This document shows positions 1 through 50,838 of a stretch of DNA of 50,838 nt, in pieces; positions within the stretch are counted from its first letter, which is position 1; the number at the start of each line of letters is the position of its first letter. Below the pieces are notes generated by a model that was not told the origin of the DNA, searched no databases, and worked only from the letters and a program-made list of their open reading frames with translations. The stretch covers positions 1 through 50,838 of the forward strand of contig JAJFHV010000023.1 in NCBI GenBank assembly GCA_021775415.1, given 5' to 3'. The DNA comes from Hyphomicrobiales bacterium (GTDB taxonomy: Bacteria > Pseudomonadota > Alphaproteobacteria > Rhizobiales > Rhizobiaceae). Position numbers and translations under genes: made by a program.

Positions 1-657
1 CTCATGAACGGTTTTTCCTTGTGCCATCCAGAGCAGGCAGTCTTTTTGATGCTTCGTGATTTCCGGGACATTTTCCATGCTGTCTCCAGTTTGCAAATCG
101 CAATCACTCAAGAAATTTCCAATGTGATATTTTGTGGAAACTGCGGCAATAAACTGTCCGATTACAGCATTAAATCGAGCCTGGATTTGATCCTGGAATT
201 GCAAATTATCAATGCCAACAAAGAAGACGAAGACCTGTTCGTCGGTCACTATCGGCACAATGCCTATTTGATCATAGCCCAGGTGTTGCAATTCTTTCAG
301 GTAGCGCATGCTGGAAAAGTCATCGAAGCCTGATAGATAAAGACTTAGTGCCTCAAAGGGCTTGCCGCTTTTCAGCGCGAATTGCACAAGTGGACAACCC
401 TTGCGATCATCAAAGCAGGCACACATTTTGGTCAGGCTTTCGGGAAAATTGGATAAAACCACTCTGCACGGCAATTCTGCCTCTGGATCATATCCACCAA
501 CAAAAAGCAGGTTACAGTCCATCTCGGCGAAGTAAGAAGCCAGCAACTCGGTAGCGTGCGGAAAGTTTTGAGATTGTACGACAATCTTCGAAATATCGGA
601 GGCATTTTTCAACCTCCACAATTCATCGCACTCAAAATCCCTGGTTATTTTCCCCAA
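1..657 (-). CDS. LuxR-type transcriptional regulator, partial (C-terminus outside window)
   Basis: An uninterrupted minus-strand frame of 219 codons runs off the left edge of the window. The last visible residues, ITKHQKDCLLWMAQGKTVHE, match the first part of a quorum-sensing-type LuxR/FixJ helix-turn-helix (CLLW-A-GK---E). The preceding roughly 190 residues would be the ligand-binding domain, but I see no clear set of the usual Trp/Tyr/Asp acyl-homoserine-lactone residues, so it may be a divergent LuxR solo. There is no in-frame ATG near the 5' end. The best start is TTG at 657, preceded by AAGGGG with a 6-nt spacer; an in-frame TAA lies a few codons upstream. The gene diverges from the TetR gene at 975. 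Target and ligand are unknown. Confidence 0.75.
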   Translation of the reverse strand, partial: MGKITRDFECDELWRLKNASDISKIVVQSQNFPHATELLASYFAEMDCNLLFVGGYDPEAELPCRVVLSNFPESLTKMCACFDDRKGCPLVQFALKSGKPFEALSLYLSGFDDFSSMRYLKELQHLGYDQIGIVPIVTDEQVFVFFVGIDNLQFQDQIQARFNAVIGQFIAAVSTKYHIGNFLSDCDLQTGDSMENVPEITKHQKDCLLWMAQGKTVHE

Positions 658-974
658 AAAAGACCCCTTGCTTTATGTTCACGTTAGCTGCCTTGTTTGG
701 CGAAAAATTGCTTTAAAACGTTCACTAACTAGTAGGTAGGTAAACGGAGTGTACACAAAAAATTGACAGTTCCAACCGGTAATATCTGTTATTAAACGAA
801 AGGTGTAACTCTTTAGGCTCTAGAAGCGTACGTTCAGACTAATTTGCGTGTAAGGGAAATAATTTCCTTACTAGAAGGTAGAAGATTACATTCATTAGTA
901 TTTGTGAAATTGAAGTAGTGCCGTTGAATTTATGCCAAGTTTCGGGATAGAGCGAATTAACAGCGACAGGTTTT
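658..974. promoter_or_regulatory. Divergent intergenic region with operator-like palindrome
   Basis: This is 317 bp without a gene, between the leftward LuxR-type gene and the rightward TetR gene. At 724-737 lies ACTAACTAGTAGGT, which is symmetric in 10 of 14 positions around ACTAGT (AC-N2-ACTAGT-N2-GT) and is followed by another AGGT. A site of this size and symmetry next to a TetR gene is a plausible autoregulatory operator. The rest is AT-rich and carries no clear consensus promoter or RNA structure. The role is inferred. Confidence 0.4.
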
Positions 975-1556
975 ATGACTAATCAATCCACCTACGGAAA
1001 AATTGTAAGTGTCGCTGAAAAATTCGTGCGTACACGAGGGTACAACGGATTTAGTTATGCTGATGTTGCTGCGGAGGTGGGGGTCTCCAAGGCAAGTTTG
1101 CATCATCATTTCGCAACCAAACCTGACCTTGGTCTTGAGCTCATTCGAAATTTCACAAAGAATGTTTCGGATGTACTTGAGGAGATAGATTATTCAAACC
1201 AGAAACATCTAACAAAGTTGCGTGAGTATGCACGGATGTATGAGGGGTCATTTCACGAAAACAAGATGTGTTTGTGTGGCATGCTTGCAGCGGAGCACGA
1301 ATCATTATCGGATCCGATGCGAAAAGCGACCATTGCTTTTTTTGAAGGTCATGAGGTGTGGCTTGAAAAGGTTCTCATCGCCGGCAAAGAAGCAGGTGAA
1401 CTTCAGTTTAACGGCCCGGCGATTGATCAGGCCCGGCTAATAGTGGCAAATCTTCAAGGAGCACTGCTTGTTGCAAAAGCAGCGCACTCTCTGCCGCGCA
1501 TTACCGCAGTCGCATCAAATTTGATTGAATCTTACCGGGTCAAAGAGATAGCCTAA
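975..1556 (+). CDS. TetR/AcrR family transcriptional regulator (NemR-like)
   Basis: The 193-residue product has the typical TetR length. The N-terminal DNA-binding domain covers about residues 8-55, with the recognition region VGVSKASLHHHF. The C-terminal domain resembles the NemR/YxaF-type TetR group and contains Cys99 and Cys101 in the motif MCLCGMLAAE, near where E. coli NemR has its reactive Cys106. Sensing of electrophiles or oxidants is therefore possible but is inference. The start is ATG at 975 with GACAGG a few bases upstream. It diverges from the LuxR-type gene, and the palindrome at 724-737 is a candidate operator. No enzyme gene follows in the same direction, so its target may be itself or the divergent gene. 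Confidence 0.85.
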   Translation: MTNQSTYGKIVSVAEKFVRTRGYNGFSYADVAAEVGVSKASLHHHFATKPDLGLELIRNFTKNVSDVLEEIDYSNQKHLTKLREYARMYEGSFHENKMCLCGMLAAEHESLSDPMRKATIAFFEGHEVWLEKVLIAGKEAGELQFNGPAIDQARLIVANLQGALLVAKAAHSLPRITAVASNLIESYRVKEIA

Positions 1557-1622
1557 TTCAAATTCGTTACATCCACCGCGAATGTTGAGCGATGATTGGC
1601 TAATGGCTACTTCGCCAGTTTG

Positions 1623-2465
1623 TTACGCCACTTCCCGATTTGCGATCTGTTCATCACGCATCGCACGTCTTTGCTGCTGAAACATGATCAAGGCAGCGAT
1701 TGCAACGCAGACAGCAACGAACAGAATGATGATTGTTGCAAGCGCGTTGATGTCGGGGCGCAATCCCAGTCGTATCCGGGAAAAGATCAGGATAGGCAGG
1801 GTGTTGGCGCCCGGGCCGGTCACAAAGCTGGCAATCACCAGATCATCAAGCGACAAGGTGAAAGCAAGCAGCCATCCGGCTACCATTCCCGGTGCCAGAC
1901 GCGGTATTGTGATGGCGGTCAACACCCGAAATGGCTTGGCCCCAAGATCAAGGGCCGCTTCCTCGAGTGTTTGGCCCATTCCGGTCAAACGTGCCTGGAT
2001 AATCACCGCAACGTAAGCAAGTGAGAATGTAATGTGCGCAATGGTAATCGTTGTAAAGCCGCGCTCTGCAGGCCAACCAACCAACTGTTTCAACGTGATA
2101 AACATAACCAAAAGCGAAAGTCCGGTTATTACCTCGGGCATAACCAGTGGTGCCACCAGCATACCGCCGAACAAGGTTCGCCCTTTAAACCGGCCGAATC
2201 GCACCATCGCCAGACCGGCAAGAGTCCCCAACAACGTCGCAAATGTTGCGTTGAGTACCGCGATTTCCAAGCTCAGGCCAACAGCACTCCAAACTTCTTC
2301 TGACTCGAACAGGACTCCATACCAGCGTGTTGACCACCCACCCCAAACCGGAACAATCCTTGAGTAATTAAAAGAGTAGATCACCAGCAGGATCATCGGC
2401 ACATAGAAGAAAGCCATGCCGACTACGAGCATGATTGTAAGGAATCTGGAGCGTTTTCCGTACAT
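1623..2465 (-). CDS. potI: Putrescine/spermidine ABC transporter permease PotI/PotC type
   Basis: A 280-residue inner-membrane permease of the binding-protein-dependent type, with about six membrane segments beginning at residues 8-30. The cytoplasmic EAA loop that docks onto the ATPase is visible as EEAALDLGAKPFRV followed by IPRLAPG. It is the last gene of the leftward block aminotransferase-potF-potG-potH-potI and lies 6 bp after potH, with a GGAGG about 11 bases before its ATG. Together with PotH it should form the channel for putrescine or a related polyamine taken up from the periplasm. Order and sequence type fit PotFGHI better than the spermidine-preferring PotABCD, but the exact substrate cannot be read from the sequence. 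Confidence 0.9.
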   Translation of the reverse strand: MYGKRSRFLTIMLVVGMAFFYVPMILLVIYSFNYSRIVPVWGGWSTRWYGVLFESEEVWSAVGLSLEIAVLNATFATLLGTLAGLAMVRFGRFKGRTLFGGMLVAPLVMPEVITGLSLLVMFITLKQLVGWPAERGFTTITIAHITFSLAYVAVIIQARLTGMGQTLEEAALDLGAKPFRVLTAITIPRLAPGMVAGWLLAFTLSLDDLVIASFVTGPGANTLPILIFSRIRLGLRPDINALATIIILFVAVCVAIAALIMFQQQRRAMRDEQIANREVA

Positions 2466-2471
2466 GGTGTA

Positions 2472-3431
2472 TTACCCCTCCGTGGCCTTGCCCTGGTAGT
2501 ACTGATAGATGGTCATCGGTAAAACGAGCAGGATGAGCAGGACAATGGCAACGGCTGAAGCAACTGGCCAATCGGTGTTGGCGGCGAACTCATTGTAGAG
2601 CAGTCGCCCGATCATGAGCACGTTACCGCCACCGAGCAAATCAGGAATCACATATTCACCCGTTGCAGGAATGAATACGAGCAAGGAACCAGCGACAATT
2701 CCAGGCGTTGTCAGCGGCAATGTAACCTTAAAGAACGTGTTTGTGGGTCGTGAACCAAGATCTGCTGCTGCTTCGTTCAAGGAACCGTCCAGCTTTTCCA
2801 TATTGGCGTACAACGGCAGAATCATGAACGGCAGATAGGTATAGACAATACCAATGTAGACCGCGAATTCCGTGTAAAGCATTCGTATCGGTTCATCGAT
2901 CAGACCGATCCAGATCAGCAGATTGTTGATTGTCCCCTGATCGGCCAACAAACCCATCCACGCGTATACCCGCAGCAAAAAAGATGTCCAGAACGGCAAG
3001 ATGACCGCAAACAACAGCAGTTTTTTTGCAACCGGGCCTGAGCGGACAATCCCATAGGCCATCGGGTATCCGATCAAGAGGCAGAATATTGTCGAGATTA
3101 TCGAGATCTTGAGTGAATTGATGTAGGTTCGGGAATACAGATCATCGTTGAAGATATAAATGAAATTATCGAACACGATGCGAATGGTCATCGCGCCGCT
3201 GTCAGTCCATTCAATCATCTTCGAGAACGGAGGGCTGGCAATCACCAATTCCGCAACGCTAATCTTGGCGACTATGAAAAATGGCAGCAGGAAAAAAACC
3301 AGTAGCCAGACATAGGGAATAAAGACGACTATCGAGCGCCAGCCGGCTTGCATGCGTCGAGCAAGTTGCCGGAACATTCCCGAATGCTCCGGCGAGGATT
3401 CCATAACGGTATTTTCCGACAAATCGCTCAT
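2472..3431 (-). CDS. potH: Putrescine ABC transporter permease PotH
   Basis: A 319-residue permease with a cytoplasmic N-terminus of about 30 residues, then six predicted membrane segments. The EAA motif is present as NEAAADLGSRPTNTFFKV. The start chosen is ATG at 3431 because it overlaps the potG stop codon in an ATGA arrangement, which implies translational coupling; an upstream in-frame ATG at 3464 lies inside potG and is less likely. It should pair with PotI in the membrane and receive polyamine from PotF. Confidence 0.9.
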   Translation of the reverse strand: MSDLSENTVMESSPEHSGMFRQLARRMQAGWRSIVVFIPYVWLLVFFLLPFFIVAKISVAELVIASPPFSKMIEWTDSGAMTIRIVFDNFIYIFNDDLYSRTYINSLKISIISTIFCLLIGYPMAYGIVRSGPVAKKLLLFAVILPFWTSFLLRVYAWMGLLADQGTINNLLIWIGLIDEPIRMLYTEFAVYIGIVYTYLPFMILPLYANMEKLDGSLNEAAADLGSRPTNTFFKVTLPLTTPGIVAGSLLVFIPATGEYVIPDLLGGGNVLMIGRLLYNEFAANTDWPVASAVAIVLLILLVLPMTIYQYYQGKATEG

Positions 3432-4567
3432 TTGTTCAGCAACATTGCACTCGAGGGTTCCCAATTGAGATAAACTGTATCTTCCCAGGTAATTCCATGC
3501 GTCCTGCTTTTGGGCCTGATCTGATTGGGCGATGTCACGTCAACAATCTGGCCGGTATCCAGACGAATTTTGTAGATTGAGGAATTCCCCAGGTAACCTA
3601 TATCGTCGACCTTTCCGGCCGCTTGATTTGGTCCCGACTTGGTCGGAGCTTTCTTGCTGAGGTGGATTTTTTCCGGTCGAATGGCGGCCCATACACGGCT
3701 ACCCATTTTAGTCGACTGGCCATGATCAATATAAATCTCACCCAGGCTGGTTGAGACTCGCACGTGATCAGCACCATCTTCTACAATCTCGCCTTCGAAT
3801 ATGTTTGCTGAACCAATAAAATCAGCAACAAATCGTGTTTCGGGAAACTCGTATATCTCTGTGGGAGTGCCGATCTGCACAAATTCCCCCTTGTCCATCA
3901 CCGCAATCCGGCTGGAAAGCGTCATCGCTTCTTCCTGATCATGGGTAACGACAACGAAAGTGATGCCAACCTGCTCCTGAATATTGGCGAGTTCAAACTG
4001 GGTGTGCTCACGCAATTTTTTATCAAGTGCTGCGAGCGGCTCATCGAGCAGAAGAACCTTTGGCTTTTTAACCAACGCGCGGGCAAGCGCTACGCGCTGT
4101 CGTTGACCACCGGAAAGTTGTTGGGGTTTGCGGGCTTTGAAGTCCTGCAACTCCACAAGCTTCAAGATATCGTCGACCCGGTCGGCAATTTCATCGTTTG
4201 GCACTTTGTCCTGTTTCAAGCCAAAAGCCACATTTTTTTCGACGGACATATGCGGGAAAAGCGCGTAGCTTTGAAACATCATGTTTGTGGGTCGTTCATA
4301 GGGCGGCACTTGAGACATGTCAGCGCCGTCGATGACAATCGTGCCGGATGAAGGCGTTTCAAATCCAGCCAGCATTCTGAGCAGGGTCGTCTTGCCACAA
4401 CCCGACCCCCCTAAAAGACAAAACAATTCACCCTGGTAAATGTCGAGATCAACATTGTTTACCGCGATGAATTCACCAAATTTCTTTGTAATGCCCTTGA
4501 TGCGGATAAGTGGTTCAGCATCCTTGTCGAGCCATGGGGTGTCGCTGGCGGTCGGTTCACCGGCCAT
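3428..4567 (-). CDS. potG: Putrescine ABC transporter ATP-binding protein PotG
   Basis: A 379-residue ABC ATPase energising the PotHI channel. Visible motifs, in order, are Walker A GGSGCGKTT, signature LSGGQRQRVALARAL, Walker B VLLLDEPLAALD and the switch histidine in VVTHDQEEA. A C-terminal TOBE-like regulatory domain of about 100 residues follows, normal for the polyamine/sugar group. The start is taken as ATG at 4567, with GAGG seven bases upstream; the longer frame to 4618 would begin inside the hairpin that separates potF and potG. It overlaps potH by 4 bp. Confidence 0.92.
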   Translation of the reverse strand: MAGEPTASDTPWLDKDAEPLIRIKGITKKFGEFIAVNNVDLDIYQGELFCLLGGSGCGKTTLLRMLAGFETPSSGTIVIDGADMSQVPPYERPTNMMFQSYALFPHMSVEKNVAFGLKQDKVPNDEIADRVDDILKLVELQDFKARKPQQLSGGQRQRVALARALVKKPKVLLLDEPLAALDKKLREHTQFELANIQEQVGITFVVVTHDQEEAMTLSSRIAVMDKGEFVQIGTPTEIYEFPETRFVADFIGSANIFEGEIVEDGADHVRVSTSLGEIYIDHGQSTKMGSRVWAAIRPEKIHLSKKAPTKSGPNQAAGKVDDIGYLGNSSIYKIRLDTGQIVDVTSPNQIRPKSRTHGITWEDTVYLNWEPSSAMLLNK

Positions 4568-4609
4568 AGTGGGCCTCAATTCTGTAAAGCAGCAAATTTT
4601 TCGGTGTAG

Positions 4610-4636
4610 CGGCGGCACCCCGTGGGGGTGCCGCCG
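4610..4636 (-). promoter_or_regulatory. Intercistronic hairpin between potF and potG
   Basis: CGGCGGCACCCC and GGGGTGCCGCCG form a perfect 12-bp stem with a 3-nt loop between the potF stop and the potG start. On the minus strand it is not followed directly by a run of T, so it is more likely an mRNA-stabilising or partial termination element than a full terminator. Such hairpins often let the binding protein be made in excess over the membrane subunits; that role is inferred here. Confidence 0.7.
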
Positions 4637-4653
4637 TCAAGACCCTGTGCCGA

Positions 4654-5775
4654 CTAGTTGCCAGCTTTGAAGTCTGTCCAGGTCCTGGTCCGAAATTTTT
4701 CGGCTTTTGGAGGCAACGGATTCAATGTGTACATATCCGCTACAAGGTCCGGGGTCGGGAAGGCAGCCGTGCTTGAGGTAACTGCCTCGTCGATCATGGG
4801 TTTTGCCGTGATATTCGCGGTCGCATACCAGGTGTAATTACTGTCACCTGCGGCCACGTCCGGGCGCATCATGTAGTTTAGGAACAGGTGAGCGTCTTCG
4901 ATGTTTTTGGCGTCTGCCGGAATTACCCAGCCATCAACCCAGAAGTTGGCCTTGCCCGCACCAGTCGGCAGGAAGAAATCAAGCACCACACCGGTATTGG
5001 CTTCTTCGGCTCCAGACATCGCAAGCAGTCCATCTGGGCCCCATGTTGTCGATACACAGAATTCTTTTTGCGGCATCCTTTGATAGGCATAGTTGTCAAA
5101 TGTCTTGATGTAAGGACGGATTTCTTTCAGCATCGCTCCGACTTTTTCATAATCCGCTTTGTCGGTTGAATCCGGTGGAAGGCCAAGGTGAGTAAGCGCC
5201 ATCGGGATCATGTCGGTAGGCGAATCAAGGAATGAAACACCACATTTGGCCAGTTCCTTCATGTGTTTGGGATCGAAAATCATGTCGATCGAACCAATTG
5301 GTGCATCAGGATAAGTCTCAAGCACCAGTTCCTTGTTGTATGTCACACCATGTGTGCCCCACATAAATGGGACAATATGCTCGTTACCCGGGTCCCACTT
5401 GCCAGCCAATTGACCCATTACCGCTGCGTCCATGTGCTTGAAATTATCCAGCTTTGATTTGTCGATGGACTGCAAAATGCCACCGGCCTTAATCAGACGG
5501 GCAATTTGTGAAGCGGCGTGCGAGACAACATCGTACCCGCTGTCACCGGCCAACAACTTGGCATCGATTGCCTCAACCGACTCGTAATTGTCGTAGATAA
5601 CCTTGATGCCGTATTCTTTTTCGAAATTTGCGATCGTCTCTTCGCCGATATATTCGGCCCAGTTGGTGACTTTCAGCACTCTTTCTTGAGCAGTTGCCTG
5701 CTGGATTGAAGCGGACATTGCCAGTGCAAAAGCACCCGCGCAAACCGCTTTAATTGTTGTATTCATGATTGTCAT
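4654..5775 (-). CDS. potF: Periplasmic putrescine-binding protein PotF type
   Basis: A 373-residue secreted solute-binding protein. A Sec signal peptide covers about residues 1-29, with a hydrophobic core and a cleavage-like AQQATAQE region. The mature protein starts with the PotD/PotF signature VTNWAEYIGEETIANFEKE and has the expected length for this family. It captures polyamine in the periplasm and delivers it to PotHI. GGGAG lies just upstream of ATG 5775; a second in-frame ATG three codons later is possible. It is separated from potG by the 12-bp hairpin and from the upstream aminotransferase by 112 bp. Confidence 0.92.
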   Translation of the reverse strand: MTIMNTTIKAVCAGAFALAMSASIQQATAQERVLKVTNWAEYIGEETIANFEKEYGIKVIYDNYESVEAIDAKLLAGDSGYDVVSHAASQIARLIKAGGILQSIDKSKLDNFKHMDAAVMGQLAGKWDPGNEHIVPFMWGTHGVTYNKELVLETYPDAPIGSIDMIFDPKHMKELAKCGVSFLDSPTDMIPMALTHLGLPPDSTDKADYEKVGAMLKEIRPYIKTFDNYAYQRMPQKEFCVSTTWGPDGLLAMSGAEEANTGVVLDFFLPTGAGKANFWVDGWVIPADAKNIEDAHLFLNYMMRPDVAAGDSNYTWYATANITAKPMIDEAVTSSTAAFPTPDLVADMYTLNPLPPKAEKFRTRTWTDFKAGN

Positions 5776-5887
5776 AGTTCTCTCCCATTGTTATTTTCTG
5801 CAAGTCCAGCACTTGGCGTGCCATTAGTTATTTGCCGAATTGCCCCCATAAAACCTGTTTTTGGAGACTGACGCAAGTCGTCTTGAA

Positions 5888-7333
5888 TTATGCGACCGGC
5901 ATTCTGCTCAATTTGATTCCCTCCTGCTTGTACTTCACCATCGCTTCCAAAAGGCCATCGCGTTTCAGGTCTTCCGATGCAAGCTCAATGCCCTTTTTCA
6001 GGATATCGAACATCTGGTTGATTTGATTTTCATTGATCACCAGTGGTGGTGAGAACACGCACATGTTTATCAGCGGACGCAGGATCAGGCCCAATTCCTG
6101 GCAGTGGTGATCGATGCGAGCGCCAACGGTAATATCCAACTCCAGCGCATTCGGGGCATTCTTGTCGATGGCGCATTCAACACAACCTACCAATCCCATG
6201 CCGCGTGTATCTCCCACTATCGGCAACTCGCGCAAGGCATGCAGCCGTTCCTGAAACAACGGTGAAACCGCTCTCACGTTTTCCAGAATTCCGTCACGTT
6301 CAATAATTTCAATGTTTTTGAGCGCTGCTGCTGCGGATACCGGGTGGCCCGAATAGGTGTAGCCATTCGAAAATGTGGCGCCCTTGGAATTTTCACCCGA
6401 AATGCTGTCAATCAATTGATCCGAAATGATGCAGGCACCCATCGGAACATATCCGGAGGTCAGTCCCTTGGCACAGGTGATGATGTCGGGAACAATTTCA
6501 AACACATCCTCGGAAGCAAACCAGTGGCCAAGGCGGCCAAAGCCGGTGACAACTTCATCCGAAATATACAGGACATCGTGCTTGCGACAGACTTCCAGGC
6601 AGCGTTTGTGATATCCTTTTGGCGGCACAATCACACCGCCGGATGCCAAAATTGGCTCGGCGATGAAGGCTGCTACCTTGTCCGCACCGATGGTCAGGAT
6701 TGCATTTTCCAGATCGGAAATTTTTTCATCCAGAAACGCCTCAACGCTTTGACCTTCCGGGCGGATATACGGGTTCACATTTGGCAGGAAGTATCCAATG
6801 CCCTCCGCCTGATCCAACCAGCCTTTGTCGCGCTCTTTGCCGCTGACGGTCGCTGCCAGATAGGTTGAGCCGTGATATGCTTTTTGGCGGGAAATCACGA
6901 CTTTCTTTTCCGGACGACCCAGAATGTTGTTGCGGAAATGAATGAACCGCAATGCTGTATCAACGGCTGTTGAACCGCCAGTCGTGAAAAACACATGGTT
7001 CAAATCGCCCGGCGTACGTTCAGCAATTTCATGCCCCAAACGGGCGGTGACCGAGTTTGTATTGCTGAATGGAGAGAAGTACGCCATTTCCCGTGCCTGT
7101 GCCGCCATCGCTTCAGCGATCTCGGTATTGCCATAGCCGATTTGGACGCACCACATCCCAGCCGGCCCATCAATCAGACGCTTGCCATCTTCGGTGGTGA
7201 CGTAAATTCCGTCGGCGCTTTCCATGAAGGACCGATCGTTTTGACCAATACCGGTCATCCCTTCCCAGGGATGGACGAAATTGTTGTTGTCCCATTCGCG
7301 GACCGACTGAAAGTCTGAATTCCTGATATTCAT
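5888..7333 (-). CDS. Class III (omega) aminotransferase, putrescine/polyamine:pyruvate type
   Basis: A 481-residue fold-type I PLP enzyme. The catalytic lysine is Lys289 in DIITCAKGLTSGYVPMGA, and the PLP-binding Asp is in YISDEVVTGFGR. Length and motifs match the SpuC/omega-amine:pyruvate aminotransferase group, which converts putrescine to 4-aminobutanal using pyruvate. It is the first gene of the leftward potFGHI block, which supports a polyamine substrate, although beta-alanine or GABA transaminases belong to the same family. The 133 bp before it contains a TetR-type palindrome at 7372-7389 shared with the divergent regulator gene, so expression is probably polyamine-responsive. Confidence 0.88.
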   Translation of the reverse strand: MNIRNSDFQSVREWDNNNFVHPWEGMTGIGQNDRSFMESADGIYVTTEDGKRLIDGPAGMWCVQIGYGNTEIAEAMAAQAREMAYFSPFSNTNSVTARLGHEIAERTPGDLNHVFFTTGGSTAVDTALRFIHFRNNILGRPEKKVVISRQKAYHGSTYLAATVSGKERDKGWLDQAEGIGYFLPNVNPYIRPEGQSVEAFLDEKISDLENAILTIGADKVAAFIAEPILASGGVIVPPKGYHKRCLEVCRKHDVLYISDEVVTGFGRLGHWFASEDVFEIVPDIITCAKGLTSGYVPMGACIISDQLIDSISGENSKGATFSNGYTYSGHPVSAAAALKNIEIIERDGILENVRAVSPLFQERLHALRELPIVGDTRGMGLVGCVECAIDKNAPNALELDITVGARIDHHCQELGLILRPLINMCVFSPPLVINENQINQMFDILKKGIELASEDLKRDGLLEAMVKYKQEGIKLSRMPVA

Positions 7334-7371
7334 AATTGCACTTCATTGACAGTTCAGATATGTTGCTAAAA

Positions 7372-7389
7372 TGAATGACCGTTCATTCA
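7372..7389. promoter_or_regulatory. TetR/BetI-type operator between divergent polyamine operons
   Basis: TGAATGACCGTTCATTCA has perfect 7-bp arms (TGAATGA / TCATTCA) around CCGT, the classic form of a BetI/TetR operator. On the minus strand a TTGACT at about 7390-7395 could be the -35 of the aminotransferase-pot promoter, which would place the operator in the spacer. The adjacent TetR gene at 7467 is the obvious candidate to bind it and so control both directions. The palindrome is seen; the binding is inferred. Confidence 0.75.
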
Positions 7390-7466
7390 AAGTCAATGAT
7401 TGTTTTTTGATGACACGTTGATGCAAGGCTCATTATGGGGAATCTGAACGTTGAACAGGCCAAAAA

Positions 7467-8132
7467 ATGGATGAGTTAGTTGATGCTGATGAAGTGCTGA
7501 ATGCCCGTGACCGTGGCAAAAAACGCCACAGGAGACAGCTTTTGGATGCAACGTCAGAGGCGATTTACCTGTATGGCGTTCGTGGAGCCACGATAGACAA
7601 GATTCACGAGATTTCCGGCCTCTCTCGGGGAATGATCAGTTTGCATTTCCAGTCTAAGGAGAATCTTTTGAAGGCGGTCGCAAAAGATCTCGCCGATGAG
7701 TACACGCAAAACTGGCAGGAGAGCGTTATTGCCTCTCACGAAGGTGAGCCGGTGGAGCGCTTGAATTCATTAATTGCGGCAGATCTTTCGCCTGCAGTTT
7801 TAAATGAAAGGAACATCGCAATATGGTTTTCTTTCCGCGCCGAGGTGAACTCGCATCCGGAATATCGACATTACGTGAATTCACGCGATTCTGAATTTCG
7901 AGTGGCACTCCTGGGAATTTTTCGAGGGCTGATCTCAGACGATCCTGATCGGGATGCTGAAGCCAAATTGGCAACCAACACACTGACTGCACTGCTTGAA
8001 GGGATGTGGACTGACTTCCACCTTAACCCCAAAAACTTCGACCGCGACGAGGCCCAAAGAGCTTGTCTTTATGTTGCCCGGAGCTTCTTCCCGGATAATT
8101 TTGAACCCCAGCCACCCCTTGATATCCAATGA
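7467..8132 (+). CDS. TetR family regulator, BetI-like
   Basis: A 221-residue protein with an N-terminal TetR helix-turn-helix at about residues 20-65 (GATIDKIHEISGLSRGMISL, then HFQSKENLL). The C-terminal half resembles the BetI-type ligand domain. It diverges from the aminotransferase-pot block and its stop codon overlaps the start of the Rieske gene by 4 bp. It is thus the first gene of a four-gene unit and probably represses both that unit and the leftward polyamine operon through the palindrome at 7372-7389. The ligand may be a polyamine or an aldehyde product; this is inference. Confidence 0.88.
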   Translation: MDELVDADEVLNARDRGKKRHRRQLLDATSEAIYLYGVRGATIDKIHEISGLSRGMISLHFQSKENLLKAVAKDLADEYTQNWQESVIASHEGEPVERLNSLIAADLSPAVLNERNIAIWFSFRAEVNSHPEYRHYVNSRDSEFRVALLGIFRGLISDDPDRDAEAKLATNTLTALLEGMWTDFHLNPKNFDRDEAQRACLYVARSFFPDNFEPQPPLDIQ

Positions 8133-9337
8133 CACAAGCTATTTCCAACCGCGATACGAGTATTCCAAAGAACTGGGATCGCAAAGGCTTACCCGGCTGG
8201 TGCTACAGCAGCCCCGCTCTTTTGGAACTTGAAAAGGAATCGGTCTTCAAAATGCATTGGCAAATCGTTTGCCATTTGTCTGACATCCCAAACAAGGGAG
8301 ATTATCAGACCTTCGACATGTGTGGAGAACGGGCGCTGATAATTCGTGACCGGGATGATGAGGTTCGGGCGTTTTACAATCTTTGCCGTCATCGGGGCTC
8401 TCGGGTTGTTGGCAAAGAATCGGGCAATTGCAAAAATGCGATTGTCTGCCCGTTTCATGGCTGGGTGTACAATCTGGACGGAACACTGCGCGGCGCGGCG
8501 CGGCCAAACACCTTTCCCGAACTTGACAAACAGAAGTTCGGACTGCGTCCGATTAATTGTGAGGTCTGGAATGGTTTCGTGTTTATCCGCTTCAATGAAG
8601 GTCCTCAGCCCAGTGTGAAGACACTGCTTGCACCATTTGAGGTAGAGGCTGCAAAATACCGGATGGATTGCCTGGCTCCGACGGACGGTATCTCGACAAG
8701 CATGACCCCCATCAACTGGAAATCTGTTCGCGACGTGGACAATGAGGGATACCATGTGGCGATGGCCCACCCTGCCCTGCAGGACCTGTATGGTCCAAGC
8801 TATTATGATGAACCTTACGTCAATGGTATCGGCCGTTCGCACGCTTTGTTCAATCCATCTGGTGGTCGGCGGTGGAGCGTGCGTCACTATCTCAAAACAT
8901 CCGAACCACAATCATTTATGCCGGAAGAACTTGCAGATGCATGGCTTTACTACGGAATATTCCCGAATGCCGTTTTCGGATTTACACCGGAATCCGTACA
9001 GTTTTATCAAGAGTTTCCACTCTCAACTGGTGAGACCCTGCAACGCAGTGCAACCTATCGCTATGCGGATGAAACACGCGAACAACGAGCGGCGCGGTAT
9101 CTGGCTTCAAGAATTGACCGCGAAACCACGGAAGAAGATGTTCAATTGACCATCTGGTCTGATGAATCCACAAAGTCGGAGGCTTTTGAGGGCTTTTATC
9201 TTTCCGATCTCGAGTATGGCGTGAGGACACATCACGAGCATCTACGAGCAATCCTGCCGGTTTACACGCTGGACAATTCACCGGCTGAAGAAGCAATGGC
9301 CGAAGTTAATGCCAAAATGGCAAGTGACAGGGCTTAA
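8129..9337 (+). CDS. Rieske non-heme iron oxygenase, alpha subunit
   Basis: A 402-residue oxygenase. The [2Fe-2S] ligands are Cys86-x-His88 in NLCRHRGSRVV and Cys107-x2-His110 in CPFHGW. The mononuclear iron site is in DNEGYHVAMAH, with His209 and His214; a third carboxylate ligand is probable in EEDVQLTIWSDE. The residue three before His209 is Glu206 rather than the usual bridging Asp, as in carnitine monooxygenase CntA, which points to the amine/quaternary-ammonium branch rather than aromatic dioxygenases. No reductase gene lies in the window, so electrons must come from elsewhere. It overlaps the regulator upstream by 4 bp and the 79-residue gene downstream by 1 bp. The substrate is unknown; a polyamine or N-methylated amine is suggested by context. 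Confidence 0.88.
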   Translation: MTQAISNRDTSIPKNWDRKGLPGWCYSSPALLELEKESVFKMHWQIVCHLSDIPNKGDYQTFDMCGERALIIRDRDDEVRAFYNLCRHRGSRVVGKESGNCKNAIVCPFHGWVYNLDGTLRGAARPNTFPELDKQKFGLRPINCEVWNGFVFIRFNEGPQPSVKTLLAPFEVEAAKYRMDCLAPTDGISTSMTPINWKSVRDVDNEGYHVAMAHPALQDLYGPSYYDEPYVNGIGRSHALFNPSGGRRWSVRHYLKTSEPQSFMPEELADAWLYYGIFPNAVFGFTPESVQFYQEFPLSTGETLQRSATYRYADETREQRAARYLASRIDRETTEEDVQLTIWSDESTKSEAFEGFYLSDLEYGVRTHHEHLRAILPVYTLDNSPAEEAMAEVNAKMASDRA

Positions 9338-9576
9338 TGACAGACCCCTTGCCGCCGGAACATGCGAACGCCATTCAAACGGCACTTCTGCAAACACCGA
9401 CCGGCATTTCTGGCTCTGGCTTCACCCGTTACGCAGCCGCGATGTATTTTTACAAGCAGGGAAAGATTTCGCCGGAACTGCTGGAAATCTACAGAAGATG
9501 CTGCAAGTGGGATGATGAAGACCCGCGCAAGCTTGCCGAACACGAGGGAATTGAACTTCGAGAACTGCCCCAATGA
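9337..9576 (+). CDS. Small protein (79 residues) coupled to Rieske and amine oxidase genes
   Basis: I do not recognise the family. The start is fixed by a TAATG overlap with the Rieske gene, and the end overlaps the amine oxidase start by 4 bp, so all three are translationally coupled. The protein is soluble and mostly helical in composition, with an aromatic patch (FTRYAAAMYFYKQG) and adjacent cysteines in EIYRRCCKWDDEDP; there is no signal peptide or membrane segment. Being placed between two redox enzymes, it could be a small subunit, a chaperone or a substrate adaptor, but nothing in the sequence decides this. The tight coupling makes a spurious ORF unlikely. Confidence 0.75.
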   Translation: MTDPLPPEHANAIQTALLQTPTGISGSGFTRYAAAMYFYKQGKISPELLEIYRRCCKWDDEDPRKLAEHEGIELRELPQ

Positions 9577-10811
9577 CCTCGTTACCGCAAAATCCTGACG
9601 TAGTAGTTATTGGCGCAGGAGCTGCCGGTCTTGCCTGTGGAAGAGCATTGATGGAAGGCGGCAAATCCGTTCTTATACTCGAAGCAGCAGCGACGATTGG
9701 TGGTCGATGTATTACAGACAACGAAACATTTGGCCTACCGTTTGATCGTGGTGCGTCCTGGATGCATTCAGCGAGTATCAATCCACTTGTTCCTTTGGCA
9801 GAGCAAGCAGGATGCAGCATCCACAAAACCGAGTGGAACTATGGCCGGGCCCAAATTCACGGTCATGATTTGAATGAAATTGAATTGGCAGCGTACAACG
9901 CCTATCACGCTGACATGTGGGCAGCAGCCGGCAACTCACCACAGGATGTGCCAATCTCAGAGGTTTTGCCTGAAAGTCCCTGGCGCGCCACCGCCCAACA
10001 CTGGATTGCGCAATATTTTTCGGTGGATGCGGATCGGGCATCAACTGGCGATTATGCTCAACATGAAAGCGGTGAAGGCGATTGGCTGGTTGGCGATGGA
10101 CTTGGATCATTAATCGCAAGGCTTGGGGCTGATGTTCCGGTGGAATTGAATTGCCCCGTTACCGAGATAGACTGGTCCGGGCTGAATGTGGCCATCACGA
10201 CTCCCAAGGGCACCGTCCGGGCGAAACATATAGTCATAACCGTTTCGACCGGTGTGCTGGCCGCCGAATCAATTCGATTTTCACCCTCCCTACCCGATGA
10301 GAAGCTACAGGCAGTTGCAGCCCTGCCGATGGGACTGCTTCAAAAGGTCGGGATTATGTTTGACGAAAACTGGAAAGAGGCTGGCGAAGGTTATCTTGCC
10401 GATTACCATAAGCAGGATGAAGCGTTCTGCTCTTTGGAGTTCGGATTTTTTGGCACCGGATTGGCGATCGGTTTTGTGGCTGGTCGTTTTGCGCAGCAAC
10501 TTGAGTTGGAAGGAGCGGGTGCCTCAACAGATTTTTGCATAACCGGGCTGAAGGAATTATTTGGCAATGATGTTGCCAGGCACATCCTGAAGACAGATGA
10601 AACATCATGGATGGGCAACCCTCACACGCTCGGGGCCTATAGTGCTGCCCTGCCCGGCCAGGCGCACCAGCGTGAAGTGTTGGCAAAGCCGCTCGATGGT
10701 CGGTTATTTTTTGCTGGTGAAGCAACAATCCCGAAAGCCTATGCGACGGTTCATGGTGCGCATATGAGCGGGATTGGCGTTGCCCGGCATATTCTCGCCC
10801 AGCACCGATAA
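9573..10811 (+). CDS. FAD-dependent amine oxidase, polyamine-oxidase-like
   Basis: A 412-residue flavoprotein. The Rossmann motif VVIGAGAAGLACG begins at residue 11, the ribose-binding Glu37 is in LILEA, and GGRC completes the amine oxidase signature. The C-terminal FAD motif FFAGEATIPKAYATVHGAH followed by MSG resembles the GEAT--Y-T-HGA--SG of spermine/polyamine oxidases and LSD1 rather than L-amino-acid oxidases. There is no signal peptide, so it is cytoplasmic. It would oxidise an amine to an imine, yielding an aldehyde, an amine and hydrogen peroxide. As the last gene of the TetR-Rieske unit beside potFGHI, a polyamine or a hydroxylated derivative is the likely substrate; the exact reaction is unknown. 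Confidence 0.85.
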   Translation: MTSLPQNPDVVVIGAGAAGLACGRALMEGGKSVLILEAAATIGGRCITDNETFGLPFDRGASWMHSASINPLVPLAEQAGCSIHKTEWNYGRAQIHGHDLNEIELAAYNAYHADMWAAAGNSPQDVPISEVLPESPWRATAQHWIAQYFSVDADRASTGDYAQHESGEGDWLVGDGLGSLIARLGADVPVELNCPVTEIDWSGLNVAITTPKGTVRAKHIVITVSTGVLAAESIRFSPSLPDEKLQAVAALPMGLLQKVGIMFDENWKEAGEGYLADYHKQDEAFCSLEFGFFGTGLAIGFVAGRFAQQLELEGAGASTDFCITGLKELFGNDVARHILKTDETSWMGNPHTLGAYSAALPGQAHQREVLAKPLDGRLFFAGEATIPKAYATVHGAHMSGIGVARHILAQHR

Positions 10812-10915
10812 AATCACTTTCGAGCTCGCGACGCTATATCCGGCCGGACTCACGAAAGACTGTAAAAAATGAAACTGTTATTGACTCCGCGTCATGCACA
10901 TTGCAAATGATCACT

Positions 10916-11908
10916 ATGAGTAAAGTGGATTTACGAAGAGTTGATCTAAACTTACTGGTAGCGCTGGAAGTGTTGTTGGAAGAATGCCACATCACGAACT
11001 CCGCAAACCGCCTCAATTTGAGTCAACCTGCGATGAGCAGAACGCTGTCACGCCTGCGGATGGCATTTGACGATCCACTTCTCATTCGCGTGCCCAACGG
11101 GTATGAGCGAACCGAGCGGGCAGAAAATCTGGCGGAAAGATTAAAGGGTACCCTGAGTCAAATTCGCCTGACTTTCGCAAGGCCGACTTTTGACCCGACA
11201 ACGGCGAGCGGCGTTTTCAAAATAGGCGCACTCGATTATGCAGAACTGGTGGTGTTACCCGCTTTCATGCGCACGGTGACAGACAACGCGCCAAACATGC
11301 AGATTGAAATTGTTCGCAAGGACTTCTATTCAATCGACGAAGTCCTTGATGGAAGTGCAGACCTGAGCATTGGCATAGTGCCAGATACAGCTCCAAAACA
11401 CTGCATGGTTCAGAAACTCTTTAATGATGATTATGTTTGTGCGATGCACAAAGATCACCCGCTAGCAAATTCCGAATTGACAATGGATGGCTACCTTGAA
11501 TATCCCCATGCCACGATTCACACTGGCCCAAGTCATGGCAGTGTAATTGATGATACGTTGGAACAATTAGGTCACAAAAGGTTCATTGCGAAGCGATCAC
11601 CACACTTCATCACATCATTGATGACGCTCGAGGAATCCAACCTCATGCAATCGACAGCCAAACGTTCCGCCCTGGCGTTGCAGAAAGCAGCAGATTTGGT
11701 GGTGAAGGAGCTTCCATTTCCAATGAAGCCGGTGACAATCAGCCAGACATGGCATGCACGCCACAATCATAATCCTTCGCATATATGGTTTCGGGAACAG
11801 GTTGCGCTAGCGGCCAAGGCTCCGCCGGATGATGGCGGCAAGCGAATTTCAAGATCACCTGTAACTATTGAGGCAGGCACCCCGGGTGGAACGCCTGCCG
11901 GTCTTTGA
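10916..11908 (+). CDS. LysR family transcriptional regulator
   Basis: About 330 residues. The N-terminal helix-turn-helix is visible in ITNSANRLNLSQPAMSRTLS, and the substrate-binding domain covers about residues 95-300. The beginning DLRRVDLNLLVALEVLLEE resembles the NodD/SyrM/PcpR-type subgroup of LysR proteins. The start is uncertain: ATGs at 10901, 10907 and 10916 are in frame and none has a good ribosome site, and I chose 10916 by family length. It follows the amine oxidase gene by about 100 bp and may or may not belong to that regulon. The last 25 or so residues, ending GGTPAGL, are low-complexity and coincide with a hairpin in the DNA. Confidence 0.88.
   Translation: MSKVDLRRVDLNLLVALEVLLEECHITNSANRLNLSQPAMSRTLSRLRMAFDDPLLIRVPNGYERTERAENLAERLKGTLSQIRLTFARPTFDPTTASGVFKIGALDYAELVVLPAFMRTVTDNAPNMQIEIVRKDFYSIDEVLDGSADLSIGIVPDTAPKHCMVQKLFNDDYVCAMHKDHPLANSELTMDGYLEYPHATIHTGPSHGSVIDDTLEQLGHKRFIAKRSPHFITSLMTLEESNLMQSTAKRSALALQKAADLVVKELPFPMKPVTISQTWHARHNHNPSHIWFREQVALAAKAPPDDGGKRISRSPVTIEAGTPGGTPAGL
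11872..11899 (+). terminator. Hairpin at the 3' end of the LysR gene
   Basis: GGCAGGC and GCCTGCC form a perfect 7-bp stem around a 14-nt loop that contains a further self-complementary ACCCCGGGTGG. It lies inside the last codons of the LysR gene. Only GTCTTTG follows, not a proper T run, so termination would be weak. It separates the rightward LysR gene from the leftward vWA gene. Confidence 0.35.
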
Positions 11909-11926
11909 GTAGAGATACAATGATAT

Positions 11927-13981
11927 CTACTGGTCAAGCGGTTCCAATGCTGCTGCAGATTTCGCCAGACGAACCAGATTGATAAACTCCGCCCGATATC
12001 CGAAACGATCCACTCCTTTTGCAGATTGCGCTAGAGCAATCACATCATCATGCGAGTAGTCGCCGGTATAACGCCCTCCCCGCAAGATTTGGCCAAACCC
12101 GGCAACAGCTGAAGCGAACCGGGCATCCTTCGGGGCCGCGGAAACTGAATTCACTTCATCCGAAAGCGTAACCGGCGTTGAGATCAAGGTGCTGGTATCG
12201 CTATCAGGCAGTTTGTAGCGGATTTTCATGAAGGCGTATTCGCCAGTTGAATCATTCGTCAGCGCTGTGTCTTCATCCTGATAGCGCAGGTCGTCGACCA
12301 ATCGTCCGGAGGAACCTGCAAGCGTCATCTCATAAAGTGCCGTCACCGAATGACCGGCACCTAAGTCGCCTGCATCAATTTTGTCATTGTTGAAATCCTC
12401 ACGATTGAGTAGCCGGGTCTCGTAACCTATCAACCGGTATTCGCTGACCATTGCAGGATTAAACTCAAGCTGCAGCTTCACATCCTTGGCAATAGTGAAC
12501 AGGGTTGAACCTGCCTCCTCGACCAGCACTTTACGTGCTTCGCTCAGAGTGTCGATATAGGCAGCATTGCCGTTGCCATTTTGCGCCAGCGTCTGCATCA
12601 ACTCGTCATTGTAGTTGCCATGGCCGAAGCCAAGCACAGAAAGCGTTACACCTGATTTGCGCTTGCGCTCCACGAAGCTTTTGAGCTCCTCAACGTCGGT
12701 GATGCCAACGTTGAAATCGCCATCAGTTGCAAGGATCACCCGGTTAACACCGCCCTCTTCCTGATTGCGCCCAGCAAGCTGATAGGCTTGGCGAATTCCT
12801 TCCGCACCAGCAGTTGAACCACCTGAACTGAGTCGATCCAGCGCTGACAGTATTTTGGCTTTGTCGCCAGCCTTTGTGGGTTCCAATACGGTTCCGGCAC
12901 TGCCTGCGTAAGTGACGATTGAAACGGTGTCGTCGGGCTTTAACGATGACAACAGCAGTTTGAAAGAATTGCGCAACAGCGGCAGCTTGTCCGGCGCATT
13001 CATTGATCCCGATGTGTCAATCAAGAAGACCAGATTTGCCTGTGGTGCATCGACCTTGGGCAATTCAAATCCCTTGATGCCGATGCGCAGTAGTTTGGTT
13101 TCCGCATTCCACGGCGTCGGCATAACCGACACATTCGCCTTGAATGGTTCGGTCCGATTGGTAGGGGCCTGATAATCATAGTCAAAATAATTGACCATCT
13201 CCTCAACCCGCACCGCATCCTTTTGAGGCAGCACTGAACGATTGAGCGAAGAACGGACAAATGAATAGGACGCGGTATCGACATCCACTGAAAATGTGGA
13301 GACCGGGTCTTCTTTCGTAACCTTTACCGGGTTGGGTTTGATATCAGTGAACTTGTCGCGGCCCTGATCCTGGTACTGTGGAACCGTTACATCACCACTA
13401 ACTGCCAGATTGCTCACAGCTTCACTGGCTATGAGGCCACCCGCAAATTGCTCGACACTTCTCTTTTTCGCCAAAAGGGCTTTTGGTTGGCTTTGCAGCG
13501 CAAGTGATGTGGTTGCCGGCGCAGATTGCTCCGCATCCTGACGGGTTTCCGCTTTCAACTCCCGACGAGTGACCGCATCTACTTCGGCTTCCTCTAATGG
13601 GGCATCATTTAATTCAGCAGAATTTGAAACTTCATCGGTTTTTGCTGGTAGTTGGGTTAATGGCACTTCGAATGATTCGGGTGCAATGAGGTTGATATTC
13701 ACGGCAAGCGCCAGGGCTGCAAGGCTTACGCCTCCGCCAAGAATGTATGCCATTTTAGGTTGTGCAATATTCATCAGTTGTCTCCAATTAAATGAGCCAG
13801 GAATTTTGTTGCCTTGCTCTTTAAGACGACTGCCATCGGCCGATCCTTGGACCGCGTTCAAATTTTCTTTTTCAAAATGCTCCATTGCCGCATGGATTGC
13901 CGCATCACGCGCAGCCTTGCGCGGTGGAACGGAATCCAGTTTCCGGAATGCGTTTTCAATTCTATTCAACCGATCGTTCAT
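11927..13981 (-). CDS. Membrane-anchored von Willebrand factor A domain protein (YfbK-like)
   Basis: A 684-residue protein. Residues 1-72 are hydrophilic and cytoplasmic, a single membrane helix lies at about 75-95 (LGGGVSLAALALAVNI), and the rest would face the periplasm. The YfbK-type N-terminal region VEEMVNYFDYDY precedes the vWA domain, whose metal-ion site is seen as VFLIDTSGSMN and ATDGDFN. A C-terminal DUF3520-like region follows. It overlaps the ECF sigma factor gene by 4 bp. A vWA protein with a cytoplasmic N-terminus coupled to a sigma gene suggests that the tail acts as an anti-sigma element and the vWA part as an envelope sensor; this is inference. Confidence 0.85.
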   Translation of the reverse strand: MNDRLNRIENAFRKLDSVPPRKAARDAAIHAAMEHFEKENLNAVQGSADGSRLKEQGNKIPGSFNWRQLMNIAQPKMAYILGGGVSLAALALAVNINLIAPESFEVPLTQLPAKTDEVSNSAELNDAPLEEAEVDAVTRRELKAETRQDAEQSAPATTSLALQSQPKALLAKKRSVEQFAGGLIASEAVSNLAVSGDVTVPQYQDQGRDKFTDIKPNPVKVTKEDPVSTFSVDVDTASYSFVRSSLNRSVLPQKDAVRVEEMVNYFDYDYQAPTNRTEPFKANVSVMPTPWNAETKLLRIGIKGFELPKVDAPQANLVFLIDTSGSMNAPDKLPLLRNSFKLLLSSLKPDDTVSIVTYAGSAGTVLEPTKAGDKAKILSALDRLSSGGSTAGAEGIRQAYQLAGRNQEEGGVNRVILATDGDFNVGITDVEELKSFVERKRKSGVTLSVLGFGHGNYNDELMQTLAQNGNGNAAYIDTLSEARKVLVEEAGSTLFTIAKDVKLQLEFNPAMVSEYRLIGYETRLLNREDFNNDKIDAGDLGAGHSVTALYEMTLAGSSGRLVDDLRYQDEDTALTNDSTGEYAFMKIRYKLPDSDTSTLISTPVTLSDEVNSVSAAPKDARFASAVAGFGQILRGGRYTGDYSHDDVIALAQSAKGVDRFGYRAEFINLVRLAKSAAALEPLDQ

Positions 13982-14511
13982 GCTTCTTCTTCCGCCAGCG
14001 CTTTAAGTTTCTTTCGCAATTCATGCATGCGCCACGAGACAGTGGTTTCCTTGATGTTTAAAATTTCCGCTGCTTCCGCGTGGTTCAACCCCTCTGCCAA
14101 CACCAGCACTGCAGTTTCACGCAATTCCTCACCCACCTGATCAAGCAGCTCATAAACCCAGGCAATTTCGCGAGCAGTTTCTGCCTCAGCCCCCCGGGTT
14201 AGTGCCGCGATGTCCGCATAAGCTAAATGCATTCGCTCCCGAGACATTGTTTTGCGACTGGCATCACGCACTGCATTTAAAACAACCCGATAGAGCCAGG
14301 TCGTAAACTTTGCCTCGCCCCGAAACGAGCGCAGCTTTCCTGACAGGGAAAGGCATATCTCCTGGGCAATGTCTTCTGCATCCTCACGGACACCGGTTGC
14401 GCGCAATGCGAAGCGGAAAATCGTGTCGTAGTGGCGCTCAAGCAGCACGCGATATGCGTCTGCATCACCATCCGCGGCCATTACCGCCAGTTCATTATCG
14501 CTCGTTTTCAT
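13978..14511 (-). CDS. ECF-type RNA polymerase sigma factor
   Basis: About 177 residues. Region 2 is seen in AEDIAQEICLSLSGKLRSFR and KFTTWLYRVVLNAVRD; region 4 is seen in LAEGLNHAEAAEILNIKETT followed by VSWRMHELRKKL. No extra C-terminal domain is present. The start is ambiguous: ATGs at 14547, 14517 and 14511 are in frame without a clear ribosome site, and 14511 fits family length. It is the first gene of a two-gene unit with the vWA membrane protein, whose start codon overlaps its stop codon, as expected for a sigma and its regulator. Confidence 0.87.
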   Translation of the reverse strand: MKTSDNELAVMAADGDADAYRVLLERHYDTIFRFALRATGVREDAEDIAQEICLSLSGKLRSFRGEAKFTTWLYRVVLNAVRDASRKTMSRERMHLAYADIAALTRGAEAETAREIAWVYELLDQVGEELRETAVLVLAEGLNHAEAAEILNIKETTVSWRMHELRKKLKALAEEEA

Positions 14512-14584
14512 GCGCATGTTCGAACATAGGACGCATGACCACGGCAATTCCTTGGCGAAAACGAAAAAATAATTTCAGATGGTT

Positions 14585-15193
14585 TTAGTCGACCCAGTTC
14601 GGGCGAACCCTTTCATGCATGTCGCTGGTATGGCCGTAGTCCAAGTAACCCAGTCGACTAACCGGTTTTGCAAGCGCGACATCGAAGCGGCCATCGCGGA
14701 TAACAGCATCATCTATATGAACACCAACCACCTGGCCAATTACGACAATTACACCGGTTTTTTCACCTGACACATCTACTGGCTCAAGCACGTTGGTTAC
14801 CTTGCATTCCAGTGCTGCAACCGCATTTGCAACCCGTGGCGGCGCGACAAGTTTCGAGGGCGCACTGTCAATCCCGACATGTTCAAATTCGCTTACCCCA
14901 TCAGGAGCCGAAATGCTTGACTGGTTCATAATTTCCGCCAGATCCTGGCTCACGTAATTGAATACAAACTCACCCATTTCAATTGCATGATTTGCTGTAT
15001 CCTTACGCCCTTCTGATGAGAACATCAGTAAAGGTGGGTGGCTGCCAATCGCATTGAAAAAGCTGTAGGGGGCGAGGTTCGCGATACCATTCCTGGACAG
15101 TGTGGAAATCCAGCCAATCGGTCTTGGGGCTACGATTGCCTTGATTGGGTCATGGGGAAGCGATGCGTCACGGTTATCGGGCTCATAAAACAT
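14585..15193 (-). CDS. Flavin reductase family protein (FMN-binding split barrel)
   Basis: A 202-residue soluble protein with the flavin reductase-like split-barrel signature IVAPRPIGWISTLSRNGIAN near the N-terminus, then APYSFFNAIGSHPPLLMFSS, which binds FMN. The family includes reductases that feed reduced flavin to monooxygenases and proteins of unknown substrate. It lies alone between the sigma/vWA pair and a divergent periplasmic protein gene, so its partner is not evident. Confidence 0.85.
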   Translation of the reverse strand: MFYEPDNRDASLPHDPIKAIVAPRPIGWISTLSRNGIANLAPYSFFNAIGSHPPLLMFSSEGRKDTANHAIEMGEFVFNYVSQDLAEIMNQSSISAPDGVSEFEHVGIDSAPSKLVAPPRVANAVAALECKVTNVLEPVDVSGEKTGVIVVIGQVVGVHIDDAVIRDGRFDVALAKPVSRLGYLDYGHTSDMHERVRPNWVD

Positions 15194-15294
15194 TTAAGAT
15201 CACCAAAGTTGGAACAAGCACCCATCTACGACCTGTTGTGACATGATGCAATTCATTGCCTTGAAAAACACTGCGTTTTGGGTTTCATGGAGTT

Positions 15295-16170
15295 ATGCAG
15301 CCAATCGGATCTCGACTCGTCATACATCTTGCCATCGCAAGGGTTATTTTGGCCCTTCTGCTTGCGTTCGCATTGCATGCACCGGCACAGGCGCAAGATG
15401 CAAGTGCAAAACAAAGGGTAACCCTGCAAGCACGACTTACCAGCGGTGGGCCAATCATTGAAAAGGGTGTTGAATGGCGCATCTTCCATTCAAAAGCTGG
15501 AGCAGATGGTAAATTGCCGATTTTGGCGTCCGCCCATGGAGGCGTGAAAGCGTTTGATATTACGCCGGGAGATTATCTGGTTCATGCCGCATACGGCCAT
15601 GCAGGTGCCGTCAAGAAACTCACGGTTAGCAGCAGCGCCATTCGCGAAGAGTTTGACCTCAATGCTGGCGGGCTGAAACTCAATGCAATTGCGGCGGTAA
15701 ACACCCCTATCCCGCGTCGCCTAATGCGATTTGACATCTACACGCAGGTGGACGAGGAAACCGGTCAGCGCAAGTTACTCGCCCGCAACATCAAACCGGA
15801 CGATATCGTCGCCTTCCCGGTTGGTACCTATCATGCAGTTTCCAAATTCGGCAATTTGAACGCGGAAGTTCGGGCAGACCTTAGAGTTGAGCCCGGTAAA
15901 CTCACTGAAGCCAACCTGCAGCACAGAGCCTCGATGATTACGTTCCGTCTGGTCAGAACATTGGGAGGCGATGCGATTGCTGATACGGCCTGGTCGATTT
16001 TGACCGAGAGTGGTGATGTGATTGAAGAACGCGCAAGTACCTTTCCAACCATGGTTTTGGCAGAAGGAAACTACACGGCCATCGCCAAGAACAACGACAC
16101 GATATATTCGCAGGACTTCCGGGTTCGATCCGGTATCAATACGGATGTGGAAGTGTTGGCGGTGAACTAG
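15295..16170 (+). CDS. Exported protein of unknown function
   Basis: A 291-residue protein with a signal peptide at about residues 1-33 (hydrophobic core, then HAPAQAQ). The mature part has three or four repeats of a beta-sandwich pattern in which segments such as GVEWRIFHSKAGADGK, DITPGDYLVHAAYGHA and VLAEGNYTAIAKNNDT alternate. This looks like tandem carboxypeptidase-regulatory/Cna-B-like domains. GGAG lies seven bases before the ATG. It is probably periplasmic. Its end overlaps the convergent desaturase gene by 4 bp. No catalytic motif was seen. Confidence 0.8.
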   Translation: MQPIGSRLVIHLAIARVILALLLAFALHAPAQAQDASAKQRVTLQARLTSGGPIIEKGVEWRIFHSKAGADGKLPILASAHGGVKAFDITPGDYLVHAAYGHAGAVKKLTVSSSAIREEFDLNAGGLKLNAIAAVNTPIPRRLMRFDIYTQVDEETGQRKLLARNIKPDDIVAFPVGTYHAVSKFGNLNAEVRADLRVEPGKLTEANLQHRASMITFRLVRTLGGDAIADTAWSILTESGDVIEERASTFPTMVLAEGNYTAIAKNNDTIYSQDFRVRSGINTDVEVLAVN

Positions 16171-17198
16171 CCGCCGGCGAGGTTACGGCGGCGAATCTTC
16201 ATCTTTTCATGGGATTCGTCCGTCCCGTCATGGAATGAACCAAACAACTTGTCCCACGGTACTTCCAGATTTCCGTAATTGCACTCAAAATACCGGTGGT
16301 GCATCTGGTGGTGAAATGTTCCCAGCGCCAACCGGTTCTTATCCTTTACAAGCAGCCCTTCAAAACCGGTGTGAGATGTGGCCGCAGTCAGCGCCTGATG
16401 TTGCATGTGGAACAGGATGTGAATTGGGTGAGCTGCGACCACCCAATGGATCAGCACTGAACTGAAAAACAGGAAATGCTCGAGCGGATGCATGGAAAGC
16501 CCCGACCACGGACCGACATTTGTATTTCGATGATGCAGTGAATGGGCCAGTCGATAAAGTGGAGGCCAATGAAGCCAGCGATGGATCCAGTAAAAGTGAA
16601 ACGAAATCCAGCTTGGCGTCAGGAACAACAATGCAACAAACCAGACTGGATTTTCACTCCATAGAAGCATCGGCACATAGCCATTGGCCATTGCCCAAAA
16701 CATCAGCACCTCAAAGCCGGTCCAGAACGCCACACCACTGGTGAGCGTCCAAAACATGTTGTCGTGCACCTGATTTCCCAAGGTAAAAGTTCGACCTTTG
16801 GCAACAAACTCGCGCGGATCGAATTTTAACCGATCGGCCTGGTGTTTTTTTGCATAAAAATAAAGATGCAATCCGCCGGCAACGATCGTGATCAAAATCA
16901 GATTGCGGATGAACATTTGAGCAATCCAGCCGACGCCCAAAGTCTTTGCTTCTTCCAGTGAAGGCTGAAAGTAGAACCAGCACAGTGTCGCAAGGCCTAC
17001 AAGAATGATGTTTTCGCCCAGCACAAACCAGCGGTCCCAAATCCACTTGCCAATCTTGGCTGGCTTCGGGGGCCACTGGAAAATCGGGGACGCCTGAATT
17101 GGAACATTGGGGCGATAGTTCCACTGGCGCGCAAATGCGGACTCAGAAGTTTGCTCTGAGCCAGCATTTTCTGCCGTGGCATTGCTCCTTGTAGCCAT
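16167..17198 (-). CDS. Sterol desaturase / fatty acid hydroxylase family protein
   Basis: A 343-residue integral membrane diiron enzyme. Several hydrophobic segments lie at about residues 55-165. The histidine clusters of the family are present: HFYWIHRWLH, LAHSLHHRNT, HPLEHFLF and HHQMHHRYFE. Reactions in the family are hydroxylation or desaturation of sterols, carotenoids or fatty acids; the substrate here is unknown. AGGAAGG lies before the ATG at 17198. An N-terminal extension of about 30 hydrophilic residues is not part of the catalytic domain. Confidence 0.88.
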   Translation of the reverse strand: MATRSNATAENAGSEQTSESAFARQWNYRPNVPIQASPIFQWPPKPAKIGKWIWDRWFVLGENIILVGLATLCWFYFQPSLEEAKTLGVGWIAQMFIRNLILITIVAGGLHLYFYAKKHQADRLKFDPREFVAKGRTFTLGNQVHDNMFWTLTSGVAFWTGFEVLMFWAMANGYVPMLLWSENPVWFVALLFLTPSWISFHFYWIHRWLHWPPLYRLAHSLHHRNTNVGPWSGLSMHPLEHFLFFSSVLIHWVVAAHPIHILFHMQHQALTAATSHTGFEGLLVKDKNRLALGTFHHQMHHRYFECNYGNLEVPWDKLFGSFHDGTDESHEKMKIRRRNLAGG

Positions 17199-17272
17199 GC
17201 ATACACCTTCCTGATGATCTAGAGTGTATATGACATGATGACGGCACTTTGAAAATCACAAAACGCTTCCAT

Positions 17273-17698
17273 TCACGTAGCAACAGCTTTGCGCAATTTC
17301 GCAAAGTGCTCGTCCCACCCCGCATCAATCGATTTCAGCAGACCAAGTGCACCATCACCTGCAACCTCAAAGCCTTCGTGCGTCATGGTAAGTTTTGTGC
17401 CGCCATGAACTTCTTCGAGAACCCAGGTGACGGTGGTCATATGACCACCCAGCGGTTTGATGGTAAATGAGTATTTCAGTTTTGAGGGGCGGTCCATTTC
17501 GAGCACCGAACCCCAACAAATCCGGTCTGATGTGCCATCATGGTTCGTTCCAAGCAACGCAAATTCATTTCCTTCCACCAAGTCCGCATCGGCAGGGTGA
17601 AACCAGATTGCCAACTTGTCTTTTTCAGTCAAGAACGCCCATACGGTTTCGCGGGAAGCGGAAAACATTACGGTCTTTACGAGTGACGAACTGGTCAT
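17273..17698 (-). CDS. SRPBCC / AHSA1-like domain protein
   Basis: A 141-residue START-like ligand-binding protein. The Activator-of-Hsp90-homology pattern is seen as SASRETVWAFLTEKDKLAIW, WVLEEVHGGTKLTMTHEGF and the C-terminal GWDEHFAKLRKAV. Its start overlaps the ArsR gene stop by 4 bp. ArsR-SRPBCC pairs of this type are common; the SRPBCC protein is thought to bind a small hydrophobic ligand, but no function is proven. Confidence 0.88.
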   Translation of the reverse strand: MTSSSLVKTVMFSASRETVWAFLTEKDKLAIWFHPADADLVEGNEFALLGTNHDGTSDRICWGSVLEMDRPSKLKYSFTIKPLGGHMTTVTWVLEEVHGGTKLTMTHEGFEVAGDGALGLLKSIDAGWDEHFAKLRKAVAT

Positions 17699-18036
17699 TG
17701 TTTGTTGCTTTCTGCCGCCTCTACTGCGGCTTGTAAATTTTCAAATTTTTCGTCCCAGAAATTGCTGAAGTGGTTGAGCCAATCGACCGCAGATTTTAGT
17801 GCGTTGGGCTCCAGTCGGTTGACCCGCTCACGCCCCTTTGGATGAACGGAAATCAAACTTCCCTCCTCCAGCACGGTTAGATGTTTTTTGACAGCCGCCC
17901 GGGTCATGTCAAAATGCCCGGCAACCTCGCCAATGGTCATGTCGCTTTGACTGAGATGCATGAGCATCGACCGCCTGCTTGGATCAGCCAGGGCGCGAAA
18001 TGCCCCCTGCACATCCGGTGTTGTTGTTTCCAACAT
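17695..18036 (-). CDS. ArsR family transcriptional repressor
   Basis: A 113-residue winged-helix repressor: FRALADPSRRSMLMHLSQ, then the recognition helix MTRAAVKKHLTVLEEGSL and the wing VHPKGRERV. No metal-binding Cys motif is seen, so this is the non-metal, SRPBCC-linked ArsR type. The start is ATG at 18036, eight bases after a strong CAACGGAGG; a longer in-frame start at 18084 falls within the operator and is rejected. It is translationally coupled to the SRPBCC gene and probably represses its own promoter through two palindromes at 18054-18092. Confidence 0.9.
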   Translation of the reverse strand: MLETTTPDVQGAFRALADPSRRSMLMHLSQSDMTIGEVAGHFDMTRAAVKKHLTVLEEGSLISVHPKGRERVNRLEPNALKSAVDWLNHFSNFWDEKFENLQAAVEAAESNKQ

Positions 18037-18053
18037 TGATACCTCCGTTGCAA

Positions 18054-18099
18054 TACCATTTGGTACTGTTTTATATGATACCAAATGGTATCATGTCAA
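18054..18099 (-). promoter_or_regulatory. Autoregulated sigma70 promoter of arsR-SRPBCC with two operators
   Basis: On the minus strand TTGACA (18099-18094) and TATAAA (18075-18070) are separated by 18 bp. The spacer contains the palindrome GATACCAAATGGTATC at 18077-18092, with perfect 7-bp arms. A second palindrome, TACCATTTGGTA at 18054-18065, covers the expected transcription start. Binding at either would block RNA polymerase. The arrangement is read directly from the sequence; ArsR as the binder is inferred from adjacency. Confidence 0.85.
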
Positions 18100-18134
18100 C
18101 GGAGGCTTTGATTATTTAAGACAGATATGGTCAC

Positions 18135-19361
18135 TCAGGCCATTGAACCGGCAATCGCGTGGATGGCCCGGATAGCATTGACTTCATATTCATTGTTTTC
18201 AAAGTCCGGCCAGGTGGAAAGTTTGACTGCAACCAGATCATATTCCGGCGAGATGTAAATGAGTTGCCCGAACACGCCGAGACACATGAAGGTCTCACGC
18301 TCATTATCCTCGATCCAGAACTGGTTTCGGTAACATCCGTTGGGAAGAAACTCCCTGCTCTCTTCATCAAACAGGCCATGGTTGCCGCTTTTGATATCCT
18401 CTATCCAGGCTGATGGTATAATTTGCTCGCCATTGCAGACACCACCGTTAAGAAGCAGCAGACCAAAACGGGCAAAGTCACGAAGCGTTGCGTTGAAGCC
18501 ACCACAGGCAAGCCCGTAACCACTGCTATCAACGGTGATGCAGGCATCATGTTCTGCACCGATCTTTGACCACAATTCATCAGTCAACAATTGCTGCAGC
18601 CTCAAGCCGGTAACCCGCTCCATCGCATGGCCAAGTACATCGGATTCAATGGATCGATAACAAAAACGGCTACCGTGTTCTGCCTCCCGCTCTTTCAGGG
18701 TAAGCATTTGATCCCACATGCTAGATGGCCATTCAATTGCAGGGTCCGCATCTGCCGGAATTGGTTTCCAACCACAAGCCACATCGGTTTTGGCCATATC
18801 CGACGCCGGGTCCAGGTAGTCCTCGCTGTAGAGGGTGCCGCTTGTCATGTCCAATAGATGCTGGAGCGTTGCTCCGTTCCAGCCGGTGTCCTTGAGCTCC
18901 GGAAGATACTCGGTAATCTGCGTCTGAGGATCCAGCAAACCCCTTTCAATCAAGATGCCGGCGACTGCAGAAGTAATCGATTTGGAGACTGACTGACACA
19001 GATGCAGGGTGCTCGAGGTCATTTGATTGTAATAGGATTCATGGATGGTCTTACCACCCTTCACGATCATGAACCCGTCAGTGTAAGTTTGCTCCAGCAT
19101 CTCGTTGACGGTCATTGACTTCCCACCAACCGCTTCAAACTCAACACCGCCTACATCCTGAAAACCCTGTTCAATGGGGATTGATGGACCACTTCCCCTG
19201 CCAATGATTGCCGTTGGTACCATCTGTCGGACGTTTTGGAAGGTCCAGCGATTCCAGGGCGGGCGATCCCAGTCCTGTGCCGGAATTCGCCATTCGGGCG
19301 GTGGTGGCGTCCCTTCCATAATTGGCGGACGCGGATCGGAGTTTCGGTACGATGTCATCAT
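18135..19361 (-). CDS. Serine hydrolase, class C beta-lactamase-like
   Basis: A 408-residue protein of the beta-lactamase/transpeptidase-like (EstB/6-aminohexanoate-dimer hydrolase) group. The SxxK active site is Ser124-Val-Ser-Lys127 in LCQSVSKSITS, and a Tyr in FCYRSIESDVLG is the likely YxS/YxN motif. There is no signal peptide, so it is probably a cytoplasmic esterase or amidase rather than a resistance beta-lactamase. It lies downstream of, and in the same direction as, thrS. Confidence 0.85.
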   Translation of the reverse strand: MMTSYRNSDPRPPIMEGTPPPPEWRIPAQDWDRPPWNRWTFQNVRQMVPTAIIGRGSGPSIPIEQGFQDVGGVEFEAVGGKSMTVNEMLEQTYTDGFMIVKGGKTIHESYYNQMTSSTLHLCQSVSKSITSAVAGILIERGLLDPQTQITEYLPELKDTGWNGATLQHLLDMTSGTLYSEDYLDPASDMAKTDVACGWKPIPADADPAIEWPSSMWDQMLTLKEREAEHGSRFCYRSIESDVLGHAMERVTGLRLQQLLTDELWSKIGAEHDACITVDSSGYGLACGGFNATLRDFARFGLLLLNGGVCNGEQIIPSAWIEDIKSGNHGLFDEESREFLPNGCYRNQFWIEDNERETFMCLGVFGQLIYISPEYDLVAVKLSTWPDFENNEYEVNAIRAIHAIAGSMA

Positions 19362-19384
19362 CCAAATCCCAACGCGGCTTTAAA

Positions 19385-21370
19385 TTACTCTCGCGCCCGC
19401 TTCACATCTGGTGGCACGGCCTCTTCGGCCAGTGAAGCAATAGCATCATCGAGGCTCATCGGCGTTTGATCCCGCGAGCCGAGCCGGCGAATGTTGACAC
19501 TCTTTTCTTCTGCCTCACGCATTCCGCAAACCAGGATCACCGGCACCTTGGCAAGTGAATGTTCCCGCACCTTGTAGTTGATCTTTTCATTGCGGGTATC
19601 CGCTTGGGCGATGAGGCCTGCCTTTTTAAGTTGTGCCGCGACCTCCTCAGCATACGGATTGGCTTCCGATGTAATCGTTGCAACCACGACCTGCACAGGC
19701 GCAAGCCATAGCGGGAAATGCCCGGCGTGGTTTTCAATCAGAATACCGATAAATCGTTCCATCGACCCGCAGATAGCCCGGTGGATCATTACCGGTTGTT
19801 TTTTCTCACTATTGGAATCGATATAAAACGCGCCAAATCGTTCCGGCAGGTTGAAGTCCATCTGAGTGGTGCCGATTTGCCATTCGCGGCCAATAGCGTC
19901 ACGCAAAGTGTACTCGAATTTCGGGCCGTAGAATGTGCCCTCGCCCTCGTTAACATCAGTCTTGATGGCGCCACCTGAATCAGCGGCCATCTTGTCTAAA
20001 ACACGGCGCAGTATGTCTTCAGCGTGATCCCACATGGCATCGGTTCCAACCCGTTTTTCCGGGCGGGTCGCCAGTTTGACCACGACCTCTTCAAACCCAA
20101 AGTCCTTGTAGGTCGACATCATCAGATCGTTGATCCTCAAACATTCTTCTTCGAGCTGTTCCTCGGTACAAAACACATGCGCGTCGTCCTGGGTAAAAGC
20201 ACGTACTCGCAACAGTCCGTGCAACGCGCCGGAAGGCTCGTAACGATGGACGGCACCGAACTCCGCCAGGCGGACGGGAAGATCGCGATAGCTCTTCAAA
20301 CCATGCTTGAAGATTTGCACATGGCCCGGACAGTTCATTGGCTTCAACGCAAAAATGCGGTGATCAGCGTCTTCTTTATCAGGGTTGGCGAACGCGTCGG
20401 CGGATTTCACCGCAAACATGTTCTCCTGATACCAGCCCCAATGGCCGGAAGTTTCCCACAACGCCTTGTCGAGAATCTGCGGCGCGTTGACTTCTTCATA
20501 AACCCCGTCGAGCCGCCGACGCATATAGTTCACAAGGTTCTGGAATACCCGCCAGCCTTTGGAATGCCAGAAGACCACACCAGGGCCTTCTTCCTGAAAA
20601 TGGAACAAATCCATTTCCCGACCAAGTTTGCGGTGGTCGCGTTTTTCGGCTTCCTCCCGCATGAACATGTACTGCTTGAGATCCTCGTCACTGGCCCAGG
20701 CCGTTCCATAAATGCGGGTCAACATGGCGTTGTCGGAATCCCCGCGCCAATAGGCACCAGCGACATTCATCAGCTTAAACGCCGAACCTATGTCATTGGT
20801 CGAGCGCATGTGAGGCCCACGGCACAGATCTGTCCATTCACCCTGTTTGTAAATCTTGAGGTCCTGATCTTCCGGGATCGCGTCAACCAGTTCAATCTTG
20901 TAGGCCTCACCCTTTTCGGCAAAGAATTTTTTGGCCTCTTCGCGGCTCCAGACTTCCTTGGTGAAGGGTTTGTTGCGCCCAATGATTTCCTTCATCTTCT
21001 TTTCGATGACGGGCAAATCTTCCGGCGTGAAAGGTTCGTTGCGGGCAAAATCGTAGTAAAAGCCGTTTTCAATTACCGGGCCGATAGTCACCTGGGTGCC
21101 GGGCCACAACTCCTGCACGGCTTCAGCCAGTACGTGAGCGCAGTCGTGACGGATGAGTTCGAGTGCAGCGGGATCGGTGCGCATCACCAGTTCGATTGCA
21201 CCACCTTCAATGATCGGATCAACAAGATCACGCAATTCGCCATTCAGCGAATAGGCTACAGATTTTTTGGCAAGTGACTTGGCTATCGATTCGGCAACTT
21301 CACCGCCGGTGATACCAGCAGCAAAATCACGTTTTGAGCCATCGGGGAATTCAAGTGATATATCGGCCAT
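19385..21370 (-). CDS. thrS: Threonyl-tRNA synthetase
   Basis: A 661-residue enzyme that charges tRNA-Thr. An N-terminal TGS domain (about residues 1-62), the second editing domain with [12 protein letters not shown], the class II catalytic core with motif 2 in [19 protein letters not shown] and motif 3 in [16 protein letters not shown], and a C-terminal anticodon-binding domain are all present. The start is ATG at 21370, with AAGGAG upstream; a longer frame to 21547 is an artefact because the extra residues are unlike any ThrS. Confidence 0.97.
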
Positions 21371-21561
21371 CAGCCTTCTCCTTTTTCCAGTCCCGCATAC
21401 GGACGCGGGTGGTTCGAGCAGTATGTAGGTTATTTGTGAAAACGGAGCAAGTGGGGGTAATTTGATTGGTAGTGTACGAGGGGTATCAGACTTTGGTAGT
21501 ATAAGGACATCGATTCTCAATGAGAGATTCGACCTACAGCTGAACACCAGGAGATAGTAAA

Positions 21562-21732
21562 ATGAATCTCAGTGCCCCTACAATGATCGTATTCTTGATT
21601 TCCCTCGTGATTGCAATTCTCGGGTTGTTATCCGGGTTGGCGATATTTTCGATTATCCCAATTTCTGCATTCTGGCTGATGACCATCGCCTATGGCGTAC
21701 TTGCAGCTGGTTGCTTGCTAAAAGGGGTTTAA
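21562..21732 (+). CDS. Small membrane protein (56 residues)
   Basis: A short rightward gene reads [20 protein letters not shown] and continues to GCLLKGV. Two hydrophobic stretches (about residues 7-25 and 30-50) suggest two membrane helices with almost no loops. AGGAG lies about 8 bases before the ATG. Short proteins of this pattern occur in other Alphaproteobacteria, but no function is known to me. It lies alone between thrS and the asparaginase gene. Confidence 0.7.
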
Positions 21733-21791
21733 CAGCCTCTGCTTGAAGGTAGACCCAGTTTTTGAGGGTGAACCTCGATGTTTTTGACAAA

Positions 21792-21819
21792 ACCATTCCC
21801 GGGCATCTTCGGGAATGGT
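21792..21819 (-). terminator. Terminator of the asparaginase gene
   Basis: ACCATTCCCG and CGGGAATGGT form a perfect 10-bp stem with an 8-nt loop directly after the asparaginase stop codon. On the minus strand it is followed by TTTGTC, a short T tract typical of a modest Rho-independent terminator. Confidence 0.75.
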
Positions 21820-21820
21820 A

Positions 21821-22831
21821 TTAAAGTGACTTGGCAACCCGTGCTTCGCCGACAACAAGTCCACTCCTGCTTTTCAGGATCGGATTGGTGATTGGTTTCA
21901 TTTGGTCGACCACGGACTCATCTAGATCCAGCAAATTTTCTATCACGTTGGCGATTGCAACTTCGGCGGCTCTCGGCGCGCCATCACGAACCTTCAATGC
22001 AATACCATATCCAAGTTCAGGCAGGCTGGCAGTGTAAACGCCCTCCGCGCCGTATTTTACAAATGCGCGAGTTCCCAGTGTCTCCATGATGTTTGTGCAT
22101 GCGCCGGTGGCTCCCGAAACCATCTCCGGATGCATCAGGCACGCATCTCTGAGGCGCAGCATCGCGCTGGAGCGAAGCGGACCACCACCCTCGCCCACTC
22201 CGAATTTGGCAAAGGCTGTCGACAGACTTTTCAACGGGATAGCGAACGTAGGAATTGAACAGCCATCAATGGCGTGATTTTCGCCGCGATGGGGAATCCC
22301 AGTCACACTTTCCAATACACCGGCAACTTCCTGCTGCAGCGGATGTTTAAAATTGACGTACCCGCGCGTTTGCATTTGCTGATGAGTTGCGAATGCAAGA
22401 AAGCCTGAATGCTTGCCCGAACAGGTATTGTGGATTTCACCGGCATCAACCCCATGTCTCGCCAAATCACGAACATCTTCAAGATCAAATGGCGGTTGTG
22501 CACCACATTCAAGACAAGTGGCATCCAGTCCTGCCCGTTGCAGCATTTCTTCTGCTGCTTTTACATGCATGGGCTGAGCATGATGAGAAGAACAGGCCAG
22601 CGAAAGATGATACGGCTCGAACCCATATGCATCAGCAGCTCCTGACTCAATCAACGGCAGTGCTTGCAGCGCTTTAATCGCGGAGCGAGGGAAGACAGAA
22701 CGTTCTGCCTCTCCCCACGCTGTTATTATTTTGCCAGAAGTGTCTGCAACCACGATATCAACCTCGTGGCGACTTTCGACAACTTTACCACGGGTGACTT
22801 CGATCACGGCTTTTGGAAGAATTTTTGTCAT
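21821..22831 (-). CDS. ansA: L-asparaginase, class 3 (Rhizobium etli AnsA/ReAV type)
   Basis: A 336-residue cytoplasmic amidase that hydrolyses L-asparagine to aspartate and ammonia. It is unrelated to E. coli asparaginases. The residues described for R. etli ReAV are present with an offset of two: the Ser-Lys pair Ser50/Lys53 in RSAIKALQ, the zinc ligands Cys137 and Lys140 in NTCSGKHSG, and Cys191 with Asp189 in AIDGCSIPTF. The start is taken as ATG 22831 (MTKILPK), with GAAGGA six bases upstream; an ATG two codons earlier overlaps that ribosome site. A terminator follows its stop. Confidence 0.9.
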   Translation of the reverse strand: MTKILPKAVIEVTRGKVVESRHEVDIVVADTSGKIITAWGEAERSVFPRSAIKALQALPLIESGAADAYGFEPYHLSLACSSHHAQPMHVKAAEEMLQRAGLDATCLECGAQPPFDLEDVRDLARHGVDAGEIHNTCSGKHSGFLAFATHQQMQTRGYVNFKHPLQQEVAGVLESVTGIPHRGENHAIDGCSIPTFAIPLKSLSTAFAKFGVGEGGGPLRSSAMLRLRDACLMHPEMVSGATGACTNIMETLGTRAFVKYGAEGVYTASLPELGYGIALKVRDGAPRAAEVAIANVIENLLDLDESVVDQMKPITNPILKSRSGLVVGEARVAKSL

Positions 22832-22951
22832 TGGCATCCTTCAGACTGCTACGTTTTGGTGAGAATTGTCACAGAACGTTTCTGGTTTCCAGTGTTAGTC
22901 TGAAAAAAGTCAGAAGGCTGGTTGGGGCTTACACTGTGTGGAGAAAAAGCC

Positions 22952-24196
22952 ATGAGAAAATACACAATTCTGCGAGACTTGCGTGCAAAATTCTCGAGAT
23001 CATCACGACCCAGACTGGAATCCATCATAAGAAACTTGCCCATGGGCGTGCCAAGCGCACCCAGTTCGTCGGGCGTGGGCAACGCGATACCCGAGATCAA
23101 GGTTGAAACTGAAAAACTGACGACCAAGCAAGTCCGGGAAGCTGGCCGTGACCCAGAGGTCGTTGATATCGCAGAAACCATGCCCATTCGATTGATCGAG
23201 CCTGTGGAACCTGCTCATCATACGACACCCCCAGACACTAGCGACGCGGTATGGGGTGTCGAGGCAGTCGGCGCAGACCAATCCAATTTCACCGGTAATG
23301 GGGTCTCTGTTTGCGTTTTGGATACCGGAGCTGACCGGGATCATCCCGCATTTGCTGGCGTCAATATTGTGGAAGAGGATTTCACCGGATCCGGCAATGG
23401 TGACGCTCAGGGTCATGGAACGCATTGTGCGGGCACAATATTTGGTCGCGATGTGGACGGGAAACGTATTGGTGTCGCACGAGGCGTTCAACAAGCCTTT
23501 ATCGGTAAGGTACTGGGCGATGATGGCAGGGGTGGTTCTGAGATGCTCTTCAACGGAATGCATTGGGCCGCTGACAAACGGGCAAAAGTCATATCCATGT
23601 CACTTGGGTTTGATTTTCCGGGCATGATCAAACAACTGGTAGATGGTGGGTGGCCTGCCGATATCGCCGGATCCCAGGCGTTGGTCGCTTACCGAGATAA
23701 TCTACGGGTGTTTGATAATCTCATGGCGATGATCCGGGGGCTGGAACCCTTCACCGGTGGAACGGTGGTTGTGGCCGCGACCGGAAACGAGTCACGCCGT
23801 CATATCGACGACGATTTCGAGGTGTCCGCCTCCTTACCCGCCGCTTCAAATGATATTGTATCTGTTGCGGCTTTGGGTCAGGTATCAGGCGGACTAGGTG
23901 TGGCGAGTTTTTCCAATACCGACCCAATAATCAGCGGCCCGGGTGTAAATATCCTTTCAGCGCGGTCTGGTGGTGGCTTAACGACAATGAGTGGCACCTC
24001 GATGGCCTGCCCCCATGTGGCCGGAATTGCGGCGTTGTGGTGGGAAGCCGCACTAACCATGCCTATTCCTGCGACGCCGGACAACGTTAGGGCCCGCATG
24101 ATGGCCAGCGCATCTACGGAGAATATTGTTGGTGGGACAGATATTGAAGATTACGGCAATGGCCTGGCTCAGGCCCCCAACACCGCAATGATGTAA
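22952..24196 (+). CDS. Subtilisin-like serine protease (S8) without signal peptide
   Basis: A 414-residue S8 peptidase. The triad is seen in VCVLDTGADRDHP (Asp), GHGTHCAG (His) and SGTSMACPHVAG (Ser); the oxyanion Asn is in VVAATGNES. About 100 residues precede the catalytic domain and could be a propeptide, but they carry no hydrophobic signal sequence (MRKYTILRDLRAKFSRSSRP). The enzyme may therefore be cytoplasmic or leave by an unusual route. The start is ATG 22952 with GGAG about 9 bases upstream; an earlier in-frame start at 22922 is less likely. Confidence 0.87.
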   Translation: MRKYTILRDLRAKFSRSSRPRLESIIRNLPMGVPSAPSSSGVGNAIPEIKVETEKLTTKQVREAGRDPEVVDIAETMPIRLIEPVEPAHHTTPPDTSDAVWGVEAVGADQSNFTGNGVSVCVLDTGADRDHPAFAGVNIVEEDFTGSGNGDAQGHGTHCAGTIFGRDVDGKRIGVARGVQQAFIGKVLGDDGRGGSEMLFNGMHWAADKRAKVISMSLGFDFPGMIKQLVDGGWPADIAGSQALVAYRDNLRVFDNLMAMIRGLEPFTGGTVVVAATGNESRRHIDDDFEVSASLPAASNDIVSVAALGQVSGGLGVASFSNTDPIISGPGVNILSARSGGGLTTMSGTSMACPHVAGIAALWWEAALTMPIPATPDNVRARMMASASTENIVGGTDIEDYGNGLAQAPNTAMM

Positions 24197-24212
24197 TTCA
24201 AATCTTTTGACG

Positions 24213-24422
24213 CTACCCTTTTGGAACCGGATCGTGGCCGCTAGTGCCCCAGGGATTACATTTTGCAACACGCCATATCGTCAGGCCTCCGCCGCGAAAT
24301 AATCCATGACGGGCAATTGCCTCATATCCGTATTCAGAACAAGTTGGCTGATGCCTGCATGCGTTGCCGATAAAACCAGACAGGGTTAACTGATAGAGTC
24401 GGATAAGCGAAATACCCAACAT
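24213..24422 (-). CDS. yidD: Membrane protein insertion efficiency factor YidD
   Basis: The YidD signature CRHQPTCSEYGYEAIARHG and the ending CNPWGTSGHDPVP are clear. YidD is a small amphipathic peripheral protein that assists YidC/Sec insertion of inner-membrane proteins. The start is uncertain: ATG 24422 gives 69 residues, a normal core, while the frame stays open to 24629 and overlaps the upstream Fe-S scaffold gene. Some family members have longer N-termini. It is not beside rpmH/rnpA/yidC here, as is common in Rhizobiales. Confidence 0.88.
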   Translation of the reverse strand: MLGISLIRLYQLTLSGFIGNACRHQPTCSEYGYEAIARHGLFRGGGLTIWRVAKCNPWGTSGHDPVPKG

Positions 24423-24573
24423 GCGACCCGGGGTTCTTGGCCAATGGCCTTGCCAGTTCCTTGAAAACGAACATTTTGAGTCTTTTGAATCGCTTGCGGG
24501 AGTTTTATCACAAGTTGATTCAAGTGCTGATGCTGACGTATTTCGCGGTGGAAGAGGCGCTGATTCCATTGGA

Positions 24574-25017
24574 TTACTGTGCCGCCTGTGATGCAGCTTC
24601 AATCTGATTGATGCAATCGACAACCGCATCGAAGGTCAACAGCGTAGATGCGTGGCGCGCCTTGTATTCGCGAACCGGCTCGAGAAATTTGAACGCTTCA
24701 AAACGGCCTGTAGGTGCCGGTCCACCCTCCTTCAGCATTTTGTACATGGTATCGCGCAATTCCCGCAGTTCGGTATTGGTGCTGCCAACCACACATTGTG
24801 CCATGATGGAGGATGCAGCCTGGCCCAATGCGCAGGCTTTTACATCATGGGAAAAATCGCTGACCGTGTCGCCATCCATCTTGAGCCACACATTAACCGT
24901 GGAACCACACAGTTTTGAGTGGGCTCGAGCGGTCGCATGGGCATCATCGAGAGCGCCAATGCGCTCAATATTGCCAGCATATTCGAGGATTTTCGCGTTG
25001 TAGATGGTATCGAGCAT
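24574..25017 (-). CDS. Fe-S cluster assembly scaffold protein, NifU/IscU-like
   Basis: A 147-residue NifU N-terminal-like protein. It has the three conserved cysteines in SKLCGSTVNV, VKACALGQAASS and VVDCINQIE, though the motif order differs from canonical IscU. The beginning MLDTIYNAKILEYAGNIERIG is typical of alphaproteobacterial members, so ATG 25017 is preferred; a GTG three codons upstream has a better-placed GGAG and remains possible. It should transfer or assemble [2Fe-2S] clusters, or act as a SufU-like carrier. Confidence 0.85.
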   Translation of the reverse strand: MLDTIYNAKILEYAGNIERIGALDDAHATARAHSKLCGSTVNVWLKMDGDTVSDFSHDVKACALGQAASSIMAQCVVGSTNTELRELRDTMYKMLKEGGPAPTGRFEAFKFLEPVREYKARHASTLLTFDAVVDCINQIEAASQAAQ

Positions 25018-25297
25018 TAAATTCACACCAGTTTTCTCCCTCAATATAGGATGGCTGTTGACCGTCGTCGACAAACAAATCGTCAATTTAGCGCATGTTT
25101 TGCATTGAGGATTACCAAAAATGGCTTATATGAGAGCCAAGTCTGGTCACCGTGCCGGAGGGAATGCCCTTGGTGGGCACTTCCTGAAAGCCCCGGAACC
25201 CGGCCAAAGCCGATTATGCGACCCGCCCGTCAAGGCAGGCAAACAATCAAGGCTGCGACTGGTCCGAATTAAGATCACAGACGTGGAGTCTTGTTTT

Positions 25298-25954
25298 ATG
25301 CCAATGCGGGAGCTGGATATGGACGCAATTCTTGACAGCCTGAAAAAGGTTCAAAGTCGGCGCATACTTTCAATTGAGGAGCGACCTTCGCAAGCTGAAG
25401 CTGAAGCAGCGGTCAGCACACTCCTTAAATGGATGGGCGAAGATGTTGAACGCGAAGGCCTGGTTGACACACCCAAGCGTGTCGCCAAAGCCTATCGCGA
25501 ACTGTTTGCCGGCTATGATCAAGACCCAGGCGAAGCGCTAGGGCGCAGGTTTGAAGAAGTCGGCGGCTATGACGACATGGTGCTGGTCAAGGACATCGAT
25601 TTTCATTCACACTGTGAACACCACCTGGTGCCTATCATCGGCAAGGCCCATGTGGCCTATCTGCCGGATGGCTGTGTGCTTGGCTTGTCAAAAATTGCCA
25701 GAACCGTTGAAATCTTTGCCCGCAGGCTTCAAACGCAGGAAAACATGACGGCTCAAATTGCGCATACCATTGACGACGCGCTGCAACCGCGCGGAGTTGC
25801 TGTTATGATTGAGGCGGAACACATGTGCATGGCGATGCGCGGCATCAAGAAACAGGGCTCCTCTACCACGACCACCTGTTTTACCGGCGCGTTCCATGAT
25901 CAGTCGATGGAGCAAACCAATTTCCTGAACCTGTTGCGGATGAGCAAAGAGTAA
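25298..25954 (+). CDS. folE: GTP cyclohydrolase I (type IA)
   Basis: A 218-residue enzyme that makes 7,8-dihydroneopterin triphosphate from GTP, the first step of folate synthesis. The core motif [20 protein letters not shown] and the second zinc/active-site segment [12 protein letters not shown] are present. The start is ATG 25298, with GGAG nine bases before it; ATG 25319 also has a well-placed GGGAG. The longer frame to 25121 is not supported. It is followed closely by hisI. Confidence 0.95.
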
Positions 25955-25975
25955 CAAGCCATCTGCGCGGCAGCA

Positions 25976-26422
25976 TTGGCGAAAGTGCATAAATTGACCC
26001 AATCCCCTGACCAGAACGGCCTTTTCCCGGTAATAACCGACCGGCAAGCGCTGGAAAACGGTGATATTTTGGCACCAAAGTTCGACAAGAATGGTCTGAT
26101 TACAGCTGTGGTATGCGATCATCACTCGGGTGATGTACTGATGGTGGCCCACATGAACGAACAGGCGCTTCAACGCACGCTTAAGAGCGGGCAGTCGCAT
26201 TTTTGGAGTAGATCCCGCCAGGAGTTGTGGCACAAGGGTGCAACGTCTGGAAATTTCCAGGAAGTTCGTGAAATACGGATTGATTGCGATCAAGATGTCG
26301 TATTGCTGAAAGTTGAGGTTAAGGGAGATGCAAGTTGCCATACCGGCAACACCAGCTGCTTCTTTCGCCAGGTTGAAAACCGCGATGGCAAGATTACCCT
26401 GGTCGCCGATCCCACCCCGTAG
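25976..26422 (+). CDS. hisI: Phosphoribosyl-AMP cyclohydrolase
   Basis: A roughly 148-residue enzyme of histidine biosynthesis (HisI domain only; no HisE fusion). The signature [19 protein letters not shown], the metal-binding DCDQD and the cysteines of [11 protein letters not shown] are all present. No ATG precedes the conserved region: TTG at 25976 or GTG at 25985 must be used, neither with a good ribosome site, which suggests coupling to folE 21 bp upstream. Confidence 0.92.
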
Positions 26423-26427
26423 ATCTG

Positions 26428-27012
26428 ATGGGTCCCTTTACACTTGCCGCACTGTTATTGATGGTTACGCCAGGGCCCGGTGTGTTGAGTGTTGCGGGCG
26501 TTGGGTCGGGCTTCGGGTTTCGTGCCGGACTGCCCTATTTGTGGGGATTGTGGCTTGGTAATTTTCTGGTCGGTATAGCCGTTGTCACCGGTCTTGCTGC
26601 AATTGTATTCTCCGTCAATTACCTGCGCGAGTTTTTGTTGTTCGCATCGGCCGGCTACTTGATATATTTGGCAACAAAAATTGCGATGTCAGGCCGCAAG
26701 ATTGCGTTTATTCTCTCCGAAAAGCCTCCCGGTTTTTTTGCCGGGGTTAGCCTACAAATGATTAATCCGAAGGCTTATGTAGTGAATACAACCTTGTTTA
26801 CTGGGTTCGCATTTTTGCCGGACAGCCTGTTACAGGAGACCTTGATCAAGTTTGTTATACTCAATGCACTCTGGATACCGATCCATTTTGCATGGTTGAC
26901 TACAGGTACAGCGCTTAAGAAACTATCACTCGATGAAAGAGTTCAAAGGGCCATAAACGTTACGATGGCGTTTTTGATGATTGTGGTGGTGGCGATGGCC
27001 GCGATGACATGA
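26428..27012 (+). CDS. LysE/RhtB family amino acid exporter
   Basis: A 194-residue membrane protein with about six hydrophobic segments. The family signature near the N-terminus, LLMVTPGPGVLSVAGVGSG, and the segment MINPKAYVVN are clear. Members export amino acids or related compounds. It starts only 5 bp after hisI and has no clear ribosome site of its own, so it is probably co-transcribed with folE-hisI. The substrate is unknown. Confidence 0.88.
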   Translation: MGPFTLAALLLMVTPGPGVLSVAGVGSGFGFRAGLPYLWGLWLGNFLVGIAVVTGLAAIVFSVNYLREFLLFASAGYLIYLATKIAMSGRKIAFILSEKPPGFFAGVSLQMINPKAYVVNTTLFTGFAFLPDSLLQETLIKFVILNALWIPIHFAWLTTGTALKKLSLDERVQRAINVTMAFLMIVVVAMAAMT

Positions 27013-27021
27013 CACAGATGT

Positions 27022-27044
27022 AAAAGCGTGATGTTCACACTTTT
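27022..27044 (+). terminator. Possible terminator after the LysE-type gene
   Basis: AAAAGCGTGA and TCACACTTTT form a 10-bp stem with one mismatch and a 3-nt loop; the T tract is part of the 3' arm. It would end the folE-hisI-lysE unit before the patatin gene. Confidence 0.4.
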
Positions 27045-27095
27045 ATTAGAAATTTAGGTAATGATTGTTTTCAGGATAATCAATCGGAGTTCCAA

Positions 27096-28133
27096 GTGGA
27101 AAACCCTGAGATCCATAGCGTAGAGCAAGCCGAGACGTCACCACCGCTTGGTGAGATACCCGTAAATCCGACGAAGGATTATTCGGCCGGTGCTGAAACG
27201 CCAAAATTCAACCCCGCAAAACGGGGTGTTGCACTGGCGCTTGGTGGCGGTGTCGCGCGCGGTTGGGCACATATTGGTGTATTGCGCGCATTCGATGAAG
27301 CAGGCATTCCGATTTCGATGATTGCCGGAACCTCAATCGGAGCGCTGGTTGGCGGTTGTTATCTCGCCGGAAAACTTGATGAGCTTGAAGAATTTGCCCG
27401 CTCAATTACCCGCACCAGTGTTCTGCGATACATGGATTTTACATTCCGAGGTTCTGGTCTCATTTCCGGTGGCCGGCTTGCTGCAAAAATGGACGACCAG
27501 ATCGGTAAATTGCGTATTGAGGAACTGGATCGCCGGTTCGTCGCAGTTGCAACTGACATTCAAAGCGGCCACGAAATCTGGCTGCATGACGGCTCAATGG
27601 GCAAAGCTATCCAGGCATCTTATGCACTACCTGGGGTTTTTAAACCGGTGGTGTATGCCGGACGCAACCTTGTAGATGGCGCACTTGTAAATCCGGTACC
27701 GGTTTCTGCATGCCGTGCATTCGAGGCAGAAGTGGTGGTTGCGGTGAACCTTAACAGCGAAACATTTGGACGTGGCACCGTTGTGCAATCGAAGTCTCTT
27801 CCGGTTGATGATCTTCCTGAGGTTAGCGAAAATACGCCAGAAACACCGTCATCATGGCTGCCATTCAAGCGTGGGTCCAAACCCTCTAGTTCAGACATGC
27901 ATTCGCGGCTGGGTGTCACAGGCGTGATGATTGAAGCTTTCAACATCATTCAGGACCGTATTACCCGCTCTCGACTTGCGGGCGATCCACCTGATTACAC
28001 GATCAGGCCGCGCCTGAAGGATATTGGCCTTACTGATTTTTACAAAGCCGATGATGCTATCCGCCTTGGCTATGAAGAGTGCAAAAGCCGAATTGCGGAA
28101 CTGGAAGATGTTAATCAGCTGGCCGAGATATAG
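27096..28133 (+). CDS. Patatin-like phospholipase (RssA-like)
   Basis: A 345-residue protein with a GTG start and GGAG six bases before it. The oxyanion loop LGGGVARGWAHIGVLRA, the nucleophile elbow AGTSIGALVGG (Ser) and the catalytic Asp in VDGALVNPVP form the Ser-Asp dyad of patatins. A long insertion of about 60 residues after the dyad Asp is proline/serine rich. There is no signal peptide, so it is a cytoplasmic or membrane-associated lipid acyl hydrolase. Confidence 0.9.
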   Translation: MENPEIHSVEQAETSPPLGEIPVNPTKDYSAGAETPKFNPAKRGVALALGGGVARGWAHIGVLRAFDEAGIPISMIAGTSIGALVGGCYLAGKLDELEEFARSITRTSVLRYMDFTFRGSGLISGGRLAAKMDDQIGKLRIEELDRRFVAVATDIQSGHEIWLHDGSMGKAIQASYALPGVFKPVVYAGRNLVDGALVNPVPVSACRAFEAEVVVAVNLNSETFGRGTVVQSKSLPVDDLPEVSENTPETPSSWLPFKRGSKPSSSDMHSRLGVTGVMIEAFNIIQDRITRSRLAGDPPDYTIRPRLKDIGLTDFYKADDAIRLGYEECKSRIAELEDVNQLAEI

Positions 28134-28546
28134 TTGCGCATTTCCTCCGCGTCACGCTCTGCCTGCTTGATTTTACGCTTCACAACATCACCAATTGAAA
28201 TGATGCCAGCCAGTTTTCCCTTGTCGATGACCGGCATGTGACGAAAGCGATTGGTAGTCATTGTTTCCATGACTTCGTTGATCGTATCGTGCTGAGAGCA
28301 AGCAATAACGTCCGCCGTCATGCAAGAAGAACACGGATTTTTCAGCGCTTTTGCACCATGGTTTGCTAATTCACGAACGATGTCGCGCTCGGATACGATG
28401 CCACAAACGGTCGAGTCGGGAGCCACTACCACTGCTGCGCCAATTTTGTTTTCCGCTAGAATATCAATGATTTGTGCCAAATTTACCCCTGGCTTAACGG
28501 TCAATACCTCGTTGCCTTTTTCCGAAAGGATTGCTGCTACAGTCAT
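28115..28546 (-). CDS. CBS-domain protein
   Basis: A 143-residue protein made of two CBS motifs: roughly residues 1-60 (TVKPGVNLAQIIDILAENKI and VCGIVSERDIVREL) and residues 75-130 (CMTADVIACSQHDTINEVM and LAGIISIGDVVKR). Such modules bind adenine nucleotides. The start ATG 28546 has AAGGAGG six bases upstream. Its end overlaps the convergent patatin gene by 19 bp. Confidence 0.9.
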   Translation of the reverse strand: MTVAAILSEKGNEVLTVKPGVNLAQIIDILAENKIGAAVVVAPDSTVCGIVSERDIVRELANHGAKALKNPCSSCMTADVIACSQHDTINEVMETMTTNRFRHMPVIDKGKLAGIISIGDVVKRKIKQAERDAEEMRNYISAS

Positions 28547-28779
28547 TGTGTGCCTCCTTATGCCATCCAACATGCCCGTCTAAATTTTATCCCGGGCAAT
28601 TCTTGGTCACAATGATGTTCGCAAAATGTCTATCTGGCAAGCCTGCGATGGCTGAATACAAGTTCATTGGCCTGTAGACATGAGAAACCATGTGAATAAA
28701 TTAGAAAATTTGGTACCGTTTTGAAGCATTTTAGGGTATCGGGGGAACCGGATAAACATCGAATTTAAAGAGATTAAGT

Positions 28780-29358
28780 ATGCGTCACCTCAAATTCGCA
28801 GCCCGAACCGCACTAATTGTTGGTGCTGTTACAACTGCATCAATGTCCGCACCGGCTGCCATTGCGGAGGAAGTTTACATGATCCGCGGGTTCATGGACG
28901 TGTTTTCCGCCGGCATGAACCAAATGACCTACCGGTTAGTAAAAAGCGGTGTGAACGCAAAGGCTCTCTCGAATGGCGAATGGCGTGGCATTGCCAATGA
29001 CATCATCCGCCGGTCCAAAAATGACAAAGTATCCCATCCAATCATCATTGCAGGACACTCACTTGGCGGTGTCGAAGCCGCAGATTTTGCCAACAAGCTT
29101 GGCCAGGCCGGTGTAAAAGTTTCCCTGGTGATCGGCCTGGATCCAGGATTTAAGAAGCCTAATCGTTTTGGTCCGGGCATCAAGAGAGTTGTGAATTACA
29201 AAATTCCATCCGGTCAGAACTATCGCGCTGGATCTGGCTTTTCAGGCAAAATCCGTACCATTGATGTCTCCAAATATGGCGTTGACCATGTGGGAATCGA
29301 TAAAAACGCCAAGGTCCAAAGCCTGGTGGTAAGCCGGATTATCCGCAGAGTTCGTTAG
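28780..29358 (+). CDS. Exported alpha/beta hydrolase (lipase-like)
   Basis: A 192-residue protein with a signal peptide at about residues 1-29 (ALIVGAVTTASMSAPAAIAEE). The nucleophile elbow IIAGHSLGGVEAADFA gives the catalytic Ser; Asp in VIGLDPGF and His in GVDHVGID are candidates for the rest of the triad. The size is small for a lipase, and no cap domain is seen. It is probably a periplasmic esterase or thioesterase-like enzyme. Confidence 0.8.
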   Translation: MRHLKFAARTALIVGAVTTASMSAPAAIAEEVYMIRGFMDVFSAGMNQMTYRLVKSGVNAKALSNGEWRGIANDIIRRSKNDKVSHPIIIAGHSLGGVEAADFANKLGQAGVKVSLVIGLDPGFKKPNRFGPGIKRVVNYKIPSGQNYRAGSGFSGKIRTIDVSKYGVDHVGIDKNAKVQSLVVSRIIRRVR

Positions 29359-29368
29359 GGCGAATTTT

Positions 29369-30709
29369 CTAGAAAGATCGACGGACTACCACAGCGAACT
29401 GATCGAAGTGGTAACCGGTGTGTCCCCAGGGATTGGTACCCAGATTAGCTGCTGTGGCTAATGCGCCCTGTTGGCCAGAAACTGCTCCCCGAGCATAGGA
29501 TGCCCCGAGTTCCAGTCCTTCGACTGGAAACCAGTTGAGACCCGCTGATGCAATCCATGCGGATTGGTTTTCCGCAATCAGGATATCAGATCGATCGCCC
29601 TGCGAGTATGAGTACTGGGCAGCGAATTCCAGCTGGTCTGTCAGGTCGATGCCACCGGCTACCTGCCATATCAATTCCGGATCATTGGTTGTCAGGAAAT
29701 TTCCGACATAGTCCGTGTCATATTCCCCGTCCCACATCACCATGCCGTGGATCACACCTCCGGGAAGCACATTGTCTAATTCAAGCGAAAGGCTGGCTTT
29801 GTAGGCCCAGCCACCATTATTCTGCCCCGTGGCTGCGGGTCCGCTCGTAACAGGACAACCTGTACAACGGGCACCGAACGTCGTTCCATTGTTTGGAGCA
29901 ATTGAATCATAAACTGCCGTAAACGCGGCAAAACCCCAATCTCCGGTTAAATTCATGCCGGTATAAAAATTTACCCGACCATCGGTTGATCCATTATTTG
30001 TGAGGTTGTTGAAGTCGCCCCTGCCGGAAGATATCCGTGGGTCCTCCATCCCGACCGTGACAGTTAATCCGTCCTGTGCCCATGTATAATCTGCCAGTGT
30101 CGCGTCATCAAAACCGTACCAGCCATCGCCGGAAGGATTGGCACCCAATACAGAAACCCCTGAAAAGCCCGAAATATCTATGACTGAATAATCATGATTT
30201 GTCGTCCAGTAATTGTCGGTAAATCCAAACCGAAACCCGGCAAGTGAGATCAAAGCCCGATCCATGTCGATATCCACATCAACATTGGAACTGCCGCCCT
30301 CAAGCCTGTATTGGGCCCGCAACGTACCCCAATCGGTTTCGTTACGGGTATCAATGTTCAGGCGTCCACGCTGCGCCCACCGGGTATAATTGTTCCCGTC
30401 AATTGCCAAAAAATCATCATCTGGCGAAGCGGACGCCAGCGCGAGCGTAGAAGCAGTGCGATAATTGTCAAAGCTCGCATCGTCATCTGGGTTGATTGCG
30501 GTTTTCGCATAATGCGAACGCACATAGCCGTAAAACCGGATGCAGGTTTCGGTTCCAGGAATGTAAAAGAATCGCTTGCCATAGGCTTCACAAATTCGAA
30601 CTTTGCCTGCTGGCTCTGGTTCGATTCGAGCTAAATCAGCAGAATTGGCTGGAACACTTAGGAAACCTAAAGACGCGCAAACAGATTTGAGAGCCCCGGT
30701 CCTCATCAA
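29369..30709 (-). CDS. Outer-membrane porin, Porin_2 family
   Basis: A 446-residue beta-barrel protein. The N-terminus shows a signal peptide followed by the rhizobial porin start: cysteines in VRICEAYGKRFFYIPGTETC, then IRFYGYVRSHYA. The sequence alternates polar and aromatic residues and ends with a terminal Phe (FAVVVRRSF), as outer-membrane barrels do. It forms diffusion channels. Porin_2 is nearly confined to Alphaproteobacteria, which supports the taxonomic assignment. Confidence 0.92.
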   Translation of the reverse strand: MMRTGALKSVCASLGFLSVPANSADLARIEPEPAGKVRICEAYGKRFFYIPGTETCIRFYGYVRSHYAKTAINPDDDASFDNYRTASTLALASASPDDDFLAIDGNNYTRWAQRGRLNIDTRNETDWGTLRAQYRLEGGSSNVDVDIDMDRALISLAGFRFGFTDNYWTTNHDYSVIDISGFSGVSVLGANPSGDGWYGFDDATLADYTWAQDGLTVTVGMEDPRISSGRGDFNNLTNNGSTDGRVNFYTGMNLTGDWGFAAFTAVYDSIAPNNGTTFGARCTGCPVTSGPAATGQNNGGWAYKASLSLELDNVLPGGVIHGMVMWDGEYDTDYVGNFLTTNDPELIWQVAGGIDLTDQLEFAAQYSYSQGDRSDILIAENQSAWIASAGLNWFPVEGLELGASYARGAVSGQQGALATAANLGTNPWGHTGYHFDQFAVVVRRSF

Positions 30710-30712
30710 ATT

Positions 30713-31426
30713 TCACTGCCGATCAAACCAGTAAAACAGCAGGAGACCGGCCGCGAATCCACCAACATGGGCCTCCCAAGCGATGGACTGTCCCTCACCC
30801 GCCACGTTTACGATTCCGGTTCCGAATACCAAATTGAGTACCAGCCAAATTCCAGTAAAGGTCAGCACTTGAGGATTTGAAAACGCCTGTACCAGCGATT
30901 GCGCGGGCATTTGGCTCGTATCCCGGCCAAATGGGCCTCCAGATGGGAAGGCAAATCGAACTGCAGCGCCCATACAGGCGGAAACTACGGCCGATGCTCC
31001 TATAACGGGAATATTACCATCAGGGTGTGCCAGCATGTGAGCGCATGCCCCACCAACTGATCCCACAATACATAAAACCAAAAATCGTGATGTACCGATT
31101 CGCCTTGCAACGACTGCACCAAATGCCAGCAGCCAAAGCAGGTTGATACCAAGATGCGTCCAGTCGGCATGCAGCAGACTGTAGCTTACCGGTGACCAGT
31201 ACTTTGCCAACGGCCAGGGATCGATGCCGACCAGAGCGTTATAGCGGACTGGAATAAACGAAAAAGCCAATATGATTTCTCGATCAAACTGCCACGAAAT
31301 GAACCAGTAACGCAGCGCATGAATGCCGATGAGGCCCGCGCAAAGCACTACTATGATTTGGGGCAGGTTAAACACTGGCGGCGGCTTGAACTGGGGATCT
31401 GGGTTTGGCAATTCAGTTTCGTTCAT
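30713..31426 (-). CDS. Rhomboid family intramembrane serine protease
   Basis: A 237-residue membrane protein with about six segments. The rhomboid pattern is visible: HADWTHLGINLLWL in the second helix, the nucleophile Ser in VIGASAVVSACMGA and the catalytic His in WEAHVGGFAAGLLL. It cleaves within transmembrane helices; substrates are unknown. The minus-strand terminator at 31452-31482 sits only 26 bp before its start, so it may be controlled by attenuation or simply be preceded by another transcript. Confidence 0.9.
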   Translation of the reverse strand: MNETELPNPDPQFKPPPVFNLPQIIVVLCAGLIGIHALRYWFISWQFDREIILAFSFIPVRYNALVGIDPWPLAKYWSPVSYSLLHADWTHLGINLLWLLAFGAVVARRIGTSRFLVLCIVGSVGGACAHMLAHPDGNIPVIGASAVVSACMGAAVRFAFPSGGPFGRDTSQMPAQSLVQAFSNPQVLTFTGIWLVLNLVFGTGIVNVAGEGQSIAWEAHVGGFAAGLLLFYWFDRQ

Positions 31427-31451
31427 GACTGATCGTCCTGGCCGTCTGGGT

Positions 31452-31482
31452 AAAAAAAAGCCCGGGAAATAATTCCCGGGCT
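31452..31482 (-). terminator. Strong minus-strand Rho-independent terminator
   Basis: AGCCCGGGAA and TTCCCGGGCT form a perfect 10-bp GC-rich stem with a 4-nt loop; on the minus strand it is followed by eight T. On the plus strand there is no T run. No protein gene on the minus strand ends just before it, so it must end a short RNA or a leader transcript. Confidence 0.9.
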
Positions 31483-31625
31483 ATCGGTCGATCCCCCTGC
31501 AAATCTGTCAGTGTGACAAAACTGTCCCGGATCTAAATCAGTGAAGGAAACGCTCAACTCGTTAACTATTGCGCTTCCAGAAGCAGCCTTCAAATCCCAT
31601 ATTTCAGCCATTCTGACAAGCCCTC
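31452..31625 (-). ncRNA. Candidate structured non-coding RNA or attenuator leader
   Basis: Upstream of the strong terminator the minus strand has a TATAAA at 31637-31632 that could be a -10 box, giving a start near 31625. The RNA would contain a closing stem (31613-31618 with 31506-31511, TGTCAG/CTGACA) and an inner 8-bp stem (31571-31578 with 31546-31553, with one G-U pair), then the terminator hairpin. A 62-codon open frame starting at 31611 reads straight through the terminator and is not credible as a gene. I do not recognise an RNA family. The rhomboid gene follows, so an attenuator is the main alternative. Confidence 0.4.
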
Positions 31626-31826
31626 TTCTCTTTTATAGTTAATACGAGACGCGGGAGACTACACTTTTGGCGATGCTTTTTACAGATAAGTTATTTCTTG
31701 AACTTCATCCAATCTGGCACGGCGATTGCAACTTGTTTGATAACGGTAAAACGAACCGGTGTCTCTGTGCAATATCGGGACAACCCTGGATCATTTTACA
31801 AATATGGAACAAATCCAGAGTTGGAC

Positions 31827-32483
31827 ATGCAAATTAACATGCGACATGAAACTTCAAAAAAAATCTACTCCTATTGGGACAGGTTGCGCAAAAACCGACC
31901 TGCGCCTGATCGTTGTGAGATTGAACCAAGTGATATCCGGGAAATGCTCGGCGATACATTCATCCTGGAAATCGACAAGAGCTTCAATACGATCAGTTTT
32001 CGCCTTGCCGGGACGCGGCTGTGTGGTGCCTACGGACGGGAACTGAAAGGCGTTGGATTTCTGGGGCTTTGGGGAGAAGAAGAAAATCTGACGGTTTTTA
32101 ATGCGGTTCGCCAAGTTTACAAGGAATACAAGGCCTGCACCATCGGGGCCATAGCCCAAAGTGAGGGTAATAAATTTGTTGAATTTGAAATTTTAATGCT
32201 GCCACTTTCCACCGGTCAAGCGGATGGCATTCGTATTCTGGGTGTCGCAACTCCAAAAAAGAACCTTTATTGGCTCGGCTCAGACCCTTTGGTCCAATTC
32301 CGCCTGAACGCAATTCGGTTCAACGAGACGCAACAGGATGGTTTTGTAACGCCAACTTCGAAGCAATTGAACACCGAGCCTTCATACGTTGATTTACCGG
32401 CGCAGACCCCATTTCGGAGGGTGAAACACCTGACGGTTCTGGATGGCGGCAGACAAATTCGATCAGGCGCCGTCAAAACATAA
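31827..32483 (+). CDS. PAS domain protein (PAS_5 family)
   Basis: About 218 residues. The segment IYSYWDRLRKNRPAPDRCEI begins the alphaproteobacterial PAS_5 domain, which continues through DTFILEIDKSFNTISFRLAG and ILMLPLSTGQADGIRILGVA. There is no output domain. The start is uncertain: 31827 fits the family, while the frame is open to 31698. It is followed at about 100 bp by a PilZ protein, a pairing seen in related bacteria, which suggests a role in signalling or surface behaviour. Confidence 0.82.
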   Translation: MQINMRHETSKKIYSYWDRLRKNRPAPDRCEIEPSDIREMLGDTFILEIDKSFNTISFRLAGTRLCGAYGRELKGVGFLGLWGEEENLTVFNAVRQVYKEYKACTIGAIAQSEGNKFVEFEILMLPLSTGQADGIRILGVATPKKNLYWLGSDPLVQFRLNAIRFNETQQDGFVTPTSKQLNTEPSYVDLPAQTPFRRVKHLTVLDGGRQIRSGAVKT

Positions 32484-32580
32484 GAAAATCCATCACATCG
32501 TGGCCCAGAAAAACCATTCATTAACCAAATATGGTGGATACTGGAGCTTGGGCAGCTTCACAGCTGAATGTCATGGATGG

Positions 32581-33198
32581 ATGATGGTCGCATTTGCACA
32601 ACAACAAGATATTCAAGCGTTAACTGAGCAGGAACGCCAGTATCAGCGCGTGGAACTGACATTGTTCGGGCGCTATATGCTTCAAAATCGTCAGGAGTTT
32701 CCCTGTCAGATTTTGAACATGTCTGCGGGTAGTGCTGCGCTGATCACGCCGAATCATGGTGATGTTGGTGAGCGGGTGATTGCCTATGTGGACCATCTCG
32801 GTCGACTGGAAGGCAAGATCCTGCGCATATTCCATGGTGGTTTCGCCATGAGTGTGAATGCGACAGAACGCAAACGCGACAAGCTTGCCGCCAAAATCAC
32901 GTGGCTGGCGAACCGCCATGAACTCAGTCTTGCAGAAGACCGGCGACATGATCGCATTGCACCCACACAAAAAGCGACAGCAATCAAACTGGAAGATGGC
33001 CGGACATACAATATCCGGATCATTGATTTGTCCCTCTCTGGCGCCGCCATAGAGCTGGACGTCCGACCAGCCCTGGGTACACTGATCTGGTTGGGCAATA
33101 TGCGTGGTCGTGTGGTACGCCATTTTGATGAAGGCGTGGCGATAGAGTTTGCCATCGTTCAAACTCACGATTCGCTCAAGCAATTTACCCTGACTTAG
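32581..33198 (+). CDS. Tandem PilZ-domain protein (cyclic di-GMP receptor)
   Basis: About 205 residues with two PilZ domains. The second carries a complete cyclic-di-GMP motif, RRHDRI and later DLSLSG. The first has RQYQR and NMSAGS, where the last Gly of (D/N)xSxxG is Ser, so it may bind weakly or not at all. The start is chosen at ATG 32581 (or 32584); the open frame extends to 32443 inside the PAS gene. The protein is probably an effector of motility or exopolysaccharide. Confidence 0.85.
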   Translation: MMVAFAQQQDIQALTEQERQYQRVELTLFGRYMLQNRQEFPCQILNMSAGSAALITPNHGDVGERVIAYVDHLGRLEGKILRIFHGGFAMSVNATERKRDKLAAKITWLANRHELSLAEDRRHDRIAPTQKATAIKLEDGRTYNIRIIDLSLSGAAIELDVRPALGTLIWLGNMRGRVVRHFDEGVAIEFAIVQTHDSLKQFTLT

Positions 33199-33481
33199 TA
33201 CTGGCCAACGGCCTCAAGTCGCGACTACAAATCCAAACATAGACTGATACCGATACCAATCGCCTTGCCCGGCGGGGCTTATCGGTGAGCCAGCATTGTC
33301 AGTGGTTTTATCGCTTGATCCAGATTCATTAAACTTTGAATCAAATTTTCATTTAAATATATTCAAATTATATTACAATTTTATACTTATTTTATTTTCA
33401 TACAACTTAAATATGATAAGTATTGTTCTCTGAGTGTACATCTGATTGTGCGACGTTACTCCCATCAACGGGGAGTAGTTT

Positions 33482-34090
33482 ATGAGTAATTTTATTAAAT
33501 CGGGTAGTTTTGCAGCCGCAATCCTTTTGGGTCTTGCAGCTGGCTCTGCAAACGCTGCCAGTGGAAATGCGCACATGGTAACAGCCGGGCGCACATCCCA
33601 GCCAATTGGGCATTTTGAATACTGCAAACAATATTCATCAGACTGTAATTTGCGAACTACAAAAACACAGGCAACAGAGCTGACACGAAAACGGTGGAGT
33701 GAGTTGGTCGAGGTGAATAATCACGCCAATACATCAGTCACACCAGTGACCGATCTTGAGTACTACCAGGTCGAGGAACACTGGACCTATCCAAAAAACT
33801 ACGGCGATTGCGAAGACTACGCACTAATGAAGCGGCACATGCTGATGAAACGCGGATGGCCCGCATCCAGCTTGCTTATTACGGTAGTTCGCCAGCCCAA
33901 TGGTGATGGACATGCTGTCCTGACTGTACGTACGGATCGCGCTGATTACATTCTGGATAATCTCAATGGCAAAATTCGTCCATGGCAGGAAACCGAGTAC
34001 CGCTATCTGAAACGCCAGGCAGTGAAGCATTCCGGCCACTGGAGCACAATCGATGACAATCGCAACCAGATCGTCGGCAGCGTGAATTAG
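33482..34090 (+). CDS. Bacterial transglutaminase-like cysteine protease (BTLCP, C93)
   Basis: A 202-residue exported protein with a signal peptide at about residues 1-25 (AAILLGLAAGSANAA). The triad is seen as Cys in YGDCEDYALMK, His in GDGHAVLTVRT and Asp in YILDNLNG. Members are linked to LapG, which cleaves surface adhesins under cyclic-di-GMP control, and this gene follows a PilZ gene. No lapD-like partner is seen here. GGGGAG precedes the ATG. The upstream 283 bp includes an AT-rich stretch at 33335-33420, probably its promoter. Confidence 0.88.
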   Translation: MSNFIKSGSFAAAILLGLAAGSANAASGNAHMVTAGRTSQPIGHFEYCKQYSSDCNLRTTKTQATELTRKRWSELVEVNNHANTSVTPVTDLEYYQVEEHWTYPKNYGDCEDYALMKRHMLMKRGWPASSLLITVVRQPNGDGHAVLTVRTDRADYILDNLNGKIRPWQETEYRYLKRQAVKHSGHWSTIDDNRNQIVGSVN

Positions 34091-34130
34091 GAACAACCAA
34101 TCCCGGTAATTGATGCCGGCAAGACAGAAT

Positions 34131-34248
34131 ATCTTTTGAGGTAGGAACAAAACAAGTTTGATCCGGTCGATCCCCACCTACCCCGTCCCCCAAAAGACCG
34201 GATCCTGGAGTCGGTTCGCCCCCAATGCGAGCCGGCTCCCTTTTTTTT
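34131..34248 (+). ncRNA. Structured 3' region with C-rich loop, possible sRNA
   Basis: After the BTLCP stop codon, CTTTTG/CAAAAG (34133-34138 with 34191-34196) and GGTAGG/CCTACC (34140-34145 with 34177-34182) can form one structure. GATCCGGTC/GACCGGATC (34160-34168 with 34196-34204) forms a competing 9-bp stem with a C-rich 27-nt loop, and a terminator hairpin follows. C-rich loops facing Shine-Dalgarno sequences are a known feature of rhizobial small RNAs. It may be a 3'-UTR-derived sRNA; no promoter was identified. Confidence 0.35.
34207..34248 (+). terminator. Rho-independent terminator after the BTLCP gene
   Basis: GGAGTCGGTTCGC and GCGAGCCGGCTCC pair along 13 positions (two as G-U in RNA) around a 7-nt C-rich loop, followed by eight T at 34241-34248. 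It ends the rightward transcript just at the stop codon of the convergent carbonic anhydrase gene. Confidence 0.9.
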
Positions 34249-34774
34249 ACAGCACAGCTGCCAGGTTTTCAGAGAAGCGTTTTGCATTTGCAAGATAATG
34301 TTCTGCAGAACGTTTGAGCCCGGCCACCGCATCGTGATCAAGTTCCCGGACAACCTTTCCCGGCATCCCGACCACCAATGAATTATCGGGAATTTCCTTG
34401 CCTTCCGGTACCAACGCACCCGCACCTATCAAACAGTTTCGGCCAATTTTTGCACCATTTAGAACGGTCGCGCTCATACCGATCAAAGAATTGTCGCCAA
34501 TCGTGCAACCATGGATCATCGCTTTGTGCCCGATGGTGCATCCCTTTCCAATGCGTATCGGAAAACCCGGATCCGTGTGCAACACGCTGTTTTCCTGGAT
34601 GTTTGTATTCTCACCGATGACTATCGGTTCATTGTCGCCACGGATAACCGTCCCGAACCATACGCCAACACCTGGATGAATTTGCACCCGGCCGATAATT
34701 ACTGCGGTGGGTGAAATCCAATAGAAAGCATCCGGAAATTCGGGCGCAACATCATTAAGGGCGTAGATTGGCAT
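34247..34774 (-). CDS. Gamma-class carbonic anhydrase-like protein
   Basis: A 175-residue left-handed beta-helix protein of hexapeptide repeats (for example VIIGRVQIHPGVGVWFGTVI). The zinc-type histidines are present in SVLHTDPG, IGHKAMIHG. It resembles the YrdA/CaiE group, in which carbonic anhydrase activity varies. The start ATG 34774 fits the family (MPIYALND); the open frame to 34828 begins with TTG and adds unrelated residues. Confidence 0.88.
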   Translation of the reverse strand: MPIYALNDVAPEFPDAFYWISPTAVIIGRVQIHPGVGVWFGTVIRGDNEPIVIGENTNIQENSVLHTDPGFPIRIGKGCTIGHKAMIHGCTIGDNSLIGMSATVLNGAKIGRNCLIGAGALVPEGKEIPDNSLVVGMPGKVVRELDHDAVAGLKRSAEHYLANAKRFSENLAAVL

Positions 34775-34873
34775 TTGTGAAACCGCCGTGCGTTTAGAAA
34801 AATATGTGACACCAATGTGGCTTGGCAAAATGCGGCAGACAAGCGTTTTCGCATGGCTTTCAAATGAATGCAG

Positions 34874-35206
34874 TCAAACTGCAATAATCCCGGAGAGGCT
34901 GAGAAGCTGCAGAACCAGAATTCCGGAGCAAAAACTCCATACAATTGAGATAAATCCGCAAAATGCCAGGATGCTGGCTGGGATGTATCCCTGCTTCCAG
35001 AAATTCAACGCATTGCCGACGATTAGATAGGGTCCGGCAAACATGCAAAATACAAATGTGGCGAGAGTTTTTGATGGGGTTTCAAGCGTAATTCGGAAAC
35101 TTCTATCGTCGCCGCCAACCGCAGCAGCCAGCGAGCCAAGCATCGCAGCTGTTACAAATCCACTGGCAATCACCATCGCGATAATGCCTGATTGAAGGAT
35201 ACTCAT
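34874..35206 (-). CDS. Small membrane protein, unknown function
   Basis: A 110-residue protein with three predicted membrane helices at about residues 5-28, 46-65 and 75-98. AAGG lies upstream of ATG 35206. There are no charged motifs suggesting catalysis. Small hypothetical membrane proteins of this kind occur in Rhizobiales; I cannot assign a role. It diverges from the next gene. Confidence 0.65.
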   Translation of the reverse strand: MSILQSGIIAMVIASGFVTAAMLGSLAAAVGGDDRSFRITLETPSKTLATFVFCMFAGPYLIVGNALNFWKQGYIPASILAFCGFISIVWSFCSGILVLQLLSLSGIIAV

Positions 35207-35319
35207 AACCGTTTACCTTGTGTTTACCATGATTGGCGAGAGTGGGACATTCAAGCGCCCTACTCACCGGGTGATGCAAAGTTCGTGCCAGTCCGGTAAA
35301 TTTTTGTGAGGTCAATGCC

Positions 35320-36156
35320 ATGCAGACCACTGCTGCGGGTACATATACAACTGTAAATCATCTAACCGGGCGCGATGGCAGCGCTGCCTTTCAGCGTCGT
35401 ATGCCAGGGCATGTGAGAACGCTTGCAATGGAAAAACAGCGCGCGGATGAGCCACGGCCGCCGATGATTTCGGATGGGGCATCCCATTTAGTGATGTTTG
35501 TTTCAGCCTGCCTGTTGATATTTGCCGCGCTGTTGTTCGGGCTTGCCCATCTGGTTGGTGACGGAATATCGCGGGCTGGTCATTCAGAATCTGAAACCCT
35601 CCAAGAGGTGGTAATTGGCAATGACGTACTGAATGTGCCCTCCAATGCCATCCGTTATTCGACGCAGCGTAATTCCAGCGCCCAAACCAGACTGGAAGTT
35701 TACCTGCATTGGCCAAGCCTTTCCGGTTACACCGAGGCATTGCGCGAAGAGTTTAACAATTCTGGTGAAACGACTAATCTGATTTTTTTGACGATTGAAC
35801 GCAGAACCATGTCCAATGACATGTCCGGTCGTATCCAGCCGATTTATGCAAAGTTCTTTGAAGGAGGTTATGAAAATGGCGGACAGGGCCTTATCAGGCA
35901 ACCGCTAAGCGCGGAGGGCGGATATATCGATGAAGACCTCTACTATGAAGCCGTCAGCCCTTACCCCTTTGCAGCACGCTGTGTGCGGGAAGATTCCAAA
36001 ACCAGCACACCGTTTTGTCTACGCGACATACATGTTGGACAGGAATTGATGTTGACCTATCGCTTTCACAAGAAGTTCCTGGTCGACTGGATGGCTCTGG
36101 AACAAGGTGTTCGACAGTGGATGAAGCAGGTACTTGGTGAAAGCCAGAAGGACTGA
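35320..36156 (+). CDS. Single-pass membrane protein, unknown function
   Basis: A 278-residue protein with a cytoplasmic N-terminus of about 52 residues, one membrane helix at about 55-82 (MFVSACLLIFAALLFGLAHL) and a periplasmic domain of about 195 residues containing two cysteines (ARCVRE, TPFCLRD) that could form a disulfide. No known motif was recognised. GAGG lies eight bases before the ATG. Its stop is followed directly by the convergent DUF3126 gene. Confidence 0.75.
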   Translation: MQTTAAGTYTTVNHLTGRDGSAAFQRRMPGHVRTLAMEKQRADEPRPPMISDGASHLVMFVSACLLIFAALLFGLAHLVGDGISRAGHSESETLQEVVIGNDVLNVPSNAIRYSTQRNSSAQTRLEVYLHWPSLSGYTEALREEFNNSGETTNLIFLTIERRTMSNDMSGRIQPIYAKFFEGGYENGGQGLIRQPLSAEGGYIDEDLYYEAVSPYPFAARCVREDSKTSTPFCLRDIHVGQELMLTYRFHKKFLVDWMALEQGVRQWMKQVLGESQKD

Positions 36157-36369
36157 CTATTCGTCGAGATCGATGTCCAAAATCGCCATCGATAGATTGT
36201 AAGAGCGCTCACCCTCATCCTCATCGAGATAGATAACTCCCAGAAACTCGTCACCCTTGTACAACTCACAAGAATCATCCTTCTTCGGACGTGCCTGGAC
36301 TTTTAGTTCAGGTGTTTGAAAAACCTTTTTGAAATAGGCATCGAGTTTTCTAATTTCTTCGGGCGTCAC
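36157..36369 (-). CDS. DUF3126 family protein
   Basis: A roughly 70-residue soluble protein typical of Alphaproteobacteria; the segment KKDDSCELYKGDEFLGVIYL and the ending AILDIDLDE are characteristic. GTG at 36369 is preferred because it has GGAG six bases upstream and gives the usual family length; an ATG at 36381 is in frame. The function is unknown. Confidence 0.82.
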   Translation of the reverse strand: MTPEEIRKLDAYFKKVFQTPELKVQARPKKDDSCELYKGDEFLGVIYLDEDEGERSYNLSMAILDIDLDE

Positions 36370-36476
36370 TGCGCTCTCCATTTCACCATGTGAATCACAG
36401 GACGTTTTTGCATGGGGAATGGAGATGTGTAAAGCTGATGGCCACACTTTCTCTCCTTAACCAATAAAGGAATTAC

Positions 36477-36689
36477 ATGGCCGGCAACAATCTGTTGAAA
36501 ACCGGGATAGTCGGCACAGTTATCGTTGCCCTGTGCTGCTTTACGCCAATTCTGGTAATATTGATCAGCGCCCTAGGCCTTTCGGCTCTGGTGGGCATTC
36601 TGGATTTTGTGCTGTTTCCGGCTTTGGCAATATTCGTCGGGATAACAATTTATGCCCTTTGGAAACGCAAGAGTACCACCCCCGATTAG
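36477..36689 (+). CDS. merF: MerF-like mercury transport protein
   Basis: A 70-residue membrane protein with two helices. The vicinal pair Cys20-Cys21 in GTVIVALCCFTPILVIL and the second segment LSALVGILDFVLFPALAIFV match MerF, which carries Hg(II) across the inner membrane. Canonical MerF has a second Cys pair in its C-terminal tail; here the tail ends KRKSTTPD and has none. No merR, merA, merT or merP lies nearby, so it is an orphan. AAAGGA precedes the ATG. Confidence 0.82.
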   Translation: MAGNNLLKTGIVGTVIVALCCFTPILVILISALGLSALVGILDFVLFPALAIFVGITIYALWKRKSTTPD

Positions 36690-36774
36690 AGATGCAAAAG
36701 GGGTAAATTCCGTCTCAACTGAAATCATGAACTAATCCGCAACTGCAGATATTTGCTTTGGTAAAACCGGGTGG

Positions 36775-37602
36775 TTATCCCGCAAGCTTATCTTCGGCAA
36801 TAATCTGGTTCATCGTGCGTGAGGGTTCCGAGCAACCCGCAACGCCAATCACCTTACCGGGAATTCCGGCCACAGTGACGTTGTGCGGCACGTCCTTTAC
36901 CAGCAGCGAGCCTGCAGCAATGCGTGAACAGTTGCCAACCTTGATATTACCCAGAATAGTTGCGCCTGCACCAAGCAATACACCATCACCAATCTTTGGA
37001 TGACGGTCACCGCTTTCCTTGCCGGTGCCACCCAGAGTTACACCATGCAAAATCGATACATCATCACCTACTTCTGCAGTTTCACCGATCACCACTCCGG
37101 TTGCATGGTCGAGGAATATGCCACGCCCAAGTTTGGCAGCTGGATTTATGTCGGTCTGGAAGACCTGGGAGGATCGACTTTGCAGATATTGAGCCAAGTC
37201 ACGATTGCCCTTGCTGAGGTTCCAGTGCGCCAGCCGGTGGGTTTGAATTGCGTGAAATCCCTTGAAATAGAGGATCGGATCAATCAACCGGTTGCAGGCG
37301 GGATCGCGATCATAAACCGCTGCAATGTCATTCCTGAGGATTCCCGACCATTCCGGCCAATCCGACATCATTGCTTCAAAACTCTGGCGGACCAGATCGC
37401 CGGAAAATTCCCGGTTGTGAAGTCGCTCGCAGATACGATGGATGACCGCCTTTTCAAGTGAATCCTGATTGAGAATTGTGCTGTAAACGAACACAGACAT
37501 CAACGGCTCGCGTGAAACCACTTCTTCGGCTTCTTCGCGAACGACTTTCCAAACGGGATCAATCTTGTCCTGAATGTTGCTGGCGACTTTTGGAGCGGTC
37601 AT
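36775..37602 (-). CDS. cysE: Serine O-acetyltransferase
   Basis: A 275-residue enzyme that acetylates L-serine with acetyl-CoA, the step before cysteine synthesis. The N-terminal helical domain (about residues 10-140) is followed by the left-handed beta-helix with ILHGVTLGGTGKESGDRHPK and GAGATILGN. The active-site Asp-His (DINPAAKLGRGIFLDHATG) is present. It lies on its own, with an alpha/beta hydrolase gene upstream in the same direction. Confidence 0.95.
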   Translation of the reverse strand: MTAPKVASNIQDKIDPVWKVVREEAEEVVSREPLMSVFVYSTILNQDSLEKAVIHRICERLHNREFSGDLVRQSFEAMMSDWPEWSGILRNDIAAVYDRDPACNRLIDPILYFKGFHAIQTHRLAHWNLSKGNRDLAQYLQSRSSQVFQTDINPAAKLGRGIFLDHATGVVIGETAEVGDDVSILHGVTLGGTGKESGDRHPKIGDGVLLGAGATILGNIKVGNCSRIAAGSLLVKDVPHNVTVAGIPGKVIGVAGCSEPSRTMNQIIAEDKLAG

Positions 37603-37685
37603 GGCTAGTCCTAAATCAATTTTCTATCCATTAAAGTATAGGGATTGATTATGACCAAACAAGTATCGAAATGGTGAACGGGTGT

Positions 37686-38441
37686 TCAAGTATCTGCATT
37701 TGAGAAAAACGCCAACACCCCGTCGATGTAAGCCTTATCACCGACAGCTCGCATGTGATCGCGGTTTGGAATTGGCAGATAACGGCCATTTGGCAGCAGT
37801 TTCACCAAATCTTCCGCAGATCCGGCAACATCATCTTGCGTACCAATTGCAACCAAAACAGGATTTTCAATCGAAGCAAAACTTGCTTCAGGAATTGATT
37901 GGCGCACGCCCATCACACAGGCCGCCAGAGCTTCGCGGTCACTTTTGGTTTGATCTGCGAACGCACGAAAGGTCTTTCCGCGTGGATCGCTCACATCCTC
38001 AAGGCTGTTTGCCAGAAGCGCATCATGCACTGGTGTCCAGTCGCCGGTTCCCTCTACCATTCCATAGCCATTGCCGCCCAGAACCAGGTGTGAGACCCGA
38101 TCTGGCTGGGTCACAGCCAGAGTTGTTGCTATCCTTGCACCCATCGAATACCCCATTACATGGCATTTGGTGACGGACAGGTAGTCCAGTAAAGCCAATG
38201 CATCGCTGGCCATGGTCTTCAGCGAATAATCTTCTTGCTTGTAGAACTTGCTGCTTTCACCATGTCCACGATTGTCGTGGGCAATTACCCGATAGCCTGC
38301 CCCTGTCAGCGCATTCACCCAGCCGGGCCCGACCCAATTCATGTCGCGGGTTGAGGCAAATCCGTGAATGAGAAGAACTGGTTCGCCCTCACCTTCATCG
38401 AGATAGGCAAGGTCTAGGTTTTCAAAATGAACGACTGGCAT
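37686..38441 (-). CDS. Alpha/beta hydrolase
   Basis: A 251-residue soluble hydrolase. The oxyanion region is HGFASTRDMNW, the nucleophile elbow GYSMGARIATTLA gives the catalytic Ser, and His in PIPNRDHMRAVG with an Asp in AIGTQDDVAG completes the triad. There is no signal peptide. The substrate is unknown; the family includes esterases, lactonases and C-C hydrolases. Confidence 0.87.
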   Translation of the reverse strand: MPVVHFENLDLAYLDEGEGEPVLLIHGFASTRDMNWVGPGWVNALTGAGYRVIAHDNRGHGESSKFYKQEDYSLKTMASDALALLDYLSVTKCHVMGYSMGARIATTLAVTQPDRVSHLVLGGNGYGMVEGTGDWTPVHDALLANSLEDVSDPRGKTFRAFADQTKSDREALAACVMGVRQSIPEASFASIENPVLVAIGTQDDVAGSAEDLVKLLPNGRYLPIPNRDHMRAVGDKAYIDGVLAFFSNADT

Positions 38442-38576
38442 TGTGGATATTCCGAGAGATTGAGGGCGGGCACAGGCAATTCAAAACAAAACCCTTGCAA
38501 CTGCCCACCAATCTTTTAGAAAATGGACAGCGTTCGATCAAGGCAACAAAGCGTTGCAAAGCAAGCGGAGCATATC

Positions 38577-38822
38577 ATGGCTGAACACGCAGTTGCCCAT
38601 TTTCAAAATGATCTCGGGGTCAGCAAAATCGCAATTGGTGTGAAAGAGTTCATGTGCTGTGGTGCCAGCGCACCGCATGACCATCCGCATGTGTTTTTGG
38701 ACATGGGAAACGACGGCGAGATTATCTGCCCCTATTGCTCAACGCTGTACAAACATGAAGCCAAACTTGGTCCATCCGATTCCAAGCCCGCGGGTTGCCT
38801 CTACGACGAAAACAAAGCCTGA
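38577..38822 (+). CDS. Zinc-finger protein (zf-CHCC, NDUFS6-like)
   Basis: An 81-residue protein with one zinc-binding motif: Cys in EFMCCGASAPHDHPHVFLD, a His in the same segment and Cys-x2-Cys in IICPYCSTLY. This matches the zf-CHCC family related to the NDUFS6 accessory subunit of complex I. The start ATG 38577 has GGAG six bases upstream. The flavin monooxygenase gene begins 6 bp after its stop and may be co-transcribed. Confidence 0.85.
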   Translation: MAEHAVAHFQNDLGVSKIAIGVKEFMCCGASAPHDHPHVFLDMGNDGEIICPYCSTLYKHEAKLGPSDSKPAGCLYDENKA

Positions 38823-38828
38823 GCGAAC

Positions 38829-40007
38829 TTGGCCACAGAGCGAAGAACCATCATTATCAGCGGAGGCGGAATTTCCGGCCTCACTGCAGCACTTGCACTG
38901 GCGAAAACCGGTCATCGCATACAGGTTCTGGAACGTACTTCGAAACCCGATACTGCCGGTGCGGGTGTCCAGATATCACCTAATGCATATCGAATTTTGG
39001 CAAACCTCGGTTTGGAACGAAAGCTCAAAACAATTGCTACCGCTCCAGGCTCGATTGAGTTGAGGAACGCCCAAACCGGTAAGCAAATTGCGGAGGTGCC
39101 ACTGGGGTATGCCGCCTCAAACCGCTACGGTGTGCCCTATCTGGTTGGGCATCGTGCAGATATTCACGCGATTCTTGTTAACGCCTGCAAGGACCATCCG
39201 GAAATTGACCTGCAGATGTCGAGCGAAGTTATTGATGTTGTCGCACATCGAAACGGCGTAACCGCACTCGTAAGGCAGTTGACGGGAGTAAATGAAGTCG
39301 TTGGGAAGGCGTTGGTTGTTGCCGATGGCATTGGATCACGCATCCGCAGGCAGACACTGGGGTTGCAGCGTCCGGCATACAGCGGAAGTACGGCTTGGAG
39401 GGCGCTCGTGCCGATAGTGGGAGAGAGAGATGGCGCCACGCACGAAAACACGCATCTCTGGCTTGGGCCAGGGTCTCATGCGGTCACCTATCCCATAAGA
39501 AGCGGTCGACACCTCAACGTGGTGGCCATCAGCAACGAAGAAGAACCCAGCAAATTAGATAAACCCAATGTCAGGATTCTGAAGGAGCGCTATGCGGACT
39601 GGCATGAAGATTTCACATGGGTTTTTGATTCCAAGGCACAATGGTCTGTCTGGCCGCTGTTTGAGGTCAACGAAATCAAGCCGATGGTATCTGGCCCGAT
39701 TGCATTAATTGGCGACGCAGCTCACGCAATGTTGCCCCAGGCAGCTCAAGGTGCTGCAATGGCCATTGAGGATGCTGCGGTCCTTGCGCTTCAAGTTGAA
39801 GAACATGACAACATCGAACAGGCTTTTAGAGCCTATCAAGGTGCACGCATTCCGCGCATCCGGCGCACCATGCGGCTGGCCCGTACCAATGCCGCAATTT
39901 ATCATCTCAAACAGCCGCTTTCTTCGTGCCGAGATTTTGCGCTCAAGTTTATGTCCGGCCAACGATTACTGGCTCGGCAAGACTGGCTCTATAACTGGCA
40001 TATCTGA
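38829..40007 (+). CDS. FAD-dependent monooxygenase (salicylate hydroxylase-like)
   Basis: A 392-residue class A flavoprotein monooxygenase with a TTG start. The FAD motif ISGGGISGLTAALALA, the DG motif VVADGIGSRIR and the second FAD motif IGDAAHAMLPQAAQGAAMAI are present. Members hydroxylate aromatic acids with NAD(P)H. The substrate is unknown; proximity to a complex I-like zinc-finger protein is a coincidence or a shared transcript. Confidence 0.88.
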   Translation: MATERRTIIISGGGISGLTAALALAKTGHRIQVLERTSKPDTAGAGVQISPNAYRILANLGLERKLKTIATAPGSIELRNAQTGKQIAEVPLGYAASNRYGVPYLVGHRADIHAILVNACKDHPEIDLQMSSEVIDVVAHRNGVTALVRQLTGVNEVVGKALVVADGIGSRIRRQTLGLQRPAYSGSTAWRALVPIVGERDGATHENTHLWLGPGSHAVTYPIRSGRHLNVVAISNEEEPSKLDKPNVRILKERYADWHEDFTWVFDSKAQWSVWPLFEVNEIKPMVSGPIALIGDAAHAMLPQAAQGAAMAIEDAAVLALQVEEHDNIEQAFRAYQGARIPRIRRTMRLARTNAAIYHLKQPLSSCRDFALKFMSGQRLLARQDWLYNWHI

Positions 40008-40010
40008 TGG

Positions 40011-40520
40011 TCATTGTTCGGCGGGATCAGACGCATTTGTTTCATTCGCCATAATGGCTTCAAGTTCCGGCCAAAGAGCATCAAATTTCTTTTTGGGCTT
40101 GCCACGTTGCTTGACACCCTTGACCGCTTCAAGATTTGCATCCCAACTGATGGCTTCTGCGTCCCCTTCCACCACAATCAAACCAACCATACCCAATGAG
40201 ACATGTGGTGTGCAGCGATAACCGTAAACACCGGGAATATTGAAAATGACATCAAAATCCTGACCAACCTTGCTGGACCATTCTTCCGCGCCTTCGGGGA
40301 TCATACCGGCCAGACTCTGGGAATTGTGCCCTTTGTCCACAGCGACGAAGCGCACCGTATCACCTGAATTGACGCGCACTATTGCTGGTCGGAATACATT
40401 TCGGACCTTCTTGTTTTTGGGGTCCTTGTTGAGCATTTGAATCTCAACCGTTTTTGCAAACACAACGGATGTGGAGACCAACCCCAAAGTCAAGAAGGCC
40501 AGCAGGATAACGTATTTCAT
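40011..40520 (-). CDS. Pseudoazurin-type cupredoxin
   Basis: A 169-residue periplasmic protein with a signal peptide at about residues 1-22. The type 1 copper ligands are His in DKGHNSQS and the Cys-His-Met cluster in YGYRCTPHVSLGM. A C-terminal tail of about 40 charged residues (GKPKKKFDALWPELEAIMAN) extends beyond the usual cupredoxin. Pseudoazurins donate electrons to denitrification enzymes or other periplasmic oxidoreductases; no such partner is in this window. Confidence 0.92.
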   Translation of the reverse strand: MKYVILLAFLTLGLVSTSVVFAKTVEIQMLNKDPKNKKVRNVFRPAIVRVNSGDTVRFVAVDKGHNSQSLAGMIPEGAEEWSSKVGQDFDVIFNIPGVYGYRCTPHVSLGMVGLIVVEGDAEAISWDANLEAVKGVKQRGKPKKKFDALWPELEAIMANETNASDPAEQ

Positions 40521-40661
40521 GAAGCACTTGCCGTTTCTTGTAACGATAGAAATCCGGTGGGTTTATCTGTGAACTTAACACAACCCATTGAGAACCTGTT
40601 CACACATGCAAATGGCCGGTCGATAAACCAGCCATTCGTTACTCCAGATGTGGGGCCAAAC

Positions 40662-41447
40662 CTAATGCAGGATCTGGCTCAGGAACAGTTTTGTGCGATC
40701 ATGTTGTGGATTGGTGAAGAACGCTTCCGGCTCGTTTTGTTCAACGATTTGACCTTCATCCATGAATATCACCCGGTTTGCGACCTGTCGGGCAAAACCC
40801 ATCTCGTGGGTCACGCACAACATGGTCATGCCTTCTTCAGCAAGTTCGACCATGGTATCCAGCACTTCCTTGATCATTTCCGGATCAAGCGCTGATGTGG
40901 GTTCGTCAAACAACATGATGCGTGGCGCCATACACAGTGAGCGGGCAATCGCCACACGTTGCTGTTGACCGCCAGAAAGCTGACCTGGATATTTCAGCGC
41001 CTGCTCGGGGATCTTGACCTTGGTGAGGTAATGCATCGCAACTTCCTCAGCATCCTTTTTGGGCATTTTGCGAACCCAAATTGGTGCCAATGTGCAATTT
41101 TCCAAAATCGTCAAATGGGGAAACAGGTTAAAGTGCTGGAACACCATTCCTACTTCGCGACGCACTTCATCAATCTTCTTGAGGTCGTTTGTCAGTTCGT
41201 TACCATCGACAACGATTGTGCCGCGCTGGTGCTCCTCAAGTCGATTAATGCATCGGATCAAAGTTGACTTGCCAGAGCCCGACGGACCGGCAATTACGAT
41301 ACGCTCGCCCAACATGACCTTGAGATCGATGTCTTTCAGTACATGAAATTCACCATACCATTTATTCATGTCGGTAATTTCAATTGCAACATCCGTTTCG
41401 GAAATCGCAAGCTTTGAGCTTTTTCTTTTTGCTGCTGATTTTGCCAT
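40662..41447 (-). CDS. aapP: General L-amino acid ABC transporter ATP-binding protein AapP
   Basis: A 261-residue ABC ATPase of the polar amino acid group. Walker [19 protein letters not shown], signature [15 protein letters not shown], Walker [16 protein letters not shown] and the switch His in CVTHEMGFA are present. It is the last gene of aapJQMP and powers the AapQM channel. Confidence 0.95.
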
Positions 41448-41452
41448 GTTTG

Positions 41453-42823
41453 TTACCTGTGACCTGTGTCTAGTCTATGTTCCATAAATAATGAGTACCG
41501 CGCCATGCTGAAACAAAAGATCCAAAACACAAACGCGCAGAATACATAGCTGGTTAGAGCCTGTACGGGTGTCGCCCAATTTGAATCTGAGTGCGAAAGG
41601 GTAATCATTCCCAAGAAGTCGAGCAGGCCGATAATGGATACCAGTGTTGTATCCTTGAACAGCCCGATGAATGTGTTCACGATTCCCGGGATAACGATCT
41701 TCAGTGCTTGAGGCAGAATGATCATTCGAGTCGATTGCCAATAGTTCAAGCCAACCGCCATAGCGCCTTCATACTGGCCCTTTGGAATAGCCTGCATGCC
41801 ACCACGCACAACTTCCGCCATATAGGCAGCTGAGAACAGGGCCACCCCAATCAGCGCTCGAAGCAATTTATCGAACGAGACACCGTCGGGCAGGAAGAGC
41901 GGCAGCATTACTGACGACATGAAGAGCACAGTGATCAACGGCACACCACGCCAGAATTCGATAAAAATCACACTGAACAGGCTTACCGCCGGCATTTCCG
42001 AGCGACGTCCGAGCGCCAGCAAAATACCGAGTGGAAGCGAAGCAACAATACCAGTGACCGCAATCACCAGTGTCATTACAAACCCGCCCCAAAGGGACGT
42101 CTCAACCGGCTCCAACCCAAAGTCAAAACCCATCAAGAACAACACGACTCCAAGGATTGCCATGGCAATCGCGGCGACTATCATGGCGGGTTTAGGGTCT
42201 GTTTCCGTTGCCCGCATATACAAGCCAATCAGACCGGCAATGATGCCGGACAGAATGAAATAATCCAACCAGAATTTCAGGCCGGACGGTGCAATTATGC
42301 TTTCGGGTAGCAGAAAGCCATTCAGGTCCAGATTGCCGCCACTCATCAAAATGAATGCTGCAACCGGGAAAATCCCAAGCATGAAAATCATATTCTCGCG
42401 CTTGTACGGCATGGAAGGCATTGCAAGGGGCACTAGTCCGACGAAGAACATGATCAAAGTCAAGTTTACACGCCAAAGTTCCGCATCGGGGTAACGTCCA
42501 TAAATAAACAATTTAAAATACGCACCCACATATGGCCAGCAAGCTGCAGACCAGCCATCCGGCAATACACCGCCTTGAGCAATGGTGGTACATGCACCCC
42601 GATCGCTACCCGACCAAACAGCGTCAAATATCGTCCAACTCAAAGTTCCCGGCACAATGATGTACAGCAGGAAAATACCGATCAATGTCATGATCGTGTT
42701 TGGAATGCTGGAAAACAGGTTCTTGCGCATCCAGCCAACAATTCCGACTTCACTGGCCGGTGGTGCCAATGTGGCAGCCATTTCGCTTCGAACATAACCC
42801 ACGTTGTTTTTTGATTTTGCCAT
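41453..42823 (-). CDS. aapM: General L-amino acid ABC transporter permease AapM
   Basis: A 456-residue inner-membrane permease of the HisMQ family, with extra N-terminal helices and a large periplasmic insertion, as in rhizobial AapM. The EAA-type loop is visible in [20 protein letters not shown]. It pairs with AapQ, whose gene precedes it by 9 bp. Confidence 0.93.
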
Positions 42824-42832
42824 GTCCTGCTC

Positions 42833-44029
42833 CTAGCGCTCGATCAGTGATGATCTGGCATTGTACCAGTTCATGAACATCGACGTGATCAGTGAGATTC
42901 CCAGATACGTCAACATGGTCATCAATAGAATTTCGATCGCCTGACCAACCTGGTTAAGCGCGGTACCTGCAAAGACTGCAGTCAAATCCGGATAGGCGAT
43001 TGCCACCGCCAAAGACGAGTTCTTCGTTAGATTCAAATACTGGCTGGTGAGCGGCGGAATGATAACCCGCAGCGCCTGAGGGATGACGTTCAATCGGAGA
43101 GTTTGCCCCGGTCCCAATCCAAGCGCATAGGAGGCTTCCGTCTGCCCCTTGTTAACAGCCAGAATTCCGGCTCGAACTATCTCCGCAATAAATGCCGCAG
43201 TGTAGATTGAGAGGGCTAAAATTAGGGCAATAAATTCGGGAATGATTTGCATGCCACCCTTCGGACCAAAATTACCCTGGACCGGATACTCAAGTGAAAT
43301 CGGTTGGTTAAACATGAAATATGCCAGTACCGGAAGGAACAGCATCAACCCCAAGCCTGTCCAGAACACTGGAAACCGTTGGCCGGTTTCCATTTGACGT
43401 TTCGTTGCCCACCGGTTGATAGCCCAAGTAATAACGACGGCGGCCAAAACCGCCCACATCACAGACATAGCACCGGCCGCATAGACCGGTTTTGGTGCAA
43501 AAAGACCTGCAGCGTTCAATTGTCCGAACACGCCCCAGTCGAGCGAATGTCGCTTGCCTGGAAGGGTCGCGAGCACCCCTTTGTACCAGATGAAAATTTG
43601 CAGAAGCAGCGGTATATTTCGCATTACCTCAACGTAAACATAAGCCATTTTTGCAATGACCCAGTTGGAAGAAAGACGTGAAACACCAACGACAAAGCCA
43701 ATGACAGTGGCGAAGAAAACCCCGATTACGGCGAGAATCAAAGTGTTCTGCAAGCCGACCAAGTAAACTGTAAAGTAAGAAGATATCTCGGTGTAATCGA
43801 CAAATGGCGAGAAATTCAAACCAAAGCCGGTGGACTGCTTTAAGAATCCGAACCCGGATGCAATGCCAGCTTTTTGGAGGTTATGGGCGGCGTTGGAGAC
43901 CATGCCCCAAACAACCCATGCGATCAGTGCCAACAACAATCCCTGAAAGATCATCGCGCGAAATTTCGGATCGTTCAAAAGCCGAACCTTCGGCTTTTCA
44001 CGATCCACGTGATTGTCAGCTACTGCCAT
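42833..44029 (-). CDS. aapQ: General L-amino acid ABC transporter permease AapQ
   Basis: A 398-residue permease. The EAA-type loop is seen in GQTEASYALGLGPGQTLRLN, followed by VIPQALRVIIPPL. Length and organisation match rhizobial AapQ, with an insertion between the first and later helices. It lies 142 bp after aapJ, behind a hairpin. Confidence 0.93.
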   Translation of the reverse strand: MAVADNHVDREKPKVRLLNDPKFRAMIFQGLLLALIAWVVWGMVSNAAHNLQKAGIASGFGFLKQSTGFGLNFSPFVDYTEISSYFTVYLVGLQNTLILAVIGVFFATVIGFVVGVSRLSSNWVIAKMAYVYVEVMRNIPLLLQIFIWYKGVLATLPGKRHSLDWGVFGQLNAAGLFAPKPVYAAGAMSVMWAVLAAVVITWAINRWATKRQMETGQRFPVFWTGLGLMLFLPVLAYFMFNQPISLEYPVQGNFGPKGGMQIIPEFIALILALSIYTAAFIAEIVRAGILAVNKGQTEASYALGLGPGQTLRLNVIPQALRVIIPPLTSQYLNLTKNSSLAVAIAYPDLTAVFAGTALNQVGQAIEILLMTMLTYLGISLITSMFMNWYNARSSLIER

Positions 44030-44128
44030 CTTCCCCTCGCCTGGCTGCGCTCATTATTCCACACCATGTATTTGGTGGGACGGCGCTCAGGTATCTATTA
44101 TTACTGCGTCTTGATGCGCTTTATAAAC

Positions 44129-44156
44129 TCAGGGCCGATCATTTGACCGGCCCTGA
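44129..44156 (-). promoter_or_regulatory. Intercistronic hairpin between aapJ and aapQ
   Basis: TCAGGGCCG and CGGCCCTGA form a perfect 9-bp stem around a 10-nt loop. On the minus strand it is followed by GTTTATAAAG, so it could act as a weak terminator or a 3' stabiliser that keeps the binding-protein mRNA more abundant than the permease mRNA, as for potF/potG. Confidence 0.65.
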
Positions 44157-44171
44157 ATATTTCAAAAATCC

Positions 44172-45191
44172 TTAGCGGATAGGTGGTGCATACTGAAGAC
44201 CACCGCGGCTCCATAGATCATTCACACCGCGAGAAATCTGCAGCGGAGTGTCCGGACCTACGTTACGGTCGAAGGTTTCAGCATAATTACCAACCTGCGT
44301 AATGATGTTGTAAGCCCAGTCGTTTCCGACACCTAGAGCTTCACCAAATGCGCCTTCTGTACCAAGAACACGCTTCACGGCTGGATTGTCTCCACCCTTC
44401 ATGTCGTCAGCATTTGCTGAGGTAATGCCAAGCTCTTCAGCATTGACCATTGCATAGTGTGTCCACTTAACAAGGTTAAACCACTGATCGTCGCCTTGAC
44501 GAACAACAGGACCAAGGGGCTCTTTGGAAATGATTTCCGGAAGAACTGAATGCTCACCAGGGTTTGTAAGTTTCAAACGCTGTGCATACAGGCCTGACTG
44601 GTCAGTCGTGTAAACATCACAACGGCCCGCATCATAAGCAGCAACAACTTCGTCGGCTTTTTCAAATGCAACAATTTCATACTCGAGCTTGTTGGCACGG
44701 AAATAGTCAGCAACGTTAAGTTCGGTTGTTGTACCAGTGTTGGTGCAGATGGATGCGCCTGAAAGCTCCAGCGCTGACTTCACGTTGAGGTCGTTGCGAA
44801 CCATGAAGCCTTGGCCATCATAGTAATTTACGCCAGCAAAGTTCAGACCCAGAGAGGTATCGCGTGTAGCGGTCCAGGTTGTGTTGCGTGAAAGAATGTC
44901 AACTTCACCTGACTGCAGAGCTGTAAAACGCTCTTTGGCAGATAGTGGTGTGTATTTGACCTTGGTTGCATCACCGAATACGGCAGCAGCAACACCACGG
45001 CACAAATCTACATCCAGACCTGTCCAGTTACCTGCGTCGTCAGGATTGGAGAAGCCAGGAAGCCCTTGACTTACACCACACTGTACGAAGCCTTTAGCTT
45101 TCACATCGTCAAGCGTTGCAGCGGACGCGCCGGTTACGGCGATGCCCAGTGCAGCCACACCAAGTGCGGCAGACACGATTGTCTTTTTCAT
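44172..45191 (-). CDS. aapJ: General L-amino acid-binding protein AapJ
   Basis: A 339-residue periplasmic solute-binding protein. The signal peptide is at about residues 1-24 (AALGIAVTGASAAT). The family 3 signature is in LDVDLCRGVAAAVFGDATKV. It delivers a broad range of L-amino acids to AapQMP. The 283 bp upstream to metC holds no clear regulatory motif. Confidence 0.95.
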   Translation of the reverse strand: MKKTIVSAALGVAALGIAVTGASAATLDDVKAKGFVQCGVSQGLPGFSNPDDAGNWTGLDVDLCRGVAAAVFGDATKVKYTPLSAKERFTALQSGEVDILSRNTTWTATRDTSLGLNFAGVNYYDGQGFMVRNDLNVKSALELSGASICTNTGTTTELNVADYFRANKLEYEIVAFEKADEVVAAYDAGRCDVYTTDQSGLYAQRLKLTNPGEHSVLPEIISKEPLGPVVRQGDDQWFNLVKWTHYAMVNAEELGITSANADDMKGGDNPAVKRVLGTEGAFGEALGVGNDWAYNIITQVGNYAETFDRNVGPDTPLQISRGVNDLWSRGGLQYAPPIR

Positions 45192-45474
45192 AAAAACAGC
45201 CTTTTCTGTTACCCATTTTAGTTATCGTTGCATCCCGCGGTTGAAAACTGCGAGATGTTATCGGTAGTGACTTTGGCGCCCCGTTAAGTGGGTGTTGTGC
45301 CGAGTGAAGTCCTCCTCCACCGATTGGCCCTATAGAATTTGATTATTTTGATTACGTCAAGGGGGCTAAAGGTCGTGTGTGCCAAAGTGATTAATGTTCG
45401 GGTTGCCACAATCAGTGAATTCTGCTTTGCGTTGGTGAGAAACAGGCTTTCAAACAACACAGGCAGATCAGCAC

Positions 45475-46662
45475 ATGGGCAAAAAGAATTCTCCAGACAA
45501 GGATACGAAAACTCAAGGCGTTGACACACGTCTCGCCCGTATGGGTAACCACCCGCGGGATTTTCACGGCTTCGTAAATCCGCCTGTCGTACATGCATCG
45601 ACGGTATTGTTTCCAGACTATGAAACCATGCGAACCCGAAACCAGAAATATACTTACGGGACACGTGGTACACCGACAACGGTGGCACTTTGTGAAGCTT
45701 TGGACGAGCTTGAAGGTTCGGCTGGAACTGTCCTGGTTCCCTCCGGATTGACGGCAGTTGCCCTGCCATTGCTCGCATTTCTTGGTTCCGGCGACCATTG
45801 CCTGGTGCTTGATTCGGTCTATGGACCGACCCGACACTTCTGCGATACGGTACTCATCCGCCTGGGTATCGAGGTTGAATATTATGACCCGCGTATTGGC
45901 GGCAAAATAAGCGAATTGATGCGGGATAACACGCGGGTGGTCTTTACCGAGTCACCCGGGTCAAACACCTTCGAAGTGCAAGACGTTCCGGCAATTGTTA
46001 AAGCAGCCCATGCCGGGAATGCGGTTGTAATGATCGATAACACCTGGGCAACGCCGCTGTTTTTCAAACCGCTTGATCATGGCGTTGATATTTCCATACA
46101 CGCGCTCACCAAATACCCTGGTGGTCATTCCGATCTGGTAATGGGCTCGATTTCAGCGAATGAAAAACACTGGAAGCAGTTGTTGGCTACTCATGGCGCG
46201 ATGGGACTGTGTGCAACAGGTGACGATTGTTTCCTGGTTCTTAGAGGCCTGCGCACCATGGGAGTGCGGCTGGAACGACACCAGAAGAATGCGCTCGAAG
46301 TGGCGAAGTGGCTGAGTTCGCATGCAGCCGTTGGGCGGGTGCTGCATCCCGCATTACCTGAAGACCCTGGTCACGAATTGTGGAAACGTGACTTTAAAGG
46401 CAGCAGCGGCTTGTTTGGCTTTGTCTTGAAAGATGCGACTATCGACCAGGCAGCAGCATTTCTGGATGCGCTCGAATTTTTCGGACTGGGTTACTCTTGG
46501 GCAGGATACGAAAGCCTGGCCGTGATCGTAAATCTTGCGGATCGCACAATCGCAAAAGGAGCAAACGACGGCATTATCATACGTCTGCAAATCGGCCTTG
46601 AGGACCCAAAAGACCTGATCGCTGATCTGGCGCAGGCCCTGGACAAGAGTGGTGTGGCTTAA
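45475..46662 (+). CDS. metC: Cystathionine beta-lyase
   Basis: A 395-residue PLP enzyme of the Cys/Met metabolism family that cleaves cystathionine to homocysteine, pyruvate and ammonia. The PLP lysine is in ISIHALTKYPGGHSDLVMG, and the N-terminal segment YTYGTRGTPTTVALCEALDE is typical. No SAM riboswitch was recognised upstream. It diverges from aapJ. Confidence 0.92.
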   Translation: MGKKNSPDKDTKTQGVDTRLARMGNHPRDFHGFVNPPVVHASTVLFPDYETMRTRNQKYTYGTRGTPTTVALCEALDELEGSAGTVLVPSGLTAVALPLLAFLGSGDHCLVLDSVYGPTRHFCDTVLIRLGIEVEYYDPRIGGKISELMRDNTRVVFTESPGSNTFEVQDVPAIVKAAHAGNAVVMIDNTWATPLFFKPLDHGVDISIHALTKYPGGHSDLVMGSISANEKHWKQLLATHGAMGLCATGDDCFLVLRGLRTMGVRLERHQKNALEVAKWLSSHAAVGRVLHPALPEDPGHELWKRDFKGSSGLFGFVLKDATIDQAAAFLDALEFFGLGYSWAGYESLAVIVNLADRTIAKGANDGIIIRLQIGLEDPKDLIADLAQALDKSGVA

Positions 46663-46701
46663 TCCGGGTTTAGAATATGCCTTGAATCACAACCCTGATT
46701 C

Positions 46702-47544
46702 CTACTGGACTTTCAATTCCCTTAACCAGTTTGCGGCACGGTCCGGACTGATTTCGGACATCCGGATCACATTGTCAAAACGGCGAGAAAGTTCACGGAT
46801 ATGCTCGACCGAGTTTACCACCATATACATCTCGCCCATATAAACCGCCGCCCGCTTTGGGCCAAAAACGGTAAATGGAGCGCAGAAATGTTTCAGACCG
46901 TCATACAAGAACAACCGAAACGTCGGATACAATTCCTCAAGCAAATGGGCCATATGCTCAATTTGGGCCTGACGAACCCCGCGCGCAAGTCCGGACCAGA
47001 CATCGCTACCCTGGGCCAGATTTTGTAAACGCTGAAAAGGCAACACCACCTCCATGTCGGTCTCCGGCAAACGGGAATAGTCCAGTTGGCGCCTCGCCTG
47101 ATCCCGCTTTACATCCGCGTAATCATCCGCAGTTGAGCGGAACTGATAATCCGTCACCGCCTGCGTAACCAAAAGGTCTGGCAGTAAGCTTGGTGCATAA
47201 CGGACTTTGTAACCGGCTGCCTCGCGATGCCATTCTGCAAGGGGTGAATCAGCTGCTCCATACGCACCGGTTTCGATGCTGAACAAGGAGGCGACCTCAC
47301 CTATTGTAACTTCGTCCTGACTGATCCCGAGCAGCCAGTCCGTGCTGACGTTTTCGCTGACAGCAATTGCGCTCAAGGTTTCGGCTCGCGGCAGACGTAC
47401 CGAAGCAGGATCCAGAAACTGGCTGAGCGCCGAACGATCCAGATCACAGCGACGGGCGAAGGCGGAAACGGTTTCCTGGCGTCGGCCAATCAACGCTAAC
47501 AGCCTCTCCCTGAACACTTCCGCGACTTCCCGTTTATCCATCAT
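46702..47544 (-). CDS. XRE-type transcriptional regulator
   Basis: A 280-residue protein. An N-terminal helix-turn-helix spans about residues 14-70 (VSAFARRCDLDRSALSQFLD). The remaining roughly 200 residues form a domain I do not recognise, with the segment FGPKRAAVYMGEMYMVV. It diverges from the fatty acid desaturase gene; the AT-rich intergenic region includes CGTATACG, a small palindrome that could be an operator. Confidence 0.82.
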   Translation of the reverse strand: MMDKREVAEVFRERLLALIGRRQETVSAFARRCDLDRSALSQFLDPASVRLPRAETLSAIAVSENVSTDWLLGISQDEVTIGEVASLFSIETGAYGAADSPLAEWHREAAGYKVRYAPSLLPDLLVTQAVTDYQFRSTADDYADVKRDQARRQLDYSRLPETDMEVVLPFQRLQNLAQGSDVWSGLARGVRQAQIEHMAHLLEELYPTFRLFLYDGLKHFCAPFTVFGPKRAAVYMGEMYMVVNSVEHIRELSRRFDNVIRMSEISPDRAANWLRELKVQ

Positions 47545-47697
47545 TATGCTCCTTGCATGCCAATCCTCGTATACGAAAATATGTTATAAAATACAATTTT
47601 TGCGTTTTTTCACAACAAATTAGTTGAAAAGTTGCGCATTGCCACATCGTAGAATCGCACGCTCTTTGCCATAATTGACGGGCTTTGGAGGGCTGTT

Positions 47698-48627
47698 TTG
47701 AACTATTTTACACATCTCAAAATTGAGTGGCCGACTATCGGCATGATTACATTGTGCTACGGCACCTGGTTGGTGTTGATGTTGAATGCAGAGGCAATTC
47801 CCACCGTTTTATGGATACCCATTACCGGTATTGTACTGACACTTTTCTGGTCCCTGGTGCATGAAGCCATTCATGGCCACCCAACCACCAATTCGTGGAT
47901 CAATCATGCATTGCTGTTTTTGCCGCTTGGCTGGGTTTATTCCTATGAAAGATTCCTTGAGACGCATCTGGAACATCACAGCAGCGGAGATTTGACTGAC
48001 CCGTTTGATGACCCGGAGAGCTTTTACCTGGCTCAAAATTGCTGGCTGCGCCAAAATCGACTGATGCAAATACTGCTGGTAATCAACAATACCCTTGCCG
48101 GACGGCTTCTCATCGGGCCACTGGTTTCTGTACCGAGATTTTACGTGAGCGAAATCCAACTGATGCTTGCGGGCGGTGCAACGGGTCTAAAAGTAGTGAA
48201 GTCGTGGTTGTTGCACCTTTCGGGGGTCGCGATCCTGGTCTGGTTCCTTACAACCTACACTGCCATCCCCTTCTGGCAGCATGCGCTGGTTGCCTATATC
48301 GGCGTTTCCCTATTGCTGATCCGAACATTCCTCGAGCACCAGGCCTGCGAAGAACATGGCGAGCGTACGGTAATTATCGAAAGCAGCGGGCCACTTGCGT
48401 GGCTGTTTTTGTTCAACAGCCTGCATGCTGTTCATCACACACGGCCAGGCATCGCATGGTACCTGCTCCCCGGATTTTACCGCAAACATCGCGATGCCTT
48501 CATCCGTGGCAACAATGGATATGTGTACAATTCCTATCTGGAGATTTTTCGCCGCTATTTTCTTCGCCCGAAAGAGCCGGTGCCACATCCTTTCGTAAAG
48601 GAAGACAACCGATCCCGCCAAACATAG
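47698..48627 (+). CDS. Fatty acid desaturase family protein
   Basis: A 309-residue membrane diiron enzyme with a TTG start and GGAGGG five bases upstream. The three histidine boxes are HEAIHGH, HLEHHSSGD and HAVHHTRP; about four hydrophobic segments are present. The substrate may be an acyl chain or a carotenoid-like lipid. It is followed after 8 bp by a leaderless PhnD-like gene, an unusual pairing. Confidence 0.88.
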   Translation: MNYFTHLKIEWPTIGMITLCYGTWLVLMLNAEAIPTVLWIPITGIVLTLFWSLVHEAIHGHPTTNSWINHALLFLPLGWVYSYERFLETHLEHHSSGDLTDPFDDPESFYLAQNCWLRQNRLMQILLVINNTLAGRLLIGPLVSVPRFYVSEIQLMLAGGATGLKVVKSWLLHLSGVAILVWFLTTYTAIPFWQHALVAYIGVSLLLIRTFLEHQACEEHGERTVIIESSGPLAWLFLFNSLHAVHHTRPGIAWYLLPGFYRKHRDAFIRGNNGYVYNSYLEIFRRYFLRPKEPVPHPFVKEDNRSRQT

Positions 48628-48635
48628 GTCAAACG

Positions 48636-49403
48636 ATGAATGCACCTCTTGCATCCCTTTCAATGTATGACTGGCCGGAAACGGCATCCGCACTGGATCG
48701 ATTATGGTCACTCGTTCAAGCAAATCTGGCAAATGATAATCTGGAAGCACCGCTTGGGCTCACACGCACCGACGATGTGTTTGATCTGTGGATGCAACCG
48801 GAAATGCTGATTGGCCAAACATGTGGCTGGCCCTATGTCAGTCATCTGCGTGAGCGCGTTGTCCCGTTCGCGCGAATTATTTATGACCTCGAGTGTGAAC
48901 CGGGCCATTACTATTCAACGTATATCGGACAGTCCCAGTCAGATGCTGATTATCTGAAAGATCAACAATCCCTGATGCGTGCTGGAAAAATTGCAATCAA
49001 CGGCGACGATTCACAATCCGGTTTTCATGTGTACAGAGAAATCACCGGCGAGTTTTCACCTGATGCAATTCCCGAAGAAAAACGGCTGGTTACCGGTTCA
49101 CACCGAAATTCGGTCCGTGAGATAGCGGAAGGCAATGCGACGATTGCGGCAATCGATGCGGTGGCGTTTGAATTGACGAAACGTCACGACCCGGAATTTG
49201 CCAGCAAAGTAGTGGTTATTGGCAAATCAAATCCCCTCCCCGGCCTGCCCCTAATTACGTCGATGGAAAATGCAGCGCATGTTCCAGCACTTTTCAAATG
49301 TGTGGAAACTGCAATTGACGCGTTGGATCCGGCTGATCGCGATTGCCTGTTGATCAAGGGCGCGGTGTCCGCTCACGACCAGGACTATGACGTTTTTGCC
49401 TGA
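48636..49403 (+). CDS. PhnD-like substrate-binding protein without signal peptide
   Basis: A 255-residue protein of the phosphate/phosphonate-binding (PhnD/SsuA) fold, suggested by MLIGQTCGWPYVSHL, DSQSGFHVYR and IAAIDAVAFELTK. The N-terminus MNAPLASLSMYDWPETASAL has no signal peptide, and no transporter genes follow. It may be a cytoplasmic sensor or enzyme rather than a transport protein. The start is ATG 48636; the longer open frame overlaps the desaturase gene. Confidence 0.78.
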   Translation: MNAPLASLSMYDWPETASALDRLWSLVQANLANDNLEAPLGLTRTDDVFDLWMQPEMLIGQTCGWPYVSHLRERVVPFARIIYDLECEPGHYYSTYIGQSQSDADYLKDQQSLMRAGKIAINGDDSQSGFHVYREITGEFSPDAIPEEKRLVTGSHRNSVREIAEGNATIAAIDAVAFELTKRHDPEFASKVVVIGKSNPLPGLPLITSMENAAHVPALFKCVETAIDALDPADRDCLLIKGAVSAHDQDYDVFA

Positions 49404-49440
49404 AAACTGATGCGTCGCGGCTTTGCTTTGAAATCAATTT

Positions 49441-49470
49441 AACTTCCGCTTTCGGAGGTAAAGCGGACAT
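49441..49470 (+). repeat. Palindromic repeat, copy 1
   Basis: A 30 bp unit that begins AACTTCCGCTTTCGG and ends AAAGCGGACAT; TCCGCTTT and AAAGCGGA form an 8-bp stem. A second copy at 50550-50579 differs at one base and has the same orientation. The two copies flank the ankyrin-cytochrome gene. Confidence 0.85.
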
Positions 49471-49519
49471 GTGCTCGATTTTAACCGTACGCGGATGGTG
49501 CAGGCCAAATGGCAGTTAA

Positions 49520-50386
49520 TCATTTGAGCGTCTTTAAGTACGCAATCAATGCCCAACGTTTATCGCGATCTTCGACGCGAAAGCGATCCATTGCTGTTCC
49601 CGGAATGGCCATCATAGGATCGGACAGAAAGGCATCAAGTGCGGCGGCATCCCATGAGCCTTCAGCGGCGCGCATCGCATCCGAGTACGAAAATTCTTCG
49701 ATATCGGCCTTTTGACGCCCAAACACGCCCCAGAGTATTGGAAAACCTGTCGATTCTGGTCCCAGTTCGTGGCACGCTGTGCACTCAATTGCTGCGATCC
49801 GGCCTGCCCTGAGATCGGCGGCGGCTAAATCAGCATCAGCAGGTGGAGCAGGTGGCATCCAGTTTGTTGCAGCGCGCAATATCTCGGTGGTTGTTTCACG
49901 GCCCTTCTTAGCGGCCTCATGCAAGGGTGGTTCATTGAACCGGGTGCGTGCGCTGGTCTCTGCACCGTGATCGAGCAACAAACGTACGACATCATCAGCG
50001 CCTATATAGGCGGCTTCATGAAGGGGTGTACGCTTGTCTTCTCCGCCAGCAAGATTTGGGTCTGCACCATGCCGAAGCAAAAGCATTGCAATCGCAGCAT
50101 TTTTCCGTCTTGCGGCGATCATCAGGGGTGTACCTATGTTTGCGAGAGCGTTGGGATTAGCTCCACTTTCAAGCAACAGACGCACCGCAGCAACCTGCCC
50201 GGACTGTGACGCGAAATAAAGTGGCGTGGCCACTCCGGGTTCGTCAACGGGTGCGCCACTCTCGAGCAACGCTCGCAATATCTCGATCTGTCCAGACCTC
50301 GCAGCATTTGTGACATCACCCGCCGAGACGTGACCTGCCCAAATACCAAACATCGTAGCGACCAGACTGGCAAATATACGCTTCAT
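49520..50386 (-). CDS. Exported ankyrin-repeat / cytochrome c fusion protein
   Basis: A 288-residue protein with a signal peptide at about residues 1-22. Four or five ankyrin repeats cover about residues 24-170 (for example GEDKRTPLHEAAYIGADDVV). A c-type cytochrome domain follows, with the heme-binding CTACH in AIECTACHELGPE and a possible Met ligand in PMMAIPGTAMDRF. The product would be periplasmic and bind one heme. The fusion is unusual, and the gene lies alone between two palindromic repeats. Confidence 0.85.
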   Translation of the reverse strand: MKRIFASLVATMFGIWAGHVSAGDVTNAARSGQIEILRALLESGAPVDEPGVATPLYFASQSGQVAAVRLLLESGANPNALANIGTPLMIAARRKNAAIAMLLLRHGADPNLAGGEDKRTPLHEAAYIGADDVVRLLLDHGAETSARTRFNEPPLHEAAKKGRETTTEILRAATNWMPPAPPADADLAAADLRAGRIAAIECTACHELGPESTGFPILWGVFGRQKADIEEFSYSDAMRAAEGSWDAAALDAFLSDPMMAIPGTAMDRFRVEDRDKRWALIAYLKTLK

Positions 50387-50504
50387 GACAGTTCCTCCAG
50401 CTTGAACGCGACACCGTTGAGCAAAAATCTACATATTGAAGCTAATCTTGGCAAACTGCAGATTGCGAAAATCTTGTCTAACAGGTCCAATTTGGGGTGC
50501 GTCG

Positions 50505-50579
50505 AATGTCTGCTTGTGGCACAAAGCCGACATTGAAACCAACGCCTAGAACTTCCGCTTTCGGGGGTAAAGCGGACAT
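50505..50579 (+). repeat. Composite palindromic repeat, includes copy 2
   Basis: AATGTCTGCTTG and AAAGCCGACATT at 50505-50534 form an imperfect inverted repeat; 15 bp further lies the second copy of the 30 bp palindromic unit (50550-50579, 29 of 30 bases equal to the copy at 49441). Palindromic units of this kind are typical of dispersed non-coding repeats. Confidence 0.75.
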
Positions 50580-50746
50580 ATTTCAAATAAATCTATCCCC
50601 GCTCTTAAAACCTCAATCATAATCCTTCCCACTGTCGTTCTGCACAAACACTGGACGATCGCCAACTGAAGGTGGAGCGACAGATGCGGAGCGGCTCGTG
50701 GCCACGACTATCATCCGGCGAAAGCACCTGTGACGCACTTCGTTAT

Positions 50747-50769
50747 CGTTTGAGCTAGTCGCTCAAACG
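50747..50769. repeat. Perfect inverted repeat near right end
   Basis: CGTTTGAGC and GCTCAAACG, 9 bp each, are separated by TAGTC. There is no T run, so it is not a terminator; it may be part of a repetitive element. Confidence 0.6.
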
Positions 50770-50838
50770 CGAAGGGCTCGTAGCTTTCAGGGTGGCGAAA
50801 CGTGGGCGGCTTAATGCAGCGTGGTGGCCTTTTGGCCA

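Follow-up and report, generated by a model that had tools for sequence, protein, structure and literature searches.

For a divergent gene set in the window (the whole 50,838-nucleotide stretch analyzed here), we tentatively favor, at slightly less than even confidence, a catabolic regulon under TetR control that would break down a di- or polyamine carrying N-methyl or other N-substituents, with a Rieske enzyme performing oxidative N-dealkylation. The substrate would be an amine that has one or more primary amino groups as well as one or more substituted nitrogens, which probably bear methyl groups; a modified di- or polyamine imported by a PotFGHI-like system is the likeliest candidate. The Rieske oxygenase, drawing electrons from a reductase encoded elsewhere, would insert oxygen beside the substituted nitrogen, releasing the substituent as an aldehyde, and the freed amines would then be oxidized by a flavin amine oxidase and transaminated by a class III aminotransferase. 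A 79-residue protein may serve as a dedicated pathway helper, and a BetI-like TetR regulator would bind TGAATG..CATTCA palindromes and be released when substrate or product is present. Plants and algae produce polyamines and methylated amines, which serve as nitrogen sources, and a Rieske-based route, if true, would be a new entry reaction in the breakdown of amines by soil symbionts and marine bacteria. It counts against this reading that none of the cluster's enzymes has a relative tested with the proposed substrate.

A divergent locus around an operator-like palindrome

The first-pass annotation had described import and transaminase genes lying divergent to a fully overlapping unit, and the reading-frame coordinates bear out its gene order, divergence, and overlaps. 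On the minus strand, partly beyond the 5888-10811 segment but adjoining it, lie a PotI-like ABC permease (1623..2465; PF00528; best NCBIfam family PotI, 353.6 bits, cut-off 476), a PotH-like ABC permease (2472..3464 as listed, with a possibly internal real start; PF00528; best NCBIfam family PotH, 398.1 bits, cut-off 489), a PotG-like ABC ATPase (3428..4618; PF00005 and PF08402; the polyamine ATPase subfamily TIGR01187 at 415.6 bits, above its cut-off of 355.6; PotG at 483.3, cut-off 613), a PotF/SpuD/SpuE-like solute-binding protein (4654..5775; PDB 3ttl, 3ttm, and 1a99 at E 1e-78 to 1e-81), and a class III aminotransferase (5888..7333; PF00202). An internal ATG of the PotG-like frame coincides with the start of its relative in locus L217. 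The plus strand carries an operon of a TetR regulator (7467..8132; PF00440 and PF13977), a Rieske non-heme-iron oxygenase alpha subunit (8129..9337; PF00355 and PF00848), a 79-residue helical protein (9337..9576), and a flavin amine oxidase of the LSD/polyamine-oxidase fold family (9573..10811; PF01593, 173 bits). TetR and Rieske genes overlap by 4 nt, the Rieske and 79-residue genes by 1 nt (TAATG), and the 79-residue and amine oxidase genes by 4 nt. These four genes include no reductase, a further point against the favored reading, and scans for sigma-70 promoters and terminators gave signals no higher than the shuffle level.

A single perfect TetR-type palindrome had also been reported between the divergent genes, and one was confirmed there at 7372..7389, without strand, reading TGAATGACCGTTCATTCA, with perfect 7-nt arms (TGAATGA and TCATTCA) around an inner CCGT that is not fully symmetric. 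It is the sole copy in the window and genome, and allowing two mismatches brings up no second site in the window, which is weak evidence alone because shuffles give a mean of 0.41; TGAATG-N(2-6)-CATTCA occurs once in the 3.46-Mb genome, as does the backwards control pattern. The half-sites recur in relatives with a different spacing: TGAATG-N2-CATTCA gave 52 matches in 126 loci versus 0.05 in mononucleotide shuffles, and 51 of the 52 precede a Rieske, DMGDH-like, methyltransferase, crtI-like, or aminotransferase gene by no more than 450 nt. One N10-spaced half-site match was also present, and the exact N4-spaced palindrome had no match in the relatives' loci beyond the window's own copies. The N6 half-site spacing of the window palindrome, as opposed to N2 in relatives, weighs against the favored reading. 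The regulator carries the BetI-type C-terminal domain (PF13977) and scores 86.2 bits against the BetI model TIGR03384, below its cut-off of 201.3. The earlier idea of one TetR switch is supported, as a single unit under one predicted TetR-type operator, and in laboratory strains the regulon could be tested directly through the shared operator-like site.

Importer and aminotransferase compared with canonical polyamine loci

For each of PotF, PotG, PotH, and PotI, the putrescine system was the best NCBIfam family and none scored above its equivalog cut-off (298/636, 483/613, 398/489, and 354/476 bits). The window PotF keeps W37, Y40, W244, D247, and D278, replaces E185 with D, and differs at other pocket positions (S38 to A, D39 to E, S85 to A, F276 to W). 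The residues E185, D247, and D278 are those we take to be the amine-binding acids of PotF, and acids at these positions (D, D, and D in the window) are kept in 18/18 close PotF rows. This retention of diamine-type carboxylates, the likeness of the amine oxidase to LSD2 and spermine oxidase, and the lack of any second PotF-type solute-binding protein in the window genome at E 1e-15 would all fit ordinary catabolism of putrescine, cadaverine, or spermidine by transamination and flavin oxidation, with the Rieske enzyme acting on an internal intermediate. The same could be said of the PotFGHI of R. pomeroyi (SPO3466-3469), an experimentally tested polyamine importer according to PMC10130141.

We nevertheless consider ordinary polyamine catabolism improbable, given the distribution of paralogues in Ruegeria. 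There, 9 of 54 genomes carry a window-type PotF, and all nine also carry a second PotF (37-39% identical to that of the window); of these second loci, eight were mapped, and 8/8 consist of PotFGHI beside a different, separate class III aminotransferase. SPO3466-3469 probably corresponds to this canonical Ruegeria-type pot-spuC locus. The window-type importer is thus probably not the tested R. pomeroyi importer, as the Ruegeria window-type PotF is a different paralogue, and a role as the general polyamine importer was not supported, as in Ruegeria it is a second PotF system beside the canonical one. The PotFGHI import proposed by the first-pass annotation thus stands insofar as putative polyamine-type import genes adjoin the unit, and fails as a general polyamine importer.

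The aminotransferase separates the two loci as well. The window enzyme scores 679.6 bits against NF005447/PRK07036 (cut-off 618) and 447.6 against PRK07480 (cut-off 510), and was therefore rejected as SpuC, whereas the one tested second-locus enzyme, from the Ruegeria canonical locus, belongs to the SpuC family, with 771 bits to PRK07480 and 608 bits to the solved polyamine:pyruvate transaminase 9j4z, to which the window enzyme scores 314.5 bits. From the Ruegeria scores, SpuC appears to belong to the PRK07480 model, and PRK07036 is a sister family of SpuC, so that the earlier label "SpuC-like" holds in a wide sense and misplaces the enzyme in the narrow one. The window unit thus resembles a canonical pot-spuC locus in having PotFGHI adjoining a class III aminotransferase, but is paralogous to it and adds a Rieske oxygenase, a 79-residue protein, and an amine oxidase. 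Ordinary polyamine catabolism would also leave the N-demethylase-type genes of the relatives without a role.

Rieske oxygenase, amine oxidase, and 79-residue protein

The Rieske residues C86/H88, C107/H110, H209, H214, and D360, presumably the ligands of the CxH...CxxH 2Fe-2S cluster and the mononuclear His-His-carboxylate site, are invariant in 25 orthologues and common to YeaW. Glu206, which is also invariant in the 25 orthologues, aligns with the bridging Glu of YeaW. The best PDB match is carnitine monooxygenase, followed by 4qup ("monoxygenase; demethylase"), which we take to be Stc2. PMC10952381 assigns the bridging role to CntA E205 and describes, for some Group V (quaternary ammonium) Rieske oxygenases, a CXXC pair close to the iron. 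The window enzyme is therefore like CntA/YeaW and GbcA in being alpha-subunit-only, with the iron ligands and bridging Glu conserved, and unlike them in its 31% identity to YeaW, in having Gly207 and Val210 where the carnitine monooxygenase CXXC pair has Cys, in the absence of an adjacent reductase (in E. coli, yeaX follows yeaW), and in a score of 133 bits against the GbcA model NF058607, far below the cut-off of 670. The missing Cys pair counts against the favored reading too. None of the curated models tested names this group of Rieske proteins, and the proposed route would assign it a function.

These likenesses, together with the match of the GbcA model to 25/25 orthologues tested and the BetI type of the TetR protein, would suit catabolism of a betaine-like quaternary ammonium compound other than a polyamine, in which the Rieske enzyme demethylates a trimethylammonium group as GbcA, CntA, and Stc2 do. 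We judge this unlikely. Besides the low GbcA score and absent CXXC pair, the window PotF retains acids for amine groups, and the combination of a class III aminotransferase with an amine oxidase in the unit points to primary or secondary amines. Similarly, the stachydrine/N-methylproline demethylation system, to which Stc2 and its partners presumably belong, shares with the locus a Rieske demethylase relative (4qup) and, in some relatives, FMN amine-dehydrogenase-type partners, and differs from the window unit with its polyamine-type transport and class III aminotransferase.

Rieske enzymes often hydroxylate rings, and 5/18 window-type loci have histamine/trimethylamine-dehydrogenase-like neighbors (the family being established for one protein, at E 1e-206 to histamine dehydrogenase and 1e-169 to trimethylamine dehydrogenase), as would be expected if the compound broken down were a cyclic or aromatic biogenic amine, either histamine-like or an alkaloid. 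Such a ring hydroxylation seems very improbable given that carnitine monooxygenase is a closer match for the enzyme than ring dioxygenases are, that the list of reading frames holds no beta-subunit gene beside it, and that PotF retains a diamine-type pocket.

The amine oxidase has LSD2, spermine oxidase, and monoamine oxidase as its best PDB matches and carries an FAD motif (GAGAAG at residue 14) and Lys258 (in LLQKVGIMF), presumably the catalytic Lys of flavin polyamine/monoamine oxidases. A simple pattern finds this Lys in 2/3 of the relatives' oxidases tried, the Ruegeria oxidase being the exception.

The 79-residue frame is a real gene, because it aligns with 20 relatives over 13 invariant columns (motif SGxxRYAAAMxFY...LEIYRxCSKxDxEDP) and co-occurs with the Rieske gene, and on sequence comparison it represents a new small-protein family, whose definition would make its role testable. 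It has no Pfam or NCBIfam family and no PDB sequence match below E 0.9; across the 21 members, Pfam gave only TPR_16 at E 0.033 in one, and the phrog match was at E 0.15. An AF2 model (pLDDT 84) shows four helices, with a best Foldseek E of 2.4. Across two families and 349 genomes, the 79-residue gene occurs in 48, every one of which also has the Rieske gene (63 carriers), and the two genes lie within 39 kb in the 44 genomes having both on one contig. By family, carriers of the 79-residue gene with a Rieske orthologue numbered 34/34 (Rieske in 36/151) and 14/14 (Rieske in 27/198), with up to 37 and 28 candidates scored per genome; the hypergeometric values are 9e-32 and 2e-14, with relatedness ignored. 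Conversely, a genome-level search at E 1e-3 found no 79-residue gene in 13/27 Rhodobacteraceae with a Rieske orthologue, which speaks against the favored reading. A class-wide search found the gene in 1/385 genomes, its own, a weak negative at no more than 14 candidates scored per genome.

Recurrence and candidate N-demethylation genes in relatives

The first-pass annotation had proposed searching for the trio of Rieske, small-protein, and oxidase genes beside polyamine genes, and had named trios lying mostly away from them as the case against it, a case that the maps did not bear out. In homology-based gene maps, with near-copies removed, the trio lies beside PotFGHI-like genes in 18/18 window-type Rhodobacteraceae loci, each of which has a PotF-type solute-binding protein, ABC genes, the 79-residue gene, and an amine oxidase, and in 73/78 Rhizobiaceae-type loci whose flanks are complete, a PotG-like ABC ATPase (40% identity or more) is encoded no farther than 11 kb from the Rieske gene. 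The 18 include all 14 Rhodobacteraceae/Paracoccaceae loci of the named scan, whose 80 loci are the best 80 of 442 confirmed. Locus types were assigned on the maps ahead of any counting; since many loci are closely related, counts are not independent events, and because stretches were of unequal length the content counts are lower bounds. Near-copy rules differed between the operator count (126 loci) and the gene-content count (125 loci).

An aminotransferase is present in 14/18 window-type loci and a DMGDH-like or histamine/trimethylamine-dehydrogenase-like gene in 16/18. In Rhizobiaceae, GcvT-like and 79-residue genes lie mostly 13-15 kb from the Rieske gene, past the 11-kb radius, and in 16/19 own-family genomes checked no more than 1 kb separates a GcvT-like gene from the 79-residue gene. 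The earlier suggestion was that the Rieske enzyme might N-dealkylate or hydroxylate; N-dealkylation gains support because relatives carry these N-demethylase-type genes (dimethylglycine-dehydrogenase-like, GcvT-like, or histamine/trimethylamine-dehydrogenase-like). Their products would strip further N-methyl groups or, where a folate domain is present, pass the one-carbon unit to tetrahydrofolate. An 819-residue protein of relatives is a DAO and GcvT fusion, and one GcvT-like protein has its top score, 244 bits, against the TMAO demethylase model. Such GcvT-fold folate domains recall the one-carbon capture of TMAO demethylase (Tdm) and dimethylglycine dehydrogenase; the differences are that the score is below the model cut-off of 1100, that the GcvT-like domain is a separate protein in Rhizobiaceae, and that it is absent from the window contig, where no DMGDH-, GcvT-, methyltransferase-, or crtI-like match was found at E 1e-4 (the best GcvT-family match in the window genome is 34% identical). 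This absence stands against the favored reading.

The relatives also bear on the betaine-like alternative. A third locus type (9 loci, with 8 kb on both sides in 1/9 only) keeps Rieske, importer, and GcvT-like genes and has no amine oxidase or aminotransferase at the thresholds used; on recheck, the sole aminotransferase match was 29-30% identical, in 1/10. The Rhizobiaceae solute-binding protein retains Trp at 37, 244, and 276 and carries C instead of PotF D278 and T or A instead of D247 (94/102 rows, those with the signature displayed), making "polyamine" an unsafe label for the whole group, although E. coli PotD likewise lacks D247. Both observations favor a betaine-like substrate and count against the di- or polyamine reading.

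A wider version of the favored reading appears doubtful as a whole: an undescribed regulon across Rhizobiaceae and Rhodobacteraceae that would degrade N-methylated polyamines through a non-CXXC Rieske N-demethylase, exchangeable one-carbon capture modules, a polyamine-type importer of its own, a dedicated TGAATG-N2-CATTCA operator, and, as obligate Rieske partner, a new family of small proteins. Literature searches on Rieske enzymes in polyamine catabolism and on N-methylputrescine catabolism found no description of the cluster among the papers listed, and PMC5770400 and PMC12208373, in their available parts, are unrelated to it; the gene set, common to many rhizobia and marine relatives, is apparently without earlier description.

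A SAM methyltransferase gene, given no role in the proposed model and to that extent a point against it, is common in relatives (48/92 and 11/18 loci). Class-wide, eight Rieske matches comprised the window, five that were fetched, and two left out; one of the fetched matches, L172 (44% identical), showed nothing at the map thresholds and was dropped. The window Rieske protein groups with the Rhodobacteraceae window type (92/83, below the starred limit), as a transfer between the families would predict, but a same-genus genome has a PotFGHI 79-87% identical to that of the window, closer still than the Rhodobacteraceae window type.

Gene content and enzyme families of the cluster

Uptake and breakdown of an N-substituted di- or polyamine is the most economical reading of this cluster, which lies on a contig covered entirely by the window (50,838 bases) in a host genome of 3.46 Mb. 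Recomputed open-reading frames and overlaps for the TetR, Rieske, 79-residue and oxidase unit agreed with the first-pass annotation. Domain and profile searches placed PotI-, PotH-, PotG- and PotF-like genes at 1623–5775 (minus strand) and identified a class III aminotransferase, a TetR regulator with a BetI-type C-terminal domain, a Rieske alpha subunit and a flavin amine oxidase; the 79-residue protein had no family match in them. The closest PDB structure to the Rieske protein is carnitine monooxygenase, and alignment shows that its bridging glutamate is kept but that, unlike some Group V Rieske members as described in PMC10952381, it is missing the cysteine pair. The GbcA model matches all 25 Rieske orthologues tested, with the window protein scoring 133 bits (cut-off 670). 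The amine oxidase is closest to LSD2 and spermine oxidase, and the aminotransferase belongs to PRK07036, with 3i5t as its nearest solved relative. These enzyme families are already known; how the genes are combined here, the operator-like site and the family of the small protein had no description in the open-licence PubMed Central papers that the searches listed.

The 79-residue gene and the types of related locus

The 79-residue open-reading frame is a real gene tied to this group of Rieske proteins, as judged from co-occurrence and contig linkage in the 48 genomes that carry it. Within the host's own family, a Rieske orthologue was present in 36 of 151 genomes (E 1e-60; 55–67% identity, own copy excepted) and the small gene in 34 (E 1e-3), all among those 36. 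In the Rhodobacteraceae sample the orthologue was found in 27 of 198 genomes (E 1e-70) and the small gene in 14, again all within the 27; the 13 Rieske genomes in which it had no match at E 1e-3 carry Rieske proteins of 48–57% identity. Both genes share a contig in 44/48 genomes, where the distance between them never exceeds 38.6 kb and is no more than 20 kb in 40; they lie on different contigs in the remaining four. The two own-family Rieske genomes lacking a match are G114, from the same genus as the window, with the most divergent orthologue of the family (55%), and G089, in which the contig bearing the Rieske gene is just 5.2 kb long.

Orthologues in the named scan (best 80 of 442) fell in Mesorhizobium, Ensifer, Shinella and Hoeflea, the genera of what we call the Rhizobiaceae type, and in Rhodobacteraceae, with all 14 Rhodobacteraceae/Paracoccaceae loci being of the window type. 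With near-copies removed, the window type comprises 18 loci, all Rhodobacteraceae, and every one has a PotF-type solute-binding protein, ABC genes, Rieske, 79-residue and amine oxidase genes; TetR is present in 16, the aminotransferase in 14, a methyltransferase and an 819-residue dimethylglycine-dehydrogenase-like (DMGDH-like) protein in 11 each, and an FMN amine-dehydrogenase-like protein in five. The oxidase of Ruegeria-like loci is about 32% identical to that of the window. The Rhizobiaceae type (92 loci) combines Rieske, a divergent aminotransferase, permeases, an ATPase and often an amine oxidase with a different solute-binding protein, TetR, a SAM methyltransferase, phytoene-desaturase-like (crtI-like) flavoproteins, a GcvT-like protein and the 79-residue gene. 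Where flanks were complete (n = 78), the ATPase (73), aminotransferase (74), binding protein (58) and oxidase (40) lay within 11 kb. Among 19 own-family genomes checked around the 79-residue gene, 16 have the GcvT-like gene no more than 1 kb away; G010, G055 and G087 do not have it there. A third type, from other Rhodobacteraceae (nine loci; L166, with its Rieske gene on a separate contig, was left out), has Rieske, PotF-like, ABC and 79-residue genes throughout and GcvT-like and crtI-like genes in eight; amine oxidase and aminotransferase were found in none at map thresholds, with 8 kb available on both sides in one locus only. Among five more distant loci, ABC genes and the aminotransferase were each kept in four; a sixth, L172, gave no match at map thresholds and was left out of the counts.

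The window Rieske protein groups with the window-type Rhodobacteraceae clade (support 92/83; that clade 100/99), and the Pot proteins and aminotransferase are 68–85% identical to those loci. Transfer between families is nevertheless not established, because G114 holds PotFGHI at 79–87% identity.

The operator-like site

The palindrome at 7372–7389 lies between the divergent aminotransferase and TetR genes, 39 nt and 78 nt from their respective starts; its half-sites are identical to those of TGAATG-N2-CATTCA, with N6 spacing. A scan of 126 loci (2.45 Mb) found 52 copies of the N2 form, where mononucleotide shuffles predict 0.05. Of these sites, 51 precede the start of a Rieske, DMGDH-like, methyltransferase, crtI-like or aminotransferase gene by no more than 450 nt; this recurrence ties the relatives' extra genes to one regulon, with a TetR protein as its inferred regulator. 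At least one site with a spacing of 0–8 was present in 43 loci, the window included, and none in 83. In Ruegeria locus L082 (1288–4715) and its equivalents, the site lies between divergent SAM methyltransferase and DMGDH-like genes, placing a methyltransferase gene inside a pathway read as demethylating.

Substrate of the importer, proposed pathway and neighbouring genes

A plain polyamine as the substrate would fit the amine-binding acids at PotF positions 185, 247 and 278: they are kept in the window PotF, in 18/18 close rows and in 8/9 rows of the 38–50% identity group (one row being incomplete), and the own genome has no further PotF-type binding protein at E 1e-15. Against this, window-type PotF (74–76%) occurs in nine of 54 Ruegeria genomes, and all nine carry a second PotF (37–39%). 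The second locus was retrieved for eight of the nine, and each time PotFGHI sits beside a separate class III aminotransferase, the one tested being PRK07480/SpuC family. The tested R. pomeroyi importer SPO3466–3469, as described in PMC10130141, would fit this canonical second locus. The Rhizobiaceae-type binding protein also differs: in all matches listed (94 of 102 rows), position 247 is T or A and position 278 is C. In E. coli PotD, a genuine polyamine binder, position 247 is S but D278 is retained.

For the preferred N-substituted substrate, the importer would take up the di- or polyamine, the Rieske enzyme may N-dealkylate it, the released amines would pass to flavin oxidation and transamination, and exchangeable modules could capture the one-carbon unit. 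One FMN protein of G114 matches histamine and trimethylamine dehydrogenases, with those of other loci alike by tblastn; the 819-residue protein is a DAO and GcvT fusion, and a separate GcvT-like protein has the TMAO demethylase model as its top-scoring one, below cut-off. All three belong to families known for N-demethylation and one-carbon capture. The host itself seems to be without a linked one-carbon-capture module. In G114 locus L217 (2728–13272), PotFGHI is flanked by two histamine/trimethylamine-dehydrogenase-type genes (one tested), with no Rieske, 79-residue or amine oxidase match within 17 kb. Judging from the gene content of L217, the importer also travels with N-demethylase-type enzymes alone.

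A second TetR regulator (975–1556, plus strand; PF00440), convergent with the potI 3′ end, is labelled in no relative on the homology-based locus maps. Directly past the LysR gene, a vWA/YfbK-type gene (11927–14547, minus strand; PF12034, PF12450) overlaps a sigma-70 region 2 factor gene. The own genome has 12 GcvT-family matches and 18 Rieske-domain matches in 3.46 Mb, versus 10–14 of the latter in six Rhodobacteraceae genomes. The cluster of a beta-lactamase-fold protein (18135–19361, minus strand; PF00144) includes a gene of Ruegeria locus L085 that adjoins a second Pot-like ABC system there; in loci L056 and L070, the Pot-like ABC genes next to the Rieske gene are adjoined by another cluster, with PF00144 likewise found in its L056 member.
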